A DNA stretch of 64,000 nucleotides from Nanobdellota archaeon. Its GTDB lineage: Archaea; Nanobdellota; Nanobdellia; Parvarchaeales; Parvarchaeaceae. Position 1 is the first letter of the stretch. Every line of letters starts with the position of its first letter. The notes under the pieces were generated by a model that saw only the letters and a list, made by a program, of their open reading frames with translations, was not told where the DNA came from and ran no database searches. Shown in pieces: positions 1 through 64,000 of this stretch. The stretch lies in the NCBI GenBank assembly GCA_021807125.1, contig JAKAPK010000001.1:246354-310353 (forward strand). Reading direction: 5' to 3'. A program made the translations under genes and the position numbers.

Positions 1-8
1 AGAAACTA

Positions 9-533
9 ATGGTCCTTGAAGAAGCCATAAAATATGTTGTAGAAGTGAGCGGGGATAAAGGGTTAGAAGTATTTAATTATCTGCTTAAACGCGGCACAAT
101 GGAGGAAAATTCTCTCGCAAGAGCGATGAAATTCGAAAAGGCAAACAGCATAAGAAAATTCCTTTATAAGTTGTACAATAAAAACCTCGTATCCTATATC
201 AAAAAGAAAAGGGGCAAAAAGGCATGGTACACTTATTACTGGACCGCAAACGCCGAAAGACTTATCTTTCTGCTAAAAAAACAGTATGAGGATGAGATAG
301 CCCAGACAAAACAATCCATAACTCTTAATAAGGTTAACGATTTTTACATCTGCAATACGTGCAATAGGCGATACGATGTTACCAAGGCGCTTGAAAACGA
401 TTACAAGTGCGCTAACTGCGGCAGTATACTGCAGCATCTGGATATAAATTTGGTTCTTAATGACAAGCAGAACAGGATAAGCTTCCTTAACGAAAAAATA
501 AAGAGATTGTTAGGATTAGTAAAATACAAGTAG
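9..533 (+). CDS. tfe: Transcription factor E, alpha subunit (TFE)
   Basis: Archaeal homologue of TFIIE-alpha. It helps RNA polymerase open promoter DNA and stabilises the pre-initiation complex. The first ~110 residues form a winged-helix region (hydrophobic/basic helices ending in KKRGKKAWYTYYW). The C-terminal part has a zinc ribbon with two Cys-x2-Cys knuckles (CNTC near residue 115, CANC near residue 134). At 174 aa it matches the usual length of the family. The ATG at 9 is the first possible start in the window; an upstream start cannot be excluded because only 8 bases precede it. The next gene is convergent with a 2-bp gap. Assignment by recognition of the family pattern; high confidence. 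Confidence 0.93.
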   Translation: MVLEEAIKYVVEVSGDKGLEVFNYLLKRGTMEENSLARAMKFEKANSIRKFLYKLYNKNLVSYIKKKRGKKAWYTYYWTANAERLIFLLKKQYEDEIAQTKQSITLNKVNDFYICNTCNRRYDVTKALENDYKCANCGSILQHLDINLVLNDKQNRISFLNEKIKRLLGLVKYK

Positions 534-535
534 AT

Positions 536-817
536 TCAGGAAAGCTGGCAATTCTGGTTAAGGTAAATAGTGTTGCTGTTTGCACAAACGTAAGCACTAC
601 TGTTTGAGGATACAGCACAAGAATAGCCGTAACTTATGTTTTTAGCGATGCATGTCTGGTCCGCAATGGACGATGAAGAGCTTAGGTTCTGGCATTTTAA
701 CTGACATACGACCCTAGCTATCTGCAAATGGTTCTGTGAGGCTGAATTATAGAACACCGCAGCAGCGACTATCAAGGCAAAAACAATTCCCAAAACTATC
801 GCCTGTGATTTATCCAT
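536..817 (-). CDS. Small secreted or membrane-anchored Cys-containing protein
   Basis: Family not recognised. The track ORF begins at a TTG, but an internal ATG opens a protein starting MDKSQAIVLGIVFALIVAAAV, a typical N-terminal membrane/signal segment directly after a short charged start, so I take that as the start (about 93 aa; the exact base may be off by one). After the segment come a Ser/Asn-rich region and six cysteines (spread as C..C...C...C..C...C), suggesting an extracellular disulfide-bonded domain anchored to the membrane. It is convergent with tfe and divergent from the Nudix-like gene. Function unknown. Confidence 0.55.
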   Translation of the reverse strand: MDKSQAIVLGIVFALIVAAAVFYNSASQNHLQIARVVCQLKCQNLSSSSSIADQTCIAKNISYGYSCAVSSNSSAYVCANSNTIYLNQNCQLS

Positions 818-981
818 AATAGTCTGCAAATACGGGCATGATTGCTCCAACCGGAACAAGTTGTGTCTCGTCAATCTCCTTATATGAGTCTATCCAATAG
901 ACTAATTTAAGGTTTTCCCGGCCCAACAACACGCATTTTGTTGTGTTTAACATTTATATTTCTAAACTGAGCACTTTAATT

Positions 982-1395
982 ATGTACAGGCGAACCGCGG
1001 TTATAATCCTAAAGGGAAATAAGGTTCTTCTAGTTAAGCTGAAAGAACAGGACAGGATGCTTCCAAGGGCGACATGGGTATTTCCATACATAGAACTCAA
1101 AGAGATGGATAGCCCAAGAAAGAGCGTTAATGACATACTTTTAAAGATGGGGCTCAAGTTCAGCATGACAGACAAAGTATTCAAATATTCGCCAAGCGAA
1201 AATCCGAAGATAAACTATATAACTTATGTTGTAAATTGTGATGGGGGAGAACCAGATGTCAGCGACAGTTTCCAAACGTTCAAGTGGGTAGAAATAGGGG
1301 ACATAGTCGCGTATTCTACTTCCTTTATGGATGGAAACGTTTCTAAATACCTCAATAATCTCAAGGAAAAAATGGACAAACTCGGCGTTCAGTAA
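982..1395 (+). CDS. Nudix-fold protein with degenerate Nudix box
   Basis: The track ORF starts at 943, but the ATG at 982 (MYRRTAVIILKGNKVLLVKL) sits exactly where Nudix domains begin, so the 39 nt upstream are probably leader. The first strand, the R..WVFP segment and the late F..FKWVEIGDI strand fit a Nudix hydrolase. The helix that should carry G-x5-E-x7-R-E-x2-E-E-x-G reads YIELKEMDSPRKSVNDILLKMGL: the length fits, but the R-E..E-E metal-binding residues are not present. It may bind a nucleotide without hydrolysing it, or have shifted chemistry. It ends one base before the stop of the convergent PAC2 gene. Confidence 0.6.
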   Translation: MYRRTAVIILKGNKVLLVKLKEQDRMLPRATWVFPYIELKEMDSPRKSVNDILLKMGLKFSMTDKVFKYSPSENPKINYITYVVNCDGGEPDVSDSFQTFKWVEIGDIVAYSTSFMDGNVSKYLNNLKEKMDKLGVQ

Positions 1396-2097
1396 TCAGC
1401 CGTAAAGTTCTTCTTGACCTTTTTCCTCGCCTGCCGGCTGGACATTCTTCACAGTGCGATTTATTTTGCCCATCATCTTTTTGTATTCCATAACAAGACC
1501 GCTTGTATCTACGTCAAGCTTTATGATCGTTTTTAGCGCGGAAATCAGCGCAGCGGCCGCGATGCCGTCCGGTATGCTTTCGTGAGTCTCTGCCATCAGC
1601 ATAATCAAGGGGGTTGAAGTTTCCTTACACTTGAACGCGAGTCTCGCATTTAAGCCGAACACAGCGCCTTCTTCAAGAAGTTTGAATTTTGTCAGTTTGT
1701 CCTTTAAATTTACAGGCACATAGTACACTTCACTAGTGTTCTTCTGTTCGTTTATGCCTATGCCGTCCAACGCTATTATTGCCTTACACTTATTTTTTTT
1801 GTATATATTAATTATTTCGTCGACAACAGGATCTACCTCATTCCTGAGCATCGGCAGTTCAGACGATATAAAGATAGCATCATCGCTTTCGAGTACCCTT
1901 ATAGGGAAAGTAACATCCCCCTTTTCTACCAAAGCAACGTATCCTCCGTTCTCAGACTCTATATAGCCGGAATCCTTTATTATGCCCTTGTCCTCGAGAT
2001 AACTCAGTGCCAATACGGATATAAAACCGACTGTCTGGAATCCCGTTATAATATATTTTCCTGGTTCAGGTTGCTTATAAAAATGTGCGCTTGCCAT
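1396..2097 (-). CDS. PAC2-family (proteasome assembly chaperone-like) protein
   Basis: 233 aa. The protein matches the archaeal PAC2 family (COG1938 type), seen in the early ITGFQTVGFISVLAL stretch, the KAIIALDGIGI strand, the AVFGLNARLAF segment, and the LMAETHESIPDGIAAAALI segment near residue 170. Eukaryotic relatives help assemble 20S proteasome alpha rings; the archaeal role is less well established. The tail GEEKGQEELYG is acidic and not a standard hydrophobic HbYX-type proteasome-docking end. Monocistronic by position: the gene upstream on the same strand ends at 2129, a 31-bp AT-rich gap. Confidence 0.8.
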   Translation of the reverse strand: MASAHFYKQPEPGKYIITGFQTVGFISVLALSYLEDKGIIKDSGYIESENGGYVALVEKGDVTFPIRVLESDDAIFISSELPMLRNEVDPVVDEIINIYKKNKCKAIIALDGIGINEQKNTSEVYYVPVNLKDKLTKFKLLEEGAVFGLNARLAFKCKETSTPLIMLMAETHESIPDGIAAAALISALKTIIKLDVDTSGLVMEYKKMMGKINRTVKNVQPAGEEKGQEELYG

Positions 2098-2128
2098 TAA
2101 TAGACTATTAATTTAAACTTTAAATAAG

Positions 2129-3220
2129 TTAAAAGAATCCAGGTATAACTCCAGTTATCATCAGACCGCTCATTATGGCGGGTAACAAGAAGAAGAACAG
2201 CCAGTAAGTCTTTTTCCATACGAAAACCTTATAGCCGTCCAGCGCTACGACTCCAAAATTTAGAGGTAACATGTTGAAAGCCGCAAAATAAAAATTTACG
2301 AAGCTTGTAAGCCTTGCAATCGTCAATATCGTAAACGTAATTATGTCCAGAGTACTGCCGGCCAGGGTCAAGGTTATATAGAATATGGCCATGAACAGAA
2401 AACCGAAAATCATATTTATTTTTGGACCAGCCAAGGATATCTTGGCATATCTTTCTATGAAACCCTGTCGGTCAGTATACATCTCACTCGCATCAGGATT
2501 GAAATATGTAGCTCCTGGAGCCGCGAATATGAAGCCAAATAATGAAGTTACGAGAGCTAATAAAACACCGGGCACCCACAATCTGAATTCGGCAGGGTAA
2601 CCATAATTTTGTGCGGAAAACTTGTGCATCAATTCGTGCATTATGAATCCGAAAGCTATTGCTATCAACGAAGCGGTTAGCGCAACAAGGAAAGAACCCG
2701 CCGTCAGGGATGGAGAAAACAAATAAGCGAACGCAAAAGAAAGCACAAGCCAGGCTATAAGTATGTTATATACTTCAGTTTTGGAAAATCTTCCAAAAAA
2801 GCCAGATCTCTTTTTGTACTGCTTAAATCCCGGCTGATAAAGCCGCTGGCTTAACTTATTTCTGACTTTGATATCGTGTCTATCGTTATCCGAGTACCCT
2901 TCGCCATAATTGTAGTTAATACTGCTATTGTCAAGGAACTTGTTTAAATTTGCATACTCTTCCTTTCTTAATTCGTCGAGTTTAGGTTCCAATGCGTCGC
3001 GACGGTTGCGCGCCATTACAAGGGAACGGTCATAATGGTATGCCATGTCATAAGAGGTAAATGCACTGCGATATTCTCCCAATTTCTCAAGAATAACGGC
3101 CTTTTTGTATAAAAGCCCTGCATTCTGCTTGTCGCTATCCAGTTTTCCTTCCAGCCTTTCTAGTTCTCTTGCAAGTTTTTCACGGTCTTCTTGGTTTTTT
3201 GGCCGGCGTCCTTTATCCAT
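2129..3220 (-). CDS. Membrane metalloprotease of the M50 / site-2 protease type with N-terminal TPR-like region
   Basis: 363 aa in two parts. Residues ~1-110 are charged helical repeats (EKLGEYRSAFTSYDMAYHYD) like one or two TPR units, presumably cytoplasmic. From ~150 on there are about six hydrophobic segments containing the zinc motif HELMH (near residue 194), the family's G-Y-P/F..W.PG segment, and a late NMLPLNFGVVALDG (near 326) matching the conserved N-x-[LI]-P-x..-L-D-G that supplies the third metal ligand. These proteases cut within or next to membrane helices. The start overlaps the end of ksgA by 61 bases; no closer start keeps the TPR region, so the overlap is probably real or the start is slightly downstream. 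Confidence 0.82.
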   Translation of the reverse strand: MDKGRRPKNQEDREKLARELERLEGKLDSDKQNAGLLYKKAVILEKLGEYRSAFTSYDMAYHYDRSLVMARNRRDALEPKLDELRKEEYANLNKFLDNSSINYNYGEGYSDNDRHDIKVRNKLSQRLYQPGFKQYKKRSGFFGRFSKTEVYNILIAWLVLSFAFAYLFSPSLTAGSFLVALTASLIAIAFGFIMHELMHKFSAQNYGYPAEFRLWVPGVLLALVTSLFGFIFAAPGATYFNPDASEMYTDRQGFIERYAKISLAGPKINMIFGFLFMAIFYITLTLAGSTLDIITFTILTIARLTSFVNFYFAAFNMLPLNFGVVALDGYKVFVWKKTYWLFFFLLPAIMSGLMITGVIPGFF

Positions 3221-3999
3221 AAACCAACATTTACTGCACTATTATAAATATTAATCAGTTCAGGCACCTCAAAATAAAATACCTTCTTCCTAAGACTAGC
3301 TTCATCAATTTTATTCAGTTTTTCCCTTATCGAATTCTTGTCATAAGTCGCTAACTTTGTCCTAGAATCTATTATAGCAGAATAAAGGTTCTTTTTTTTG
3401 TGCTGGAATATTACCCTGCAAAATGCAAGGAAATCATCGTCTATTTTGATTTCTTTGGGTCGCATCTTTATTACGATTGAATCCACGGCCGGCACCGGTC
3501 TGAAGTTGGCCTTGCTCACGTCCATTACTTTCTCAACGTTCATACAGTATTGCACGAATACAGACAACATCGAGTAATCTCTCAACCCTGGAAAAGCCAC
3601 CATTCTGTCTCCGAATTCCTTCTGATACATCAATACAGCCAGAGAACCTCTAACATTATTCATAAAATAAATTAATTTTTCCGTTATCGGTGAAGATATG
3701 TTGTACGGCAGATTTGATACTATTTTATTTACATCGTTAGGGATATCCATCTTGAGTATGTCGGCGTTTATGAAGTCTATATTCTTTATATCCACCAGAT
3801 TCATTTTGGATTCGTCCAATAGATACAAATCTTTTTCTACAGCATACACCTTTTTTGCTTTCTTAGCAATATGCCCCGTCATTCTCCCGTCGCCACTACC
3901 GATTTCGAGAACTACGTCTTTATCGTTAAGCTCTGCTGCGTCTATTATTCTTTCTATGACTTTCTCATTTTTTATGAATATTTGGTTATTCCTGATCAT
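3160..3999 (-). CDS. ksgA: 16S rRNA dimethyladenosine transferase (KsgA/Dim1)
   Basis: SAM-dependent enzyme that dimethylates the two adjacent adenines in the 3'-terminal hairpin loop of 16S rRNA. Visible motifs: an N-terminal FIKNEKVIERI, SAM-binding VLEIGSGDGRMTGHI, the acidic YAVEKD, the catalytic NLPYNISSP near residue 97, and the C-terminal FRPVPAVDSIVIKM typical of the family. The target loop GGGGAACC is intact in the 16S gene at 26.06 kb. The start overlaps the upstream GTPase stop by 4 bp (ATGA), so the two are translationally coupled. The C-terminal tail is lysine-rich and overlaps the protease gene. Confidence 0.93.
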   Translation of the reverse strand: MIRNNQIFIKNEKVIERIIDAAELNDKDVVLEIGSGDGRMTGHIAKKAKKVYAVEKDLYLLDESKMNLVDIKNIDFINADILKMDIPNDVNKIVSNLPYNISSPITEKLIYFMNNVRGSLAVLMYQKEFGDRMVAFPGLRDYSMLSVFVQYCMNVEKVMDVSKANFRPVPAVDSIVIKMRPKEIKIDDDFLAFCRVIFQHKKKNLYSAIIDSRTKLATYDKNSIREKLNKIDEASLRKKVFYFEVPELINIYNSAVNVGLWIKDAGQKTKKTVKNLQEN

Positions 4000-5138
4000 A
4001 CCAATATTTTTATTATCTGTCCATTTTTTACTGGCTCATCGTTTTTTATTTTTAAGCCCGTGCGGCAGTCTATCGCACCTTTGTAACGCTTTGCTATCTC
4101 AGTATGCACTATAGAAGCTACGTCTTTGGGGTTTGCGTCTTTTGGAACTATATAAGCGTCAGGAAGGACGTTTCCACGTTTGTCCGACATTTTATTTTCG
4201 TCTTCAACCGTAAAGACAACTTTCGCTTTCATTACATCAAAAACAAGCGAATTAAGAGCTTCCTGGACACCTGTTGTACCAAATCTATTTAATATATGTT
4301 TCAGGACATCCATCGCGCCTTTTTGATATTCATTAAGTTCGCCTTTAATTTCGACGCTGTTTCCAAAATAATCGATAAACCCGTTCTTTTCAGCTTCCTT
4401 TAGAGCCAGTTCAGCTTCTGCAGAGCATGGAATGCATTCATAATCGGAGTTTTTCTTAATGTTTTCGAGATTAGCCCCAAAATTTTTGTCTAGGTCCATC
4501 TTATTCGCAGCTATCAGTATTGGCTTTTCAGATGCTATTATAGAATTGCTTAGTTTTTCTAACGTATCATCGTTATCGAGAGTCTTTATGTCAAATTCAC
4601 TTATTTTTTCCTTTATGCAGTCGTAACCTATTTTTACTCCAGATAGCTTCTTTGATACTTGAATGGATATATCATCCCCGCTGCGCAATTTTGTCTCTTT
4701 TATCAGCGACGATATCCACAACACGAGTTCGTTTTTTACCATTTTTACATCGTTCAGCGGCTCGTAATTTGACGTATGCATACCTTCGGAGTCGGTTGTG
4801 CCAGACGCGTCAACCACTTCTATAAGCCCGTCAGCTTCCATAGCATCGCTTAGAAATTTGTTTCCGAGACCCCTTCCTTCGTGAGCGTTCTCTACCAATC
4901 CTGCGACATCTATCATCTCCAGAGGTACAAAACGTGTTCCATGTTTACACGGAGCGTTGTGCGGACTGCATTTCTTTCCAAATTCGGATTCTGGACACTT
5001 AACTGTAACATAAGCTATGCCTCTGTTCGGTTCTATTGTAGTGAAAGGCCGGTCTTCTATTTTTATATTTTCGAGAGTAAGCGCTTTAAAGAAAGTGCTC
5101 TTTCCAACATTTGTTCTGCCTATTACGCCTATTTTCAT
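3996..5138 (-). CDS. YchF/Obg-family GTP-binding protein with TGS domain
   Basis: I place the start at the ATG giving MKIGVIGRTNVGKSTFF, because it overlaps the upstream stop by 4 bp and begins right at the G1 P-loop; the track's longer form adds 12 residues of leader. Domains: GTPase core (G1 GRTNVGKS, G2 region with RPFTTIEPN, G3 DVAGL, G4 NKMD), an inserted helical region, and a C-terminal TGS domain (PDAYIVPKDANPKDVASIVH...NGQIIKI). The pattern is that of archaeal YchF-like GTPases, which associate with ribosomes. Precise function in archaea unsettled. Part of a coupled run with the membrane protein upstream and ksgA downstream. Confidence 0.9.
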   Translation of the reverse strand: MKIGVIGRTNVGKSTFFKALTLENIKIEDRPFTTIEPNRGIAYVTVKCPESEFGKKCSPHNAPCKHGTRFVPLEMIDVAGLVENAHEGRGLGNKFLSDAMEADGLIEVVDASGTTDSEGMHTSNYEPLNDVKMVKNELVLWISSLIKETKLRSGDDISIQVSKKLSGVKIGYDCIKEKISEFDIKTLDNDDTLEKLSNSIIASEKPILIAANKMDLDKNFGANLENIKKNSDYECIPCSAEAELALKEAEKNGFIDYFGNSVEIKGELNEYQKGAMDVLKHILNRFGTTGVQEALNSLVFDVMKAKVVFTVEDENKMSDKRGNVLPDAYIVPKDANPKDVASIVHTEIAKRYKGAIDCRTGLKIKNDEPVKNGQIIKILV

Positions 5139-5491
5139 AGTAAGATATAAATTATAACCGAGCCGATTATACAAGGTATTAAGAACAAGACTTGATAATT
5201 TATTATCCGGGTAAGGTCAGATTTTACTGCCGTATAAAACGCAGATAACATTACGTTTAATATAGCCACAAGGTATAATATCACTACATAGAAATCACCT
5301 GCGTATGCATAAGACGCCAGTATAACTAGGACTTCAACCGCTATAACTGCGAACCCGAATAATTTGTTTATCTTTATCCTTTTGCCTAGCTTTTCTATCT
5401 CCGATTCTGCGTAAAACCCTACAAAGTAACCGCCAGGAAAAGAGAATGATAAAAATAACGCGGCGAGTATTTCGTTTATAAGTGAAATCAT
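5135..5491 (-). CDS. Small integral membrane protein, unknown
   Basis: 118 aa, mostly hydrophobic, with about four membrane segments (LAALFLSFSFPGGYFVGFY; LFGFAVIAVEVLVILASYAY; FYVVILYLVAILNVMLSAFY; LFLIPCIIGSVIIYILL) separated by short charged loops. I do not recognise a family. It leads the minus-strand run with the YchF-like GTPase (4-bp overlap) and ksgA, so it is probably co-transcribed, but nothing in the sequence shows a functional link. Its upstream region is shared with the divergent flippase gene (76 bp). Confidence 0.65.
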   Translation of the reverse strand: MISLINEILAALFLSFSFPGGYFVGFYAESEIEKLGKRIKINKLFGFAVIAVEVLVILASYAYAGDFYVVILYLVAILNVMLSAFYTAVKSDLTRIINYQVLFLIPCIIGSVIIYILL

Positions 5492-5567
5492 TTAATCTAT
5501 TGTACAGATTCTAATAAAAGGGTTATTATATATAACTATAGCAATCTAAACTGTTAATTGGTATCCG

Positions 5568-7115
5568 ATGGCAGAAAAGGAGTATGTCAGCGAAGAACTC
5601 GAAGAAGAAAGGCGCACGGTAGCGACAAACAGCGTATATTCCTTTAGCAGATCGATATCGCGTTTCGTGCTGTCATTTATAGTGAGCATATTTCTAGTAA
5701 GAGTTCTCGGAGCACAAAACTACGGATTATATTCTTTAGTAGTTATTTATTGGACGGTCTTTGAAGGATTGTCAACGTTCGGCATAGACGGAATGATAAG
5801 TTACGCAGTGGCAAGATATCGCGCGCAGGGCAAATATAGTAAGTTAAAATGGGTAGTTAAACATTATTTTTATTTAATCGTCGTTACTTCGATAGTTTTG
5901 TCGTTCGTGATGTTCATAAGTGCGAACATAATATCTTATTTTTACAATTTGCCGCAGATGGCATATCTTCTTAAGATATTGTCAGTAGGGCTGGTTTTTT
6001 ATGTGATAGCTGACAGGTTCATTCCAAACATATTTCAGGGATTCCAAAAAATGAAATATACTTTAATAGCAGGAGTAACGCTTGATGCTTTACGCGGAGT
6101 ACAAGTAGTCGTGGTTGTAATAGGATTCGGGCTTGTTGGCGCAATAGCGTTTTATGATATAACTTACGCAATAATAGCAGCAATATCAATATATTTCTTG
6201 TATTCCCTAACAAAGAACATTAAATCTTATTCAATACCCTCAAAAAATGAGAGCAAGAGATTGATGCACTATAGCGTGTTCACTTACGAAAGCATGTTAA
6301 TGTTTCTCGTTTCTAGCCCAATGATAACTCTGTTGCTTGGTTATTTCGCCTTCAACACCAGCTATGTAAGCTTTTTCAGGGTAGCGAACCTGATGTCGGG
6401 TATAATCTACATGCCAATGGGTGCGTTAGGATCCGCTTTCTTTGCAACAATAACGAAGTACTTTGTAAAAAAAGACTATACTAACTTTTATGCTCTTCAA
6501 AATACTCTTATAAGGTATTCTGCACTGTCGGTTATACCCTTAGTCGTAGCTTCTATAATAGCCTCAAATCAAATAATAGAGTTCTTTTATCGTTCGGCAA
6601 TGTCCAGTGCCGTAATACCATTTATAATTTTGCTTATACCAATAGCAATATCGAGTGTATTCGGGCCTATAGTAATAGTACTTAGCGCTATAGGAAAACA
6701 AAAGTATTTCATGTACTCTAATCTGGCTGCGACGATAGTCAGCATAGTGGCATCGATAACGCTTATACCTATGTTTTTATCAGAAGGCGCAGCCATCGTT
6801 TCAATGGCCGTTAGTATGTCGGCGCTGTTTACTAATCTGTATTTTACATCTAAATACATAAAAATAAGACTTCCCATAATTGCGATACTTAAATCTATAT
6901 TTTCGACTGGGATAATGGGAATCTATACATTTCTGTTGTTGGCTATTACACCCTTGATAATGCTGCCGCTTGTCCTCATATCTGCCATAACTCTGTATGT
7001 CTTTATACTGTACTTTGTAAAAGCCATAACCGACAAGGATATAAAATTTATACTGAGATTAAGCGGTCTGGGTAATTTATTAAGGAGATATGGTTTATAC
7101 AACGGCAAAAGCTGA
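5568..7115 (+). CDS. Polysaccharide/oligosaccharide flippase (MOP superfamily)
   Basis: 515 aa with a charged N-terminus (EEELEEERRTVATNSVYSF) followed by about 12-14 hydrophobic segments. The opening FSRSISRFVLSFIVSIFLVRVLGAQNYGLYSL is the hallmark of RfbX/Wzx-type flippases, which move lipid-linked sugars across the membrane. With AglB 0.9 kb downstream on the same strand, the likely job is flipping the lipid-linked glycan used for protein N-glycosylation (inference). The gene stands alone, divergent from the membrane protein at 5135, with an AT-rich upstream region. Confidence 0.85.
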   Translation: MAEKEYVSEELEEERRTVATNSVYSFSRSISRFVLSFIVSIFLVRVLGAQNYGLYSLVVIYWTVFEGLSTFGIDGMISYAVARYRAQGKYSKLKWVVKHYFYLIVVTSIVLSFVMFISANIISYFYNLPQMAYLLKILSVGLVFYVIADRFIPNIFQGFQKMKYTLIAGVTLDALRGVQVVVVVIGFGLVGAIAFYDITYAIIAAISIYFLYSLTKNIKSYSIPSKNESKRLMHYSVFTYESMLMFLVSSPMITLLLGYFAFNTSYVSFFRVANLMSGIIYMPMGALGSAFFATITKYFVKKDYTNFYALQNTLIRYSALSVIPLVVASIIASNQIIEFFYRSAMSSAVIPFIILLIPIAISSVFGPIVIVLSAIGKQKYFMYSNLAATIVSIVASITLIPMFLSEGAAIVSMAVSMSALFTNLYFTSKYIKIRLPIIAILKSIFSTGIMGIYTFLLLAITPLIMLPLVLISAITLYVFILYFVKAITDKDIKFILRLSGLGNLLRRYGLYNGKS

Positions 7116-7180
7116 ATGATACGTTGTTCATAAAAACATATAAAACATATAACCTAGCTGTGCATAGTCAATAATGAGAA

Positions 7181-7954
7181 ATGAATGCAAGTGAAATTAT
7201 GCGATTGAATACAAAATCTGTCAATTTAGAACTGAATATAGAATCAAAAAAACTCTTATGCAACGGCTCCGAAGTGCCCTTTTCTGTAAGAAGGCTCGGT
7301 GATATGTCACCCGTACTGTTGAGTGCGAATCTTATTAACAAGAACAATCGCGATGATGTCTTATATTATATGTATAGAGCTGCCGGTCTTTCGATAAATC
7401 CAACCATATTCGAGGCGCACAACATGCGCTATGATGTCACTATGATGGTAAATTACAATCTTGGAAAGGAATTTAATAAGACGTTCGGACATTACCATCC
7501 GCTTGCCGAGAACGACCTAAGTTATCCAGAAATATACGAACTGCTATATGGTGAAGCAATGTATGTTCTTCAGGCAAAACAAGGCGATGAGTATAAAGTT
7601 AGACTCGTACGCGCTAAAAAAGGAGATCGTATAATCATGCCGCCTAACTACGGGCATATAACCGTTAACGTAGGTAACGGACCATTGGTGGAAGCCAACC
7701 TTGTTAGTTCGAAATTCAAATCCGACTATATGCCTATAAAGGATATGGGCGGCGGCGCGGTATACGTGTTAAATGATAACAATATAGTAGTGAATAAAAA
7801 TTACAGCAACGTTTCGATAGGCTATTTTGAAGAGCCAGAAGAGCTTGCATTTCTTGACAACAGCAAGAGCCTTTATGATGAGTATATAGCGCATCCAGAG
7901 CATTTTGAGTTCCTTGAAAAACCGAGTTTACTTGCTGGGAAGATAACGCAGTAA
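7181..7954 (+). CDS. pgi: Glucose-6-phosphate isomerase, archaeal cupin type
   Basis: 257 aa. It interconverts glucose-6-phosphate and fructose-6-phosphate. The cupin metal site is clear: FGHYHP (near residues 102-107) with a following Glu in the EIYELLYGEAMYVLQ strand, and the second cupin motif PPNYGHITVNVGNGP. This is the archaeal cPGI family rather than the classical PGI. The N-terminal ~85 residues precede the cupin and are longer than in the ~190-aa euryarchaeal forms. It lies between the flippase and AglB, where it would feed sugar phosphates into glycan synthesis or gluconeogenesis (inference). Confidence 0.9.
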   Translation: MNASEIMRLNTKSVNLELNIESKKLLCNGSEVPFSVRRLGDMSPVLLSANLINKNNRDDVLYYMYRAAGLSINPTIFEAHNMRYDVTMMVNYNLGKEFNKTFGHYHPLAENDLSYPEIYELLYGEAMYVLQAKQGDEYKVRLVRAKKGDRIIMPPNYGHITVNVGNGPLVEANLVSSKFKSDYMPIKDMGGGAVYVLNDNNIVVNKNYSNVSIGYFEEPEELAFLDNSKSLYDEYIAHPEHFEFLEKPSLLAGKITQ

Positions 7955-8037
7955 AGTACTTTATTACAGGCGAAGATAATATCTATCCAAATAACCTTTA
8001 AAAAGCACTGTTGTATTGTTTAATACTATAAAGTTTT

Positions 8038-11000
8038 ATGGACGAGAGTGAAATAAAAAACCTTGAAAAGAAGATAGATTCTGATTACTCAAAACTCGGC
8101 AGCGAAATAAAGAAGGAAGAAAAATTAGTTGAAAAGGAGATAGAAAAGACGCATGCTGAAAAAACGGCGATAACGGAAATAGAGCTTGAAATAAACGCCG
8201 AAAGTATAAAGCGTTTCGGTAGAGTATTGTATGATATATTCATAGCTAAAAAGGTACTTTTTTATGTCATTTTGGCACTGGCGGTCATAATCGGTTTTGA
8301 GATAAGAATCGCCAGCCTTCCCGCACTCGGTGCATCACCTCTAATAGGCAATAATTATCTTAACGTAGGCGGTTCTCTGTCAGGTTTGGACCCATATATA
8401 TTCTATATAGAAGCTGTAAACATACTCCATTTCGGTAATGTGCCGCTTACCGAGCACTTAGAATATTTACCCATAGGTTATCCTGCTAGAGTAGATAGGT
8501 ACGTAGTTTCTTTCTTTGGCGCGTATGCGTATAATCTGCTGCATTTTATAGAACCATCGGCGACTTTGATGACGTGGTTTATGGTGATACCGCCGTTTAC
8601 TGCGATATTTATGACGATATTGTTATTTTTTATAATACTGGAATTGTTTAATGATTACTGGGCCGCCTCTATAGGAGCGCTAATGTTCCCCGCGTTCCAG
8701 ACTCTACTTAGTCGTGCAGTGGCCGGTTTTTCAGACAAAGAGATGATAGGTTTCATGTTTATGCTTTTAGCCATCTTAATGATTATAAAACTCATAAAGA
8801 GCAAGAATGTTAGTTCTAAAGTCGTCTTTGGTTTCATGCTAGCTCTTGCTACAGGATTAACTGGCGCCTCGACAGGTTATGTGCAGTATCTTGCTCTTGG
8901 TATACCTGCAGTGTTTATCGCTCTTATAATGTTGGATTTCGCAAAAAAAGGGGATCTATACGCGTTCCTGCCATTTGGGCTATGGATTCTATTTACAGAA
9001 AGTATGGTCTATCAGCCAATCAGCTCGCTACTTACTAATATAATATATTTACCCACTTATTTTGTTTATTTATTGATTTTGTTTAAATTGTTTGTATACG
9101 ACAAATACAAGTCAAAGCTAAAGATTCCTTTTGTTGGACATGGAGTCTCTTTAGTCGTCTACAGCGGACTCGTGGCTATAGGGCTACTTGGAGTTACAGG
9201 ACTTAACCGTCTGTTTAACATATTTTCCACTATAGTGTCTGAAATCGCTTATCCTCTTGGTATAGGACAACCTAATCCCGTGTCATTGACCGTTGCGGAA
9301 TATGCCCCACAGACCCTCGCACAAAGAATATGCGATTATAACTTCTTCTTAGGCTCATGCGGAGACCCAAATACCATAGGCCTGAATTTGATTTTATTTT
9401 ACGGAGGAATGTTCTTCTTATTATACCTTATAGCAAAAAGATTTAAACACGGAAATGCGCTGTACCTTTTCGCACTGCCTATAATTATGCTGCTAAATGG
9501 AGGTACGTTCACGCCTGGAAACGGCTCAAATTCGCTTGTAGCACTATTTTCCTTCGCAGCTCTTTTACCGTTGGTTGATTGGGCAATAAACAGGAAAAAA
9601 TCACAGCGAAAAATTTCAGTATCCATATTATTGGTGTTAATACTGGTTTCTATGATATTATCAGTGTCGTTTTCAGGTATAAACCAGACAACTAATTATT
9701 ACAAATACGCAGCCATAGCATTTGCAGTGCTTATTCTTATTTGGGCCGCGTTCGATAAACTGGAAGACGATGCACAAAACAAGCCCATATATCTTGTGAT
9801 GCTTATATTTTTCGTATTGACGATGGCCCTTTCAAACCTTGAAACATGGCTCATACAAATAACCGAATTAATAGCGGCAGTATTGATACCGTTTGCGATA
9901 GTATTTATGACACGTTCTGGCGTTACACTATCTAGAATGCTATTTAAGAAGCATGGATACGTGCTATTTGCAGGCGCCATAATAATCCTAGCAATTGCTT
10001 TCGTTGCTTACGATCTTTACACCAGTCTTAATTACTCTTATGCTGTGGCACAGAGCAGCGGGAGCGGCCTAGCACTCTGGGGGCCTTCGCTTCTTTGGGT
10101 AAATCAGAATACACCTTATAATTCAACGCTGATATCGTGGTGGGATTACGGTTATTGGGAAGAAGCAATAGGAAACCGTACAACGGTTGCTGATGGAAGC
10201 AACGCATTCGGTTATCAGTCTATGATAGCAAAATACTTCTTTGAAGCTACCTCGCCTTATCAATATGCTACATACCTGAATTTCGTGCATCAGCCCACTT
10301 ATGCAGTTATAAGCGGGAGTGAAGTACTGAAGTTTTCTGCTATATCGACTATAGCGCTCAATTACACCCAGTTTACTCCTATGACACAATCACCTAGCTC
10401 TGCACTCAATACGCAGAACATAGGAAACAAGAGCTACAAATACTTGGCTATTTTTGGAGGTAACAACGCAGGGATAGGTCCTGTAGAACAAAATATGGTG
10501 GTCAATGGAGAACCGTGGAACTCTTCTGAAACGTTATTGGTAAATGTATTGATACCGTTCAATTATACGAACGGTACATACGTTGAAGGACCACCTTATG
10601 GCGTGGTTTATAACCCACTTACTCAACAGCTGTCAAACGCATTACCGATTAATAATTACTGTGTGTACGGCTCGGGATGCGTGAATGAGAGTAATAGTGG
10701 CATACCTGGAGCGATAATGCTTCTTAATGGTACAGACACCCCTGTATTGCATATAGGCGGTTATTCTCAATTCCCGGGAGGGTACGCTACCGCTCCGATT
10801 AACATGCAGGCCTACGGAAATTCACCGTCGCTACTGTACATGCCACAGAAATCGCTTAACACGTTGTTTGTTAAATTATACCTTCTAAATGAAACGGTTC
10901 CTGGATTCAAGCTTGTTTTCACTGATAATCTGCCAGCAGATTCTCTTCTCAGCATTGAGAACCAAGTGCTTACCAACATAAACATCTATCAGATTAACTA

Positions 11001-11136
11001 CACAGCGCTTCAAAAATACATGCTAACGGGACAATGTTCGATAGATACATCGGCACAGAACTATTGTGCAAACCTGAATTATTTACCAGGAGTATACTTT
11101 AACAATACGCAGCTCATTTCTGGTACGCCGATATGA
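8038..11136 (+). CDS. aglB: Oligosaccharyltransferase AglB (STT3 family)
   Basis: 1032 aa. Transfers a lipid-linked glycan to Asn in N-x-S/T sequons on the outside of the membrane. A highly charged cytoplasmic N-terminus of ~70 residues (KKIDSDYSKLGSEIKKEEKL) precedes about 13 membrane segments. The first external loop has GLDPYIFYIEA, matching the conserved acidic motif. The soluble domain begins with the signature WWDYGYWEEAIGNRT at residue ~701. Many N-x-S/T sites and Cys pairs follow. The N-terminal charged extension is unusual compared with other archaeal AglBs I know. The stop overlaps the cytidylate kinase start by 4 bp. Confidence 0.94.
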   Translation: MDESEIKNLEKKIDSDYSKLGSEIKKEEKLVEKEIEKTHAEKTAITEIELEINAESIKRFGRVLYDIFIAKKVLFYVILALAVIIGFEIRIASLPALGASPLIGNNYLNVGGSLSGLDPYIFYIEAVNILHFGNVPLTEHLEYLPIGYPARVDRYVVSFFGAYAYNLLHFIEPSATLMTWFMVIPPFTAIFMTILLFFIILELFNDYWAASIGALMFPAFQTLLSRAVAGFSDKEMIGFMFMLLAILMIIKLIKSKNVSSKVVFGFMLALATGLTGASTGYVQYLALGIPAVFIALIMLDFAKKGDLYAFLPFGLWILFTESMVYQPISSLLTNIIYLPTYFVYLLILFKLFVYDKYKSKLKIPFVGHGVSLVVYSGLVAIGLLGVTGLNRLFNIFSTIVSEIAYPLGIGQPNPVSLTVAEYAPQTLAQRICDYNFFLGSCGDPNTIGLNLILFYGGMFFLLYLIAKRFKHGNALYLFALPIIMLLNGGTFTPGNGSNSLVALFSFAALLPLVDWAINRKKSQRKISVSILLVLILVSMILSVSFSGINQTTNYYKYAAIAFAVLILIWAAFDKLEDDAQNKPIYLVMLIFFVLTMALSNLETWLIQITELIAAVLIPFAIVFMTRSGVTLSRMLFKKHGYVLFAGAIIILAIAFVAYDLYTSLNYSYAVAQSSGSGLALWGPSLLWVNQNTPYNSTLISWWDYGYWEEAIGNRTTVADGSNAFGYQSMIAKYFFEATSPYQYATYLNFVHQPTYAVISGSEVLKFSAISTIALNYTQFTPMTQSPSSALNTQNIGNKSYKYLAIFGGNNAGIGPVEQNMVVNGEPWNSSETLLVNVLIPFNYTNGTYVEGPPYGVVYNPLTQQLSNALPINNYCVYGSGCVNESNSGIPGAIMLLNGTDTPVLHIGGYSQFPGGYATAPINMQAYGNSPSLLYMPQKSLNTLFVKLYLLNETVPGFKLVFTDNLPADSLLSIENQVLTNINIYQINYTALQKYMLTGQCSIDTSAQNYCANLNYLPGVYFNNTQLISGTPI

Positions 11137-11681
11137 ACGTCATAATATCCGGACTGACGGCCTCCGGAAAATCTACACTTGCTAGAAATATAGCAGCGGA
11201 TTTTAATCTTACTTATTTCTCTGCAAGTTCGAAGCTGCGTGAACTGCTTCCGCCAAAAGAATTTCAGTTTTGGGAATCAAAAAAAGGGATAGACGCGATA
11301 AAATTCAGGTTATCTCATCCGAAATACGATAAACTGCTGGATTCTTATATAATAAAATACATGTCTGAAAACGATAATCTGATAATAGACAGTTGGGTTG
11401 CTTCATGGAAAGTAAAAGATGATAGGACAATTAAAATATATCTTAAGGCCACGATTGAAGAACGTGCAAGAAGAGTTAGCGGAAGAGACGGAGTAGATTA
11501 TAAGAACGCTCTTGATTTCATGAAAACAAAGGACAAACTAACATCGAAGATATACAAACAAGTCTATGATATAGACGTTATAAGTGATTTGACTCCCTTT
11601 AATCTTGTGGTTGACTCGACAAAATTGGATGCGGAAGTCCTAAAAACCGTTTGTGAAACTTTCTTACACAGCGTAAAATAA
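11133..11681 (+). CDS. cmk: Cytidylate kinase, archaeal type
   Basis: 182 aa. Phosphorylates CMP/dCMP with ATP. Visible: an immediate P-loop GLTASGKST, the FSASSKLREL segment, an IIDSWVASW strand in the position where archaeal CMP kinases have G-R-x-x-A/W, and the lid arginines (EERARRVSGRDGVDY). This short one-domain form is the archaeal Cmk, related to but distinct from bacterial Cmk. Start codon overlaps aglB's stop (ATGA), so it is translationally coupled to aglB although the functions are unrelated. Followed after 30 bp by cbf5, probably in the same transcript. Confidence 0.85.
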   Translation: MNVIISGLTASGKSTLARNIAADFNLTYFSASSKLRELLPPKEFQFWESKKGIDAIKFRLSHPKYDKLLDSYIIKYMSENDNLIIDSWVASWKVKDDRTIKIYLKATIEERARRVSGRDGVDYKNALDFMKTKDKLTSKIYKQVYDIDVISDLTPFNLVVDSTKLDAEVLKTVCETFLHSVK

Positions 11682-11711
11682 TTATTTAACCTAACTCTGA
11701 GCAATTATTTA

Positions 11712-12725
11712 ATGGGTTTACCATTTGAGAACATAAAGCGCGATGTGCATGTGCTTCGTGATGAATCTACGGAAGACGGATACGGAATATACCCCGAAAA
11801 AAGGACTATATCCCAAAAGCTTGAAGGAGGATTTATACTTCTGGATAAGCCGTCCGGTATAAGGTCTAGGACCGCCGCAGAAACCGCAAAACGCATGCTG
11901 TCCTCTTTAGGCGTTAGTAAACTGGGTTACTCCGGGACCTTAGAACAATGAGGAAATCCTGCAGTTACAGGTTTATTACCGCTAACATTGAACCGCGCAA
12001 ACAAAGTCGTATCTATGCTCTTATTGGGCGGTAAAGAATACGTCGGTATTATGCACCTCCACGGCGCCGTTTCGTCGGAAACGCTTGAGAAAACAATAAA
12101 ATCTTTTACCGGGAAGATAACTCAGCTTCCGCCAGTAAGATCAAACGTCAAGCGCGCTCTAAGAGAAAGAGAGGTCTTCTATCTTGATATCCTTGAAGTA
12201 ATGGACAAAGACGTGCTGTTTAAAACCGGTGTTCAATCCGGTACTTATATAAGAAAATTAGTCCATGATATCGGACAAACACTAGGTACTGGCGCACACA
12301 TGTCAGAATTGAGAAGAACAAAAGTATGTTCGCTTAAAGAAAGTGACAGGCTCGTTACTCTACAGGATATAGACGATGCCGTTTTTTATTATGTCAACGA
12401 AAACGATGGCAAATTCCTAAATTACTGCGTTCAAAACATAGAATCTGCTATTGATTTCATGCCGAAGGTATTCTTATCAGATTATGCGGTGGACACCATA
12501 TGTCATGGTTCACCGGTAGCAGTTCCAGGAATAGTAAAATTCAATGATTTTTCTAAAAATGAAAAGATAGCACTATTCAGCCTTAAAGGGGAACTCGTGG
12601 CGATTGGGGATTCAATTGTGGAATCACAAAATCTTTATGGAATGGAAAAAGGCATTGTTGTTAAAACGGATTCGGTTGTTATGCCTATAGGCACATATCC
12701 AAAATACGAACGTGAAAAGGTTTAA
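11712..12725 (+). CDS. cbf5: H/ACA pseudouridine synthase Cbf5 (dyskerin/TruB family), interrupted by a 12-nt intron
   Basis: Catalytic subunit of H/ACA RNPs; also makes tRNA Psi55. The ORF track splits it into 79 aa and 245 aa because of an in-frame TGA at 11949. The reading frame is otherwise continuous, with no other stop. Removing 11944-11955 gives LGYSGTLDPAVTGLLPLTL, the exact TruB/Cbf5 catalytic motif with Asp at residue 78, and a 333-aa protein, normal for archaeal Cbf5. N-terminal region has FILLDKPSGIRS; the core has V-R-S-N-V-K-R-A-x-R-x-R and GTYIRKLVHDIGQTLGTGAHM; a PUA domain (DTICHGSPVAVPG...KGELVAIGDS) closes it. The 12-nt piece folds as an archaeal splice motif (separate entry). 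Selenocysteine and pseudogenisation are less likely explanations. Confidence 0.9.
11944..11955 (+). other. Putative 12-nt archaeal intron (bulge-helix-loop) in cbf5
   Basis: Sequence AACAATGAGGAA. The flanks fold as the substrate of tRNA-splicing endonuclease. Outer helix 11933-11937 (CGGGA) pairs with 11957-11961 (UCCUG). A 4-bp central helix CCUU (11938-11941) pairs with GAGG (11950-11953). A 3-nt bulge AAA (11954-11956) lies on the 3' side and an 8-nt loop AGAACAAU closes the hairpin. Cutting after the second nucleotide of AGA and of AAA, the rule for these motifs, releases exactly 12 nt and joins TTAG to ATCCT, coding Leu-Asp-Pro. Structure and protein motif independently give the same boundaries. 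No inner helix is possible, so it would be a relaxed, not canonical, BHB. Confidence 0.85.
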
Positions 12726-12751
12726 TTTGCCCAGCGCGCGGTATCTAATCA

Positions 12752-12825
12752 GGGGTGGTGATCTAGCTTGGTATGATGCCAGACTCGGGCTCTGGCAGTC
12801 CTGGGTTCAAATCCCAGCCGCCCCA
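12752..12825 (+). tRNA. tRNA-Pro (anticodon CGG)
   Basis: Cloverleaf readable by eye. Acceptor GGGGUGG pairs with CCGCCCC (one U-G) and is followed by discriminator A. The D arm has AUC/GAU; the anticodon stem is CCAGA/UCUGG with loop CUCGGGC, so the anticodon is CGG. The T arm is CUGGG UUCAAAU CCCAG. There is no intron and CCA is not encoded. It lies 26 bp after cbf5 on the same strand. Confidence 0.93.
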
Positions 12826-12841
12826 TAGCGAATATATAATA

Positions 12842-13020
12842 ATTGCTCTCTAAGAGGGAAGACACTCCCATGGGCGAGTGGAGTTTAGGCCCGCATGTTT
12901 ATGATGCTACGGATCCGGGTTTTGAGAATTCTGAAATTTACGTAGATACCATAGCTAAATTAGGATAACTATGATCTATTAGGCAGGCTGGCTACAAAAT
13001 ATCCTTGACTGGTGCGATCT
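12842..13020 (+). ncRNA. Candidate structured non-coding RNA, family unknown (strand uncertain)
   Basis: The 225 bp between the tRNA-Pro and tRNA-Trp genes contain no ORF but several nested inverted repeats. CUCU-cua-AGAG opens the region. CACUC...GAGUG surrounds CCCAUGGGC. CCCG-GCAU...AUGC...CGGG follows. A long hairpin UAGAU-ac-CAUAG ... CUAUG-AUCUA covers roughly 12954-13000. This density of pairing is more than expected in an AT-rich spacer. I tried RNase P RNA (a GAGGGAAG-like start and a GGCUACA-like end are present) but the P4 strands do not pair, and SRP RNA motifs are absent. Could be an uncharacterised stable RNA or leader of unknown purpose. Confidence 0.35.
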
Positions 13021-13050
13021 TTGACTTATACATAACTTTTCTTAAAAATG

Positions 13051-13162
13051 TGGGGTCAGCCGGATTTGAACCGACGTCAAGCGCTTTCACCTTTAATCAT
13101 CCTTGCGTCATTTTTCCAGTCAAGCTGGAGGCGCTTGTTCTACCGGGCTAAACTATGACCCC
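13051..13162 (-). tRNA. tRNA-Trp (anticodon CCA) with 39-nt intron after position 37
   Basis: Read on the minus strand: acceptor GGGGUCA/UGACCCC with discriminator A; D arm GUUU..GAAC; anticodon stem AGCGC/GCGCU; T arm GUCGG UUCAAAU CCGGC. The anticodon loop would be CU-CCA-G-A if 39 nt (13086-13124) are removed between positions 37 and 38, the usual site of archaeal tRNA introns, and tRNA-Trp is the commonest intron carrier in archaea. The 3' splice region GGUG-AA|A can pair with CUCC (loop 32-35) except for one U-U mismatch, giving an imperfect BHB. The gene is 3 bp upstream of the DUF655 stop. Confidence 0.9.
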
Positions 13163-13164
13163 AC

Positions 13165-13695
13165 TTAAGTGAATATTCTGTATTTATCCTTTCCTTCAAG
13201 CTCTTCCATTACTCTTTCAGCTATGTCTTTTTCTATGCTTGATGGTAACTGCAGTCTTTTATTTATATCTTCATAATCCAAAAATGGCTGTTTTTTTCGT
13301 TCATCTATTATTTTCTGAGTCATTTTTTTGCCTATATTTGGTATCAATTCCAATGAATTTAGCCTTACGTTTACAGGTCCCAAAACATTTATTATCGTAG
13401 TGAATTTTTGCTCTTCTTCTTTAACTCTCTTAGATATTAATTCGGCCAATCTTTCTTTTCCTGCACCACTTAGTTTTTCTGGTTTTATCCTGCCGATTAT
13501 ATGGTGTATTTCATCTCTTTTGTTCTCACCTATGTATACTTTCTTTTCTGATTCAAGAGATACGTCTTTTTTTGTAGCTGCTACAAGTAATGATAGAGAA
13601 TCTGTGAGTATTATTGCGGATGCCTTGTGGTCTTTTGAGTCCATAAGACCGTGTGGTAGGTATTCTATCACATAAGCATATTCGTCTTTTCCCAT
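13165..13695 (-). CDS. DUF655 family protein (helix-hairpin-helix)
   Basis: 176 aa. The DUF655 family is archaeal and conserved next to ribosomal L21e, rpoF and ksgA; here L21e and rpoF lie immediately upstream while ksgA is elsewhere (3.2 kb). The first ~90 residues are an OB-like beta region (YVIEYLPHG....ASAIILTDSLSLLVAATKK). The C-terminal half has a HhH signature (LELIPNIGKKMTQKIIDERKKQPFLDYEDI), suggesting nucleic-acid binding. Biochemical function not established. It ends 2 bp from the tRNA-Trp gene on the same strand, so readthrough into the tRNA is possible. Confidence 0.87.
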   Translation of the reverse strand: MGKDEYAYVIEYLPHGLMDSKDHKASAIILTDSLSLLVAATKKDVSLESEKKVYIGENKRDEIHHIIGRIKPEKLSGAGKERLAELISKRVKEEEQKFTTIINVLGPVNVRLNSLELIPNIGKKMTQKIIDERKKQPFLDYEDINKRLQLPSSIEKDIAERVMEELEGKDKYRIFT

Positions 13696-13714
13696 AAGGA
13701 TATAAGGATTTTAC

Positions 13715-14038
13715 TTAGCTATATTTCTTTAGAACCGCAAGAATTTTCTTTATATCCTCCTCTTTTACTACTTCTTTTAGGGGAGAAAGTATCGCACGTA
13801 CCTGGTCGACAGAAGTAGGCGCTGCGTCGATTATCATGCGTATATAGTCATCGCGTATAGAAAGATTTAAAGCCTGAATATCGGAAAATGCTTTATCAAA
13901 ATCCGACAATTTTATGTTTTTGGTTATATGTTCGACCAATTTCTTACCTAGTTCTAAGTTTGAATCAACGTACTTAGCGTATTTCTCCTTTACTTCAGTT
14001 TCGCTTATCAACTTTTCATCAACTATTTCGTATTCCAT
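13715..14038 (-). CDS. rpoF: DNA-directed RNA polymerase subunit F (Rpo4/Rpb4)
   Basis: 107 aa. Forms the stalk of archaeal RNA polymerase with subunit E' (Rpo7). All-helical sequence with the family's DYIRMIIDAAPTSVDQVRAIL segment and a terminal helix EEDIKKILAVLKKYS. Length and position between L21e and DUF655 are the conserved archaeal arrangement. Three bases separate it from L21e upstream; a 19-bp gap separates it from DUF655. Strong assignment by context plus sequence. Confidence 0.9.
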   Translation of the reverse strand: MEYEIVDEKLISETEVKEKYAKYVDSNLELGKKLVEHITKNIKLSDFDKAFSDIQALNLSIRDDYIRMIIDAAPTSVDQVRAILSPLKEVVKEEDIKKILAVLKKYS

Positions 14039-14041
14039 GTT

Positions 14042-14332
14042 TCAGACCTTTTTTAAGTGGACTGGTAGTATATTTACGTACTTTATCGCTTTTCCCGAAA
14101 TGAATTCCACGGTGTAGGACCTACCGCGCTGCTCTATCACCTTTCCAGCCACACCAAAAAATCTCCTGTGAGGTATGTTCTTTTGTACGGATGGATCAGG
14201 GATTACAACGACTCTATCATTAACATTGAAAGATTGAAGAGCAGCTTTTATGTTTATTTTACCGTGTTCATCAACGGCTCTGGTTAGTCTATTTCTAGAT
14301 CTTCTGTGCATTCCTTTTCCTGTTGTTGCCAT
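14042..14332 (-). CDS. rpl21e: Ribosomal protein L21e (eL21)
   Basis: 96 aa, basic. The N-terminus (GKGMHRRSRNRLTRA), the RVVVIPDPSVQKNIPHRRFFGVAGKVIEQRGRSY core and the VNILPVHLKKV end are those of archaeal/eukaryotic eL21, an SH3-like large-subunit protein. First gene of the eL21-rpoF-DUF655 operon. The ~130 bp upstream are AT-rich and hold the divergent promoters of this operon and the gene at 14464. Confidence 0.95.
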   Translation of the reverse strand: MATTGKGMHRRSRNRLTRAVDEHGKINIKAALQSFNVNDRVVVIPDPSVQKNIPHRRFFGVAGKVIEQRGRSYTVEFISGKAIKYVNILPVHLKKV

Positions 14333-14463
14333 ATTAATCCTGTATTGAGATATACAGATTTTTTGCCATTATAAACTTTGCTATCCTTATATATGCTTAT
14401 TATTTTTACGCTTATTGTGCTTATTAAGTTTATAAGCAAGTATACTTCTAATAATTATTTGTC

Positions 14464-15507
14464 ATGGCAGGAAAAGGGGATTATTATAGAGTTTCTTTGG
14501 AGGACATGATAGCCTCACAAAAGACATTAAACGCTTATTTTGAGATCTTTGATAGATACAAAGAATTTAAACCGGAAGCATACGCGTTTGCGCTCCAGGT
14601 GATGGGATACAAGCGCATGAATTCTAAATATAACATAAATTGGCTGGATCAGAGTGCGACCGAACTTCACGTTTATGCGAAACAAAAGACTTTTTTTGAT
14701 GAGTCTGGAAAAGCGCTCGATTTGAATGATTTATATGAGAGCTTTGGTGAGAAGGACGTATCGAACGACATTAAAATCCTAACATATTCGATAGAAAGCA
14801 CTCTTTCAACAGAAGGTTCGACATTTTTAGAGATTGACAAAAATTCAACACTAAAAGAAAACAAGTCAAATTACATTCCACCGTGCCTTGCAGGTATGAG
14901 AATAAAAATAGGGCAGTCAGAGAAAACGCTAGACAAGGTGCTACTGCTTGACAGTTCCGCTAATTTCAGCTTCAGCGGAAATACGATCGAATTCGAAACT
15001 TTATCCACCAACTTCAGTTTCAATGAAAACGTATATTCGCTAAATATCAGCAAAACCTTAGACAAAAGCAGCAGTGAGCCGATTTACAGGCTTAAATACG
15101 TAATAAGAGAATTCGGTCCCGAAAATCGCGATGTTACCATAGTAGACGAGGCAAATACTAAGATTTTAATCGCATTTGCGAAAGCAATAAAGAATGATAT
15201 GATATTCTCAACAGTAACGTTGAACGGCAATACGGATTCGCTTAGGGCAGCAGACTTGATCACCAAGAGAAAGATTACCAAACAATCGCTACAGGACCAG
15301 CTGTATAAAGAAGCCGAAACTATCAATTCCGAGATAAAGGAAAGTGCAGCTTCTTACGTCCTTAATTCCGGTAGATATAAATTAAACAATGGACTTGTAT
15401 GCGACGGTTTGAAATGTGTGCCTGTGAAGGTCTTTATAAAAAGCTGTGAAAATCTGGTAGACGAAATTACACTGTCAAAACTAAGCCGAATTGAAGGCTT
15501 TGGATAA
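14464..15507 (+). CDS. Unknown soluble protein, 347 aa
   Basis: Not recognised. No membrane segment or signal peptide. N-terminal helices (SLEDMIASQKTLNAYFEIFDRY) are followed by a long region rich in Ser/Thr, Asn and alternating hydrophobics that looks like beta-sheet (NFSFSGNTIEFETLSTNFSFNENVYSLNIS), then helices (QLYKEAETINSEIKESAASYVL) and a short C-terminal part with three Cys. The start is supported by a TATA-like AAGTTTATAAG about 35 bp upstream. The segment ACTTCTAATAATTATT before the start also occurs before the gene at 51154, so the two may share a promoter type. Confidence 0.75.
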   Translation: MAGKGDYYRVSLEDMIASQKTLNAYFEIFDRYKEFKPEAYAFALQVMGYKRMNSKYNINWLDQSATELHVYAKQKTFFDESGKALDLNDLYESFGEKDVSNDIKILTYSIESTLSTEGSTFLEIDKNSTLKENKSNYIPPCLAGMRIKIGQSEKTLDKVLLLDSSANFSFSGNTIEFETLSTNFSFNENVYSLNISKTLDKSSSEPIYRLKYVIREFGPENRDVTIVDEANTKILIAFAKAIKNDMIFSTVTLNGNTDSLRAADLITKRKITKQSLQDQLYKEAETINSEIKESAASYVLNSGRYKLNNGLVCDGLKCVPVKVFIKSCENLVDEITLSKLSRIEGFG

Positions 15508-15694
15508 TTACAATTTTTTTATAAAATATCGCGCATTTCCAAGTATTTAGACTCGACTTTTCTATGTACCTGACAGCGTACGATCCTTATTCACGTCGCA
15601 GTACCATCAGCTGTGCCACATAAACTTTCATTTTTTATTGTGTATTTCACTAATTAAAATACATACATTAGAAGACATCGTGAAAATGCGAAGT

Positions 15695-16309
15695 TTAAGG
15701 GGGTGATGCTAAATGTCCCGGTAACGCCGCACCACCTATAATGAACGCAACTATTCCAGCGGCTATAAGAAGGATCCAAAGAACAGCAAGTAATATATTC
15801 CAGCTCATTGGCATGTCAATCTTTCTTTTTGGAAACTTATCAAGTATAAGAGAGGCTGGGAAAGTGAATATTGCCGCTAATCCAAACAATATAAATAAAG
15901 CGAGAAGCTCAAACGGCTCCTTTGTGAGCCCTAGAGAATAACTCGATATACCGTACCATATCGTCATGCCTCCAAACATTAGAGATAGGAAGCCGGCGTA
16001 ACTCGTTTTTACGCGCAGTCTTATACTTAATGAGAAAGCTAGCATTATTATGCCGAATGCGACAAGCGGATCAAAAAATAATATGTTGTACGGACCAGGT
16101 AAGAACCACATAAATTGAGATACTACTCCTATGATCAGCGTATAAACGGCGACTATCGCCATGGTAATTGATAGGCTTTCTAACATCGGCTTCAGCGACA
16201 TTTGACCCCTTCTATAGGCCCAATACGCATCGGCCATCAAATAAGCCAATAAAAGCGCAGAAAACGAGATAGAGAAAAGATAAAAGGCAAGCTCATCTGT
16301 GAATGCCAT
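15695..16309 (-). CDS. DUF981-type integral membrane protein
   Basis: About 204 aa with six or seven hydrophobic segments. FLPGPYNILFFDPLVAFGIIMLAFSLSIR and MFGGMTIWYGISSYSLGLTKEPFELLALFILFGLA resemble the archaeal DUF981 family, whose function is unknown. The ATG giving MAFTDELAFYLF is favoured over the track's start eight residues earlier because the membrane helix begins right after it. It is convergent with the gene at 14464; the 187-bp gap between them holds no recognisable feature. The tRNA-Leu gene lies upstream on the same strand. Confidence 0.7.
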   Translation of the reverse strand: MAFTDELAFYLFSISFSALLLAYLMADAYWAYRRGQMSLKPMLESLSITMAIVAVYTLIIGVVSQFMWFLPGPYNILFFDPLVAFGIIMLAFSLSIRLRVKTSYAGFLSLMFGGMTIWYGISSYSLGLTKEPFELLALFILFGLAAIFTFPASLILDKFPKRKIDMPMSWNILLAVLWILLIAAGIVAFIIGGAALPGHLASPP

Positions 16310-16432
16310 AGTCGCTACACTACTATAAAGCAACCTCTCAATTTAAAGATTGATTTACAAAATAGTTTTTCCGGAGAGGTAATGAATAAGTAATATATCT
16401 CTAATACGGGCCGACTTCATTTAGAAGATAAT

Positions 16433-16515
16433 TGCAGAGGGAGGGATTCGAACCCTCGAAGGCCTGAGCCATAAGGTCCTTAGCCTTACGCGTTTGACCG
16501 CTTCGCTACCTCTGC
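16433..16515 (-). tRNA. tRNA-Leu (anticodon AAG)
   Basis: Type II tRNA read on the minus strand. Acceptor GCAGAGG/CCUCUGC with discriminator A; D arm GCG..CGC; anticodon stem UAAGG/CCUUA with loop CUAAGGA; a 14-nt variable arm with GGC-UCAG-GCC stem; T arm GAGGG UUCGAAU CCCUC. Position 34 is A, so the anticodon is AAG (Leu, codon CUU). Archaea normally have GAG here, and A34 tRNAs are very rare in the domain. No intron, no encoded CCA. Confidence 0.9.
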
Positions 16516-16641
16516 ATTAATAAATCTAATCTTATTATTTGTTGCTTATAAAAGATTAGTGGGACTCTCTTAAAAGAGAAAAAGCACATTAAGATCTAAT
16601 TTTAATTTAGAAGCTATATCGCAGAGATGTCTTCTTTGTCA

Positions 16642-17730
16642 CTATAGCACTTCTGTACCGTTTTTTCTTATAACTATATCATCTTCGAACCTTACTCCGC
16701 CGAATCCCTCTATATATATGCCTGGTTCGACTGTGAACACCATATTGTCGGCAAGTTTTATATCGGAATATGAACCTAAGCCACCTCCATCGTGTACTTC
16801 CAGACCCAAAGAATGACCTAAGGAGTGTATAAACTTTCCTTTGTATATACCACCCGCATAAGAGTTTATATTTGATTCTGCCAACGAGTGTATAGATTTC
16901 GCTAGTTCTCCCGGTCTAATACTTTTTATAGCTAGATTTTGAGTTGCCAATACCAAATCGACCATCTCTTCCTTTTTTTTATAATCGTTTCCCTTGCCGA
17001 ACAATATAGTTCTTGTGATATCACTGCAGTAATTGTCTACTTTCGCACCGACATCTATCAAAACGAAATCTCCATTTTTTAGCTTAGTCATATCAGGTGA
17101 ATGGTGTGGTTGAGACGCATTCTTGCCGAAGCAGACTATACTTTCAAAAGATGTTGAATCTGCGCCTTTTTCGACCAGAATCTCAGCAAATTTTTCCGCA
17201 ATATTTTTTTCGGTAACATTCTTTCTCAATAATGTCATTGTTTCCTTTATAGCCGCCTTCGTCAATTTGCAGGCTTTTTTAATTCTGCGTATTTCGTACT
17301 CATCCTTTGTTATTCTGGCATCCATAAGTGATTTTGATATATCTAATGGAGTTTCTGAGGATATGTTCTTTAATAATGTGTAAGTATTCAACGGCAGATA
17401 TCCTCCGTTTACACCTGTCCTTTGGTTATGGAGTTCATTTATCAGGCTATCGCGCATTTTATCCCAACTATCTATACGAACGACGTCAATATCTTTTGAG
17501 GACTGTTTTATCGCAGTCTCATACTCAAGGGGATAACAAAATAGCTTTATTCCATTTCTGTCAGCTATTAGATAGTCTCCTTCAAAAAGACCAGAAGTAA
17601 AATCCGTAAGATACTTGAAATTCGCATCCTGGCAGCCGGATATCGCGTTAGATATAACTAATTTATCAATATCACACACAGAAAATATCTTTTTAAGCCG
17701 ATTTAGGATTACCCCTTTTCTCAGCACCAT
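16642..17730 (-). CDS. M24-family aminopeptidase (Xaa-Pro dipeptidase type)
   Basis: 362 aa. N-terminal ~125 residues form the creatinase-like domain (YLTDFTSGLFEGDYLIADRNGIKLFCYPLEYE). The C-terminal pita-bread domain starts at DARITKDEYEIRRIKKACKLT. It carries all five expected metal ligands: Asp in VLIDVGAK, Asp in CSDITRT, His in HSLGHSLGLEVHD, Glu in FTVEPGIY and Glu in VRFEDD. It removes the N-terminal residue before proline or cleaves Xaa-Pro dipeptides, probably in peptide recycling. No obvious operon partner. The call as PepQ-like rather than methionine aminopeptidase rests on the N-terminal domain and the length. Confidence 0.9.
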   Translation of the reverse strand: MVLRKGVILNRLKKIFSVCDIDKLVISNAISGCQDANFKYLTDFTSGLFEGDYLIADRNGIKLFCYPLEYETAIKQSSKDIDVVRIDSWDKMRDSLINELHNQRTGVNGGYLPLNTYTLLKNISSETPLDISKSLMDARITKDEYEIRRIKKACKLTKAAIKETMTLLRKNVTEKNIAEKFAEILVEKGADSTSFESIVCFGKNASQPHHSPDMTKLKNGDFVLIDVGAKVDNYCSDITRTILFGKGNDYKKKEEMVDLVLATQNLAIKSIRPGELAKSIHSLAESNINSYAGGIYKGKFIHSLGHSLGLEVHDGGGLGSYSDIKLADNMVFTVEPGIYIEGFGGVRFEDDIVIRKNGTEVL

Positions 17731-17809
17731 CTCATCTTATCAAGTTTGTGATATTTAATAAATCAGATTTTTAAGAAAAGTTTATAAATCGCAGTTTTGT
17801 ATCCTTTGG

Positions 17810-19066
17810 ATGAATAGTACTTACGCTTACATATTTTTTGCTTTTGTTAGCGTACTTGTAATCGCGTTAGGGATATATTATATAAGCAGCCTCATAAGTA
17901 CTACACAAATCCCCGTATCTTCTATGCAAGTCAGCGTAAGACTTACAGATCCATCGGACGTTCCCCTTGGTACGACAAGCCTGACTATAAACTACTCCGA
18001 GATATATTTACACGTTATCGCTAACGGCTCATCTGAATGGATTACTGAGAATTCGAGCGGCAGTATAAACTTGCTGGCTCTCGTTAATCGCAGTGCTTTT
18101 CTGGGGATAATCAACCTATCTGGTAGTCTTATAATAGAGGGGGCTGGCTTTAACATTAGCGCGGCAAGCATAACCATAAATGAGTCTCAGCATGACGTTA
18201 TAGCTTCTGGTAACAGATTTTTGGTGAACGTAAGCAATCAGTTAAATCTAAATAGAAGTGCTAGCGTGCTCATAGACCTTAACCCGACTATCTTGATAAT
18301 GCTTACCGCAAACGCACCTTTGTTTGTAATAGTACCTTCCCTTGGGGCGATAATTGAGAATAATTCCGAAACTATTCCATTAAACACCGGAAAAAACAAT
18401 TTAAACCCGGTATCACACAGCGAGATGAATCTGTTAAATAGAGCAAGACCCAATATAAGCATAACGTCTGCTTTTCTAGGAGTTTTCGATAATTTCACAA
18501 GTTTGTCACTAACCGTGAGAGATAATTCAAACGCCAGCATTGCACTTAATAGCCTTAAAGTTTATGGGCCTTTAGAAATGATAATAAACGAAACAGACTT
18601 GGGCATTTTGAACGATACGCTCCTAAATTTTACTAAAGATATCGCTAATTTTAGCGTTGGATTAGAACATAACATCAGTGAAAACGGACGTGAATTCGTA
18701 GGAATGCAGGGGGTAAATTTTTTAATAAACTCCAATGGGGCTTTATTCTTACCGTTCAACAGACTGGAAGCCGTTTCATCGCAGGCTCAAAACAGTCAGA
18801 CTGTGTCTAGTAGCCTGCACTGTGGTACTATACTCCCTTTGCTATCCCCCAAGACTGAGTCACAAATAAACGGCGCAATTGCCTCCTGTGTTGAGAATAA
18901 TGCGTTTATTCTTGGCGCCTCGCAATCGGCGACGTTATCATTCAATGACATTATACGTTTTGGTTTTGGTGCATTAGTGGTAAAGCCGATAATAGGCGAT
19001 AGTTATAAGATTATTTTGCACGGAAATTCAGATTCTGCCGCAATAGCGAACACTAGCGCAAACTAG
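17810..19066 (+). CDS. Surface protein with N-terminal membrane anchor, DUF4382-like beta domain
   Basis: 418 aa. One N-terminal membrane segment (YAYIFFAFVSVLVIALGIYYISS), then an extracellular beta-rich domain: MQVSVRLTDPSDVPLGTTSLTINYSEIYLHV...GSINLLALVN...GFNISAASITIN...VLIDLNPTILIM. This pattern (L-T-D-P, a strand with Y-S-E-I, later L-D-L-N/P) resembles DUF4382-type domains. It is paralogous to the 563-aa protein at 59857-61548. Many N-x-S/T sites fit AglB glycosylation. Four codons at the 3' end overlap the convergent aspS stop. Transcribed from a TATA-like TTTATAAATC ~35 bp upstream. Confidence 0.75.
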   Translation: MNSTYAYIFFAFVSVLVIALGIYYISSLISTTQIPVSSMQVSVRLTDPSDVPLGTTSLTINYSEIYLHVIANGSSEWITENSSGSINLLALVNRSAFLGIINLSGSLIIEGAGFNISAASITINESQHDVIASGNRFLVNVSNQLNLNRSASVLIDLNPTILIMLTANAPLFVIVPSLGAIIENNSETIPLNTGKNNLNPVSHSEMNLLNRARPNISITSAFLGVFDNFTSLSLTVRDNSNASIALNSLKVYGPLEMIINETDLGILNDTLLNFTKDIANFSVGLEHNISENGREFVGMQGVNFLINSNGALFLPFNRLEAVSSQAQNSQTVSSSLHCGTILPLLSPKTESQINGAIASCVENNAFILGASQSATLSFNDIIRFGFGALVVKPIIGDSYKIILHGNSDSAAIANTSAN

Positions 19067-20856
19067 TCAATCTTTACATCCTTTTCTAGCTTTATATTGA
19101 AATCATCTTTTAATCTCCCAGAGTTTATACTACTAGGAGACGAATCTAAAGGAGACTGCCCCCGTCTGTTTTTAGGAAAAAGAATGAAATCTTTTATATC
19201 ATCGTCTCCCATTAAAACGGATATTACTCTATCGAGCCCAAGCGCTAAGCCGCCGTGTATCGGTGCACCGTAGCTCAATGCTTCTATAAGGAAACCCATC
19301 GAACGATCTATGTCTTCTTTAGGAACTCCTATTATTTCAAATATCTTCCTTTGCATATCAGAATTCTTTATTCTTATCGCACCGCCACCTATCTCTATGC
19401 CATTTAAAACCAAGTCATATTTTCTGCCTATCACCTTTTCAGGCTCTGAATACAGAAGTTTTTCGGTTTCGGCATTTGGACTAACGAACGGATTGTGTGA
19501 CGGCTGCAATGCTCCTGTTATCTCGTCTTTTTCAAAAAGTGGAAAATTGTCAACCCATAGGAAGGCCGTTTCAGTATCGAATTTGCCTATTTTTTTGTCA
19601 AATATTCGCCTTAGTTTCGAAAGCGCAGAAAGAAGAATCGGCTCTGACATGTCAGCACCAATAACGATTATATTTCCTTCTTTTGCTCCTAACTTTTTAA
19701 GCAATGGTTTTTCTATTGGTTTCATAGTTTCGGCTATCGTAATCGGTTCCGATTCAAGTGCGTCGTTATGCATAAACATCCAGGTCAGTCCCTTCAGTCC
19801 GAGTCTTTTCGCGAGGTCTATTAACTCTAGCATATAATTCTTTTTTATTGTGCATTCTTTAGAAGTGAAGTCTACGTCAAAAACCACAGCTCTTACGTTA
19901 CCTCCATTGGAGGCTATCCGTTTTATTATGTCATAATTGCTTAATTTCGCTTCTGTAGTTATATCGATTAATTTATTGCTGAATCGCAAGTCTGGTTTGT
20001 CATTTCCATAGTCGTTCATAGAATCCTTATAGTCCATGTGTGCGAATGGTATTTTTAGATCTTTTCCAAGAACCTCCTTAAAAAGTCTCTTAAAAAGCCT
20101 TTCTATGAGATCCTGAATGTAATTTTCATCCTTAAATGAGACTTCCAGGTCTACCTGTGTAAATTCCGGCTGTCTGTCCTCACGCGGGTCTTCATCCCTG
20201 AAAACTCTAGCTATCTGAAAATACTTGTCTAATCCACCTATCATGCACAGCTGCTTATATATCTGGGGTGACTGAGGCAGCGAATAAAATTTACCTTTGT
20301 TAACGCGTGATGGTACTAAAAAGGTTCTAGAACCGCTTGCGTCATAGGTGTCTCTCACTAAGTATGGCGTTTCTAGTTCAAGAAAATCGTTGTCCCAGAA
20401 AAATTTTCTTATAGTTTTAGTTGCCTTGTCTCTAAACTCTATCGTTTTTATCATTCTTTTTCTTCTTAAATCAATATATCTATATTTGAAACGAATGTCC
20501 TCCGACGGAAGAAGATTTTCTCTTTCTTCAGTTATTTCAAAAGGTATTAGTTTTGACTTATTGACTAATTCGAAGGCGTCCACGTTTATTTCTACCATAC
20601 CGGTAGGGTTTTTCGTATCTATTGTTTCTCTGGATCTTTTTCTTACTTTTCCGTTGACTTTTATAACATATTCTTTACCGAGTTCATCAGCCTCCTTTTT
20701 TATTTCTTTTTCAAATACTAGTTGAGTAATCCCGTATCTGTCCGCAAGATCTATAAAAAGTTTTCCACCGTGATCGCGTATGTACCTGCACCAACCATAT
20801 ACGGTTACTTCATCACCATCATTTTTTTCGTTTATTTTACCGCAGTTTATTTCCAT
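19063..20856 (-). CDS. aspS: Aspartyl-tRNA synthetase, bacterial type
   Basis: 597 aa, the bacterial length (archaeal/eukaryotic AspRS are ~430-450 aa). OB anticodon domain with RYIRDHGGKLFIDLADRYGITQLVF; class II motif 2 FRDEDPREDRQPEFTQVDLE, nearly word-for-word bacterial; a ~130-residue insert between motifs 2 and 3 in the position of the bacterial GAD domain; motif 3 GGLALGLDRVISVLMG and the bacterial tail ILFPKNRRGQSPLDSSPSSI. The His-Gly-Gly after Arg-Asp in the OB loop is the form I associate with non-discriminating AspRS, consistent with gatBAC 29 bp upstream making Asn-tRNA from Asp-tRNA(Asn). Probably acquired from a bacterium. Confidence 0.93.
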   Translation of the reverse strand: MEINCGKINEKNDGDEVTVYGWCRYIRDHGGKLFIDLADRYGITQLVFEKEIKKEADELGKEYVIKVNGKVRKRSRETIDTKNPTGMVEINVDAFELVNKSKLIPFEITEERENLLPSEDIRFKYRYIDLRRKRMIKTIEFRDKATKTIRKFFWDNDFLELETPYLVRDTYDASGSRTFLVPSRVNKGKFYSLPQSPQIYKQLCMIGGLDKYFQIARVFRDEDPREDRQPEFTQVDLEVSFKDENYIQDLIERLFKRLFKEVLGKDLKIPFAHMDYKDSMNDYGNDKPDLRFSNKLIDITTEAKLSNYDIIKRIASNGGNVRAVVFDVDFTSKECTIKKNYMLELIDLAKRLGLKGLTWMFMHNDALESEPITIAETMKPIEKPLLKKLGAKEGNIIVIGADMSEPILLSALSKLRRIFDKKIGKFDTETAFLWVDNFPLFEKDEITGALQPSHNPFVSPNAETEKLLYSEPEKVIGRKYDLVLNGIEIGGGAIRIKNSDMQRKIFEIIGVPKEDIDRSMGFLIEALSYGAPIHGGLALGLDRVISVLMGDDDIKDFILFPKNRRGQSPLDSSPSSINSGRLKDDFNIKLEKDVKID

Positions 20857-20884
20857 AGAACCAACCCGTGAGTAGTTAGACTAC

Positions 20885-22180
20885 TCAATTATTATCGATT
20901 ATATCTTTAAGTACAATGCTTAGTCTTTCTGATACTAATTTTGATTGTAATCCAAAATTCTTTGTTATACTACCGACCATGAAATCATATACTTTCCTAT
21001 CCTTTTTATACTTTTCAACCATATCTGTGTTTTTCTGCAAGAATGCGCGTATTATTTCGTCTATGCGTTCCGGCGAACTGTATACTGATTCTATCTGCAT
21101 TCCCTTCTCAAGTTTGATTATTGTCTCCTTTGTTATATCGATCTTTCTTTTTAAAAGATCCATTAAGGCATCAAACACCTTGTCCTTTATGCTCGTGCAA
21201 TCAAATCTTTTCAGTATTTCTAGAAGGTTTATTATCGATTGACTGTCATATTTATTTTTAGCGTATTCTACCAACCGTAGAGAATCTTTATCAAAGTAAA
21301 TAAGTTCGCTTAATGTCTTTAGATTGAATCCGTACGAAACGGAAAGTTCATGGGCTATATGTCTAGCTATTATGGGCACAGGTATATTGACATCTATAGA
21401 ATAATATTCTGTAAGATCTGGTTCATATATGAAACCGTATTCCTCATCGCTTTCTTTTTCTCTTGAAGTTTCCGTAATCTTTCTAGATTCATCGTAGGAT
21501 CTCGTTTCTTTTAGGACTTGTCTTCCACCTTCTATAAGTAATGATTGTCGTTTAATTTCATATCTTGCGGCATCCATCAGGTTCTTTATACCAGTTATAT
21601 TTTTCACCTCGACACGTTCATCGGCTAACGATATATTAAGGTCTGCTTTCATTTCACGGTCTATATCTATGCCCTGGTAGTATAACAAACTGCGCAGCTC
21701 ATATAAGAATTCGTGTGCCTCATCTTCGCTGTAAATATCTGGTTCAGTAACTATCTCGACTAGTGGAACGCCGGACCTGTTAAAATCCAAGAGTGAGTAA
21801 TTCTTCTCCCTTAATATTTTTGCAGGATCCTCCTCCAACTGAATTCTTCTTATACGTATCGTTTTTCCTGTTATATTAACTTCGCCATCGAAGCCGCTAG
21901 GTTCATACAACTGCGTAATCTGGTAAGACTTCGGAAGATCTGGGTAGAAGTATATTTTTCTTACGAATGATACTCTATCATTTGTTTTGCATTTAAGAGC
22001 TCTTGTTATGCTTAGCGATATCCTAAGCGCTTCCCTATTAAGCATTGGTTTTGATCCGGGAAATCCCATACATATTGGACATATATTCAGATTTGGAACT
22101 TCATTATCTTGATTCAAACATCTGCAGAAAAGTTTAGTTTTTGTAGGAAGAGCTACATGTATTTCAAGTCCTATTTTCAT
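20885..22180 (-). CDS. gatB: Asp-tRNA(Asn)/Glu-tRNA(Gln) amidotransferase subunit B
   Basis: About 431 aa from the ATG that overlaps the gatA stop by 4 bp (MKIGLEIHVALPTKTKLFC); the track's longer ORF adds 16 residues. It has the GatB signature: zinc-site cysteines (CRCLNQDN..NLNICPICMGFPGSKPMLN), YFYPDLPKSYQITQL, GVPLVEIVTEPD, and the AdeRRVEVKNI-like region with DERVEVKNITGIKNL. A C-terminal YqeY-like tail (KNFGLQSKLVSERL) is present. Somewhat shorter than the ~475-aa bacterial form. Binds tRNA and phosphorylates the mischarged aminoacyl group for amidation. Confidence 0.95.
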   Translation of the reverse strand: MKIGLEIHVALPTKTKLFCRCLNQDNEVPNLNICPICMGFPGSKPMLNREALRISLSITRALKCKTNDRVSFVRKIYFYPDLPKSYQITQLYEPSGFDGEVNITGKTIRIRRIQLEEDPAKILREKNYSLLDFNRSGVPLVEIVTEPDIYSEDEAHEFLYELRSLLYYQGIDIDREMKADLNISLADERVEVKNITGIKNLMDAARYEIKRQSLLIEGGRQVLKETRSYDESRKITETSREKESDEEYGFIYEPDLTEYYSIDVNIPVPIIARHIAHELSVSYGFNLKTLSELIYFDKDSLRLVEYAKNKYDSQSIINLLEILKRFDCTSIKDKVFDALMDLLKRKIDITKETIIKLEKGMQIESVYSSPERIDEIIRAFLQKNTDMVEKYKKDRKVYDFMVGSITKNFGLQSKLVSERLSIVLKDIIDNN

Positions 22181-23523
22181 ATTGCACCAATGTTGTATTT
22201 GAATTTTGGCTTGAATGATTTTTCCCAAGCCTCCAAAAATGAAATCAATGCATAATCATTGAAATGATCCGTAACTATTTGTGCCCCGACTGGCATACCA
22301 TTCAGGTATGTGTACGGAAAAGACATATGTGGCAATCCGGAAAGATTCGGAGGTATAGTTATAGCATCCATAGAATAATTTTGTACTGGAGTAAGCTCCT
22401 TTACTTCGGAGAATTTTGGTGTGAATACCGGCATTGTCGGTGATATTATTAAGCTGTCTTTTAAAGTTTCTTTCAGCGCAGCGATTATCGTATTTCTTAT
22501 GTTCAAGGCTTTGAAATAATACCTGTTTTTTACACTTGCACTTCTTACGAAAGTACCGAGTATTACGCGTCTTTTCGCCTCAGTCCCAAACGCCGTCCTA
22601 GAATTGGTGAAGAAAAGATTGTAGTTTTCGGTGAATTCCATATTTTTATGACCATATTTAAAACCAGTATATTTTGCAAGATTTGTAGAAGCTTCTGCCA
22701 TTGATATTATATAGTATGCTGGTATCGATTGTTTCAATATTTCTAGGCTTTTATATTCTACGGAGTATCCCTGTCCCTTTAACGTATCCAAAAGAGAATT
22801 AAATGGCTCTAATATCTCAGAGTCGACATTTTCAACCAGTTCTTTAATCACTGTCAATTTGTTCGTACTAAAATTTTCTATTGCACGATTCGTGCATGTT
22901 GAATCATAATCATCTGTCCCGCGGATAATATCAAAAGCATATCTGAGATCAGATGAGTTTCTAGCCATTACTCCTATCTTATCAAGAGAATTCGCGTAAT
23001 CTATTAACCCATATCTTGATACAGCTCCATAGGTGGGTGTGAACCCGACAACGCCACAAAACGCTGCAGGAGCGGATATGGACCCTCCAGTTGATTCTGC
23101 GATAGCAATGTGATGTTTTAGTATTGCAGTAGCGACGGCTGCACCACTACTAGAACCACCGGCGACCCTCTCTTCATCAAACGGGTTTTTTGCTGGAGTA
23201 TCACAGTTTATACCAAAAGTGCCGAAGCCAAATTCGTCCATAGATGTCTTTCCAATGAAACTGAATGAAGCCTGTTTGATTTTTTCGACAACAGTAGCAT
23301 CAAAAGGCGGTATATATCCTTTCAATATCGGCGAGCCTGCAGTGGATTCTACACCGTTTACGCATATATTGTCCTTTACGCTGAACGGGACGCCTCGGTC
23401 TATTTTTGATAATAGGTTAAATGCATGGAGTCTATTATTTAGTTCGTTTATGTCGCGGTTTAATTTTTCGTAATATGAAGGTGGCTTGTCAACACTTGCG
23501 AATTCTTCTATTGTCTCCGTCAT
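22177..23523 (-). CDS. gatA: Asp-tRNA(Asn)/Glu-tRNA(Gln) amidotransferase subunit A
   Basis: 448 aa amidase-family subunit that releases ammonia from glutamine or asparagine. The catalytic Lys lies in GVPFSVKDNICVNG. The cis-Ser and nucleophile Ser are in VAGGSSSGAAVATAI...AESTGGSISAPAAFCGVVGFTPTYGAVSRYG. Late conserved segment TIPPNLSGLPHMSFPYTYLNGMPVGAQIV. Slightly shorter than bacterial GatA (~485). ATGA overlaps with gatC upstream and gatB downstream indicate strict coupling of the three subunits. Confidence 0.95.
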   Translation of the reverse strand: MTETIEEFASVDKPPSYYEKLNRDINELNNRLHAFNLLSKIDRGVPFSVKDNICVNGVESTAGSPILKGYIPPFDATVVEKIKQASFSFIGKTSMDEFGFGTFGINCDTPAKNPFDEERVAGGSSSGAAVATAILKHHIAIAESTGGSISAPAAFCGVVGFTPTYGAVSRYGLIDYANSLDKIGVMARNSSDLRYAFDIIRGTDDYDSTCTNRAIENFSTNKLTVIKELVENVDSEILEPFNSLLDTLKGQGYSVEYKSLEILKQSIPAYYIISMAEASTNLAKYTGFKYGHKNMEFTENYNLFFTNSRTAFGTEAKRRVILGTFVRSASVKNRYYFKALNIRNTIIAALKETLKDSLIISPTMPVFTPKFSEVKELTPVQNYSMDAITIPPNLSGLPHMSFPYTYLNGMPVGAQIVTDHFNDYALISFLEAWEKSFKPKFKYNIGAI

Positions 23524-23789
23524 ATTTTTGGTCCTACGATGTAGAAACGATACGTCCTTGTATTCTTGAGAATACCTTCGACGTTATCAAATTTTTTAGG
23601 TACATCTTCGCCTAGATTCTCTTTTATATTTATAGGGTGATAAGCAGGGTTTTCCTGGCATTGGGTGTTGTCTATGCTGTTAAAATAGGATATTATAGAT
23701 TCTATATCGTTCTTTATTTTGTCGTATTCCTCTTTTGTAAGTTTTATTCTGCAAGTCTTAAGCAATCTGTCAAATTCCTTCTCTTCCAT
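23520..23789 (-). CDS. gatC: Asp-tRNA(Asn)/Glu-tRNA(Gln) amidotransferase subunit C
   Basis: 89 aa. The small linker subunit that wraps around GatA/GatB. Helical start with LTKEEYDKIKNDIESIISYFNSIDNT, then the extended proline-containing linker (ENPAYHPINIKENLGEDVP) and the C-terminal segment with a late F-Y-I-V-G-P-K end typical of GatC (normally F-x-V-P-x-V). Low conservation is normal for this family; the identity is confirmed by its place directly before gatA. Confidence 0.88.
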   Translation of the reverse strand: MEEKEFDRLLKTCRIKLTKEEYDKIKNDIESIISYFNSIDNTQCQENPAYHPINIKENLGEDVPKKFDNVEGILKNTRTYRFYIVGPKI

Positions 23790-23790
23790 T

Positions 23791-24351
23791 TTATGTCGGG
23801 CTCTTTGAGTCTAATATATAGTTTGTTATATCTATGCACGATGCAGCGAGGTACTTATTGCGTCCCAAAGAAACTTTTTTTGCTCCCTCTCTTTCTAAAA
23901 AGCCCTCAAATTTCTTTGGCAGACCTATATGATCTCCTAGAAAGAAAACAGGGTTTTCGTTGAATTTCATATTGTCTATAATGTTACCGTTCTCACTTAA
24001 TACATATTTTTCATTGACAGTTTTTACGAAATTTTCTATGCCTTCCTTTGTAAGTGATACGCCAGCGTGTTGCTTGTTCATCAACACTTCATTTATTATT
24101 ACTCTCCATGTATCTTCGTCAATTCTTACATCATATAATTCTGCGCCGTTAACTTTCAGATGCAACGGAGGATTAGGACGGCCGTATAGAAAAGCGTGGA
24201 ATTCCACTTCTCTTCGTATAGTGTGCGACGCGAACAGACTTGTAAGTATGCACTGATATACTATATCTAATCTTCCGGCTAGCCTTAAGTTTCCTTTGAA
24301 AGGAACTGTGCTTCCGGTTCTAGAATAGAGCACGAAAGTTCTTTTTGACAT
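23791..24351 (-). CDS. trmY: tRNA (pseudouridine54-N1)-methyltransferase TrmY
   Basis: 186 aa SPOUT-fold methyltransferase (former DUF358) that makes m1-Psi54 in archaeal tRNAs. The SAM-binding trefoil-knot region is seen in FFLGDHIGLPKKFEGFLEREGAKKVSLGRNKYLAASCIDITNYIL; the N-terminal part has RTFVLYSRTGSTVPFKGNLRLAGRLDIVYQCILTSLF. First gene of the run trmY-gatC-gatA-gatB-aspS, one base before gatC, and divergent from the 16S promoter. Psi54 itself would come from another enzyme (e.g. Pus10) outside the window. Confidence 0.88.
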   Translation of the reverse strand: MSKRTFVLYSRTGSTVPFKGNLRLAGRLDIVYQCILTSLFASHTIRREVEFHAFLYGRPNPPLHLKVNGAELYDVRIDEDTWRVIINEVLMNKQHAGVSLTKEGIENFVKTVNEKYVLSENGNIIDNMKFNENPVFFLGDHIGLPKKFEGFLEREGAKKVSLGRNKYLAASCIDITNYILDSKSPT

Positions 24352-24400
24352 ATAGTAAATAACATAACATATAATTTATATTGTTAAATTAATCCAAAAA

Positions 24401-24415
24401 AGAAAGTATTTAAAT
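24401..24415 (+). promoter_or_regulatory. Probable BRE/TATA promoter of the 16S rRNA gene
   Basis: AGAAAG (BRE-like purine stretch) is directly followed by TATTTAAAT, a good archaeal TATA box, in the only long spacer before 16S. Initiation would be expected ~24 nt downstream near 24437, giving a leader of ~150 nt that contains the processing stem. Confidence 0.6.
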
Positions 24416-24564
24416 GAATACTATCAAAATAAGTAATCGTCTATAACTCCCGGAAAAGGTCGGAGTGCCGATATTCGGTGCGTTGATGACTTACTTTCAG
24501 TTATAGATGAGCTAGATGTCCGAATGGACAGATGAAAATTGTGAGTGCATAAACTCATGTTTAT

Positions 24565-24587
24565 GTATGATGATGCTGATATCTTCC
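24565..24587 (+). repeat. 5' strand of the pre-16S processing stem
   Basis: GTATGATGATGCTGATATCTTCC ends 3 nt before the mature 16S start. It pairs with 26119-26140 downstream of the gene to make ~22 bp with a single bulged U. Such a stem closes the 16S precursor and is cut during maturation, in archaea usually at a bulge-helix-bulge. Further out, AUAAAC (leader) can pair with GUUUAU (trailer) across two 7-nt unpaired stretches, the spacing of a BHB, but I could not pair a proper central helix. Confidence 0.8.
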
Positions 24588-24590
24588 GCA

Positions 24591-26089
<1,499 letters not shown>

Positions 26090-26118
26090 AAATTTTTTAA
26101 CAGTGAGGTAATAATCAT

Positions 26119-26140
26119 GGAAGATATCAGCATCTCATAC
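26119..26140 (+). repeat. 3' strand of the pre-16S processing stem
   Basis: GGAAGATATCAGCATCTCATAC, 30 nt after the 16S end, complementary to 24565-24587 apart from one bulged base. Marks the trailer side of 16S maturation. Confidence 0.8.
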
Positions 26141-26174
26141 ATACTTTTATGTTTATAACTTTCTAAGAATAGCT

Positions 26175-26477
26175 ATGAAAAGCCTTAAAAATGTAATAGC
26201 GAATCTAGTGTCCCAACTCTCTTATGACGTGAGCAGTTCGCATAGAGATCTTCCGTTTATGACAAAGGATGGGCTAATCGGTAAGGACTTGAAAATTTTA
26301 AGGATAAGAAATGCATGGACTAAATACGGCGTTAGAAGAGTCTATGAGACCTCATCGTTCAAATTCTTTGGTTCCGAGGTCTTGGACAATGAACCGGAAA
26401 GCAGCGTTCTTAATCAGACGAGACACATAAAGAATGGTACGTCGAAAGACGGGAAGAACTATTATGCTTGGCAGTGA
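26175..26477 (+). CDS. Small unknown protein, 100 aa
   Basis: Not recognised. Basic, hydrophilic, no membrane segment or Cys motif (KNVIANLVSQLSYDVSSSHRDL..KILRIRNAWTKYGVRRVYETSSFKFFG). It starts 86 nt after the 16S gene on the same strand and could be read from the rRNA transcript or from its own promoter. Two further small unknown ORFs follow, so it may open a small operon ahead of the ribonucleotide reductase gene. Coding status rests on length, a clean ATG and the lack of a better alternative on the other strand. Confidence 0.5.
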   Translation: MKSLKNVIANLVSQLSYDVSSSHRDLPFMTKDGLIGKDLKILRIRNAWTKYGVRRVYETSSFKFFGSEVLDNEPESSVLNQTRHIKNGTSKDGKNYYAWQ

Positions 26478-26525
26478 GCAACCGGTCGACTGGAAAGCAT
26501 TTTTAATAGTATAGGCAATCTGAAT

Positions 26526-26840
26526 ATGTCTATGAAAACTCTTGAAGATTTGATAAAGGAACTGACATCAAAAATCTCCGACGGCGTTGAGTTAAGGTGC
26601 TGTGCCGCATCAACAAGTCGATTCGCGGATGGACGGGGATATTCTACACCGATTTCCACTGTGTATAAAAAATCTGGGATCATTGACGATGCAATATCGA
26701 CTGGCGGAAATTTTCCGCATGAGATAGTTTTTAATGATGATTATTCGATAGGAAGATATCTGATTACGCATGCCGACACCGGCACAATAGACGGAACTTT
26801 ATGCCTAAATATCCCTAAAACAAGGGAGGGGTGCTTATAG
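26526..26840 (+). CDS. Small unknown protein, 104 aa
   Basis: Not recognised. Two close start codons are possible (26526 and 26532). N-terminal helix MSMKTLEDLIKELTSKI, then a mixed region containing a Cys pair (LRCCAAS) and a beta-like stretch (HEIVFNDDYSIGRYLITHADTGTIDGTLCLNI). Its last 10 bases overlap the GTG start of the next ORF, which suggests that both are translated together. Confidence 0.5.
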   Translation: MSMKTLEDLIKELTSKISDGVELRCCAASTSRFADGRGYSTPISTVYKKSGIIDDAISTGGNFPHEIVFNDDYSIGRYLITHADTGTIDGTLCLNIPKTREGCL

Positions 26841-27097
26841 CAATATTATCACACGATCCAAGGTATCTCTGCGAAAAATATAGGGGTGAAATCAAGAAAA
26901 CAAATGAAGGTCTATATACTTTAGAAATCCATAACGAAGATACCACTACGCGAATAGAAATACATATCGATAACGACGAGCTTAAAAAGTTGGTGTCCAT
27001 TACAGAAGACATATTATTGAAAAACGCAACGATAAGCGGAAAGGATGTTTTGCTCTCCTATTTTAAATACGAAGTAAATTTCTGCAATAAAAATTAA
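26831..27097 (+). CDS. Small unknown protein, 88 aa (GTG start)
   Basis: Begins with GTG inside the end of the preceding ORF, preceded by a purine-rich AAGGGAGGG that can serve as ribosome-binding site. The middle is a regular beta-like sequence (GLYTLEIHNEDTTTRIEIHIDNDELKKLVSITEDILLK) with a helix after it, resembling a small alpha/beta domain. No family recognised. It ends just before the ribonucleotide reductase gene; the three small genes and nrdJ may form one transcript. Confidence 0.55.
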   Translation: MLIAILSHDPRYLCEKYRGEIKKTNEGLYTLEIHNEDTTTRIEIHIDNDELKKLVSITEDILLKNATISGKDVLLSYFKYEVNFCNKN

Positions 27098-27163
27098 TTG
27101 AATTCCTGTTCAATTATATTTAAAAATGACAAAACGCTTATTGTAGATAATAATGGAGGAAAA

Positions 27164-29446
27164 ATGCCCGTAGAATTACCTAGTGAGACCCTTGAATTTT
27201 TTCAAAACGATGAACTTCATGCAAGGATATTCTACGAAAAATATGCTATCAAGGACATTGACGGAAATATAATAGAAAAGACGCCGGTAGAGATGTGGAA
27301 GCGTCTTGCAAAAGAAATTTCCAGTGTTGAAAAAGACCAAAAAACTTATGAAGAAAAGTTTTTTTGGTTGCTAAACGATTTTAAATTTGTTCCTGGAGGT
27401 AGGATACTTTTTGGCACTGGTTCACCGAGGAGGGCCACTCTTCTTAATTGTTATTATCTGCCAATAAAAGAAGATTCTATTGAAGGCATATTCGAAACTG
27501 CCAGGGAAATGGCTAGAACATACTCTTTCGGTGGGGGGGTCGGCATTGATATTTCTGTATTAAGACCCAAAGGGTGTTTTGTTAACAATGCGTCAATAAG
27601 GACTACTGGTGCGGTTTCCTTCATGGAATTATATTCTGTTACTACTGGAACGATAGGACAATCTGGCAGACGCGGTGCGCTTATGATAACTATGGATGTC
27701 CATCATCCAGATATAGAAGATTTCATCGTTGCAAAAAGCGACAAAAGGAGTGTCAGATACGCAAACATAAGTGTAAAAGTATACAACGATTTCATGCACG
27801 CGGTGGAAGAAAACAGCGATTTCGAACTGCATTTCAAGAACAACCTTGCAGAAGCGAAAAGAAAGGTTAATGCCAGAGTTATTTGGGAAAAAATAATAGA
27901 TACTGCTCTTAATACTGGTGACCCGGGCATAATATTCTGGGATCACGTCAAGGATGAATCACCGGTAGAATACGATCCACGAATGTCTGTGAAGGGTACA
28001 AACCCCTGTGCAGAACAGCCTTTAGAGAACTATGGTGCTTGCGATTTAGGTGCAATAAATCTAGAGTACTTCGTCAAAGATTCATTTACGAAAAATGCGA
28101 ACATAGATTGGAAAACGCTTGAAACCACAATAAGATACTCTGTCAGGTTCCTAGACAACGTACTTGATTATAGCTATCCTAGACACGCTTTGAAAGCACA
28201 GGCAGAGCAAACTGTATACACAAGAAGAATAGGTTTAGGGGTTATGGGTCTGGCAAACATGCTTATAAGATTAAACATAAAATATGATACAGACGCCGCT
28301 ATAAAATTTGTAGATGAATTTTTCGGAAAATTCAAGGAAATCGCATATGACGAGAGTTCAAATATAGCAAAAGAGAAGGGATCTTTTAAGGGGTTCAATG
28401 CGGAAGAGCACGTAAAAAGAAATTTTATAAAAAGATTAAGCAGTGAACTGAAGAAAAAAATAAAAGCACAAGGTCTAAGAAATGGCGCAGTTCTTACAAT
28501 AGCTCCGACCGGTTCGATATCTTCTATGATAGGAGTAAGCGGTGGCGTTGAACCTATATACGCATTGAGCTACACGCGCAGATCAGAATCCTTATCAGAA
28601 GAAAAATTTGAGATTCTTGATCCTATAGTAAAGACATACATGAATGAATTCAAATTAAAGGAAAAGAGACAACTGCCCGATATTTTTGTGGTTGCGCACG
28701 CAGTAGACCCATTTTTTAGAGTTAAAATGCAGGCAACTATACAGAAACACATAGACTCATCAATATCTTCAACTGTGAATCTTAAAAACGACACTGGGAA
28801 AGATACAGTTAATAAAATATACATTGAGGCGTGGAAACAGGGCTGCAAATCGATAACGATATACAGAGAAGGTTCTAAAGAAGACATATTGACAGCAACC
28901 GATGAAGCGGGACAACAGCCTCCGCCAGAAAAAATAGAAGCAGAACTTAGCGAGCTTGAGGAGAGACCGTTTATAATGCAGGGAACTACAATAAAATTCC
29001 CGCTTCCACAGGGAAACCTTTACGTTACGGTAAACAAAGGTCCAAATGATGCGATAAAAGAAGTTTTTATAAGTATGGGTAGATCGGGTGAAGCGGAAAA
29101 GACATATACCGAAGCGATAGGTAGATTAATAAGCGTATATTTACAATCAGGCGGAAACGTAGAAAGAATAATAAATACTTTAAAGGGAATAAGGGGCGAT
29201 ACTACGGTGTGGTTCAATGGAATAAGACTTCTATCGCTTCCCGACGCCGTTGCAAAAGGGTTAGAACTGGTAGAAAAAGGGGCTAAGATAACCACATTGA
29301 AAGGAAACGAACAGACCGAAAATCTAAAAGGAAAAATAGAGCCGGTTTCAATGACTAAAAGATGCCCGTCTTGTTTGCAGGATACGCTAATATTTGAGAA
29401 CGGTTGCTTCGTGTGTAAGTCATGCGGATATACAAAGTGCGAATAA
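27164..29446 (+). CDS. nrdJ: Ribonucleoside-diphosphate reductase, adenosylcobalamin-dependent (class II)
   Basis: Makes deoxyribonucleotides. I choose the ATG at 27164 (MPVELPSETLEFF) because it sits 4 nt after GGAGGA, a strong ribosome-binding site; the track's TTG start adds 22 unlikely residues. This gives 760 aa. Conserved features: KFVPGGRILFGTGS, LLNCYYLPIKEDSIEGIF (first redox Cys), GGGVGIDISVLRPKG, NPCAEQPLENYGACDLGAINL (radical Cys region with C-x-E), APTGSIS. The C-terminus ends in a zinc-ribbon-like CPSCLQ..ENGCFVCKSCGYTKCE. Class II identity is inferred from length and pattern; no NrdB/NrdG partner is nearby. Confidence 0.92.
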   Translation: MPVELPSETLEFFQNDELHARIFYEKYAIKDIDGNIIEKTPVEMWKRLAKEISSVEKDQKTYEEKFFWLLNDFKFVPGGRILFGTGSPRRATLLNCYYLPIKEDSIEGIFETAREMARTYSFGGGVGIDISVLRPKGCFVNNASIRTTGAVSFMELYSVTTGTIGQSGRRGALMITMDVHHPDIEDFIVAKSDKRSVRYANISVKVYNDFMHAVEENSDFELHFKNNLAEAKRKVNARVIWEKIIDTALNTGDPGIIFWDHVKDESPVEYDPRMSVKGTNPCAEQPLENYGACDLGAINLEYFVKDSFTKNANIDWKTLETTIRYSVRFLDNVLDYSYPRHALKAQAEQTVYTRRIGLGVMGLANMLIRLNIKYDTDAAIKFVDEFFGKFKEIAYDESSNIAKEKGSFKGFNAEEHVKRNFIKRLSSELKKKIKAQGLRNGAVLTIAPTGSISSMIGVSGGVEPIYALSYTRRSESLSEEKFEILDPIVKTYMNEFKLKEKRQLPDIFVVAHAVDPFFRVKMQATIQKHIDSSISSTVNLKNDTGKDTVNKIYIEAWKQGCKSITIYREGSKEDILTATDEAGQQPPPEKIEAELSELEERPFIMQGTTIKFPLPQGNLYVTVNKGPNDAIKEVFISMGRSGEAEKTYTEAIGRLISVYLQSGGNVERIINTLKGIRGDTTVWFNGIRLLSLPDAVAKGLELVEKGAKITTLKGNEQTENLKGKIEPVSMTKRCPSCLQDTLIFENGCFVCKSCGYTKCE

Positions 29447-29480
29447 TCAAATTTAAAAAGGCTAAATACTTATCTAATAG

Positions 29481-29753
29481 ATGGAAATTGAAGTACTAGA
29501 AAAGAGCGATTCGTCTATTAAATTCAGGGTTAAGGGCGGTTCGCAATCAATACTTAACCTATTAAAGGAAGAGGCAGATTCGATAGAAGGCATATCTTTC
29601 GCGGGTTTTGCAACTGAACATCCTTTGGAACGTTCATCTATTTTTGTGCTTCGTACGAAATCTAAGGACGCTGAAAAAGTATTTAAAAAAGTTGTCGAAA
29701 AAGCAATGGATGATTTAAACGAAGCGAAGAAATTATTCAGCAAGCTTTCTTAA
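29481..29753 (+). CDS. rpoL: DNA-directed RNA polymerase subunit L (Rpo11)
   Basis: 90 aa. Partners with subunit D in RNA polymerase assembly. It has the Rpb11/RpoL pattern: MEIEVLEKSDSSIKFRVKGGSQSILNLLKEEA, then FAGFATEHPLERSSIFVLRTKS (usually YAGY-x2-xHPL), and a terminal amphipathic helix. Start preceded by a TATA-like TTTAAAAAGG ~25 bp upstream, so the message is probably leaderless. Followed after 12 bp by the signal peptidase. Confidence 0.92.
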   Translation: MEIEVLEKSDSSIKFRVKGGSQSILNLLKEEADSIEGISFAGFATEHPLERSSIFVLRTKSKDAEKVFKKVVEKAMDDLNEAKKLFSKLS

Positions 29754-29765
29754 ATATAAAAAGGC

Positions 29766-30335
29766 ATGAAATTTTCAAAAGATAAGTTTGTCTCTCTTAT
29801 CAAACAACTAACAGGGGGACAAAGCTGGATATCTTTTTTGTTTTATATAATAATAGTATATCTTGGCGTTAGCTATATATTTCTGCCTGCTTTGTATCAT
29901 TTTACTTCAATAAATTACATAAGTGCAGTCGTTTCCGGGAGCATGGACCACTCTGCGCCAGATATACAGTATACTTATAACTTCTGGCTTCAGCAGCGCG
30001 GATTTAATTACACGTCATGGCCGTATCCTAACGGCGTAAGTATCGGTTCTTTGGTGATAGCATATAAAACGCCAGCAAGCCAAATAAACATAGGAGATGT
30101 TATAGTGTACGATATAAAATACCAGGGAATAACGGAAGAAGTTATCCATCGAGTAATAAACCGCACGGAAATAAACGGAACGTATTACTTTACGACTAAA
30201 GGCGATGCGAACCCGGCTTCTCTGCCTTTTGAAATAAATATACCTTACTCGGATATAACAGGTAAGGTACAGACAGTAGTACCGTATCTGGGTTATCCAA
30301 GGTATTTATTATACTTACTTTACAGTTTAATATGA
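29766..30335 (+). CDS. Signal peptidase I, archaeal Sec11 type
   Basis: 189 aa with an N-terminal membrane segment (WISFLFYIIIVYLGVSYIFLPALYHF). The catalytic Ser is in VVSGSMDHS, the His replaces the bacterial Lys in EEVIHRVINR, and the Asp is in FTTKGDANPAS: the Ser-His-Asp set of ER/archaeal signal peptidases. A ~45-residue insert (YTYNFWLQQRGFNYTSWPYPNG) between the Ser motif and the INIGDVIVYD strand is longer than usual. A C-terminal hydrophobic stretch (YLGYPRYLLYLLYSLI) may be a second anchor. Removes signal peptides from exported proteins. Overlaps the next gene by 4 bp. Confidence 0.9.
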   Translation: MKFSKDKFVSLIKQLTGGQSWISFLFYIIIVYLGVSYIFLPALYHFTSINYISAVVSGSMDHSAPDIQYTYNFWLQQRGFNYTSWPYPNGVSIGSLVIAYKTPASQINIGDVIVYDIKYQGITEEVIHRVINRTEINGTYYFTTKGDANPASLPFEINIPYSDITGKVQTVVPYLGYPRYLLYLLYSLI

Positions 30336-30895
30336 AAACGATAATATGTTTTACTGGTATGCCGGGCAGCGGGAAATCTATAGCTGCTGAAGCTCTTAAG
30401 AAAAAGGGTTACATAGTTTTGAGTATAGGAGATGCCGTAAGAAATGAGATGCGAAGACAGGGAATACCTATTAACATAAAGACTTTGGACACTTTTTCTG
30501 TAGAAGCTAGGCAAAATCTTGGAAAAGACTATGCGATACGGCTTCTTGAATCAGAGATTGACGAAGCCTTAAAAACAAAGGATACTTTATTCGTAGACGG
30601 GATAAGGACTATGGGCGAAATCGACAGACTTAAGAGCCGTGGATATAAAGTGGTAGCGCTAGCCTTGATATCCGACAAAAAAACTAGATTCGAAAGATTG
30701 ATGAAAAGACAGAGGGAATCGGATCCAAAAGACTTAGAAGACTTTCTATGGAGAGAGAAAAAGCAGCTTGAAATGGGAATAGCTGAAGTAATAGCCACCA
30801 CAGATTATTTCTTGGAGAATGGAAACAGCGTCTCAAAATTCCAAAACAGTCTCCTTAAAAAAGTAAAATTTATAATAAACTCCGAAAAATCATAG
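30332..30895 (+). CDS. UPF0200-family P-loop kinase-like protein
   Basis: 187 aa. P-loop GMPGSGKSIAAEAL, then VLSIGDAVRNEMRRQGIP, the FSVEARQNLGKDYAIRLL segment and VDGIRTMGEIDRLK strand typical of archaeal UPF0200 proteins, which resemble nucleotide or dephospho-CoA kinases. The lid arginines are in ERLMKRQRESDPKD. Substrate unknown. ATGA overlap with the signal peptidase upstream and a 6-bp overlap with the convergent debranching-enzyme gene. Confidence 0.85.
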   Translation: MKTIICFTGMPGSGKSIAAEALKKKGYIVLSIGDAVRNEMRRQGIPINIKTLDTFSVEARQNLGKDYAIRLLESEIDEALKTKDTLFVDGIRTMGEIDRLKSRGYKVVALALISDKKTRFERLMKRQRESDPKDLEDFLWREKKQLEMGIAEVIATTDYFLENGNSVSKFQNSLLKKVKFIINSEKS

Positions 30896-32791
30896 TAATA
30901 TCTTAAAATTATCCGCAGTTTCTTCTAAATTGACATTGGACTTAAGTTTTTTGCCGTCAAATTCTAAATCTATCTGCCCCATAGGTGTACGCAAATGTCT
31001 CTTAAACTTGACAGCATAATTTTTCTTGTCTATTGTTATAGTTTTATTAAGAATGTCCGGTCTTATGCCAAGAATACATCTGTCTATTATCTCAGGCAAA
31101 CAGCACATAGACCATGCTTGTGATGGGCAACCTTGCGGCTTACCGTCGGGTTGTATTATTTCGTTTATTCTAGATGAACATTGAGAACCGAGATTCCTTT
31201 TTGAAACTATATTTAGAATTTTTTCTCCTAAATTAGAGTCCCCATACATGTATGAGCCACCCGCTGCAAAACAGCTTATGAACGGCCATATTTGACCATC
31301 GTGATAGCCGTTTATGGAGAATGTGGGGTCGTTTTTTGCCATGCTGAATACGCCGTCCTCGGAAATCATGTTAGCTTTTATATTTTCAATAACCTTATTT
31401 GCTGTATTCTTGCTTAAAGAACCGAGGTAAAGGGGAAAAATCTGATTGCAGGAATTAATATCTCTGCTTAACTGATCGGAAAGAAAACCTTCCCTTTCGT
31501 ATAAATTAATATTGTTTCTTAACGTCTTCGATAGTTCTAGGAGCCCTAAATAGTCTTGGCCTATTTTACGTAAAATTCCGGATATGGCAGAAAGCGCGTT
31601 TTCCCACAATGCCTGTATCTCTATAGAGAATTCTCGGTCTTTAGAGTCCATCCAAGTTTCCCTTCCTTTATCATGTATAAGCCCGTTTGATACTCTGGAT
31701 CTTGCATACGTTATTATGCGCATAATATTGTCATAGTTCGATCTGAAAAAATCTATATCGCCTGTATATGCTACATAGTCGGATACATCTTTCAGAAATA
31801 TCGCAGGCACATCCAGTGGATAAAGTTCGCTAGAAGAGGTACTTGGCATTTTACCGTCGTGTATTAGGTTTATAGTGTGTAGTAGTATTCTTTTTACGAA
31901 ATCTGGATTATTCAATATTAGAAACGATGGTGCGATAAGAAGGGCATCGCGAAGCCAAAACTCGTTGAAATATGGGAATCCCGCATATATTTCAGAATCA
32001 TTAAAGTTAGAATATGAATACATTGCATCAATGACATCCAGTAAAAAAGAATTATCAAACGCAGTTGAACTGCCGTAAGCAGTTGCCGCTGCCTTTATTA
32101 TACCGGATATATCCACTGCATATCTCTTTCTGTTCTTAGAATTTCTGTATATGGTTTCATCGTCTGCAGGGTATGTAAAAAAAGATAAATTAAATTCTTC
32201 TCCTTTCTTAAGGTTAGCGGTTATTATGCCAGGAACATACTTGTTTTGCGGCTGAGAATCATCAAAATATTTACTGAAACCCTTTTCTTTGGCGTATTTT
32301 CCTGGTATATGTATACCATAGTATTCGCTTTTACTGAATTCACCTTTGTCAAATGTAAACATAAGACCTTTATTATTTAGCAAAATTTGCACTTTTTTGT
32401 CTTTTTGAAACAAACCGTATAATTTAGACTCGACATAATTTTCGGATCTATCCCGTATATTTACCCCTGTTTCGAATACCATTTTACAGTCGAAATCTGG
32501 CTTTACCGTAATAAATACGGATCTGTCCGTGCAGATATCTTCTTCAGTAATTTTTCCATATCTAGTAGTGTAATCATAGCTGCAGAAACCGGAGTTGTAA
32601 AACTTGAAATCTGAGATATTTTCATCTGATAAGAAGTCTTCGTTCATCTTAAACGCAAAATAATCTACGAACTTGGTGGTTTTTTCCCATATACCACACC
32701 ATTTCGAACCGAAAGCGCCATTATTGAATCTGAATAAGAACGTTCCATTACGCGAAATAACATTCACTTTCTTATCTAATAAACTGTCCAT
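30890..32791 (-). CDS. Amylo-alpha-1,6-glucosidase / glycogen-debranching-like enzyme (GH133)
   Basis: About 633 aa from MDSLLDKKVNVISRNGTFLF; the track start six codons earlier is also possible. N-terminal ~230 residues form a beta-sandwich (debranching N-terminal domain); residues ~250-600 are the (alpha/alpha)6 barrel with FNEFWLRDALLIAPSF, GLIHDKGRETWMDSKDREFSIEIQALWENAL and NGYHDGQIWPF, which match the GDE_C catalytic region. It hydrolyses alpha-1,6 branches of glycogen-like glucans. Suggests storage or uptake of such polysaccharide. No sugar-gene partner adjacent; convergent with the UPF0200 gene. Confidence 0.88.
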   Translation of the reverse strand: MDSLLDKKVNVISRNGTFLFRFNNGAFGSKWCGIWEKTTKFVDYFAFKMNEDFLSDENISDFKFYNSGFCSYDYTTRYGKITEEDICTDRSVFITVKPDFDCKMVFETGVNIRDRSENYVESKLYGLFQKDKKVQILLNNKGLMFTFDKGEFSKSEYYGIHIPGKYAKEKGFSKYFDDSQPQNKYVPGIITANLKKGEEFNLSFFTYPADDETIYRNSKNRKRYAVDISGIIKAAATAYGSSTAFDNSFLLDVIDAMYSYSNFNDSEIYAGFPYFNEFWLRDALLIAPSFLILNNPDFVKRILLHTINLIHDGKMPSTSSSELYPLDVPAIFLKDVSDYVAYTGDIDFFRSNYDNIMRIITYARSRVSNGLIHDKGRETWMDSKDREFSIEIQALWENALSAISGILRKIGQDYLGLLELSKTLRNNINLYEREGFLSDQLSRDINSCNQIFPLYLGSLSKNTANKVIENIKANMISEDGVFSMAKNDPTFSINGYHDGQIWPFISCFAAGGSYMYGDSNLGEKILNIVSKRNLGSQCSSRINEIIQPDGKPQGCPSQAWSMCCLPEIIDRCILGIRPDILNKTITIDKKNYAVKFKRHLRTPMGQIDLEFDGKKLKSNVNLEETADNFKILL

Positions 32792-32948
32792 ACCGTTCAC
32801 TATACACAAGGAACGTCAACATAAGATTAATAATTTAAATTTTTAGAAATGCGGCACATATAATAAATATTCATAAAATTCAGTTAACGGCTAAAGTAAG
32901 ATATCTGGAAAAGAAATATTTAAATACTCTAAATCTATTAAAATGTAG

Positions 32949-33392
32949 ATGATAGTTAATTACCTTATAACCAAAATAGAAGCTAACAGAGACATTGTAG
33001 CTCCTGCTAATTCTCAGATAAGCATAACTGACAATATATCGCTTACAAACCTTGAAAAAGACGATAAACTTAATATCTTAAGATTCAGCTTCAGATTCGA
33101 TGCATCGGTAATGGCAGATCAGAAAAATTTCGGTAAAATAGGTGTAGAAGGTGTATTGTTCTATGCTGGTGATAAACTTGAGGAAATATTTAAGGGCTGG
33201 AATGAAGGAAAAAAAATAGAGCCTTCTCTTGCAGTGGAAGTAACGCAAGCGGCCTCTGACATAGGGTCTATAGAAGCTTTGGCATTGTCAAAAAGTCTTC
33301 AACTTCCACCTGTTATAACATTACCAAGAGTTACTGCACAAACTACAGAAAATCAATCTCAGGAACCTCCTAAGAAAAGCTCAAAAAAATAA
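32949..33392 (+). CDS. Possible SecB-like chaperone upstream of grpE
   Basis: 147 aa. Mostly beta strands (ISITDNISLTNLEKDDKLNILRFSFRFDA; KIGVEGVLFYAGDKLEEIFKGW) followed by a helix (DIGSIEALALSKSLQLPPVITLPRV) and a charged, disordered tail (QEPPKKSSKK). The order of strands, the late helix and the L-P-P..L-P ending recall the SecB fold, including archaeal SecB-like proteins, but the similarity is weak and I make it on shape alone. It is the first gene before grpE-dnaK-dnaJ (49 bp gap), supporting a role in protein folding. TATA-like ATTTAAATA ~30 bp upstream. Confidence 0.45.
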   Translation: MIVNYLITKIEANRDIVAPANSQISITDNISLTNLEKDDKLNILRFSFRFDASVMADQKNFGKIGVEGVLFYAGDKLEEIFKGWNEGKKIEPSLAVEVTQAASDIGSIEALALSKSLQLPPVITLPRVTAQTTENQSQEPPKKSSKK

Positions 33393-33441
33393 TAGCTTGG
33401 TAGCTACTTAAGCCAAAAATCTCTTAATTCGAATTAAAGCT

Positions 33442-33873
33442 ATGACTGAAAATGAACAGACAGAAACTGTAAAAACAGAAGATGTAGACTATAAGAGCAA
33501 ATATTTATATCTATTAGCAGAAGTTGATAATTATAGGAAAACGAGAGAAAAAGAAGAAACACAATTTATAAAATCATCCAATGAAAAATTAATGAGGGAT
33601 ATGCTTAAAGTTTTAGATGATTTCGAAAACGTTATGAAACACAATGACAACGAAGCCATAAAATCGCTTTTTAACTCTCTTTACTCTTCATTATCAGCTA
33701 ATGGACTAACTAGAATGAAGGTTTTGGGCGTGGATTATTCATCAGAAATAGCAGAGGTCGTTAGCACGGAGCAAACGGAAAAAGAAAAAGGGAAGATTTT
33801 GGAAGAAGTACAGGCAGGATACAAGCTTTTTGATAAGGTTATAAGGTATCCGAAGGTGAAAATAGGAATATGA
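33442..33873 (+). CDS. grpE: GrpE, nucleotide exchange factor for DnaK
   Basis: 143 aa. A long N-terminal coiled coil ([51 protein letters not shown]) leads to the C-terminal beta domain ([46 protein letters not shown]), both diagnostic of GrpE. Shorter than bacterial GrpE (~190) mainly at the N-terminus. Its stop overlaps the dnaK start (ATGA). Confidence 0.93.
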
Positions 33874-35672
33874 CTGAAAAAGAAAAGATAATAGGTATAG
33901 ACCTTGGAACGTCCAATTCGCAGGCGGCGGTGGTAATAGCGGGAAAACCTTCAATAATACCTAGCGCGGAGGGTGCAACGATTGCCGGCAAGATGTTTCC
34001 ATCAATTGTCGCGTTTACAAAGAAAGGCGAAGTCATAATCGGCGAACCTGCGAGAAGACAGGCTGTGTCAAATCCTGAAGGTACGATTTTCGCAGCTAAG
34101 AGAAAGATGGGCAGCGATTTCAAGTACAAAGTAAACAAAACCGAATATTCGCCCCAACAAATATCTGCATTTATACTACAGAAAATAAAAAGGGACGCAG
34201 AGGCTTTCTTAGGTACTAAAATTTCAAAAGCAGTAATAACGGTGCCTGCATATTTCAATGACAATCAAAGACAGGCGACTAAGGACGCTGGCATAATCGC
34301 TGGGCTTGACGTCGTCAGAATAATAAATGAGCCCACTGCCGCAGCTATGGCATACGGTCTTGACAAAAGTACTGAAACAAAGATACTCGTATATGATCTT
34401 GGAGGCGGCACTCTTGATGTTACTGTGATGGAAATAGGCAGCGGTACGTTCCAGGTTCTTTCAACTTCAGGGGATGTACAGCTCGGTGGCGTAGACATGG
34501 ACAATGCGCTTGTCAATTATATAATCGATTCGTTCAAAACAAAGGAGAAAATAGACCTAAAAAGTGATAACACTGCGATGCAAAGAGTAAAGGATGCAGC
34601 AGAACGTGCAAAGATAGAACTGTCAACTATGCTCGAAACGGACATAAACATACCATATATAACGGTAACAAAAGATGGCCCTAAAAATCTGGAAATAAAA
34701 ATCTCTCGTGCAGAATTGGAAAAACTTGTTAAGCCGATAATTGAACGATCACGACAGCCGATAGAAAACGCCATAAAGGATGCTGACATATCAAAATCAG
34801 ATATATCAAAAATAGTTCTTGTCGGCGGGCCGACGAGAATGCCAGCAGTACAAAAATTTCTTACTGACATATTTGGTGAAAAGATAGAACGCAGCGTTGA
34901 TCCTATGGAGGCAGTAGCTGTAGGCGCTGCAATACAGGGCGCTGTATTGGCTGGAGACATAAAAGATATTGTTCTTCTGGACGTGACTCCACTGACGCTT
35001 AGTATTGAGACCTTAGGGGGAGTTTCCACTCCAATAATAGATAGAAATACCACTATACCAGTTAAAATGAGTAAAGTGTTCACGACAGCTGGAGATTATC
35101 AAAGCGCAGTAACTATAAACGTTGCACAAGGAGAAAGACCTATGATAAAAGATAACGTCATTCTAGGTTCCTTCAATCTTGAAGGTATACCTCCTGCGCC
35201 GCGTGGAGTCCCGCAAATAGAGGTTACTTTCGATATAGATGCAAACGGTATACTGAACGTATCCGCGAAAGACATGGCGACGAAAAAATCACAGACTATA
35301 ACGATAACGGCTCCGAACAAACTTTCAAAAGAAGAAATAGAAAAAATGATGAAGGATGCTAAAGAGCATGAGGAAGAAGACAAAAAGCACAAGGAACAAA
35401 TTGAAATGAAGAATGAAACGTCTGCACTAATGTATTCTCTTGAGAAAAGTCTAAACGAGTTTAAGGACAAGATAAGTGATGAAAACAAAAAAGATGCTGA
35501 AGAAGTCATATCAAAACTAAAGGAATCTCTTGAAAAGGACGAGATCGATAGCATAAAGGAATATAAGGAAAAACTCACAGACTTAATAAACAAAATAGGA
35601 ACCGAGATATACAAAGACGTAAACCAAAAGCCCGAGGATAAACATGAAGACGACACGGGACAAACGACCTGA
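33870..35672 (+). CDS. dnaK: Chaperone DnaK (Hsp70)
   Basis: 600 aa. ATPase motifs: [81 protein letters not shown]. The [14 protein letters not shown] linker leads to the substrate-binding domain ([49 protein letters not shown]) and a lysine/glutamate-rich lid. Single-gap N-terminus as in bacterial and archaeal DnaK. Archaeal dnaK genes are generally regarded as acquired from bacteria; here the full grpE-dnaK-dnaJ set is kept together. Confidence 0.97.
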
Positions 35673-35681
35673 GTCGAATAA

Positions 35682-36674
35682 ATGGAAAAAGATCCGTATC
35701 AGGTTCTTGAAATCAAGCAAGGGTCTTCTGAAGAGGAAATAAAGTCTGCATTCAAGCGCTTGGCTAAAAAATATCATCCCGACCTCAACCCTAATAATAA
35801 ACAAGCGGAGGAAAAATTCAAGGAAATAAACGAAGCATACCGTATCCTAATGAATAAGGGTTCATATAATAATGAAAACGTTAGAGGACAGAGCGGCGGA
35901 TTCGAGGATATATTTGGTTTTAATTTCGGGGATTTATTTGGAGGGTTCAGTTTTAGACAAAGAGGGGAAGATCTAAAATATGAACTAAACATAGACTTGA
36001 AGGACTTGATAAAAGAACAGTATAAAACAATAAAAATAGACAGGCCAGTCCCATGCAAAGCATGTAATGGCTCTGGCGCAAAGACAAAAAAGAAATGTTC
36101 TAGATGTGACGGTCTTGGAAAAATAAGGGGTGTTTCCAGGCATGGTGCATCCACTTTCATAACAATGACCGAATGCAGGGCCTGCAACGGAAAAGGATAT
36201 AATGTAGAGACTAAATGCGACAAGTGCGGTGGAGTTGGATATGAGAATTCCGCTGAAGAGATCCGTATACCAATAAGACGAGGTATAATAGAAGGAGATA
36301 CTATACTCTTAGAACGTGCCGGCGCTGGATCATTGGATGGCGACTACGGCGACTTATATGTAATTTTTCATATAAACAGAGACCAATACTTTAAAATTGA
36401 AGGCCGTAACTTAGTCACTACTCTGTTTGTAGATGTTAGAGATCTGATAGATCAAAAAGATATAGAAGTAGATACGCCGATAATGAAAAAGAAAATAAAA
36501 TTAAATAGAGAACAAAGATGGCCATTAATAATAAAGGGTGAAGGATTATTTGATAAAAAAGGAAAAAAAGGTGACTTAGTAATAGAACTTTCACCGATAA
36601 TACCTGGCAGTAAAGAAGAAGTGCTAAGGACTTTTTTCTCCGGTGAGAGGGTAAAACCTTACCTGCTGTCTTAG
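35682..36674 (+). CDS. dnaJ: Chaperone DnaJ (Hsp40, type I)
   Basis: 330 aa. J domain with the essential HPD (KKYHPDLNP) in the first 65 residues; a short Gly/Phe region ([20 protein letters not shown]); four zinc repeats C-x2-C-x-G-x-G ([32 protein letters not shown]); then the C-terminal substrate-binding region. About 45 residues shorter than E. coli DnaJ, missing mostly the C-terminal dimerisation tail. Stimulates DnaK ATPase. 9 bp after dnaK. Confidence 0.96.
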
Positions 36675-36717
36675 ATTAGCGCATAAACTATTTATTACAC
36701 GGTAATTTTATAGGGAT

Positions 36718-38784
36718 ATGTTTAATAGAAAATCTCAAAGTCTTTTAGAGTTCATGACAACTTGGGGGTGGGTTATTCTTATCATAGTAATCGTTATAGG
36801 ACTGCTTTTCAGCTTTGGTGTATTTACTAGCCCGACGATAACCGCACCAGTCATTAATGGGTTTTCAGGTGTAACGGTTAGCAATGGCGCTGCCAATAGT
36901 TCTTTGATGGTTCTTCAATTCCATAATGACGAGAACAAACCAGTGTATATAGATAATGTATCCACAAACTTAAATGGTAATGTTTACAGTTCATTCCAGT
37001 GTGCTCAGCAGACTGTCGCTCCGGGCAGTTCTACGTTCTGCAGGGTCAAAATATCAAATGATCAATCATCTTATACCGCGTCTGTCTCTGTAAAATATAA
37101 TATAACTAATCTAAATTTTTATTCATACTCTAACGGTACTATATCAAGTCAGACGGTCTCAAATCTTGAACCGATAAACAATCAAATAACTTACTTCAAT
37201 GAAACCGGGCTCGTGCCTGGCAGCGTATGGAACGTAACATTCGATGGCATAAAAAAGAGCACTACTGGAAACAACATATCATTTGATATACCGTTTGGTG
37301 AATACAACTACAGCGTAGCTGTAGGCAATTTTACCGGTTGCAATAATTCCATAAGCGTAGATTCTGGTACAGCACAAACGGGCTATTCGATAGTTCTACC
37401 ATTCAAGTCTTCATGTAAGATTACTTTCATAGAAAGCGGGCTGCCTACTGGAATAAATTGGACCGTTACTCTCGTTCAACCGGGTTGTATTGTGCTTGGA
37501 AAGATACATTGTCTTGAGAGGGCAACATATGATAAAACAAATTCTTCAAAAGGCACGACGATAACTTTTGTACTTCCGTATGGCTCGTATGCATATCTAG
37601 ATAGTGCGTATGCTAATTCTACATATGATTTCATAGAGAGATATTCCTCTAATAGCACATCCGGCAGCATCGTGGCTGGAATTTCTAAATATCTTTCTTT
37701 CTCGCCTGATAACTCTGTAGTATATGTATATGCCGCAAATCCAAGCATGAACATAGTGTCTGTTATAAACGCCACTTCGAATGCTGTAATAAAGAATATA
37801 ACAGTTGGTACATATCCACAGTACCTTACTTTGTCAACAAATGGGCAGTTCGTATTTGTACAGAATCAAAAGGCAAACACAACTTCTATAATAAATACGA
37901 CTTCAAATACATTACTAAACACGATAAATGACTATGGAACGGGCACATCTGAGAATCATTCAACGGGAGTTACGTACTTCCTGAATGCTTCTGACGGTTA
38001 TCCAAAAGGCACGGTCTTCGTTCCTGGAACGCCCGGCATAGACGATGTAGGCTTGATAAACGCTTCAAACAATGATTTTGTAGGAGAACGCGGTCCTAGT
38101 TCGCCAACGACAGGAGGAGTAATTATCCAACAATGCCTGAACGTAAGCAATCCTCCGACCAATATTAGCTGTGAAGGTTATGTACTATCCCAGTTTGATG
38201 CAGCCTATATCGGTACCGGCTCTTACGTCCCTTTTACAGCAAATGGAAGCGGCATAGCCTTGGAGAGGTGGGGGAGCGAAGCCAATAAGATAGCTTACGT
38301 TTCTCTTCCAAAACAAAACATGGTAGTAGTGCTTAATGTTTCCTCTGCGCCGGGATCAATTTGTTCCGGAGGTCACTGCTACACGCCTAATCTTATAATA
38401 GCCAATATAACATCACCTTCAGGCTCTCCAACGGCATGGTTCAACGGTGTAAACGCCGTACAATTTAATCCAAATGGCAGACTCGCATATGTACTTAATA
38501 CTGGAGGGGCAGGAATAGGAGTATATGTGTCCGTTATAAACGTGACTACAAGCAAGATAATCACAAACGTCACATTAACAACAAATAGCGGCGCACAGGG
38601 CGAAGACCTTGCAGTAACCCCAGACGGAAACTATGCATATATTTCATACTATTCAACAGCTGGCGGTGACCGTATAAGCGTAATAAATTTGAATACTTAT
38701 TCCACTACATTGATAAGCGGTGTTGCAAGCGGTGCGGGAACTTATTTTGGAATAGCTGCCGCCGCACGCGATGAGAGTATTTAA
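36718..38784 (+). CDS. Class III signal-peptide surface protein with ESGLP repeats and YVTN-like beta-propeller
   Basis: 688 aa. Starts MFNRKSQSLLEFMTTWGWVILIIVIVIGLLFSFGVF: a basic leader, a prepilin-peptidase cleavage site before Q-S-L-L-E and a pilin-like hydrophobic helix, so it should be processed and assembled or anchored like an archaeal pilin. Two extracellular repeats follow near residues 160 and 238 (NETGLVPGSVWNVTFDG; ESGLPTGINWTVTL). The C-terminal half has YVTN-type blades (VINATSNAVIKNITVGTYPQYLTLSTNG; LAVTPDGNYAYISYYS). Dozens of N-x-S/T sites suit AglB. One of three related genes in the window (also 40404 and 47426). A hairpin terminator follows. Confidence 0.85.
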   Translation: MFNRKSQSLLEFMTTWGWVILIIVIVIGLLFSFGVFTSPTITAPVINGFSGVTVSNGAANSSLMVLQFHNDENKPVYIDNVSTNLNGNVYSSFQCAQQTVAPGSSTFCRVKISNDQSSYTASVSVKYNITNLNFYSYSNGTISSQTVSNLEPINNQITYFNETGLVPGSVWNVTFDGIKKSTTGNNISFDIPFGEYNYSVAVGNFTGCNNSISVDSGTAQTGYSIVLPFKSSCKITFIESGLPTGINWTVTLVQPGCIVLGKIHCLERATYDKTNSSKGTTITFVLPYGSYAYLDSAYANSTYDFIERYSSNSTSGSIVAGISKYLSFSPDNSVVYVYAANPSMNIVSVINATSNAVIKNITVGTYPQYLTLSTNGQFVFVQNQKANTTSIINTTSNTLLNTINDYGTGTSENHSTGVTYFLNASDGYPKGTVFVPGTPGIDDVGLINASNNDFVGERGPSSPTTGGVIIQQCLNVSNPPTNISCEGYVLSQFDAAYIGTGSYVPFTANGSGIALERWGSEANKIAYVSLPKQNMVVVLNVSSAPGSICSGGHCYTPNLIIANITSPSGSPTAWFNGVNAVQFNPNGRLAYVLNTGGAGIGVYVSVINVTTSKIITNVTLTTNSGAQGEDLAVTPDGNYAYISYYSTAGGDRISVINLNTYSTTLISGVASGAGTYFGIAAAARDESI

Positions 38785-38801
38785 CAGAAGAATTTAAAAT
38801 A

Positions 38802-38836
38802 AAGAGGCTTTGAGTCCGAGTTACTCAAAACCTCTT
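38802..38836 (+). terminator. Hairpin, possible terminator after the surface-protein gene
   Basis: AAGAGGCTTTGAG and CTCAAAACCTCTT flank TCCGAGTTA: 13 bp with one C-A mismatch, 18 bp after the stop codon of the 688-aa protein gene and before the convergent acetyltransferase gene. There is no long T tract directly after it, so it may end or stabilise the mRNA from either side. Confidence 0.5.
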
Positions 38837-38903
38837 AAAACCATATTATTAGTTCTAATTAGCCCTTTAAAATAACTTCCTGGAAACTATTGGAAACTGT
38901 TTC

Positions 38904-39500
38904 TTAATCAGAATTGTCAAGCACGAAAACTTCTTTTGATTTCCAGAGTTTTTCTGAGTTGGTTATTACATTTTGCGTTGCGGTATAGAAAAGAATTTTG
39001 TCGTATACTTTTCCAGACGCGGAGACTGCGCCCCCCTTTACCGTCCCTATCTCGTTGAAGCCAACGCTTTTTATGAACTTTAACCCTGAGAGATTATCGG
39101 CAATCACGTCAGCGTACATCAAAGTCACACCTTGCTTGAAAAGCTTTTCAGCCATATTATATATCATGAACTGCGCAAGCCCGCTATTCCTAAAATCTTT
39201 GGCAACTGAAACATTGACATCAGCCGCGTGCTCTTCAGTAGATTTCGCTCTTCTATGTGCGTCGATTATACTGGCTATCTTGTCATTATACACTGCTATT
39301 AACATCAATTTGGTGCGCCAATCTATGCTTTTAAGAGTCTTATCCTCTTCTTCCAAAGTCATTCGTTGGCTTCCCAAGGCCACGGAAACGTAAGCTTTCT
39401 CTTCATAAAGCGACTGCAGAAAATCCAATGCCTGATGCGATATGCCGGGGTCAGTCTTTCTTATTGTTAGCTGTCTTTCATCCTTTAATTTTATTATCAT
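38904..39500 (-). CDS. GNAT-family N-acetyltransferase
   Basis: 198 aa. The acetyl-CoA binding region is VNVSVAKDFRNSGLAQFMIYNMAEKLFKQG (R-x-x-G-x-[GA] with Asn-Ser-Gly-Leu-Ala), followed by MYADVIADNLSGLKFIKSVGFNEIGTV, the usual N..x..KF..x.GF strand. N-terminal half holds the substrate side (AYVSVALGSQRMTLEEEDKTL). Substrate unknown. It is 31 bp downstream of nadM on the same strand and probably co-transcribed with it. Confidence 0.82.
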   Translation of the reverse strand: MIIKLKDERQLTIRKTDPGISHQALDFLQSLYEEKAYVSVALGSQRMTLEEEDKTLKSIDWRTKLMLIAVYNDKIASIIDAHRRAKSTEEHAADVNVSVAKDFRNSGLAQFMIYNMAEKLFKQGVTLMYADVIADNLSGLKFIKSVGFNEIGTVKGGAVSASGKVYDKILFYTATQNVITNSEKLWKSKEVFVLDNSD

Positions 39501-39531
39501 ACTATTATTCTTTACTTATTGTTTAAATAAT

Positions 39532-40044
39532 TTATTCCTTATCCGATCCGGAAATTTCGATAATACGTTCTACACCGTTAAAATCTTTTATCAGCTTTAA
39601 CACTTCATCTGGCACAAATTCCTGCCAGTTACCTTCTTTAAGCATGAGCTCTCTAATCCTTGTACCTGAGAGTTTGTTCCGCGTTTTCAAAGGCGTTCCG
39701 CTTACTTTGTATCCTTTCTCGGCAAAAAGTCGCTTTACTAGTGGATTGTTTGAAAACACTGTATCAAACTTCGGACACAGCGTTTCTACCTTAGATACCC
39801 ATACCCCATTTGATTTAGTGTCTTCTATAGGCACAACGAAAAAATTCTTTAATCCTTCAGCATGCAGAGTATTATATATCATTGTCGTTCGCTCGCCAGC
39901 AGTAAACGGGTTGGAAAGAGTATGAGATTCCTCTGCGCTACCTATTGCTATTATAACGTATGATGACGCATTGCAAATTTCTTTTATAAACGCAAGATGT
40001 CCATTATGAAACGGCTGAAATCTTCCTACAAAAAGTGAACGCAT
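39532..40044 (-). CDS. nadM: Nicotinamide-nucleotide adenylyltransferase, archaeal NadM type
   Basis: 170 aa. Joins NMN and ATP to NAD. Contains the nucleotidyltransferase motif GRFQPFHNGHLAFI (with the H-x-G-H) at residues 7-20, AIGSAEESHTLSNPFTAGERTTMI, and SGTRIRELM near 127 (I-S-x-T-x-x-R class). Compact, archaeal length. The start lies right after an AT-rich spacer shared with the divergent parvulin gene. Confidence 0.93.
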   Translation of the reverse strand: MRSLFVGRFQPFHNGHLAFIKEICNASSYVIIAIGSAEESHTLSNPFTAGERTTMIYNTLHAEGLKNFFVVPIEDTKSNGVWVSKVETLCPKFDTVFSNNPLVKRLFAEKGYKVSGTPLKTRNKLSGTRIRELMLKEGNWQEFVPDEVLKLIKDFNGVERIIEISGSDKE

Positions 40045-40126
40045 ATATTAATAATATCTACATTGGTATTTTATAGTTTCTACCCGCGAAATGCATGCTT
40101 TTAAAGACTATTTTGCATTATATTTT

Positions 40127-40402
40127 ATGTCAGACCGAATAAGATGCGCGCATATCCTTGTTAAGGACAAATTAAAGGCTGATGAGCTATTAAAAAGAAT
40201 AAAAGATGGAGAAAGCTTTTCCAAGATTGCAGAAGAAAATTCAATTGATGGCTCTAGAAGAAGAGGTGGTGATCTTGGCTTTTTTACGCGTGGAGTAATG
40301 GTAAAGGAATTCGAAAAGGCCGCGTTTGCCCTTGATAAGGGCCAGGTATCAGAAGTAATAAAGACACAATTCGGATATCATATAATAAAACGCCTTGAAT
40401 GA
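40127..40402 (+). CDS. Parvulin-type peptidyl-prolyl cis-trans isomerase
   Basis: 91 aa from MSDRIRCAHILVKD; the track's upstream start adds 12 unlikely residues. One rotamase domain with the classical elements: RCAHILV, FSKIAEENSIDGSRRRGGDLGFFTRGVMVKEFEKAAFALDKGQVSEVIKTQFGYHIIKRLE. Single-domain parvulins of this size occur in bacteria and some archaea and speed prolyl isomerisation in protein folding. No signal peptide, so cytoplasmic. Ends 1 bp before the start of the next surface-protein gene. Confidence 0.92.
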   Translation: MSDRIRCAHILVKDKLKADELLKRIKDGESFSKIAEENSIDGSRRRGGDLGFFTRGVMVKEFEKAAFALDKGQVSEVIKTQFGYHIIKRLE

Positions 40403-40403
40403 A

Positions 40404-41465
40404 ATGGCAATAAAAACTGCTCCGGGCAAAAGAAAGAATAATGATGTAAAAATCATACATTCCAGAAAATTACAATCGGCTCTAGAATATCTGATGACAT
40501 ACGGATGGGTGATACTATTCATCGTTATAGCAATGACTATCCTTTATGAATTTGGCATATTCAATCCGTCTTCCGTGATAACTTCTACTCCCATAATCAC
40601 CGGTTTTAATGGTTTATCTATAGTATCACCAGCCGCAAATCAAACGATGTTAAAGTTCTCATTGATGGATAACATTGGACTTCCAATAGAATTGACAGCG
40701 ATAAATTTTACCCAGGGTTCAGCTCATTATTCGAAGGTAAGCTGCCAAAGCAATTACCTACAAGCTGGCGGACTAACAACGTGCTATTTCAACGCTACTT
40801 TTCCAAGTACTGTCTTCGTTTCTATGAGTATTTCATATTTGGAGCTTACGGGTTTTTCATCCAATCCGGAACTTGAAAGCGGTTCTATTCTTATGCAAAG
40901 AACAAACGGGTTTGTTTTACCCCCCGCAAACTCGCCTCAACAGACGAATTTTATAGAAAGCGGGTTGCCGAACAATGCGTCGTGGAGTATATTAGTAAAC
41001 AACAGCTTTTACACATCAAAAGGGGGCTTTCTTAGAATAAGTCTTCCGCCCGGCAATTTTAGTTCTATTTTAGAACCGGTGTACATGTCGCCGCCATCAT
41101 CGGGCTGTAAATCGAACAGCGTTTATTACGTTCCGACTATAAATATAAGCCGAATAGATTCTGGTTCTTCTTATTCCTTCTCATATACCAAAAGAACAGG
41201 CACCGTGTGCACTACTACTGTTTCGGAAACAGGTCTCCCACTCGGATACAAATGGTATTCTTTGTATGGATTCGATTTCAATTATACGACCACGAACAGG
41301 TTAGAATTCACTACTTTATCTAGCAAGTGGCTCTATTTTGGCTTACCGATATTTATGCAGTTAAACAGTAGTTGCTCCAGAACTTATACGGAGAGCCCTC
41401 TGCTGTCCTTCTTAAGCGCAGGAAATTCAAAAGCTATAGTCTTTTTGAATAGCACTGTTTGTTAA
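40404..41465 (+). CDS. Class III signal-peptide surface protein with two ESGLP-type repeats
   Basis: About 353 aa from the ATG at 40404; the track's TTG start is 9 nt earlier. A 27-residue basic leader (ending HSRK) precedes LQSALEYLMTYGWVILFIVIAMTILYEFGIFNPS, the prepilin-type segment. A globular part follows, then FIESGLPNNASWSILVNNS (near residue 185) and VSETGLPLGYKWYSLYG (near 275), each starting a small beta domain with cysteines. The first ~130 residues align well with the proteins at 36718 and 47426, so the three share an N-terminal module and differ in repeat number and C-terminal domain. Confidence 0.85.
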   Translation: MAIKTAPGKRKNNDVKIIHSRKLQSALEYLMTYGWVILFIVIAMTILYEFGIFNPSSVITSTPIITGFNGLSIVSPAANQTMLKFSLMDNIGLPIELTAINFTQGSAHYSKVSCQSNYLQAGGLTTCYFNATFPSTVFVSMSISYLELTGFSSNPELESGSILMQRTNGFVLPPANSPQQTNFIESGLPNNASWSILVNNSFYTSKGGFLRISLPPGNFSSILEPVYMSPPSSGCKSNSVYYVPTINISRIDSGSSYSFSYTKRTGTVCTTTVSETGLPLGYKWYSLYGFDFNYTTTNRLEFTTLSSKWLYFGLPIFMQLNSSCSRTYTESPLLSFLSAGNSKAIVFLNSTVC

Positions 41466-41545
41466 TTGCAACCGCAATTGCCGCCGCACGCGCATGCATG
41501 CGAATCTTCAGCCTTCTGTTCTTTTTTCTCTATTTTCTTTGCCAT
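41462..41545 (-). CDS. 27-residue Cys/Gly-rich peptide (not in ORF track)
   Basis: Reads MAKKIEKKEQKAEDSHACAC-GGNCGCN on the minus strand: a lysine/glutamate-rich first half and a C-terminal cluster of four cysteines with a histidine (HACACGGNCGC) that could bind a metal ion. It overlaps the convergent surface-protein stop by 4 bp. Upstream on its own strand is AAAAGGATTTAAATA ~25 bp before the ATG, a good archaeal BRE/TATA, which makes a leaderless message likely. Small size makes it uncertain, but promoter, start and composition agree. Confidence 0.5.
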   Translation of the reverse strand: MAKKIEKKEQKAEDSHACACGGNCGCN

Positions 41546-41598
41546 AATCAAAGCTAAGAAGCGCGCTATTTAAATCCTTTTGCTTGTCGTCAGAATTA

Positions 41599-41871
41599 TC
41601 AACTTAATTCTTTCAGTACTTGTTCGGCCTTTTCAAGGCTATCCTCGTTCATTGCTTCCAAAAGCCTTAATTTGAATTTCTTCCTAAGCTTTACTTTTTG
41701 CCCGTTTTTTAGCACCTTTACGCTTTCCTTACGGATTTCTACTGGAGTTTTTCCTTCTTGGGGCGGGTGAAACGATTCCTTTGCCTCTTTTCTGGAGAAC
41801 AGTATCTCGTATTCCCCGAACTTGAAACTCCGCTTAGTCTGTGCGTTATACAGCTTGTACCAATTTTCCAT
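41599..41871 (-). CDS. Small basic unknown protein, 90 aa
   Basis: Not recognised. MENWYKLYNAQTKRSFKFGEYEILFSRKEAKESFHPPQEGKTPVEIRKE followed by a very basic stretch (VKVLKNGQKVKLRKKFKLRLLEAM) and a C-terminal helix. Lysine content suggests nucleic-acid or ribosome contact, but no motif proves it. Lies upstream of the Cys-rich peptide on the same strand, separated by 53 bp containing that peptide's promoter. Confidence 0.6.
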   Translation of the reverse strand: MENWYKLYNAQTKRSFKFGEYEILFSRKEAKESFHPPQEGKTPVEIRKESVKVLKNGQKVKLRKKFKLRLLEAMNEDSLEKAEQVLKELS

Positions 41872-41959
41872 ATAAGAGGTATACGATTGACATTTAAAAA
41901 TCTTTCTCTAAAACTGATACAAATAGCGGATTTTAAAGCAAGTGTACATATACTATAAG

Positions 41960-42604
41960 ATGATAGATACTGTCCTTTTGGATATGGATGGGGTAATTTC
42001 CGACACCGTAAACACTCATTTTACGATAGATCGACAGGTGCTCGGGGAAAACGGGATAAATCTCAGCCTAAACGGGGTATTGGCAGCCCATCAGGGAATA
42101 AAGGACGGTGAATTCTTCAATAAAATATTCAGATTAAATAAAACCCCGGAAGAAATTAGAGGAATAGAAGCAAGAAAATGGGAAATAGCAGAGCAATTGC
42201 CGCCGAATAAGATAAAACCCGTAGAGGGTCTGTATCACTTTCTAGGACTTCTTAAGAAAAGAGACATGAAACTCGGCATAGTATCTTCTTCGCCGCGCAA
42301 GTTCATAGATTTAGTTCTATCCTCTCTCAAAATAAGCGACATGTTCCGAGTCGTAATAAGCTGTAGTGATGTGAAGGCGCTCAAGCCCTCATCGGAGGGA
42401 CTTTTGCTAGCTGCGAAAAGACTGTTTTCCGAGCCTTCAAATTGCCTTGTGATAGACGACGGCATAAACGGAATGCTTGCGGCAAAAGAAGCCAAAATGC
42501 ATTGCATAGGTCTCGTCCGTGAAAAACGTAGGTTGTCTTATCCTGCGGATATTATCGTCGGGAAACTTTCTGATATAACGCTCTCCTTAATTTCGTCTTT
42601 TTAA
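41960..42604 (+). CDS. HAD-superfamily hydrolase (phosphatase/phosphoglucomutase-like)
   Basis: About 214 aa from MIDTVLLDMDGVISDT (the track's GTG start adds six residues). HAD motif I DMDGV with the two catalytic Asp at residues 9 and 11; motif II SSS in GIVSSSPRKF; motif III Lys in DVKALKPSSEGL; motif IV VIDDGINGMLAAKEA. The helical cap between motifs I and II (HFTIDRQVLGENGINLSL..) is the beta-phosphoglucomutase/phosphoglycolate phosphatase sort. Substrate unknown. Confidence 0.88.
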   Translation: MIDTVLLDMDGVISDTVNTHFTIDRQVLGENGINLSLNGVLAAHQGIKDGEFFNKIFRLNKTPEEIRGIEARKWEIAEQLPPNKIKPVEGLYHFLGLLKKRDMKLGIVSSSPRKFIDLVLSSLKISDMFRVVISCSDVKALKPSSEGLLLAAKRLFSEPSNCLVIDDGINGMLAAKEAKMHCIGLVREKRRLSYPADIIVGKLSDITLSLISSF

Positions 42605-42606
42605 GA

Positions 42607-43194
42607 TTACTTTTGATAGGAATTTAAAGATTCTATCACAGAATCTAAAAATGCGCATTCCATGTCCACATCGTACTCCCGACGCAAGTCTATCAAGTAT
42701 ACCTTGCCGGTCTCATCAACCATTATATTACGCAGAGCGATGTCGCCGTGGCCTGTATTGTATAACTTGAACAATCGACGAATGTCTTCCAGGTCGGAGA
42801 CTATGCGTTTACCGAATTTAATGCGTGCGTCTCCATCGCAAAGAATCTCATCCAGAGTCCTGCCGTTTATCTTTTGCATTATGACGCCAACGGTATCACC
42901 GGTGCACCTGTTTCTTACCTTGCTAAAAATGCGTGGCAGATAACCCTGCATCAACTTACTTCTTTCTTCGATTATCTCCGGCTGGTCGCTTTCGGAGCCA
43001 CTTATGTCCTTATAGAATAAATACGGGATTGAAGCAGTATCCAGAGGCTTATCTAAAGAATAAACAAGCGGATCAAAGACCACATCTTTAAGCTTATTTA
43101 GTGAGTATCTATTGGCCACACGTCCATACTCGTTATTACGGAAACGCATATTCTCTAATTCTTCAAGACATGGATTACTCTCTGGATGTTCCAT
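42607..43194 (-). CDS. Small atypical kinase-like protein (Bud32/RIO/APH-like)
   Basis: 195 aa. The catalytic loop is clear in GHGDIALRNIMVDETGKVYLIDLRREYD: H-G-D-x4-N as in Bud32, RIO and aminoglycoside kinases, with DLR in the place of DFG. Upstream GVIMQKINGRTLDEILCDGDARIKFGKRIVSDLEDI resembles the hinge and C-lobe start of Bud32. The N-lobe is reduced: no clear glycine loop, and the ATP-binding lysine is not evident. It might be a divergent kinase or a pseudokinase. No Kae1 gene is adjacent, so I do not call it Bud32. Convergent with the HAD gene, 2 bp apart. Confidence 0.6.
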   Translation of the reverse strand: MEHPESNPCLEELENMRFRNNEYGRVANRYSLNKLKDVVFDPLVYSLDKPLDTASIPYLFYKDISGSESDQPEIIEERSKLMQGYLPRIFSKVRNRCTGDTVGVIMQKINGRTLDEILCDGDARIKFGKRIVSDLEDIRRLFKLYNTGHGDIALRNIMVDETGKVYLIDLRREYDVDMECAFLDSVIESLNSYQK

Positions 43195-43240
43195 AGGTTA
43201 ATTTAGACGATAAAACTATTTAAAATTTACTATTTTAAAG

Positions 43241-43250
43241 TATTTATATA
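43241..43250 (+). promoter_or_regulatory. TATA-type promoter before the gene at 43272
   Basis: TTTTAAAG-TATTTATATA lies 22-31 bp before the ATG at 43272, the spacing expected for a leaderless archaeal transcript. It fits the general pattern TATTTATATA seen before other genes of this window (51099, 58715, 63727). Confidence 0.55.
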
Positions 43251-43271
43251 AGTTAATTTCAAGAATTTGCC

Positions 43272-43922
43272 ATGGAGAGTGTAAAATACAGAATAAAGAG
43301 CATGTACGGTGTATTAAAGATCACGAGACATGCTGGAGATTTTGGCAGAGCTACCATATATTCGCTTGATATACCTTCTCTAAAGGGTGATAGTTTAAAT
43401 TATATCGATAATGAAATTGTTGGCCGCGAAGCGAGTGTAAGCTATCTTGCGCACCGTGGGCTCGTGAAACCCGACGGCACGCGTATCAAAAGTGAAAACC
43501 CTTCTGGTATAGAAACCGTACTTGGAGTTTTAGAGGACCTTGGTTGGAGTATCAAAAGGGATCCTTACAACTCAATGCTAAAACTGACCTTAAAGAACAG
43601 TAAGTACAGCGAAAATAGCGATATTCTGCCACGTACCTTTTCTGAAACAACAGAATACTTAGTCGGCACCCTTTCGACGAGCCGATGTAGATTGAACGCA
43701 GAGAGAGTTAAAAAACTAAGATATGAACTGGACCTGCCTTCATTAAATATGCATGAGATATCGGAGGATCCTTCGAACATAGAAAGCGCGCTGGAAACGC
43801 TGCAAAACGACAAAAGATGGGAAATTGTCAGTGACATCGGCGACCTTTTGATACTTAAGAGAAAAATGACTAGGTTAGGACAGACTAGAATCGCCGGAAA
43901 CTCCTCAAAAAGACAGGTATAA
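43272..43922 (+). CDS. Unknown protein with an internal duplication, 216 aa
   Basis: Not recognised. Two halves look alike. The first half has YSLDIPSLKGDSL....NPSGIETVLGVLEDLGWSIKRDPYNSMLKLTLK and the second has YELDLPSLNMHEISEDPSNIESALETLQNDKRWEIVSDIGDLLILK. Each half would be a small alpha/beta unit with a central L-D-[IL]-P-S-L strand, a helix starting [NS].PS.IE, and a closing L-x-L-K strand. The C-terminus is basic (RKMTRLGQTRIAGNSSKRQV). Soluble, no membrane segment. Standing alone with its own TATA box. Confidence 0.65.
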   Translation: MESVKYRIKSMYGVLKITRHAGDFGRATIYSLDIPSLKGDSLNYIDNEIVGREASVSYLAHRGLVKPDGTRIKSENPSGIETVLGVLEDLGWSIKRDPYNSMLKLTLKNSKYSENSDILPRTFSETTEYLVGTLSTSRCRLNAERVKKLRYELDLPSLNMHEISEDPSNIESALETLQNDKRWEIVSDIGDLLILKRKMTRLGQTRIAGNSSKRQV

Positions 43923-44018
43923 ATATTCTTTTAGGCCTTTTAGCTATTAGCAGATAAATGCCGTAATACTATGTGGTGTTTATAGGCGCTTCCAGTCACT
44001 TTTGGACCGTAAATTAGG

Positions 44019-44579
44019 TCAGATTCTACCCTTCGATTCGCCCCTGGTAATTCCACTTGCAACTAAATTCGCTAATCTTAGAAAATACACGGAATTTTCG
44101 ACCAGATTATTAACGTCTACATTTGCAGGATAAACCTGAACAAAGAAGCCAATTTTCCTGTGTATCTTTATGTTCTTATACACTCTATTTACCGTATCTA
44201 TCCTTTTTCTATAGTCTCCTTTAGCGGATTTTTTAATTGCGGCATTGAACAGTGTCCTTCTCGGCCTTCTCCTTGTAAACATAATTATCGGTATTTTGAG
44301 CGCTTGATTGATCTTTTCAACATCTATAACATTAAGGCCTGCAAGCGCTATTCCATTCAGGGCCAACGCTTTTATTTGAGGGCTAAATCTTGATCTTTTA
44401 ACCGCATTTATTATTTCTTCGGTGCTGTCGTCACCGTCTATAGATACATCGAAACTTATTACACCTTCGATTATATACTCTCTTCCTATTATGCCTACTA
44501 TCTTGTCTTTCTTGTCATTCTTTTTAAAAGGCGCATCATCCGGCGCAAGAATCCTGACGCCGTTTTTTGAGTATAACAT
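44019..44579 (-). CDS. DUF99 family protein
   Basis: 186 aa archaeal family, fold related to endonuclease V. Visible are the two early conserved strands (VGIIGREYIIEGVISFDVSIDGDDSTEEIINAV), KALALNGIALAGLNVIDVEKINQALKIPIIMFTRRRP, and the C-terminal RLANLVASGITRGESKGRI. The function is not established. It starts 39 bp downstream of the ilvE stop on the same strand. Confidence 0.88.
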   Translation of the reverse strand: MLYSKNGVRILAPDDAPFKKNDKKDKIVGIIGREYIIEGVISFDVSIDGDDSTEEIINAVKRSRFSPQIKALALNGIALAGLNVIDVEKINQALKIPIIMFTRRRPRRTLFNAAIKKSAKGDYRKRIDTVNRVYKNIKIHRKIGFFVQVYPANVDVNNLVENSVYFLRLANLVASGITRGESKGRI

Positions 44580-44618
44580 AATAATATCTGTCGTCCTTGC
44601 GGATAAATCAGTATGGTT

Positions 44619-45530
44619 TTATACCTTGTCCAGCCATTCATCAAAATCTGATTCCTGCCCGGATATAACTCGATTATAGAAGTTCTTCAATTTTTCATAT
44701 ACCTGCGCATTTTTAACATTAAGTTTTCTGCTGTCTATTTCTGAAACAAATTTCAAACCAGCTGCCGTGCCCGTTAAGAACGCCTCATCCGCACTCATTA
44801 GTTCCTCCGTAGTGATGTCAGTTTCTGCTACAGGTATATTCAATTTTTTGGCTATCGTTATTATACTGTCACGTGTTATCCCCTCGAGTATGCCTGCAGA
44901 TAATGGGGGTGTCTTCAAATTCCCATTCTCGACTATGAATAGATTTTCACCGGTGCATTCTGCAACTGTCCCTTTTGTATTAAGGAGTATTGCCTCTTCG
45001 TAGCCCCTTTCTATTGCTTGGCGTTTTGCAAGGCTGGAATTGGCATAATTTGCCGTGCATTTTGCATATTGCGGTAGACTCTCGTTAGGTATCTTCCGCC
45101 AGGAGGATACTGTGCATCTTACGCCCTCATCTTTACCTTCCTTTCCAAGATAGCTTGGCCACATCCAGACCATTATTGCTGTCTCCACCGGATTACCTGA
45201 AGCATTTAGTCCGAGTGCACCAGTTCCATAATACACTAGTGGACGAATGTAAAAGTCCTTTGAACCGTTTTCTCTTACTACTTGTTTGCACGCCTCAATT
45301 ATTTGAGTCTCTGTGTAGGGTATTATCAAGTTATATTCTTTGGCACTATTGAATAAACGTGACACGTGTTCCTTAAGTCTAAATACTATAAGTCCTTTTT
45401 TGGCTTTGAAACAGCGTATTCCCTCGAAAACTGCGGTGGAATAATGCAATGAATATGTAAACAGCGATGCACTCACTTTATTTGCATCCAAAATCTGGCC
45501 GTTTAACCAGAGTTTAGAGCCAAATTCCAT
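44619..45530 (-). CDS. ilvE: Branched-chain amino acid aminotransferase
   Basis: 303 aa, fold-type IV PLP enzyme. Motifs: FTYSLHYSTAVFEGIRCF, the catalytic-Lys segment PQYAKCTANYANSSLAKRQAIERGYEEAILLN, GTVAECTGENLFIVENG, LEGITRDSIITIAKKL and the phosphate-binding DEAFLTGTAAGLKFVSEID. It transfers amino groups between Leu/Ile/Val and 2-oxoglutarate. No other branched-chain biosynthesis gene is nearby, so it may act alone on salvaged keto or amino acids (inference). Confidence 0.93.
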   Translation of the reverse strand: MEFGSKLWLNGQILDANKVSASLFTYSLHYSTAVFEGIRCFKAKKGLIVFRLKEHVSRLFNSAKEYNLIIPYTETQIIEACKQVVRENGSKDFYIRPLVYYGTGALGLNASGNPVETAIMVWMWPSYLGKEGKDEGVRCTVSSWRKIPNESLPQYAKCTANYANSSLAKRQAIERGYEEAILLNTKGTVAECTGENLFIVENGNLKTPPLSAGILEGITRDSIITIAKKLNIPVAETDITTEELMSADEAFLTGTAAGLKFVSEIDSRKLNVKNAQVYEKLKNFYNRVISGQESDFDEWLDKV

Positions 45531-45582
45531 ATCGATGTAGATATTAAATTGCTATAATATAAAAAGTATTTGGTATAGAAAC

Positions 45583-46662
45583 TTAGTGAGACCTGACGGT
45601 AGATTCGTAAATTTTTTTATATTCATCGTTCAACTTAACGGTGTCTACGCTAAGGAGCCTGTTAAAGCGATAATTCTTTATTGCTTGGGATAGAAACATG
45701 TATCCCATACCGGCAAAAATCGCCGTAGTGAATATGCTGTTTAAAGTCACATCTGATAGATATCCTGGTGGGGGTGGAAGATTGAATTTTATCTGAATTT
45801 GATAATACAAAGGTTCGTTCATTAAATCTGATAAAAACATGTGCAGTTGTATCGGAGTTCTCTTTCCACCGGGCAATGTGCTCTCACCTGGCAGAGATAT
45901 CAAAGGTATAAAACCAGTTCCTTGCATGTCTGAAATCGAGATTATTAAAGCCACATAACCACTGATTACTGTAATCAGTCTCTTGGCATAATACCTAAAT
46001 GAGTCAGAAACTCCATCAAATAGAGCATCCATTCTTGTTAATTTATCCTTAAAGGGGTGAGTCGAAAAAACACGGGCAGTCTCGTTACGTTTGTAACCAT
46101 AATTTGAGCCGGTGCCGCCGTTTATTACAATGGTTTTGCTCTTGTTCGCAAATGCGCCAACATAATCAAGAGCTATAACGTCTTCGCTATCAAATTTTAT
46201 CTTCTTGATGTGATCTGATACGTTTATAAGATAACTAAGAACTAGTCCACCCATTTGTCTTGGTGAAAGAGGAAGATTTCTAAAGGGCGGTTCTCTTTTT
46301 ATATTATCTGGAAGAAAATTGGATTCGTATCTCCTTGTAAAATCGTTTTTACGGAGCGTATCGTGCAGCAGAGGGGCGGCTGTTTTTACGTCTTCAGCAC
46401 GCATATGCCTAAATACTTCCTTGTCCAATACTGCCTCTAAGGTTTCATAAAATTTGTCAACTGCTTCTTCCGATCCGAATTCCAAATCTTTACATTTAGA
46501 TATGGCGTCTGAATATATCAAAAGCGCAGCTTTCGTACCAAATTCGATACGTGAACATATATTTTTTCTATAAATTTTTATATTATCAGCTGATTTTCGT
46601 CTTTCTAGCAGTTTCTGCAATAGACTTGGTTTATTTGTGGCATCTGTTTTTTTATCTAACAT
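45583..46662 (-). CDS. Unknown protein with two C-terminal membrane segments, 359 aa
   Basis: Not recognised. A long soluble N-terminal part (~210 aa, helical: RIEFGTKAALLIYSDAISKCKDLEFGSEEAVDKFYETLEAVLDKEV) precedes two hydrophobic segments (RLITVISGYVALIISISDM and LNSIFTTAIFAGMGYMFLSQAI) with a ~75-residue, proline-rich loop between (IPLISLPGESTLPGGKRTPIQLH...FNLPPPPGYL). This suggests a hairpin in the membrane with an exported loop and both ends inside. AT-rich flanks; divergent from the RHH-containing gene at 46799. Confidence 0.7.
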   Translation of the reverse strand: MLDKKTDATNKPSLLQKLLERRKSADNIKIYRKNICSRIEFGTKAALLIYSDAISKCKDLEFGSEEAVDKFYETLEAVLDKEVFRHMRAEDVKTAAPLLHDTLRKNDFTRRYESNFLPDNIKREPPFRNLPLSPRQMGGLVLSYLINVSDHIKKIKFDSEDVIALDYVGAFANKSKTIVINGGTGSNYGYKRNETARVFSTHPFKDKLTRMDALFDGVSDSFRYYAKRLITVISGYVALIISISDMQGTGFIPLISLPGESTLPGGKRTPIQLHMFLSDLMNEPLYYQIQIKFNLPPPPGYLSDVTLNSIFTTAIFAGMGYMFLSQAIKNYRFNRLLSVDTVKLNDEYKKIYESTVRSH

Positions 46663-46798
46663 ACAAACATAAAGAAACTATAAATTATATAAAGATTTAA
46701 CTAAAAAGTTGCAATTAATATGATATTTAATATTGATTTTAATTTTTTATGTACGTGATACGGTTTACACTTAAATTAGTTAATGGACATAGATATAT

Positions 46799-47284
46799 AT
46801 GAAAGACAAAATAAGCATCACCCTTGATGAAAAATTAATGAAGTATATCGATATAATACGCGGTGACATTCCGAGGAGCAAATTTATTGAAAATTACCTC
46901 AGAGACAGTAGTGGGTTGTTTGAAGCAGTTTGGATCTTCTCAGATGAGCTAAAAAAAGTAAATTGGAGATCGCAATTTTCTGCACATACTTCTCAACCGT
47001 TGGGTAAACCTTTACACAAGCATGAGGGATTTATAGGGATAGTTCCTAATGAAATAAAATTTTATGACGGGCAGCTATTACCCTTATTTAATGTAGCTAA
47101 AAAAGATGCTAAAAAAATAAAAGTCGGATACGATGATAATTTTAAAAGATTCGGAGATTCGCGTGGATTAATGCCTCCGCTACATTTCTCATTTGATAAA
47201 AAAACGATCTATATATTCACGAGACAAATTGGAAAAGTGTTTTTCACGGGAAACGATGAAGAAATTTTAAGAAAGGTAAAGTAG
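46799..47284 (+). CDS. Ribbon-helix-helix protein fused to an unknown (possibly PH-like) domain
   Basis: 161 aa. Residues 1-40 (KDKISITLDEKLMKYIDIIRGDIPRSKFIENYLRD) match the RHH DNA-binding fold of CopG/Arc-type regulators: a beta strand with alternating residues, then two helices with a G-x-P-R-S turn. The remaining ~115 residues are beta-rich (HEGFIGIVPNEIKFYDGQLLPLF..KIKVGYDDNFKRFG....HFSFDKKTIYIFTRQIGKVFFTG), compatible with a PH/GRAM-like or other small barrel that could sense a ligand. The combination is unusual. AT-rich upstream region, probably its own operator. Confidence 0.6.
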   Translation: MKDKISITLDEKLMKYIDIIRGDIPRSKFIENYLRDSSGLFEAVWIFSDELKKVNWRSQFSAHTSQPLGKPLHKHEGFIGIVPNEIKFYDGQLLPLFNVAKKDAKKIKVGYDDNFKRFGDSRGLMPPLHFSFDKKTIYIFTRQIGKVFFTGNDEEILRKVK

Positions 47285-47425
47285 ACTGCACATTTTCACG
47301 AGCAAATAAGCTGTTGATTTAATTCTTAAAAAGAAAATGCGCAGCGGCATCTTCAATTAAATGTACCATATAATGATACGCGATTAAATAACCATTAAAT
47401 ATAATGCAGTAATTATATAAACAAT

Positions 47426-50400
47426 ATGCCTAAATCACAATCTGCCTTAGAATATATGATGACTTATGGCTGGGCAATCCTGATAATAGTCCTTATAGCG
47501 GCGATACTTTTCTCCTTTGGTATATTCAATCCTTCGACCAGCGTTACAAACGCCCCTCTGATAACAGGTTTCTCCGATATTCCAGTAACTACAGCGGTGG
47601 CTAATAATAGCTTCTTCAAGATAACTCTGTCAAACCAGTATGGGCAGACAGTAAGGCTAAACAACGCAACTATGCTCTTTGGAAGCACAACGTTCACGAA
47701 AAACAACTGCACGAACATCGTGTTAACAGCTGGACAGTACGCAAGCTGCTACGTTGAAGGAACTTTCTCAGGAAGCACGATATCCGTAGTTGGGACGATA
47801 TTTTATACCATAATCGACAGCAATTTTAACACGTCTACGACAGGAACTATAAGGGTTCAGAATAGCGGCGAGCCGTTATACCCTGCAAGTGTAGCGATGT
47901 GTTCTCTTAGTTATTTACTTAATAAGACAAGTGATAATAAATCTGGAGTTAATTTAGACAATGTAAGCTGGAAGATAGCCAATGCCGGTGAATTTGCTGT
48001 AGTAATGGCTGCCAGTGGCGCTAAATTGTTCGGTGGAAGTTTTAAGATTCCTTCTGGTTGCTATTTCGCAGAACAGAAATCTGACTCATCGAATTCAAGT
48101 ATAGTCATCTGTCCTAATCAATCTCCTGGCAGTTACAGTGTGAATGTCACGAATAACGGTGATTCTGTAGCTTTAGCTGCTTACATATTCCATGGGCCTA
48201 TGTGTTACTATTCTATCAACGGCACGACAGGAGGAACTATACTAAAGTCCTCTTTGCCAGCTGGCGCCAGCCTCTATCTATGTGATGCAGCTTCAAATAC
48301 TGCCTCTGATTTTCTTAATTCTTCTGTGACGGATGTGAACGCTACAAACGCTGAAATAGGCCATCAAACGGGCAATATCTGCTATGGTATAGACCCGACT
48401 ATGCCGGTATTCGGACAAAGCTTATCGTTTATAAGTCTGAATAGTAGTTTCGCTAACGTCACGACATTCTCCGAAACCGGACTGCCTTCAAATATCAAGT
48501 GGAATGTTACTTATGACGGAACACTAAAGGGTACTAAATCGCCGGCGAATATAATATTTGTTACATTACCAGGTAACTATTCATATTCTGCAACAGCTCT
48601 GAGCAACTCTTCATCAAATTGCACCTCTGTATATACTCCTTCAGCGGCTTCAGGATATGATGTCTCTGGCACGCCAAAAAGTATAATATTTTCTACTTCC
48701 ACATCTTGCTCTACGACTTTCAGCGAGAGCGGGCTGCCCAGTGGCTCTCTGTGGAACGTTACCTATAGTTCTGTATATAATGCTTCTACCGCAGTAAACG
48801 TAACCGCAACTACTACCGTAGGTATACACAGCTTTGCGCTATACCGACAGGATGTGAACGGCTGTGTATATATACCGCTCAATTCTTCCTCACTTCAGCC
48901 CATGTTCAGCGGAAATCTGAAGGCTGGTGCTTTCCAAAAAGTGAAGTATAACCTTACTTACTGTCTTACGACCTTTGACGAATCCGGTCTTCCTTTAAGT
49001 ACTATCTGGAATGTGACATTCAATGGGACATTACAGCAGTCAACGTCAACTAAAATAATATTCAATACTACTAATAGATCACTTCCCTTTTTGACTCATA
49101 TCGCATACAGTGGCGGAACACCATACTGTCAGGCGCCGGTTTCAGGAAACTTATTTGCTGGGTCTATTATTACAGTTACTTATTCGTCTACGTGTATCAC
49201 GACTACTTTCACTGAAACAGGTTTGAAATCAGGTAAAATCTGGTCGGCGGTCTACGATAACGAATCAAATACTTCTTCTGATAGCGTTATAACGCTAAGA
49301 TCGATACCTGGAACTTTTGCATTCACGATACCAGCCCAATTTAATTCTTCTTCTGTTTGTGAGATGGCTTTACTTTCTTCAAACAGCTCCGGCAGACTGG
49401 TAGCAGGTTCCACAAAATCAGAAACATTCAATGAAACTTGTGCTATATATTCCAATGAACATATAATTGCGGGACAAAAGATAGTCTATAACTGGTCTAG
49501 TTCGGTTGTACCGGACTTGTATTATCCAACGAATGGCATTATGTATACTGAACACCCTATAAACAGCAGCTGGCGTGAGTGGTACGAAGTAAATGGCACT
49601 TATATACAATATATATCATCACCATTTAAACCCCCTGCTGAGTTTATTAGAACTTGCCCATCCGAGTGTCCGGCTGCGGGAGTAATCGGCACGGAAGGTT
49701 ACTTCTTTGACAGTAATACTGGCTATATCTACTCATCAAAGGGAGAGATATTCAATGGAAGCAGCACGTCGTTTCTAGGTTTTGATAACGGTTTTGGCCT
49801 GACAAAAATCCCGTATGATTTCAGCGTAATAAACAATTCGGGATATGTCTACTTACCGAACCCGAATGGACAAATATCCTTGATAAATAAAAAAACCCTG
49901 TTAACAAATATAACGGTAGGCAACTTCTCCAGGCTTTCTACTCCTTATTATGGCAATGGCGATCAATATGCTGGTGAACAAACAGGTTTGACTATGGATA
50001 ATGTTAATAACTATACCTATGTTATTGCCTTTCCTTTAAACAGGACGCTGGTGATTAGTGGTACTTCGGTAATCGCAAATCTGTCGATGATAAGGCCTTT
50101 GTATGACATAGTCGATACATTCCATAATTATGTATATGTAATAGATGGATTAAATGGAACCAATATAGACATATTAAGCGGTACAAGTGTCATCGGGAGC
50201 TTAACTGTAGACAAAACATTGGATGTTTGTTCACCTCCTTTCTCCGCTACTAAGAGTAGCTGTATGTATTCAGCATCAAATCCAATTTATAACCCTGGCA
50301 ATCACTTATTATATGTTGCCACTGAGGGAGGCTATACAAATATAATAAACGGCACGTTACTTGTAGGGAACGTATCCTCTCTAAACCCAAAAAATACAAC

Positions 50401-50731
50401 TATAACCGGTTTAGGATATGATGCAGCCAAAAGTTACGTTTACGTCGGAAGCAGGGGTTATAATTCCAATTCTAGTGGGACTTACTATCACGACTATATC
50501 ACAGTGATAAATGGCACCAAGGGAATAGCAAATATAACTGTAACCACGGGCGCAAAAGGCAGTGGAATACAAGCTCTTGGTCAACAGATATACGATCCCT
50601 CGAATGGGTTCATGTACATTGGTGACCCGCAGGATAACCAAACGATAATAATGAATCAAACGACGATAGTAGAACGACTCCCGTTAACACTGAGCGGTGC
50701 CACTCTTGTTGGCAAATACTACGAAGTATAA
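47426..50731 (+). CDS. Large class III signal-peptide surface protein with four ESGLP repeats and propeller-like C-terminus
   Basis: 1101 aa. Begins MPKSQSALEYMMTYGWAILIIVLIAAILFSFGIFNPS (prepilin-type; cleavage before Q-S-A-L-E). Residues ~40-345 form Cys-containing, N-glycosylation-rich beta domains. Four repeats follow near residues 349, 434, 518 and 595 (SETGLPSNIKWNVTYDG, SESGLPSGSLWNVTYSS, DESGLPLSTIWNVTFNG, TETGLKSGKIWSAVYDN), ~80 residues apart. The last ~400 residues hold propeller-like strands (FSVINNSGYVYLPNPNGQISLIN; LLYVATEGGYTNIINGT; YVYVGSRGYN). Together with 36718 and 40404 it makes up a modular surface-protein family, likely glycosylated by AglB. Confidence 0.85.
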   Translation: MPKSQSALEYMMTYGWAILIIVLIAAILFSFGIFNPSTSVTNAPLITGFSDIPVTTAVANNSFFKITLSNQYGQTVRLNNATMLFGSTTFTKNNCTNIVLTAGQYASCYVEGTFSGSTISVVGTIFYTIIDSNFNTSTTGTIRVQNSGEPLYPASVAMCSLSYLLNKTSDNKSGVNLDNVSWKIANAGEFAVVMAASGAKLFGGSFKIPSGCYFAEQKSDSSNSSIVICPNQSPGSYSVNVTNNGDSVALAAYIFHGPMCYYSINGTTGGTILKSSLPAGASLYLCDAASNTASDFLNSSVTDVNATNAEIGHQTGNICYGIDPTMPVFGQSLSFISLNSSFANVTTFSETGLPSNIKWNVTYDGTLKGTKSPANIIFVTLPGNYSYSATALSNSSSNCTSVYTPSAASGYDVSGTPKSIIFSTSTSCSTTFSESGLPSGSLWNVTYSSVYNASTAVNVTATTTVGIHSFALYRQDVNGCVYIPLNSSSLQPMFSGNLKAGAFQKVKYNLTYCLTTFDESGLPLSTIWNVTFNGTLQQSTSTKIIFNTTNRSLPFLTHIAYSGGTPYCQAPVSGNLFAGSIITVTYSSTCITTTFTETGLKSGKIWSAVYDNESNTSSDSVITLRSIPGTFAFTIPAQFNSSSVCEMALLSSNSSGRLVAGSTKSETFNETCAIYSNEHIIAGQKIVYNWSSSVVPDLYYPTNGIMYTEHPINSSWREWYEVNGTYIQYISSPFKPPAEFIRTCPSECPAAGVIGTEGYFFDSNTGYIYSSKGEIFNGSSTSFLGFDNGFGLTKIPYDFSVINNSGYVYLPNPNGQISLINKKTLLTNITVGNFSRLSTPYYGNGDQYAGEQTGLTMDNVNNYTYVIAFPLNRTLVISGTSVIANLSMIRPLYDIVDTFHNYVYVIDGLNGTNIDILSGTSVIGSLTVDKTLDVCSPPFSATKSSCMYSASNPIYNPGNHLLYVATEGGYTNIINGTLLVGNVSSLNPKNTTITGLGYDAAKSYVYVGSRGYNSNSSGTYYHDYITVINGTKGIANITVTTGAKGSGIQALGQQIYDPSNGFMYIGDPQDNQTIIMNQTTIVERLPLTLSGATLVGKYYEV

Positions 50732-51153
50732 TTTTGCGGCATAAAAAATTTGTGAGTATCACCGCATAATAACGAAGAAAAAACGCTTGGATTTTTGTTA
50801 AATTTTGTATTTTTGTGTGTTAGTTTTTAAAAGTATGATTTATCCTACTTATCTTACTATTAAAGATTATCAGATATCCCCTCTTATATTTAACAATATT
50901 ATTATAATATCATATTATTAAATAATAAATAAAATATTATAATATTATTATAGATGCTTTAATTTTTTCTATTTTATATATTTTATAAATTATATTATTT
51001 TAGTAATTATATTAATATATATAAATATTAGTTTTATATTATTATTTATATTAATTAATCCATAGTGCGAAGATTTATTTACTGCAAAAAGGTAAAAGTA
51101 TTTATATAAATAACTTCTAATAATTATTATAGTGTAAAATTGGGGGTAATATT
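50732..51153. other. 422-bp gene-free stretch with an extremely AT-rich core
   Basis: 50881-51060 is built almost only of A and T (runs like AATATTATTATAATATCATATTATTAAATAATAAATAAAATATTATAATATTATTATAG), with many short inverted repeats. The left part contains TTATCCTACTTATCTTACT (50840-50858), whose first ten bases recur as an arm of the 20-bp palindrome at 57698. The right end carries the promoter of the gene at 51154 (GGTAAAAG-TATTTATATA). No ORF or RNA gene is recognisable. It marks the change from housekeeping to accessory genes. A DNA-unwinding or partition site is possible but unproven. Confidence 0.6.
51099..51108 (+). promoter_or_regulatory. TATA-type promoter before the gene at 51154
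   Basis: AAAAG followed by TATTTATATA, 46-55 bp before the ATG, with a GGGGGT ribosome-binding site at 51142-51147, so this message would have a short leader. The downstream ACTTCTAATAATTATT is shared with the region before 14464. Confidence 0.55.
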
Positions 51154-51645
51154 ATGGCATATGAAGGAACAATTCATTCGAGAGAAGTTGTAAAGTCAAA
51201 TGGCTTCCCGGTGAAGCTTTACAATTTTAAATCAGCTTTTGCAAGTGAAGCGTTTCCCGATAGACGTTCGTCAGCCCAGCATTTGCTCGAGATATTAAAC
51301 AAAGAATTAACTGAAAATTCTAGAAAACGTTATTCTCATGGCATAGCAGGAGCATGGGGCTTCAAATCTGAATCTTCTCATTCTGGAGTGGACGATCGAT
51401 ACGGCGTCAAGGCAATGGATCTTTTTTTGTATTCACGTGAACCTAACTGGAAAACAAATCCCGTAATGTTGGCTTCGGTGTACAATGATGGTTCTCTTGT
51501 TAAAACGCCTTCAGAAACAACTTGCGAGACGATGACTATAATATTGGGCGAAGAAGGAAAGCTCAGGAGAAGATGCCAAAATCTGGATGAATTCATTGGA
51601 TCATGGCCCGATATACAACCACTTGGGCCTACGAACAGCGAATAG
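51154..51645 (+). CDS. Unknown soluble protein, 163 aa
   Basis: Not recognised. No membrane segment. Ser/Arg-rich first half (FPDRRSSAQHLLEILNKELTENSRKRYSHGIAGAWGF) and a beta-like middle (YGVKAMDLFLYSREPNWKTNPVMLASVYNDGSL). It is preceded by a strong GGGGGT site and a good TATA box, which argues for real expression. First gene after the AT-rich stretch and followed by the S66 peptidase gene on the same strand (58-bp gap). Confidence 0.6.
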   Translation: MAYEGTIHSREVVKSNGFPVKLYNFKSAFASEAFPDRRSSAQHLLEILNKELTENSRKRYSHGIAGAWGFKSESSHSGVDDRYGVKAMDLFLYSREPNWKTNPVMLASVYNDGSLVKTPSETTCETMTIILGEEGKLRRRCQNLDEFIGSWPDIQPLGPTNSE

Positions 51646-51702
51646 ATTCTCAAATAGATTGTTATAGAAACATTATTAATGCGATGACTGTTTTGCTGTC
51701 AT

Positions 51703-52680
51703 ATGATAGCACCGAAATTAAAAGCTGGAGACGGAGTAAGGATAATCGCGCCTGCAAGAAGCAGGAAACTGCCATTCATAAGCGATGATATAAAAAAAGA
51801 TGCGCTCCAAAATCTTGAGAAACTCGGCTTAAGTGTAAGTTTTGGAAAACATATAGATGAAGTAGACGAATTTTATTCTACAAGCGTAGAACACCGGCTT
51901 GAAGACCTGCACGACGCATTTGCTGACAAAAACGTTAAAGCGATATTGACCGTGATAGGCGGCTTCAATTCGAACCAGCTTCTTCAATACATAGACTACA
52001 AACTAATAAAAAAGAATCCGAAGATACTTTGCGGATATTCTGATATTACAGCGCTACAACACGCTATATATAAGGAGACTGGCCTGGTTACCTATTCCGG
52101 TCCGCATTATTTCACCTTCGGGAGACCTCCGTTTTATGATTACACTGTGGATTACTTTAAGAAATGTCTTTTTGATGATAAACCTTTCGAAATAATGCCG
52201 GCTAAACTGGTCGGTGAGCATTCCTCAAAGGAGTCCATCGAAATAGAGTACCAAAATTCCGGTTTTTGGCTATTTCAGAAAGGCACTGCGAAAGGCAAAA
52301 TACTCGGTGCGAATTTGTGCACATTAAATCTCTTACAAGGTACAGAATTCATGCCCGATATACGAAATTGCATACTCTTTGTGGAGGACGATGGCGTTAG
52401 CGACAAAGTGACATTTGACAGGGACCTGCAGTCTCTCATGCAGCTGCCAGGCGCAAAGAGTATAAAGGCCCTGGTTATAGGCCGCTTTCAGAAAGAAAGC
52501 GACATAAGTATGGATATCCTAGAAAGGATAATACGCAGCAAAAAGGAACTCAAAAAGGTACCTATAATTGCAAATGTTGACTTCGGACATACATATCCTA
52601 TGATAACTTACCCAATAGGCGGAGAAGCGAGCATAAAGATTGGAAATGAATCTGCTGAACTCAAGATAATCAAGCATTAA
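51703..52680 (+). CDS. S66-family peptidase (LD-carboxypeptidase / MccF-like)
   Basis: 325 aa. Serine nucleophile in ILCGYSDITALQHAI (near residue 112), Glu in CILFVEDDGVSDKV (near 228) and His in ANVDFGHTYPMITYPIGG (near 297) make up the S66 Ser-Glu-His triad. N-terminal KAGDGVRIIAPARS and ILTVIGGFNSNQLLQYIDY are also typical. Bacterial relatives trim peptidoglycan tetrapeptides; the MccF subgroup inactivates microcin C7-type aminoacyl-nucleotide toxins. An archaeon of this type should lack peptidoglycan, so detoxification or peptide scavenging is more plausible (inference). Confidence 0.88.
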   Translation: MIAPKLKAGDGVRIIAPARSRKLPFISDDIKKDALQNLEKLGLSVSFGKHIDEVDEFYSTSVEHRLEDLHDAFADKNVKAILTVIGGFNSNQLLQYIDYKLIKKNPKILCGYSDITALQHAIYKETGLVTYSGPHYFTFGRPPFYDYTVDYFKKCLFDDKPFEIMPAKLVGEHSSKESIEIEYQNSGFWLFQKGTAKGKILGANLCTLNLLQGTEFMPDIRNCILFVEDDGVSDKVTFDRDLQSLMQLPGAKSIKALVIGRFQKESDISMDILERIIRSKKELKKVPIIANVDFGHTYPMITYPIGGEASIKIGNESAELKIIKH

Positions 52681-52717
52681 GTCGATTATTTATACAACAT
52701 GTTTTCTATACAATATT

Positions 52718-53182
52718 ATGGGGGAAATGGAAGAAGTTGGTATAAGCAGTTTAGATGAGCTTGTCGAACTTAAAAAACAGGAAGCCGTATCAAAAGGCAT
52801 ATATGAAACCGCGTACGAAGTAGCTAAAAAATACGGTAGCTTCAGAGGAGGTCATACTTTATTATATGAAGAGCGCGAGCCGAACGGCAAATTCCTCGGT
52901 ATAATCCCTAAGACTAAACGCATATTTGCCATAGAATACGATGAAGTGAGAGACCTTTACTGCGGCATTTATAGCAGGCATATGAAAATATACGAAGGAA
53001 ATAATTTGATCTTTAAAGCGGATGCAGAAGACTTTGAAGGACTGGCCCGAGTTTGGGGGTGGAGTGACCCAAAAATAGAACGTTATATATCTTCTGAAGG
53101 CTGGGAAAAGCACCTCAAAGACCTACTTTTTAATGGGCCTAAACCGTTGCAGGAAAGAGTCCGCGAGAACTTTAATCTGTAA
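52718..53182 (+). CDS. Unknown protein, 154 aa
   Basis: Not recognised. Acidic helical N-terminus (EEVGISSLDELVELKKQEAVSKGIYETAYEVAKKYGSF), a central beta-rich part (GHTLLYEEREPNGKFLGIIPKTKRIFAIEYDEVRDLYCGIYSRHMKIYEGNNLIFKA) and a helical, tryptophan-containing C-terminus (VWGWSDPKIERYISSEGWEKHLKDLLF). No membrane segments. Follows the peptidase by 37 bp and may share its transcript. Confidence 0.6.
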   Translation: MGEMEEVGISSLDELVELKKQEAVSKGIYETAYEVAKKYGSFRGGHTLLYEEREPNGKFLGIIPKTKRIFAIEYDEVRDLYCGIYSRHMKIYEGNNLIFKADAEDFEGLARVWGWSDPKIERYISSEGWEKHLKDLLFNGPKPLQERVRENFNL

Positions 53183-53264
53183 TTTCCGTCTTTTGGGAAA
53201 ATCTCACGCTTAATTTCAAATGTTTCCTTAAAGCTTTAAATCTTTTTAGTGTTTACACATCAAT

Positions 53265-53626
53265 ATGAATCGAAATATAAGCATGGAATATTCGGAAATA
53301 GCGGAAAGTTTTTCCAAGTATTTAAGTGCTGAAATGGGGAAAAAAATAGATGCGATAATTATCTATGGATCGGTTGCCAGAAAACAAGCGAAAAAGGCAA
53401 GTGATATAGACCTTATGATCGTTACCAAATACGCAAATAGCCCGGGCTTTATAAGGAAATTATATCACATAAAAGGCACATTTGAGCAGCTTGGGGATTT
53501 CAAGTTCCTAATATCACTATTTGTCATAACGCCGGAGACGTTAAAAAAGGAAAAAAAATGAATACCCCGTTTATAGCGAATGTAAAAAGCGATGCTGTAA
53601 GGCTGTATGGAAAAAAGGTCATCTAA
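53265..53626 (+). pseudogene. Minimal nucleotidyltransferase (MNT family), apparently frameshifted
   Basis: The first 98 codons encode a MNT domain: IDAIIIYGSVARKQAKKASDIDLMIV has the G-S..[AS]R...D-x-D motif. The frame stops at TGA directly after a run of eight A (GGAAAAAAAATGA). The +1 frame continues ...MNTPFIANVKSDAVRLYGKKVI and then stops. Such an N-P-F-I-A-N-V..LYG stretch is the usual C-terminus of MNT proteins, so a one-base slip in the A8 run seems to have split the gene. Translational slippage or a sequencing error at the homopolymer would restore it. MNT proteins usually pair with a HEPN toxin; only a 39-codon ORF follows. Confidence 0.6.
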
Positions 53627-53726
53627 AGGCTTGCTTGAGAGTTATTTGAATCTCGCGGATAAGACTCTCGGCTACGATTATGAGAAAAACAATAAACACA
53701 AAAATATAAAATATCTAAAGAGATAA
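53607..53726 (+). CDS. Short ORF (39 aa) after the nucleotidyltransferase, possible truncated partner
   Basis: ATG at 53607 overlaps the end of the +1 continuation of the nucleotidyltransferase. It encodes a helical, basic peptide (MEKRSSKGLLESYLNLADKT..DYEKNNKHKN). Its position is that of the HEPN partner in MNT/HEPN pairs, but the length is far too short and the HEPN R-x4-6-H motif is absent, so it would be a remnant if related at all. Confidence 0.25.
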   Translation: MEKRSSKGLLESYLNLADKTLGYDYEKNNKHKNIKYLKR

Positions 53727-54017
53727 GATAGCTAGATTAGTTCGCGAAAGATCGGTTTTCTCAATAAAAAGACACTCAATTCTCCTTTTAGGATAATAGA
53801 TATGCACTTTATTCCTCTCCAAAACAAGTACCCCTATAAAAGGTATCCTCGACACTTGATGTGGATCAAAGGCCCACTTTACCCTATTTTAGGCCATTTT
53901 CTAACCTACAAAGGTATCCGATAGGTGCCTTTATGGGTACTGTGGTATCTATTTTGTACGGTTTCAGATACTATTGTAAAAGGTACCAAAAGAGCTAAAA
54001 AGCACCAAAATCAGACT
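53727..54017. other. 291-bp gene-free spacer with short repeated motifs
   Basis: No ORF fits. The motif AAAGGTAYC occurs three times on the plus strand: TATAAAAGGTATCC (53835), CTACAAAGGTATCCG (53907) and TGTAAAAGGTACC (53976), about 70 bp apart, with further partial copies (GTGGTATCT). It could be a regulator-binding array or decayed sequence after the nucleotidyltransferase remnant. Track ORF 53925-54173 runs into the opposite-strand acetyltransferase and is rejected. Confidence 0.4.
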
Positions 54018-54497
54018 TTATGCTATAAACCAATGCATAAATGGTGCCCCTTTATCGAAAGCAGCACCCAGCTTCTTATAAAATTTTATCGCCGATTTAT
54101 TCTTATCCCAAACACAAAAGTAGACCGCAAAGCCCCCTTTCTTTTTACATATGTCCGCAGCTCGCTTCATTAATAATTTACCTACGCCTTGGCCGCGCGC
54201 ATATGAGCTAACAAACAAATCGACTACATGTATTACCGGTCCCAACATCTCATCCGGATCGTATCCAAAATGATAACAGAGATATCCGACAGGAACACCG
54301 CCTTTTTTTGCTATCAACGTATAGAACAGGCGCTTCTTACCAAAGCCGTAACGCATGAAGGCTTTTTGCCGCTTTTGGGCATAGTTTTTACGTTTCTTGG
54401 TAGTAAGACTCTGCAGGTATGCATCAAATTCTTTCTGAAGTCTAAACACATCTATTGCATCGGATTTCCTGGCAGGCACGATTTCGATTTTGACCAT
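54018..54497 (-). CDS. GNAT-family N-acetyltransferase
   Basis: 159 aa, complete GNAT fold. The donor site is seen in VVDLFVSSYARGQGVGKLLMKRAADICKKKG (R-G-Q-G-V-G-x-L/L), followed by VYFCVWDKNKSAIKFYKKLGAAF, the standard N..A..FY.K.GF strand. N-terminal MVKIEIVPARKSDAIDVFRLQKEFDAYL is also typical. The stretch SLTTKKRKNYAQKRQKAFMRYGFGKKRLF is unusually basic. Last gene of the minus-strand accessory run; 141 bp from the ADP-ribosyltransferase-like gene. As toxin or modifying enzyme its substrate cannot be told. Confidence 0.85.
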   Translation of the reverse strand: MVKIEIVPARKSDAIDVFRLQKEFDAYLQSLTTKKRKNYAQKRQKAFMRYGFGKKRLFYTLIAKKGGVPVGYLCYHFGYDPDEMLGPVIHVVDLFVSSYARGQGVGKLLMKRAADICKKKGGFAVYFCVWDKNKSAIKFYKKLGAAFDKGAPFMHWFIA

Positions 54498-54638
54498 ATG
54501 ATAACTTACTGTAAACGAATTATATAAATATTAAAATTGATTCGAGCGGAATTAGAGGGGGGTAAAATTGCCATTTTGATGCTTTTTGACGGTAAATTAA
54601 GTCTCAACTATGCTTTTTAGCTGTGCTATGTCCTTGAT

Positions 54639-55097
54639 CTATACTTCTTTATGAGGACATTCTTCAAATGCTTTTTTGCACGCCTTACAATTGTCCTGAT
54701 TGCGATTATGTAAAGTTTCTCTTATTACCCTTGCTTTAGTAGGGGCGAATAAAAGATACTCAACGTAGTGTTTTACGCCGTCGTACCCACGACTTTTAGC
54801 TAAACTATTAAGAACATCGTCTCCTTTCATGTCTGCAGCAGCGAGTTCTGGGTCTTTTTCTTCTAACAAATCCAGAATTTTCACGCGTCTTAAACGTATT
54901 GTGTAAGTTACAGGTAAACTATGACGATTACGACGTTCTTCGGCGTGCGTATGAGCATATAGCCCGGCTTCATGCTTGCAATCGGTAAGATAAAGCCCAT
55001 AGCCAAACCTGCCATTGCTTTCGTGCAACACATCCATCAGACTCGAAACACCCCTGTAAAGCGTAAGGTCTTTGATTTTTCCCATAGTTTTGATCAT
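54639..55097 (-). CDS. Putative ADP-ribosyltransferase-like protein with C-terminal Cys cluster (paralogue A)
   Basis: 152 aa. The layout LTLYRGVS (strand with Arg), GRFGYGLYLTDCKHEAGLYAHTHAE (G-x-Y-L-T plus A..YA), and late GYDGVKHYVEYLLFAPTKARVIRE resembles ADP-ribosyltransferase toxins and PARP-like folds, where the last strand carries the catalytic Glu (here E in VEYLLF). A C-terminal CKACKKAFEECPH may bind zinc. 36% or so of positions look shared with the protein at 57054. Start uncertain: MIKTMGKIKD; the second ATG four codons later is possible, since the nucleotides TTAATGATCAAAACTATG also precede the next upstream gene. Assignment by pattern only. Confidence 0.55.
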   Translation of the reverse strand: MIKTMGKIKDLTLYRGVSSLMDVLHESNGRFGYGLYLTDCKHEAGLYAHTHAEERRNRHSLPVTYTIRLRRVKILDLLEEKDPELAAADMKGDDVLNSLAKSRGYDGVKHYVEYLLFAPTKARVIRETLHNRNQDNCKACKKAFEECPHKEV

Positions 55098-55172
55098 TAA
55101 CGGTTTAAGTTATAATTTTAATGTAAGATTCGAAGAGATATATAAGCATTAAACGCCCTTTTTGACTGGAAG

Positions 55173-55808
55173 CTAAGGAGTGCACATTGACCTCGGACCG
55201 TACATCGGGACACCAAGGACCATCTCTCTCTTACCGCCAAGGTTTCTATATATATCCCACCATCCATGTCCGTGGGCCGCTTCTAGATCGTTTCGATACC
55301 CGTGTATTATCCTATCCAGCTTGTGGGCTTCTTCGTGTATTATGGTCTGTTTTAATCCCGTACGGCCTTGTGAATACGGCGTACCTATCAGGGCATCCCT
55401 GATCACTAACACTAAATTTATCCTTATTTCCCCGGTTACTTGATTATAGTCTGCTTCTTTGTCTCTCGACAACAAGGCGATATGATAACTATGTGGTTCG
55501 GGAAGGATCAATGATTTCGGAAGCTTTAAACTTTCAATATAATTTCTATATTTTGGGTTATTCGTGTAAGAATCTCTGACTTCCCAGATTCTTTCAGCAA
55601 GCCGACTTTCCAGCATTTCGAGTGTTATTTTACCTTTCAATGGAGCCAAGCCCATCCAATTTACAAGGGCCCTCTCAAGGTCGGATTTTGTGACGTCTGA
55701 GTAAGGCGCTTGCTCACCCCGATACGTCCAATTGTAATGATCCGGTACTTTTATTCTACTCAGGTCTAAAATACCTTCTATTGGTCTTTTTTTCATAGTT
55801 TTGATCAT
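55173..55808 (-). CDS. Putative zinc metalloprotein with HEEAH motif (SprT/WLM-like)
   Basis: 211 aa. QTIIHEEAHKLDRIIHGYRNDLEAAHGHGWWDIYRNLGG has a zinc-binding H-E-x-x-H and, ~22 residues on, HGHGWW where SprT-like and WLM peptidases have the third His (usually H-G-x-x-[FW]). N-terminal ~45 residues (RPIEGILDLSRIKVPDHYNWTYRG) resemble the start of the next protein (FIEGILKIKPPARVNYTSRS). No signal peptide or membrane helix. Its start shares an 18-nt sequence with that of paralogue A. Could act on protein substrates, possibly with the neighbouring ADP-ribosyltransferase-like proteins (inference). Confidence 0.55.
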   Translation of the reverse strand: MIKTMKKRPIEGILDLSRIKVPDHYNWTYRGEQAPYSDVTKSDLERALVNWMGLAPLKGKITLEMLESRLAERIWEVRDSYTNNPKYRNYIESLKLPKSLILPEPHSYHIALLSRDKEADYNQVTGEIRINLVLVIRDALIGTPYSQGRTGLKQTIIHEEAHKLDRIIHGYRNDLEAAHGHGWWDIYRNLGGKREMVLGVPMYGPRSMCTP

Positions 55809-55836
55809 TAACCAATAATATTAAGTTAATTTAGAT

Positions 55837-56322
55837 TTAAGGACGTATATATGGATTCCAATACTCTGAGTTGCTTAATACTCTTACTTTCGGTTTCAGC
55901 ATCATCCGTTCGATTGCGTCATTTGCAGCGTCAAAATCATCATGCGTGTACGATATTATGCCGAACGCGTTCTTCAGCACCAGTTTCTGGTCATTTTCGT
56001 TGTATCGTCCTATACCTAGATAAGCTATCTGCGCCTTATATCTTGCAGGATGATGGACCTTTCCGTCGGCATGCATCAGTTCGTGAAGCAGGGAACGGTC
56101 GATAACACGCCACGAGGCTTCTTCTACAGGTAATCTTGTTTTCTGTGTGTATTGATATAACGGAAGATGCATTAGCCTGTTCACATAAATGGATATGCTG
56201 CCGCCCGGAAGCATCATTGCCGTGATACTATCGTCCGCAGTACCCTCATAAGATCTTGATGTGTAATTTACCCGTGCCGGTGGTTTGATCTTTAGAATTC
56301 CTTCTATAAATCGCTTTATCAT
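55837..56322 (-). CDS. Putative zinc metalloprotein with HELMH motif
   Basis: 161 aa. WRVIDRSLLHELMHADGKVHHPARYKAQIAYLG has an H-E-x-x-H motif with further His (KVHHPARYK) downstream as in SprT-like domains. Its N-terminus (MIKRFIEGILKIKPP) resembles that of the neighbour at 55173, so the two may be ancient duplicates with diverged cores. A beta-hairpin SISIYVNRLMHLPLY precedes the zinc helix. ATGA overlap with the membrane-protein gene upstream shows translational coupling. Substrate unknown. Confidence 0.55.
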   Translation of the reverse strand: MIKRFIEGILKIKPPARVNYTSRSYEGTADDSITAMMLPGGSISIYVNRLMHLPLYQYTQKTRLPVEEASWRVIDRSLLHELMHADGKVHHPARYKAQIAYLGIGRYNENDQKLVLKNAFGIISYTHDDFDAANDAIERMMLKPKVRVLSNSEYWNPYIRP

Positions 56323-56939
56323 GTTTTTACCGCCGGAACGTATTTTGTGCGACTCTGCTTCATGTAGCTTAAGCCTAAATCAACGCCTAAAATTATTGTT
56401 GCAGCACCGATCAGACCTTCAACCACATTCGATACTGGAGCACTATAGAGAATATCATTAACGACAGGCAAGAAGGATTGTGCTCCTATATATAGCCCGC
56501 CTGCCAGAAGTCCCAACGATGCTGCAGCTTTAGCATATAGGCTGCCGGAAGTCGATTTGTAACCGCTTGGAAATTTCGTACTTTCATGGATATAAGATCT
56601 TGCAGCAATTGTTCCTACGCCTAACAAAGCAGCCGCTGTCAATATTCCCAATGTATTGTTAGGCCCTCCGGAAATGCCTGTAGAAACGAAGAAAGAAGAT
56701 ATTCTATGGAACAGAGGATTTGAATAAATCTGACAGAAGATTCCGCACTGTCCCGGCGCTGCGGAAACGGATGTTGGCGTGCTGACCGCTCCGACGTCGT
56801 TTAACCTATCTAAAGTATCGACTTCTGTTAGACCTGTTCCTGAACTTAAGCCGAGTACGGCCAATAGGTGCTTTGGTTTGATAACGCGAATATTGCTCTT
56901 GTGATTCGTCAGACTGTCTTCTAAGGTGTTTTTTGCCAT
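56319..56939 (-). CDS. Membrane protein, unknown, coupled to the metalloprotein gene
   Basis: About 206 aa from MAKNTLEDSLTNHKS; the track ORF starts 19 codons earlier but the internal ATG is a more usual start. N-terminal ~70 residues soluble, then a weak hydrophobic/Ser-rich region with two Cys (GQCGIFCQIY), and at least three membrane segments: NTLGILTAAALLGVGTIAA, LYAKAAASLGLLAGGLYIGAQSF and VVEGLIGAATIILGVDLGLSY. Gly/Ala-rich helices. Not recognised. Its place between ADP-ribosyltransferase-like and metalloprotein genes suggests an anchor, pore or delivery component (inference). Confidence 0.55.
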   Translation of the reverse strand: MAKNTLEDSLTNHKSNIRVIKPKHLLAVLGLSSGTGLTEVDTLDRLNDVGAVSTPTSVSAAPGQCGIFCQIYSNPLFHRISSFFVSTGISGGPNNTLGILTAAALLGVGTIAARSYIHESTKFPSGYKSTSGSLYAKAAASLGLLAGGLYIGAQSFLPVVNDILYSAPVSNVVEGLIGAATIILGVDLGLSYMKQSRTKYVPAVKT

Positions 56940-57053
56940 CTTAAGCGGTATAAGAGAATATATTATATAAGTACTTTTGTTGCTGATAACTTGCATTAAA
57001 TCCTCTGGATAATAAAATATGAGCGGAAAATTTTTTCATGATTATAAACTGCC

Positions 57054-57506
57054 TCATGAACTATTCCCCGAAAAGCGCCTGCAGGTATCAGAAAACCCCT
57101 CTGGGTCCTCGCACACGGCACATCTGTATCCCTTACCATGGACCTGTCTTTCCACTATCCTGGCGTTATCCGTATCGAAAAGAAGATAAGTAGTGCCGAA
57201 ACGGTTTTCGCCCTTGACCACGTTGCAGTCTTTTGATCTTGCCAATTTCTCATAATCATTGTCTTCCACGGACTCATGCAAGCTATCGAGATCCAGTACT
57301 CTTGCATTCTCTATTCTTATCGTATAAGTAACAGGAGACTCTTTATTTCTCATAGAATGCCCGTGCGCGTAAATGTCCGCTTCATGCTTGAAATTAGTTA
57401 GATAGAGCCCTCTGTTCCAGCAGCCGTTCGTCTTTTTTAAGGCGCTCTCCAATCTGGAAACTCCCCTATAAAGCGTGATTTCTTTTTTCTCGATACTTTC
57501 ACCCAT
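57054..57506 (-). CDS. Putative ADP-ribosyltransferase-like protein (paralogue B)
   Basis: 150 aa. Aligns over its length with 54639: ITLYRGVSRLESALKKTNGCWNRGLYLTNFKHEADIYAHGHS vs LTLYRGVSSLMDVLHESNGRFGYGLYLTDCKHEAGLYAHTHA, then SPVTYTIRIENARVLDLD and TTYLLFDTDNARIVERQ. The Glu expected on the last strand (VEYLLF in paralogue A) is Thr here (TTYLLF), so it may be inactive or use another residue. The Cys cluster CAVCEDPEGFSDTC is kept. First gene of the minus-strand run 57506-54639; preceded by a 428-bp AT-rich gap with a palindrome. Confidence 0.55.
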   Translation of the reverse strand: MGESIEKKEITLYRGVSRLESALKKTNGCWNRGLYLTNFKHEADIYAHGHSMRNKESPVTYTIRIENARVLDLDSLHESVEDNDYEKLARSKDCNVVKGENRFGTTYLLFDTDNARIVERQVHGKGYRCAVCEDPEGFSDTCRRFSGNSS

Positions 57507-57934
57507 TTAATTATAATAGAAATCATTGAATAAATGGTTCACTACTTTTGTAAAGTCAATTTACTGCATTATCTATTGCATTTAATATGTTATTATATCA
57601 GTTTATTTGATATATTTATATATTAAAGTTATTAATATATTATCATACTATGCGCATATGACTTAAAGCTTATAAAGTCTAATTAAGCGTTTCATATTTA
57701 TCCTACTAGTAGGATAAGTAAGATTATATTATTACTGTTTACAAAAACGGAAAACTGCTTAATTCGGACGGAAATAAAGCGTTCACGATTACAACCAGTG
57801 AGAAATAATTTTGTCACAAACTGCATGTTGATTAGAATCAACGCACTCGACTTTATTATAATAAAGCGACCTTTTTAGTGATTCAAGATACTATTTCATG
57901 CTATCGATTACTATTACAAGTTATACTATATAGA
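57507..57934. other. 428-bp gene-free spacer
   Basis: AT-rich. Holds the promoter region of the minus-strand run (TATA-like repeats around 57580-57640), the 20-bp palindrome at 57698, two TAAAGTC motifs (57551 and 57673), and at 57722-57808 a startless reading frame ...ITVYKNGKLLNSDGNKAFTITTSEK that looks like the tail of a lost protein. The right part (57835-57930) contains the inverted repeat GATTAGAATC and nothing coding. Confidence 0.5.
57698..57717. repeat. Perfect 20-bp palindrome, operator-like
   Basis: TTATCCTACTAGTAGGATAA is identical to its reverse complement. It lies ~190 bp upstream of paralogue B and is followed by GTAAGAT. The half-site TTATCCTACT also occurs at 50840 at the other end of the accessory region. 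Most likely a dimeric regulator's binding site. Confidence 0.55.
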
Positions 57935-58252
57935 TTAGAAACTGTCAAAATCGTCAGAAAAGTACTCGCTATTGATTCTTTGCATTCTGTATTTGGAGTA
58001 TGTTGAAACACCGAGGTCCTTATCGAGCATTAATTCCGCTAATTGTTTACCATTTATTAAAATTAGATGTAAGTTTGGCTGACTGGCTGCTGATTCCAAA
58101 GCTTCTTTTGTGAAATCAGAGGTCGTTATAAAAATACCTTTACTGCCTTTTTGATTTACAGCACCAGCAAACTTTTGTATGTCTGGTCTACTAATTGTAT
58201 TTTCCCATCGTTTTGCTTGTATATAAATTTTATCTAAGCCGAGGGTATCCAC
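57935..58252 (-). pseudogene. Mrr-type restriction endonuclease, C-terminal fragment
   Basis: 105 codons starting with GTG: DTLGLDKIYIQAKRWENTISRPDIQKFAGAVNQKGSKGIFITTSDFTKEALESA is the second half of a Mrr_cat domain with the Q-A-K catalytic motif. The N-terminal winged helix and the first catalytic stretch (G-D-x-G-x-D) are missing, and an in-frame TGA lies seven codons upstream. The 5' end runs directly into the TraB-like fragment in another frame, which points to a deletion joining two genes. Remnant of a modified-DNA restriction enzyme. Confidence 0.7.
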
Positions 58253-58494
58253 ATATCTGAATCCAGATCAGACCAGCCAAAACATTCTGTAAGTAGATAT
58301 TCCGGTTTATACTTTTTTAACAGTTCTAGTTCGTAAGCTTTGTCCTCCAAACTTGTATGCGCCTCCCCGACTAGGATTATGTCATATTTACTAAGATCTT
58401 CGGTTAGTAATGGGTCTTTAGGTAGTTTTCCACACTTTTGGATATCAAAAACTAAAGATTCTAAATTATTAGCAGCTCCATCTTCTTTTACCAT
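58234..58494 (-). pseudogene. N-terminal fragment of a TraB/GumN- or ChaN-like protein
   Basis: 86 codons: SKYDIILVGEAHTSLEDKAYELELLKKYKPEYLLTECFG resembles the first strand and helix of TraB/PrgY/GumN-type or erythromycin-esterase-like domains (V-G-E-x-H motif, later LxE). Complete members have 200-400 residues, so this is truncated; the frame ends at the junction with the Mrr fragment. A short functional protein cannot be excluded but seems less likely. Confidence 0.45.
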
Positions 58495-58546
58495 ATATCA
58501 CTATAGAGTAGTAGTAATATATAAAGTTTTCAATACTTTAACTTTG

Positions 58547-58600
58547 GTTTACAAAGTCGACTTCTTGTTTATAAAGTCGCAGTTTTGTTTATATTCGATG
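58547..58600. repeat. Three direct repeats with 20-bp period
   Basis: GTTTACAAAGTCG (58547), GTTTATAAAGTCG (58567) and GTTTATATTCG (58587) start exactly 20 bp apart, i.e. about two helical turns, upstream of the gene at 58747. Related TTGTAAAGTC and TTATAAAGTC occur at 57548 and 57670. Likely binding sites for one protein on one face of the DNA. Confidence 0.55.
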
Positions 58601-58714
58601 GGCGTGATGGCACAAGTAACAGTGCTATATGTTGTAATTGGTGTTATCTAATACTTACCATTACAAATTTAATAAAAAGCCAAGTTATTTAAGTAGTACT
58701 ATACGGATAAAAAA

Positions 58715-58722
58715 TTTATATA
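58715..58722 (+). promoter_or_regulatory. TATA box before the gene at 58747
   Basis: GATAAAAAA-TTTATATA, 25-32 bp before the ATG, the spacing for a leaderless archaeal message. Confidence 0.55.
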
Positions 58723-58746
58723 CTAGATTCAATCTAATAAAAAACT

Positions 58747-59610
58747 ATGGAAAATGCGATTTCGGCACCGGTCTTTGATGAGATGGGGGAAGCGATTTCT
58801 GTTCTTTCAGAAACTGAAAAGGATGAGACTACGCGCGCGGTCAGGATAGCCCTAAATATGGTCGATAGAAACGAATTAAAAGAGATGTTTGACGACCCGG
58901 AAACTAAGAAAAAAATTGCAGATGACGTTAGCCAGAATATTCGTGAAAGTGGTCTTTTAGAGCTGCTTTATGACGAAACGCCAGACGATCAGATTGACGT
59001 AAGCACTATCACTGGGCAGATTTTAAACGCTACATTTGAAACGGCTTATAAGACTACATCTTACCTCATAGGTTCAAACCAAATAAAACCATACATAAGT
59101 AGATTAAGGGGCTATCTGGATAAGATACTAGTGTACGCGCGTGAAGAATTCAAGGATATTGATGACCTGCACAGCGGTGCTGTTCTTAAACACTTTCAAA
59201 AAGGATTCGACAGTATTATTGCGCTTATTCCGGAAAATCAACCATACCTGGTGTTACAGGACAAGATAGTAGATGAACTTGCACTTAGCGCAAAAAAGAG
59301 TGGCCTTGGAAGTGCTATTACACAACAGAATATAGACGCTGCCATAAGAAAGACAATCCCGACAAAGGCAGATTATACGAATTTTTACCAGGATTCTTAT
59401 AGGGAAATTAAGTTGATCGGACACACTATGATAAATAAACTTGGCGAGATCATTGCCAACGTTTTAAGGGATGTGACAGACGATGAGTCAGAGAGTGAAA
59501 TTTCCCCCATACAGTCCATGATGAATTCTATGTATACCGCAACAGAGAACGCATTTGAAAAAGTGATATTCTCAAAAAAAGAGAATGACGCAAAAAGAAT
59601 TTATGGCTAG
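58747..59610 (+). CDS. Unknown helical protein, 287 aa
   Basis: Not recognised. Predominantly alpha-helical, acidic in the first third (TEKDETTRAVRIALNMVDRNELKEMFDDPETKKKIADDVSQNIRESG), no signal peptide; one mildly hydrophobic stretch (GFDSIIALIPENQPYLVLQ). Possible coiled parts near the end (REIKLIGHTMINKLGEIIANVLRD). Standing alone behind a clear TATA box and the 20-bp-period repeats, which suggests its own regulation. Origin accessory by position. Confidence 0.65.
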   Translation: MENAISAPVFDEMGEAISVLSETEKDETTRAVRIALNMVDRNELKEMFDDPETKKKIADDVSQNIRESGLLELLYDETPDDQIDVSTITGQILNATFETAYKTTSYLIGSNQIKPYISRLRGYLDKILVYAREEFKDIDDLHSGAVLKHFQKGFDSIIALIPENQPYLVLQDKIVDELALSAKKSGLGSAITQQNIDAAIRKTIPTKADYTNFYQDSYREIKLIGHTMINKLGEIIANVLRDVTDDESESEISPIQSMMNSMYTATENAFEKVIFSKKENDAKRIYG

Positions 59611-59670
59611 CTTATAAAATTATACACAAATTATTAATTACCATATAATCTTGAGAGGTATAATGTCACT

Positions 59671-59811
59671 ATGACCGCTATCACAGTTACTGCTACCGGA
59701 TGGATGGTTGATATGGGCCTTATAAAAATAAATGACATATGGCTTTCTGAGGCTCCGCAAGGTGTTATATACAACGAACAGAAAGGTATGCGAGCTACTC
59801 TAATATACTAA
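59671..59811 (+). CDS. Possible 46-residue peptide
   Basis: ATG ORF encoding MTAITVTATGWMVDMGLIKIND.., ending just before the convergent surface-protein stop. A GAGAGG sits 5 nt before a second, out-of-frame ATG at 59662 whose ORF is only three codons long and overlaps this one (ATGTCACTATGACC), so start choice is unclear. Composition is protein-like, but there is no other support. It could equally be the tail of a decayed gene. Confidence 0.25.
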   Translation: MTAITVTATGWMVDMGLIKINDIWLSEAPQGVIYNEQKGMRATLIY

Positions 59812-59856
59812 ACCTAGCTTACGAAGAACCTTGGCATGTGTCTGCTTGCAAAATTA

Positions 59857-61548
59857 TTAGCTTGCTGTTATCTGTGTCTGGGCATGCGCCCCTGCCATAC
59901 CGATTACGGATATGCCATAAACATTACCCGAGATAGGGACTGCGAACGGCGGCGAGATGACAATGTTGGACGGTGCTCCCGTAGGTGACGTGGGTGAAGG
60001 GCCCATAACAAGCAATCCGTTTAGAGTGAACGTGACCGATGAATTCGCCGCTAAAGTATAACCCTTAGGTATCTGTGCTGACGATGGCGGCTGTGAACTG
60101 ATATTTGAGACCTCAAACTCGGAAGCGGGGCCGGATGCGGCCTGCTGTGTCATTGACACCGGCGGGAATCCTATGGTGCCATTGGGAAATATCATGAAAA
60201 ACGTCGGCGCATTCCTGAGCTGCGTTAACACCGTCTGTGGGACAGAAGGCATTTTTGGCGGCGTCATACTGGAAGGAAAACTGATGTACATGGTGGTTCC
60301 TATGGGAAGCGTTATAACCGTAGAGTTTTGCGGGATCGTGATATTGCCGGGAACCTGATGCCCGTTTTGATCCGTATAGGAAGGACCCATGTTCTGATTT
60401 AGAGTGCTCGGAGGAACGGAATCTTCCACTACTACGTTTTCACCGCTCATGTTGATTACCGCACCGGTCGAATTAAGGGATATCGCGTATGCTGGCTTGA
60501 TGAGATCTATGATGTAAATCTTCATCTGCTGTTGAGGAGGAGTGTAATTACTGCTGTTAGGAGGAGGCTGCATGGGGAAGCTGTCCGTAGTATTCATGAC
60601 CGTTCCGTTGGGGAAAGTCACTGTGAATTCCGGCGTTACTGCGCTTGCGTTGGCTGGCATTATGCTGCGTGGTACTGCTGGGAAAGGAAATATTATCGAT
60701 GGCATTTTGAAAAGCAGGGATGCGGGCGGAAGAGGGAAAAACACTTCTTTGCTCCCGTTAAGCATTAAACCGTTCAACTGGACGCTTGAATTCCCCGTAT
60801 TTCTCACCGTCACGCTAAGGCTGGTATCGTTTCCACTAGTTGATAACGACGCGGATGTTATGCTAATGGTAGGGGTGACTGCCCTGAATACCTGGGACAA
60901 ATTGGTTCCAGACGTGAAATTTTGTATCTGGCCTGGAGGAGGTTGTATACCATTTGCTCCCGGAGCCCTTGCGAACATTCCTGGTGGAGGCATTACGCCC
61001 CTTACGTTCGGAGTGAGTACATATATTGTTTTGTCTATCGTTTCTATGACCGTTATTGCCGGTATCAGGTCCAATACAGCGTGCTTCTGCCCAAAAACAG
61101 TATTATTAGTGGTGAGGTTGACGACTAGCGTGCCTTCTCCTATAACCACCGTATAGTTTTTGCCGCCTATAGTTATCACGGCGTTTGAAATATTGACTTT
61201 TACCTGTGTCACCTTTGAGCCGTTCGGCACGTTTGCCGTGGCGAGTATTATAGAAGCGTTTCGCAGATTCAATACATTAACAGTCCCGCTGCCGGGTAAA
61301 GATTGTGTACTTGTCTGGCCGTTATTTGACACTTGTATCTGCATTGCCGAGAAAGTAACGAAAAGAGCCGTAGTCCCCGCCGGCACCGTAGCCGGGTCCG
61401 TAAGACTTAGAAGAAGGTTTTTCTCCGCGGCTGCCTGGCTGCCTGTCTGGGTCGCTGTAGAGAATACTCCACTGACGAGAACGTAACCGACGACCGCCAC
61501 TATGGCTATCGCGACAATTGTAATAAACAGGTATCCCTGGAAACCCAT
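59857..61548 (-). CDS. Surface protein, DUF4382-like, Pro/Asn/Met-rich
   Basis: 563 aa. N-terminal membrane segment (GYLFITIVAIAIVAVVGYVLVSGVF) and then LLLSLTDPATVPAGTTALFVTFSAMQIQVSNNG...GTVNVLNLRNASIILATA..NISNAVITIGGKNYTVVIG...VLDLIPAITVI, which aligns with the 418-aa protein at 17810 (same order: L-T-D-P, strand, L-L-L, L-D-L-x-P). The remainder is low-complexity, rich in Pro, Met, Asn and Ser (ANSSVTFTLNGLL). GC content is visibly higher than in neighbouring genes. Many N-x-S/T sites. Probably exported and anchored by the uncleaved N-terminal helix. Confidence 0.72.
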   Translation of the reverse strand: MGFQGYLFITIVAIAIVAVVGYVLVSGVFSTATQTGSQAAAEKNLLLSLTDPATVPAGTTALFVTFSAMQIQVSNNGQTSTQSLPGSGTVNVLNLRNASIILATANVPNGSKVTQVKVNISNAVITIGGKNYTVVIGEGTLVVNLTTNNTVFGQKHAVLDLIPAITVIETIDKTIYVLTPNVRGVMPPPGMFARAPGANGIQPPPGQIQNFTSGTNLSQVFRAVTPTISITSASLSTSGNDTSLSVTVRNTGNSSVQLNGLMLNGSKEVFFPLPPASLLFKMPSIIFPFPAVPRSIMPANASAVTPEFTVTFPNGTVMNTTDSFPMQPPPNSSNYTPPQQQMKIYIIDLIKPAYAISLNSTGAVINMSGENVVVEDSVPPSTLNQNMGPSYTDQNGHQVPGNITIPQNSTVITLPIGTTMYISFPSSMTPPKMPSVPQTVLTQLRNAPTFFMIFPNGTIGFPPVSMTQQAASGPASEFEVSNISSQPPSSAQIPKGYTLAANSSVTFTLNGLLVMGPSPTSPTGAPSNIVISPPFAVPISGNVYGISVIGMAGAHAQTQITAS

Positions 61549-61744
61549 AATAAATAATAAAATATTGTTCTATATATATCTTCTTTAGTGTATTTGGGTT
61601 ACACCGACGGTGATTAAGCTTATGCCTTTCACAAAATCCTGTCTTGACGGGGATATTAATAATTAAGCGGTGACTTTGCCGCTAAACACATTGCATAATG
61701 GCAACAAAAGTTCGGAAAACATATTTATAGCTGCACCCCCCTAT

Positions 61745-62668
61745 ATGGGTTTAACGATTATGGCACTCAAAGGACTAGATTTGAACGGCCTTCTTTCTAG
61801 AGCCCCAGAACCGACGCGGGATTGCGTCAAGGCGCTTTATAGTGGCTGCAAAAACCCGTCGTCTGTCAAATACGAGCCGTTCAACAAAGGCGAGCTCCTC
61901 AAGAAATATTCCGATCTTCCAGCATTGCGCGAACCTGTGCCGGGTGACATGGTATACGATGAGAGCTCGGACAGCGATTATGGTTACAATCTGAAGGGCT
62001 ACAGCATCCGTATCCCTGCACCCAAAGATATAACCGAATTTTTAGAAAGATTCCGTGCATATGCGGATGGAGTCCACGGCATGAAGCGAGTCTTCTCTGC
62101 AGTGGAATTCACCGAGCTGAACGTACCGCAAATAGGCACGGGAATGTCGAAAGCCAGACATGTGTTTGATAAGCAGAGATTTAGTGATGCTGTGAGCGTA
62201 CTATTCGATGGAAAAACTTTTGATCTTGCGGATTTCATGGCCGGCAACATCGGCGCTATATGCTTCAGCAGCGCACTGTCGCTCTACGTTCTGATAAAGA
62301 ACGACGAAGAGTTGTCGCGTGGTGCGTTCAAGCCTTATCTCGGCACGGGAATATACGGAGACGAAGAAGGGGGCCTCCACGCCTGGGTAAATTTGCACGT
62401 AAATCCCTCTGGAAGGGACGGGAATTTTAAATACGAAGATTACGTACTAGATTCGGCCTTAAACATGGTCGGAGTTTACGAAAACTCCATAAGGACAGCC
62501 TGTCCGGGTGACCCGACGTCGGTAGTCAGGATAGATAACGATTGCATACCGCGATGGTCCGAACTTTACTCCTATAAAGAGCTTGAAAACTGGCACGAAT
62601 ATAATAATGGAAGTCGAAAGATTGTCCTTAGGACCGGTATACTCAGGCCGAAGTCCGCATGTTTGTAA
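61745..62668 (+). CDS. Protein with a transglutaminase/papain-like Cys-His-Asp arrangement
   Basis: 307 aa from the ATG at 61745 (MGLTIMALKGLDLNGLL); 61760 is also possible, while the track's GTG start would cross the TATA-like CATATTTATAG at 61719. In the last 130 residues GNIGAICFSSALSLYVLI has the Cys at a helix start, GGLHAWVNLHVNP the His on a strand and DYVLDSALNM the Asp, in the order and spacing of transglutaminase-like cysteine peptidases. N-terminal 150 residues are unrecognised. No signal peptide. Assigned by pattern only; it may be an accessory hydrolase like the nearby metalloproteins. Confidence 0.55.
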   Translation: MGLTIMALKGLDLNGLLSRAPEPTRDCVKALYSGCKNPSSVKYEPFNKGELLKKYSDLPALREPVPGDMVYDESSDSDYGYNLKGYSIRIPAPKDITEFLERFRAYADGVHGMKRVFSAVEFTELNVPQIGTGMSKARHVFDKQRFSDAVSVLFDGKTFDLADFMAGNIGAICFSSALSLYVLIKNDEELSRGAFKPYLGTGIYGDEEGGLHAWVNLHVNPSGRDGNFKYEDYVLDSALNMVGVYENSIRTACPGDPTSVVRIDNDCIPRWSELYSYKELENWHEYNNGSRKIVLRTGILRPKSACL

Positions 62669-62736
62669 GCTACTAATATTGATTCTTATCCCTTTGGATT
62701 AAACGTTAGTCCGTACTCGATGACAACACCGCGTTT

Positions 62737-62955
62737 TCAATCGTGTTTTATCTTCATTAAATCGAAAAGCCAGTTTCTTTTTATTAAAAAATACCACCCT
62801 GCTCCTAAATAAACCAGGGCTAAGATACCTGCGTCGTTTGCTCCTACGACATACCCTAAAAATAAAACTATCGAAAAAAATCCGACAACAAAATACAAGA
62901 CTACTATTGAAAGCAAAAGTGTCTTTTGGCGGGAAGTAGGTTTTTCGGTAATCAT
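62737..62955 (-). CDS. Small membrane protein with two helices, 72 aa
   Basis: Charged start (MITEKPTSRQKT), two membrane segments (LLLSIVVLYFVVGFFSIVLFLGYVV and AGILALVYLGAGWYFLI) and a short basic tail. Not recognised. A TATA-like TATTTAAC lies ~30 bp upstream on the minus strand. It is downstream of the isochorismatase-like gene on the same strand, 69 bp away. Confidence 0.5.
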   Translation of the reverse strand: MITEKPTSRQKTLLLSIVVLYFVVGFFSIVLFLGYVVGANDAGILALVYLGAGWYFLIKRNWLFDLMKIKHD

Positions 62956-63024
62956 ATCAATAAATTTAGTACGTTGTTCGTTAAATAACCGCCCCTGCGC
63001 ATTTTTCAGTATATGCCGTAAAAA

Positions 63025-63612
63025 CTAGCCGAGCCACTTTATCAGCTCATTGGTTGGGATGACATCGAAAAGCTTCGCCATATTTATAAGCGAACGTTGG
63101 TGGGCTTCTTTGTCCATACTGGACGAAGAATCGGACGCGACCACTGTGTAGAATCCGTGGTTTATAGCGTCACGGGCACTGGATTCTACGCCTACCTCGG
63201 TTGCTATGCCCGCTATTATCAGTGTTTCTATACCGGCATTTCTGGCCATAAGTTCGAAATTCGTCCCAACGAATACGCTTGCCGTATTTTTGTTGAGCAC
63301 AATCTCATTTTCCTTGGGCGTTATCTCCAACTCGAACGCCTCCTTAGGCAGCTGTGAAAGATTATACTTCATCTTGGAGGAAGAGTATTTTCTCGCCGGT
63401 GATTCGAACTCGTGCGGCAAAGGTGTTATCTTTGTGAAGAATATCGGCATATTTTTCTCGCGCGCCTTTGCTATCAATTTATTCATATTAGACAGAAATT
63501 CTTCCCTGTTGTAAACTCTCTCCACCAGCATCTTCTGCACGTCCCATACTATAAGTGCACTGTGCTCCGGGTTTACTATTTCATTTATATTTTCATATGC
63601 TTTTCTTACCAT
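63025..63612 (-). CDS. Isochorismatase-family hydrolase, catalytic Cys replaced
   Basis: 195 aa. Family hallmarks: ALIVWDVQKMLVE (Asp), ENEIVLNKNTASVFVGTNFE (Lys) and TLIIAGIATEVGVESSARDAINHGFYTVVASDSSSS. In cysteine amidases of this family the third catalytic residue is Cys in T-x-x-C-V; here it is Gly (TEVGV), as in true isochorismatases, which need no Cys. So the substrate is probably an isochorismate-like vinyl ether or the activity is altered, rather than an amide such as nicotinamide. Stands alone. Confidence 0.85.
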   Translation of the reverse strand: MVRKAYENINEIVNPEHSALIVWDVQKMLVERVYNREEFLSNMNKLIAKAREKNMPIFFTKITPLPHEFESPARKYSSSKMKYNLSQLPKEAFELEITPKENEIVLNKNTASVFVGTNFELMARNAGIETLIIAGIATEVGVESSARDAINHGFYTVVASDSSSSMDKEAHQRSLINMAKLFDVIPTNELIKWLG

Positions 63613-63726
63613 TTCATGTTATAGCACTAACGGGTTATAAATTGTAAGTCAGAACATACGATTCATGTCCGTATTTGTCATATGTGTACAAAATATTTAT
63701 ATTTACTATAACATAGTAGTTAAAGA

Positions 63727-63735
63727 TTTATATAC
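63727..63735 (+). promoter_or_regulatory. TATA box before the partial gene at 63756
   Basis: TTAAAG-ATTTATATA, 21-29 bp before the ATG, consistent with a leaderless transcript and with the other promoters of this window. Confidence 0.5.
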
Positions 63736-63755
63736 TAATACGAATTATAAGTGAG

Positions 63756-64000
63756 ATGAAAGCAACGCGTATCAACTTAGAAACTGTAGGCGAGAAATAC
63801 ACAGATGAAGACCTGGAGTTTATACATAAAAGAAGCTTAGAGGAACAATTGTGGCTAAGTGACCAAAAGCTCTTGGAAACCTACAACGGGCGTCTGATTC
63901 AGGGCTACCCTAAATTAAAAACTGGTGTTCTGCGGCCTATGCCAGCCCAACAAAACGAGTTTTATTCTCAGCTTTCTTACCAGAATAATGAAATTAACGG
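63756..64000 (+). CDS. Unknown protein, 5' part only (cut by window end)
   Basis: Open frame of 81 codons running off the window, absent from the ORF track. Reads MKATRINLETVGEKYTDEDLEFIHKRS, then ..EEQLWLSDQKLLETYNGRLIQGYP. Hydrophilic and helical at first, no signal peptide. A TATA box lies directly upstream. Not recognised. Confidence 0.55.
   Translation, partial: MKATRINLETVGEKYTDEDLEFIHKRSLEEQLWLSDQKLLETYNGRLIQGYPKLKTGVLRPMPAQQNEFYSQLSYQNNEIN

Follow-up and report, generated by a model that had tools for sequence, protein, structure and literature searches.

tRNA-Leu(AAG) in place of tRNA-Leu(GAG) in a class of DPANN archaea

The window (the whole 64,000-nucleotide stretch of DNA analysed), from the genome of a small DPANN archaeon, probably of acid-mine origin (G000; 653 kb assembly, 78.6% complete), contained a tRNA-Leu gene with the anticodon AAG, a trait found in 17 families of one archaeal class, where tRNA-Leu(AAG) replaces tRNA-Leu(GAG) and is not an extra copy. 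On balance, the data favour the reading that in a large part of this class CUU and CUC, and in some genera CCU and CCC, would be read by an unmodified A34, following an in-place switch from G34 to A34 without a deaminase. The interpretation given in the initial annotation of the window was partly supported; the spread over 17 families, the genomic slot common with tRNA-Leu(GAG) and the presence of a tRNA-Pro(AGG) in the same genus go beyond it.

The gene had the features of an archaeal type II tRNA-Leu, i.e. a cloverleaf, a long variable arm, A73 and an NAG anticodon (ARAGORN and Rfam). It matched Rfam RF00005 with 60.8 bits (E 1.1e-10; model positions 1-71; all pairs intact), and the covariance model placed its bounds at 16433-16515. 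Its anticodon loop (C32 U33 A34 A35 G36 G37 A38) was closed by the stem UAAGG/CCUUA, and the discriminator base was A73. An archaeal tRNA-Leu with A34, carrying the loop CUAAGGA in an otherwise perfect type II molecule, had been described for positions 16470-16500, which correspond to the anticodon arm region; both statements were borne out by the ARAGORN call, the Rfam score, the conservation in the genus and a cloverleaf without any broken pair. The leucine tRNAs detected in the window genome were UAG, AAG, UAA and CAA, the last two with an intron. The only differences between the AAG gene and the UAG gene of the same genome (L012) were position 34 and three positions of the T arm; C32 and A38 were the same in both. 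Stretches comparable to TTTTATAAG (Table 1) were also seen by eye upstream in several relatives, and tRNA-Pro(CGG) was found near tRNA-Leu(AAG) in many relatives (L110, L121, L131, L135, L142).

Table 1. Coordinates of the tRNA-Leu(AAG) gene, its elements and other features observed in the window.
Feature	Position	Strand	Basis
tRNA-Leu(AAG) gene, type II, without intron and without encoded CCA	16432..16516	-	ARAGORN; Rfam RF00005
Anticodon A34-A35-G36 (A34 at 16481)	16479..16481	-	Sequence; kept in 26/27 genus genomes
Anticodon arm UAAGG-CUAAGGA-CCUUA	16472..16488	-	Sequence, Rfam
TTTTATAAG, a probable archaeal TATA box ~35 nt ahead of the tRNA-Leu(AAG) 5' end	16544..16556	-	By eye
tRNA-Pro(CGG)	12752..12825	+	ARAGORN
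tRNA-Trp(CCA) with an anticodon-loop intron of ~40 nt	13051..13162	-	Found by Rfam, missed by ARAGORN
Paralogous pair of small proteins with TLYRG...GLYLT motifs, resembling an ADP-ribosyltransferase-like fold	54639..55097; 57054..57506	-	Fold by eye
Large proteins that look secreted, each with repeated F-ESGLP motifs after pilin-like N-terminal segments	36718..38784; 40395..41465; 47426..50731	+	

The distribution of the gene within the genus was surveyed in 27 genomes (G000-G026), using a pattern tolerant of any base at position 34. The AAG anticodon arm with A34 was present in 26 of them and was accompanied by UAG in most of the 27, the fragmentary G026 having UAG alone, while neither GAG nor CAG was found in the pattern context. 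The A34 arm was also present in all four genomes of two sister genera. With the gene retained throughout the genus, the base error named in the initial annotation as a possible refutation fails, and the tRNA-Leu(AAG) of the window is not a base error. The 100% complete genome G016 had 41 detected tRNAs, including the leucine tRNAs AAG, UAG, CAG, UAA and CAA; GAG was not among the 41, an absence that is strong but not absolute, as a few expected tRNAs were missed too.

At the level of the DPANN class (280 genomes), tRNA-Leu(AAG) was verified by ARAGORN and stem pairing in 34 genomes from 16 families besides that of the window, and tRNA-Leu(GAG) was found in roughly 55 genomes (24 of them ARAGORN-checked), with strict patterns that left many of the 280 in neither list. 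No genome among the 280 was found with both genes, and no G34 counterpart was found in the AAG genomes, where A34 is encoded. Three families (f5, f28 and f3) held both states, indicating that the switch was either repeated or reversed. When a single stringent pattern was run against 84,980 species genomes, it matched 72 records, almost all of them titled as DPANN. Although the window genome is incomplete (78.6%), an artefact (base error, pseudogene, or redundancy with a tRNA-Leu(GAG) missing from the assembly) is hardly credible in view of the perfect cloverleaf, the retention of the gene in 26/27 genus genomes and 34 verified genomes of 16 further families, and the lack of any genome found with both AAG and GAG; for the clade it is already refuted.

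Several candidates were dropped during verification: G091, G107 and G099 as AAG (CTAAGG outside the anticodon loop), G210 as GAG (actually CAA with an intron), G246 as GAG by ARAGORN (actually a tRNA-Gln with a D-loop intron) and G228 (no clean verification). Four tRNA-Leu(AAG) genes showed apparent D-arm or T-arm introns (L129, L143, L145, L279). One record titled Patescibacteria KA32 (L137) had tRNA-Leu(AAG) beside archaeal RpoD and ribosomal genes, and comes from a mislabelled or mixed MAG.

Outside the family of the window (f1), most loci with sufficient flanking sequence had the AAG gene between rpoD and eL18, in the order uS11-rpoD-tRNA-Leu-eL18-uL13-uS9. The same slot was filled by tRNA-Leu(GAG), directly in G034, G192, G097 and G170 and by coordinates in G146, G108, G168, G184 and G159, and a UAG tRNA lay at or near it in family f13. 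In the genus of the window, the AAG gene was away from the ribosomal slot, near tRNA-Pro(CGG). The occupation of one slot by both genes is most simply explained by orthology, i.e. one gene with a switched anticodon, and accounts for their mutual exclusivity. A second, redundant GAG gene, which the initial annotation had considered as another possible refutation, was equally unsuccessful, since both genes occupy one slot and none of the genomes was found to carry the two together.

The AAG genes had A38 (and C32) in common with the UAG genes, whereas the GAG genes mostly had U32 and lacked A at position 38; in this comparison C32 was partly forced by the search patterns, but A38 was not. Concerning the relation between AAG and UAG, the similarity of the 3' halves (mean of 3.5 versus 9.3 differences; p = 5e-5) hinted at an extra UAG duplicate at a new place, an origin that the synteny with the GAG slot outside f1 speaks against. 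The UAG-like A38 and C32 make conversion by the UAG gene during the switch plausible, and an in-place switch, perhaps with such a conversion, fits better than a duplicate elsewhere.

A34 was not restricted to leucine, as tRNA-Pro(AGG) was found in 15 genus genomes other than that of the window, among them G177 from the same species, as well as in G077, G235 and G194. These tRNA-Pro(AGG) loci (L377-L392 and L374-L376) belong to the genus and to families f29 and f48. An intron-bearing tRNA-Pro(AGG) candidate in G023 had no ARAGORN call. Concerning isoleucine, two genomes (G016, L315; G148, L351) had an intron-bearing tRNA with the apparent anticodon UAU, and the agmatidine route may be missing there; a UAU tRNA has been reported in only two archaeal genomes, Nanoarchaeum and Korarchaeum (PMC6000648).

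The main rival reading is that A34 is converted to inosine (I34) by a divergent or unrelated archaeal deaminase, the tRNA then working like the tRNA-Leu(IAG) of Streptococcus. Nearly all natural A34 tRNAs are I34, AAG and GAG exclude each other as in Lactobacillales (PMC13249217), CUC is heavily used in some AAG genomes (G011, G205), and a few AAG genomes encode TadA-like proteins. The deaminase content of the genomes argues against it, and I34 is considered possible but unlikely. No TadA/ADAT-family deaminase was found in the window genome (78.6% complete), in line with the initial annotation; its only zinc deaminase (PF00383) was closest to dCMP deaminase/ComEB, with 118.7 bits (below the model cut-off) versus 21.7 bits for TadA. 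Several single-contig or near-complete AAG genomes were without any zinc deaminase, PF00383 having no match in the single-contig G148 and G093 or in G016, G004, G056 and G062 (95-100% complete). Overall, a zinc deaminase of any kind was found in 20/36 AAG genomes and about 27/39 GAG genomes, and is thus not enriched in the former. Judging from protein sequence, a TadA-like protein is present in some AAG lineages, as in G058, whose protein scored 99.6 bits against the TadA model (cut-off 150), but is no general partner of AAG; PF14437, which is not TadA-specific, was never used alone as a TadA test. The arginine box, the usual target of TadA, retains GCG.

Codon usage was analysed on coding frames defined as long open frames rather than by annotation. 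Among 16 species of the genus, which share ancestry and are not phylogenetically independent, C-ending codons of the leucine box had a delta-logit of -0.93 relative to six reference boxes, compared to -0.11 in GAG genomes (p = 1e-4), and leucine had the lowest C-ending share among 8 boxes in 12 of the 16. The comparison of CUU with CUC that the initial annotation had proposed as a check showed CUC to be depleted in frame relative to CUU in the genus, the CTC share being 0.218 in frame versus 0.374 out of frame, with depletion in frame only; in the window genome, 329 CUC and 1076 CUU were counted in ~40k codons, CUC thus remaining in considerable use. In the proline box of the genus, the depletion of CCC was no greater than in GAG genomes. 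AAG families outside the genus showed a weak CUC depletion (-0.27 versus -0.11; rank test p = 0.08). The first codon test, on mixed families, was non-significant (p = 0.12-0.15), and the later, significant genus-level test addressed that question a second time. In G011 (L411, L428-L430), where AAG and UAG were the only CUN tRNAs detected, CUC exceeded CUU in three of four stretches, indicating that CUC is read efficiently there.

In vivo values for A34 tRNAs in E. coli, on U- and C-ending codons respectively, are 12.9 and 10.3% for AGG and 4.3 and 1.5% for AAG; AAG thus has a roughly threefold preference for U over C and shows signs of being partly modified to inosine there, while AGG hardly discriminates (PMC11066159). 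By analogy, the leucine and proline codon pattern of the genus matches these data and is opposite to that of the bacterial I34 tRNA-Leu, since CUC falls in the genus, whereas the I34 of Lactobacillales raises both CUU and CUC. Given the common ancestry of the species, the exception of G011 and the weak trend elsewhere, the codon data support, but do not prove, an unmodified A34. The initial annotation had raised an unmodified A34 as a possibility and was right to do so.

Alternatively, A34 would be limited to CUU, and tRNA-Leu(UAG) would cover CUC by superwobbling, its U34 being weakly modified; superwobbling by U34 is discussed in PMC8879553. The presence of UAG beside AAG in most genomes and the depletion of CUC in the genus are consistent with this, but the retention of a CAG tRNA in G016 speaks against UAG reading all of the box, and this reading is quite improbable. 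Decoding by A34 of both codons is preferred: unmodified A34 probably serves CUU well and CUC adequately, leaving the remaining codons to UAG and CAG. The wobble base of the CUU/CUC leucine tRNA has changed from G34 to A34 in much of the DPANN class and, in the proposed mechanism, would be left undeaminated. A34 would form a Watson-Crick pair with CUU and a weaker A-C wobble with CUC, tolerated since CUN is a strong codon box, while CUA and CUG would be read by UAG and CAG. For proline in the genus, the strong G-C pairs of AGG would allow A34 to read CCU about as well as CCC. The C32 and A38 common to UAG may have been copied from the UAG gene during the switch, by gene conversion or duplication.

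A34 (ANN) tRNAs have been described in recent reviews and experimental papers as absent or nearly so in archaea, and this absence has been used in arguments on how the code and inosine originated (PMC8007984, PMC11066159, PMC8879553). Archaeal A34 does have a precedent, which the initial annotation did not foresee: a tRNA-Leu-AAG is listed for Ferroplasma acidarmanus fer1 (PMC6000648). There too, an archaeon has AAG and lacks GAG, and the gene was put down to a G34-to-A34 substitution, but it was reported as a species-specific singleton closest to the GAG tRNAs of other archaea (PMC6000648). By contrast, the DPANN gene is fixed across a genus, extends over 17 families, has the UAG-like C32 and A38 and is joined by a second A34 tRNA (Pro). 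The bacterial parallel is the tRNA-Leu(AAG/IAG) of Lactobacillales (Streptococcus, Lactobacillus), in which AAG likewise replaces GAG, is exclusive between families, and is accompanied by a retained UAG and a shifted leucine codon use (PMC13249217). In that order, I34 is made by the TadA that already serves tRNA-Arg, and the use of CUU and CUC rises (PMC13249217), whereas in DPANN TadA was not found, arginine retains GCG and CUC falls in the genus. Unmodified A34 without a dedicated deaminase is known from Mycoplasma tRNA-Thr AGU, yeast mitochondria and a mutant Salmonella tRNA-Pro, according to the passages of PMC11066159 that cite them. Mycoplasma and yeast mitochondria share small or reduced genomes with DPANN and have abbreviated tRNA sets, whereas the DPANN organisms are archaea whose leucine set is otherwise complete. 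Prior art consists of one archaeal singleton and the Lactobacillales parallel; the literature searched, which covered neither preprints nor most subscription journals, had no mention of a clade-wide archaeal switch, a common slot or a second A34 tRNA.

The no-A34 rule is broken for leucine by at least 17 families within a single archaeal class, and for proline as well by a whole genus. The relatives that keep G34 at the same slot provide a natural experiment on wobble A in translation. If A34 is unmodified, these archaea would offer a rare opportunity to test decoding by A34 in nature and across full genomes, and a decoding strategy not described as an archaeal clade trait; if it is inosine, archaea would hold an as yet undescribed deaminase.
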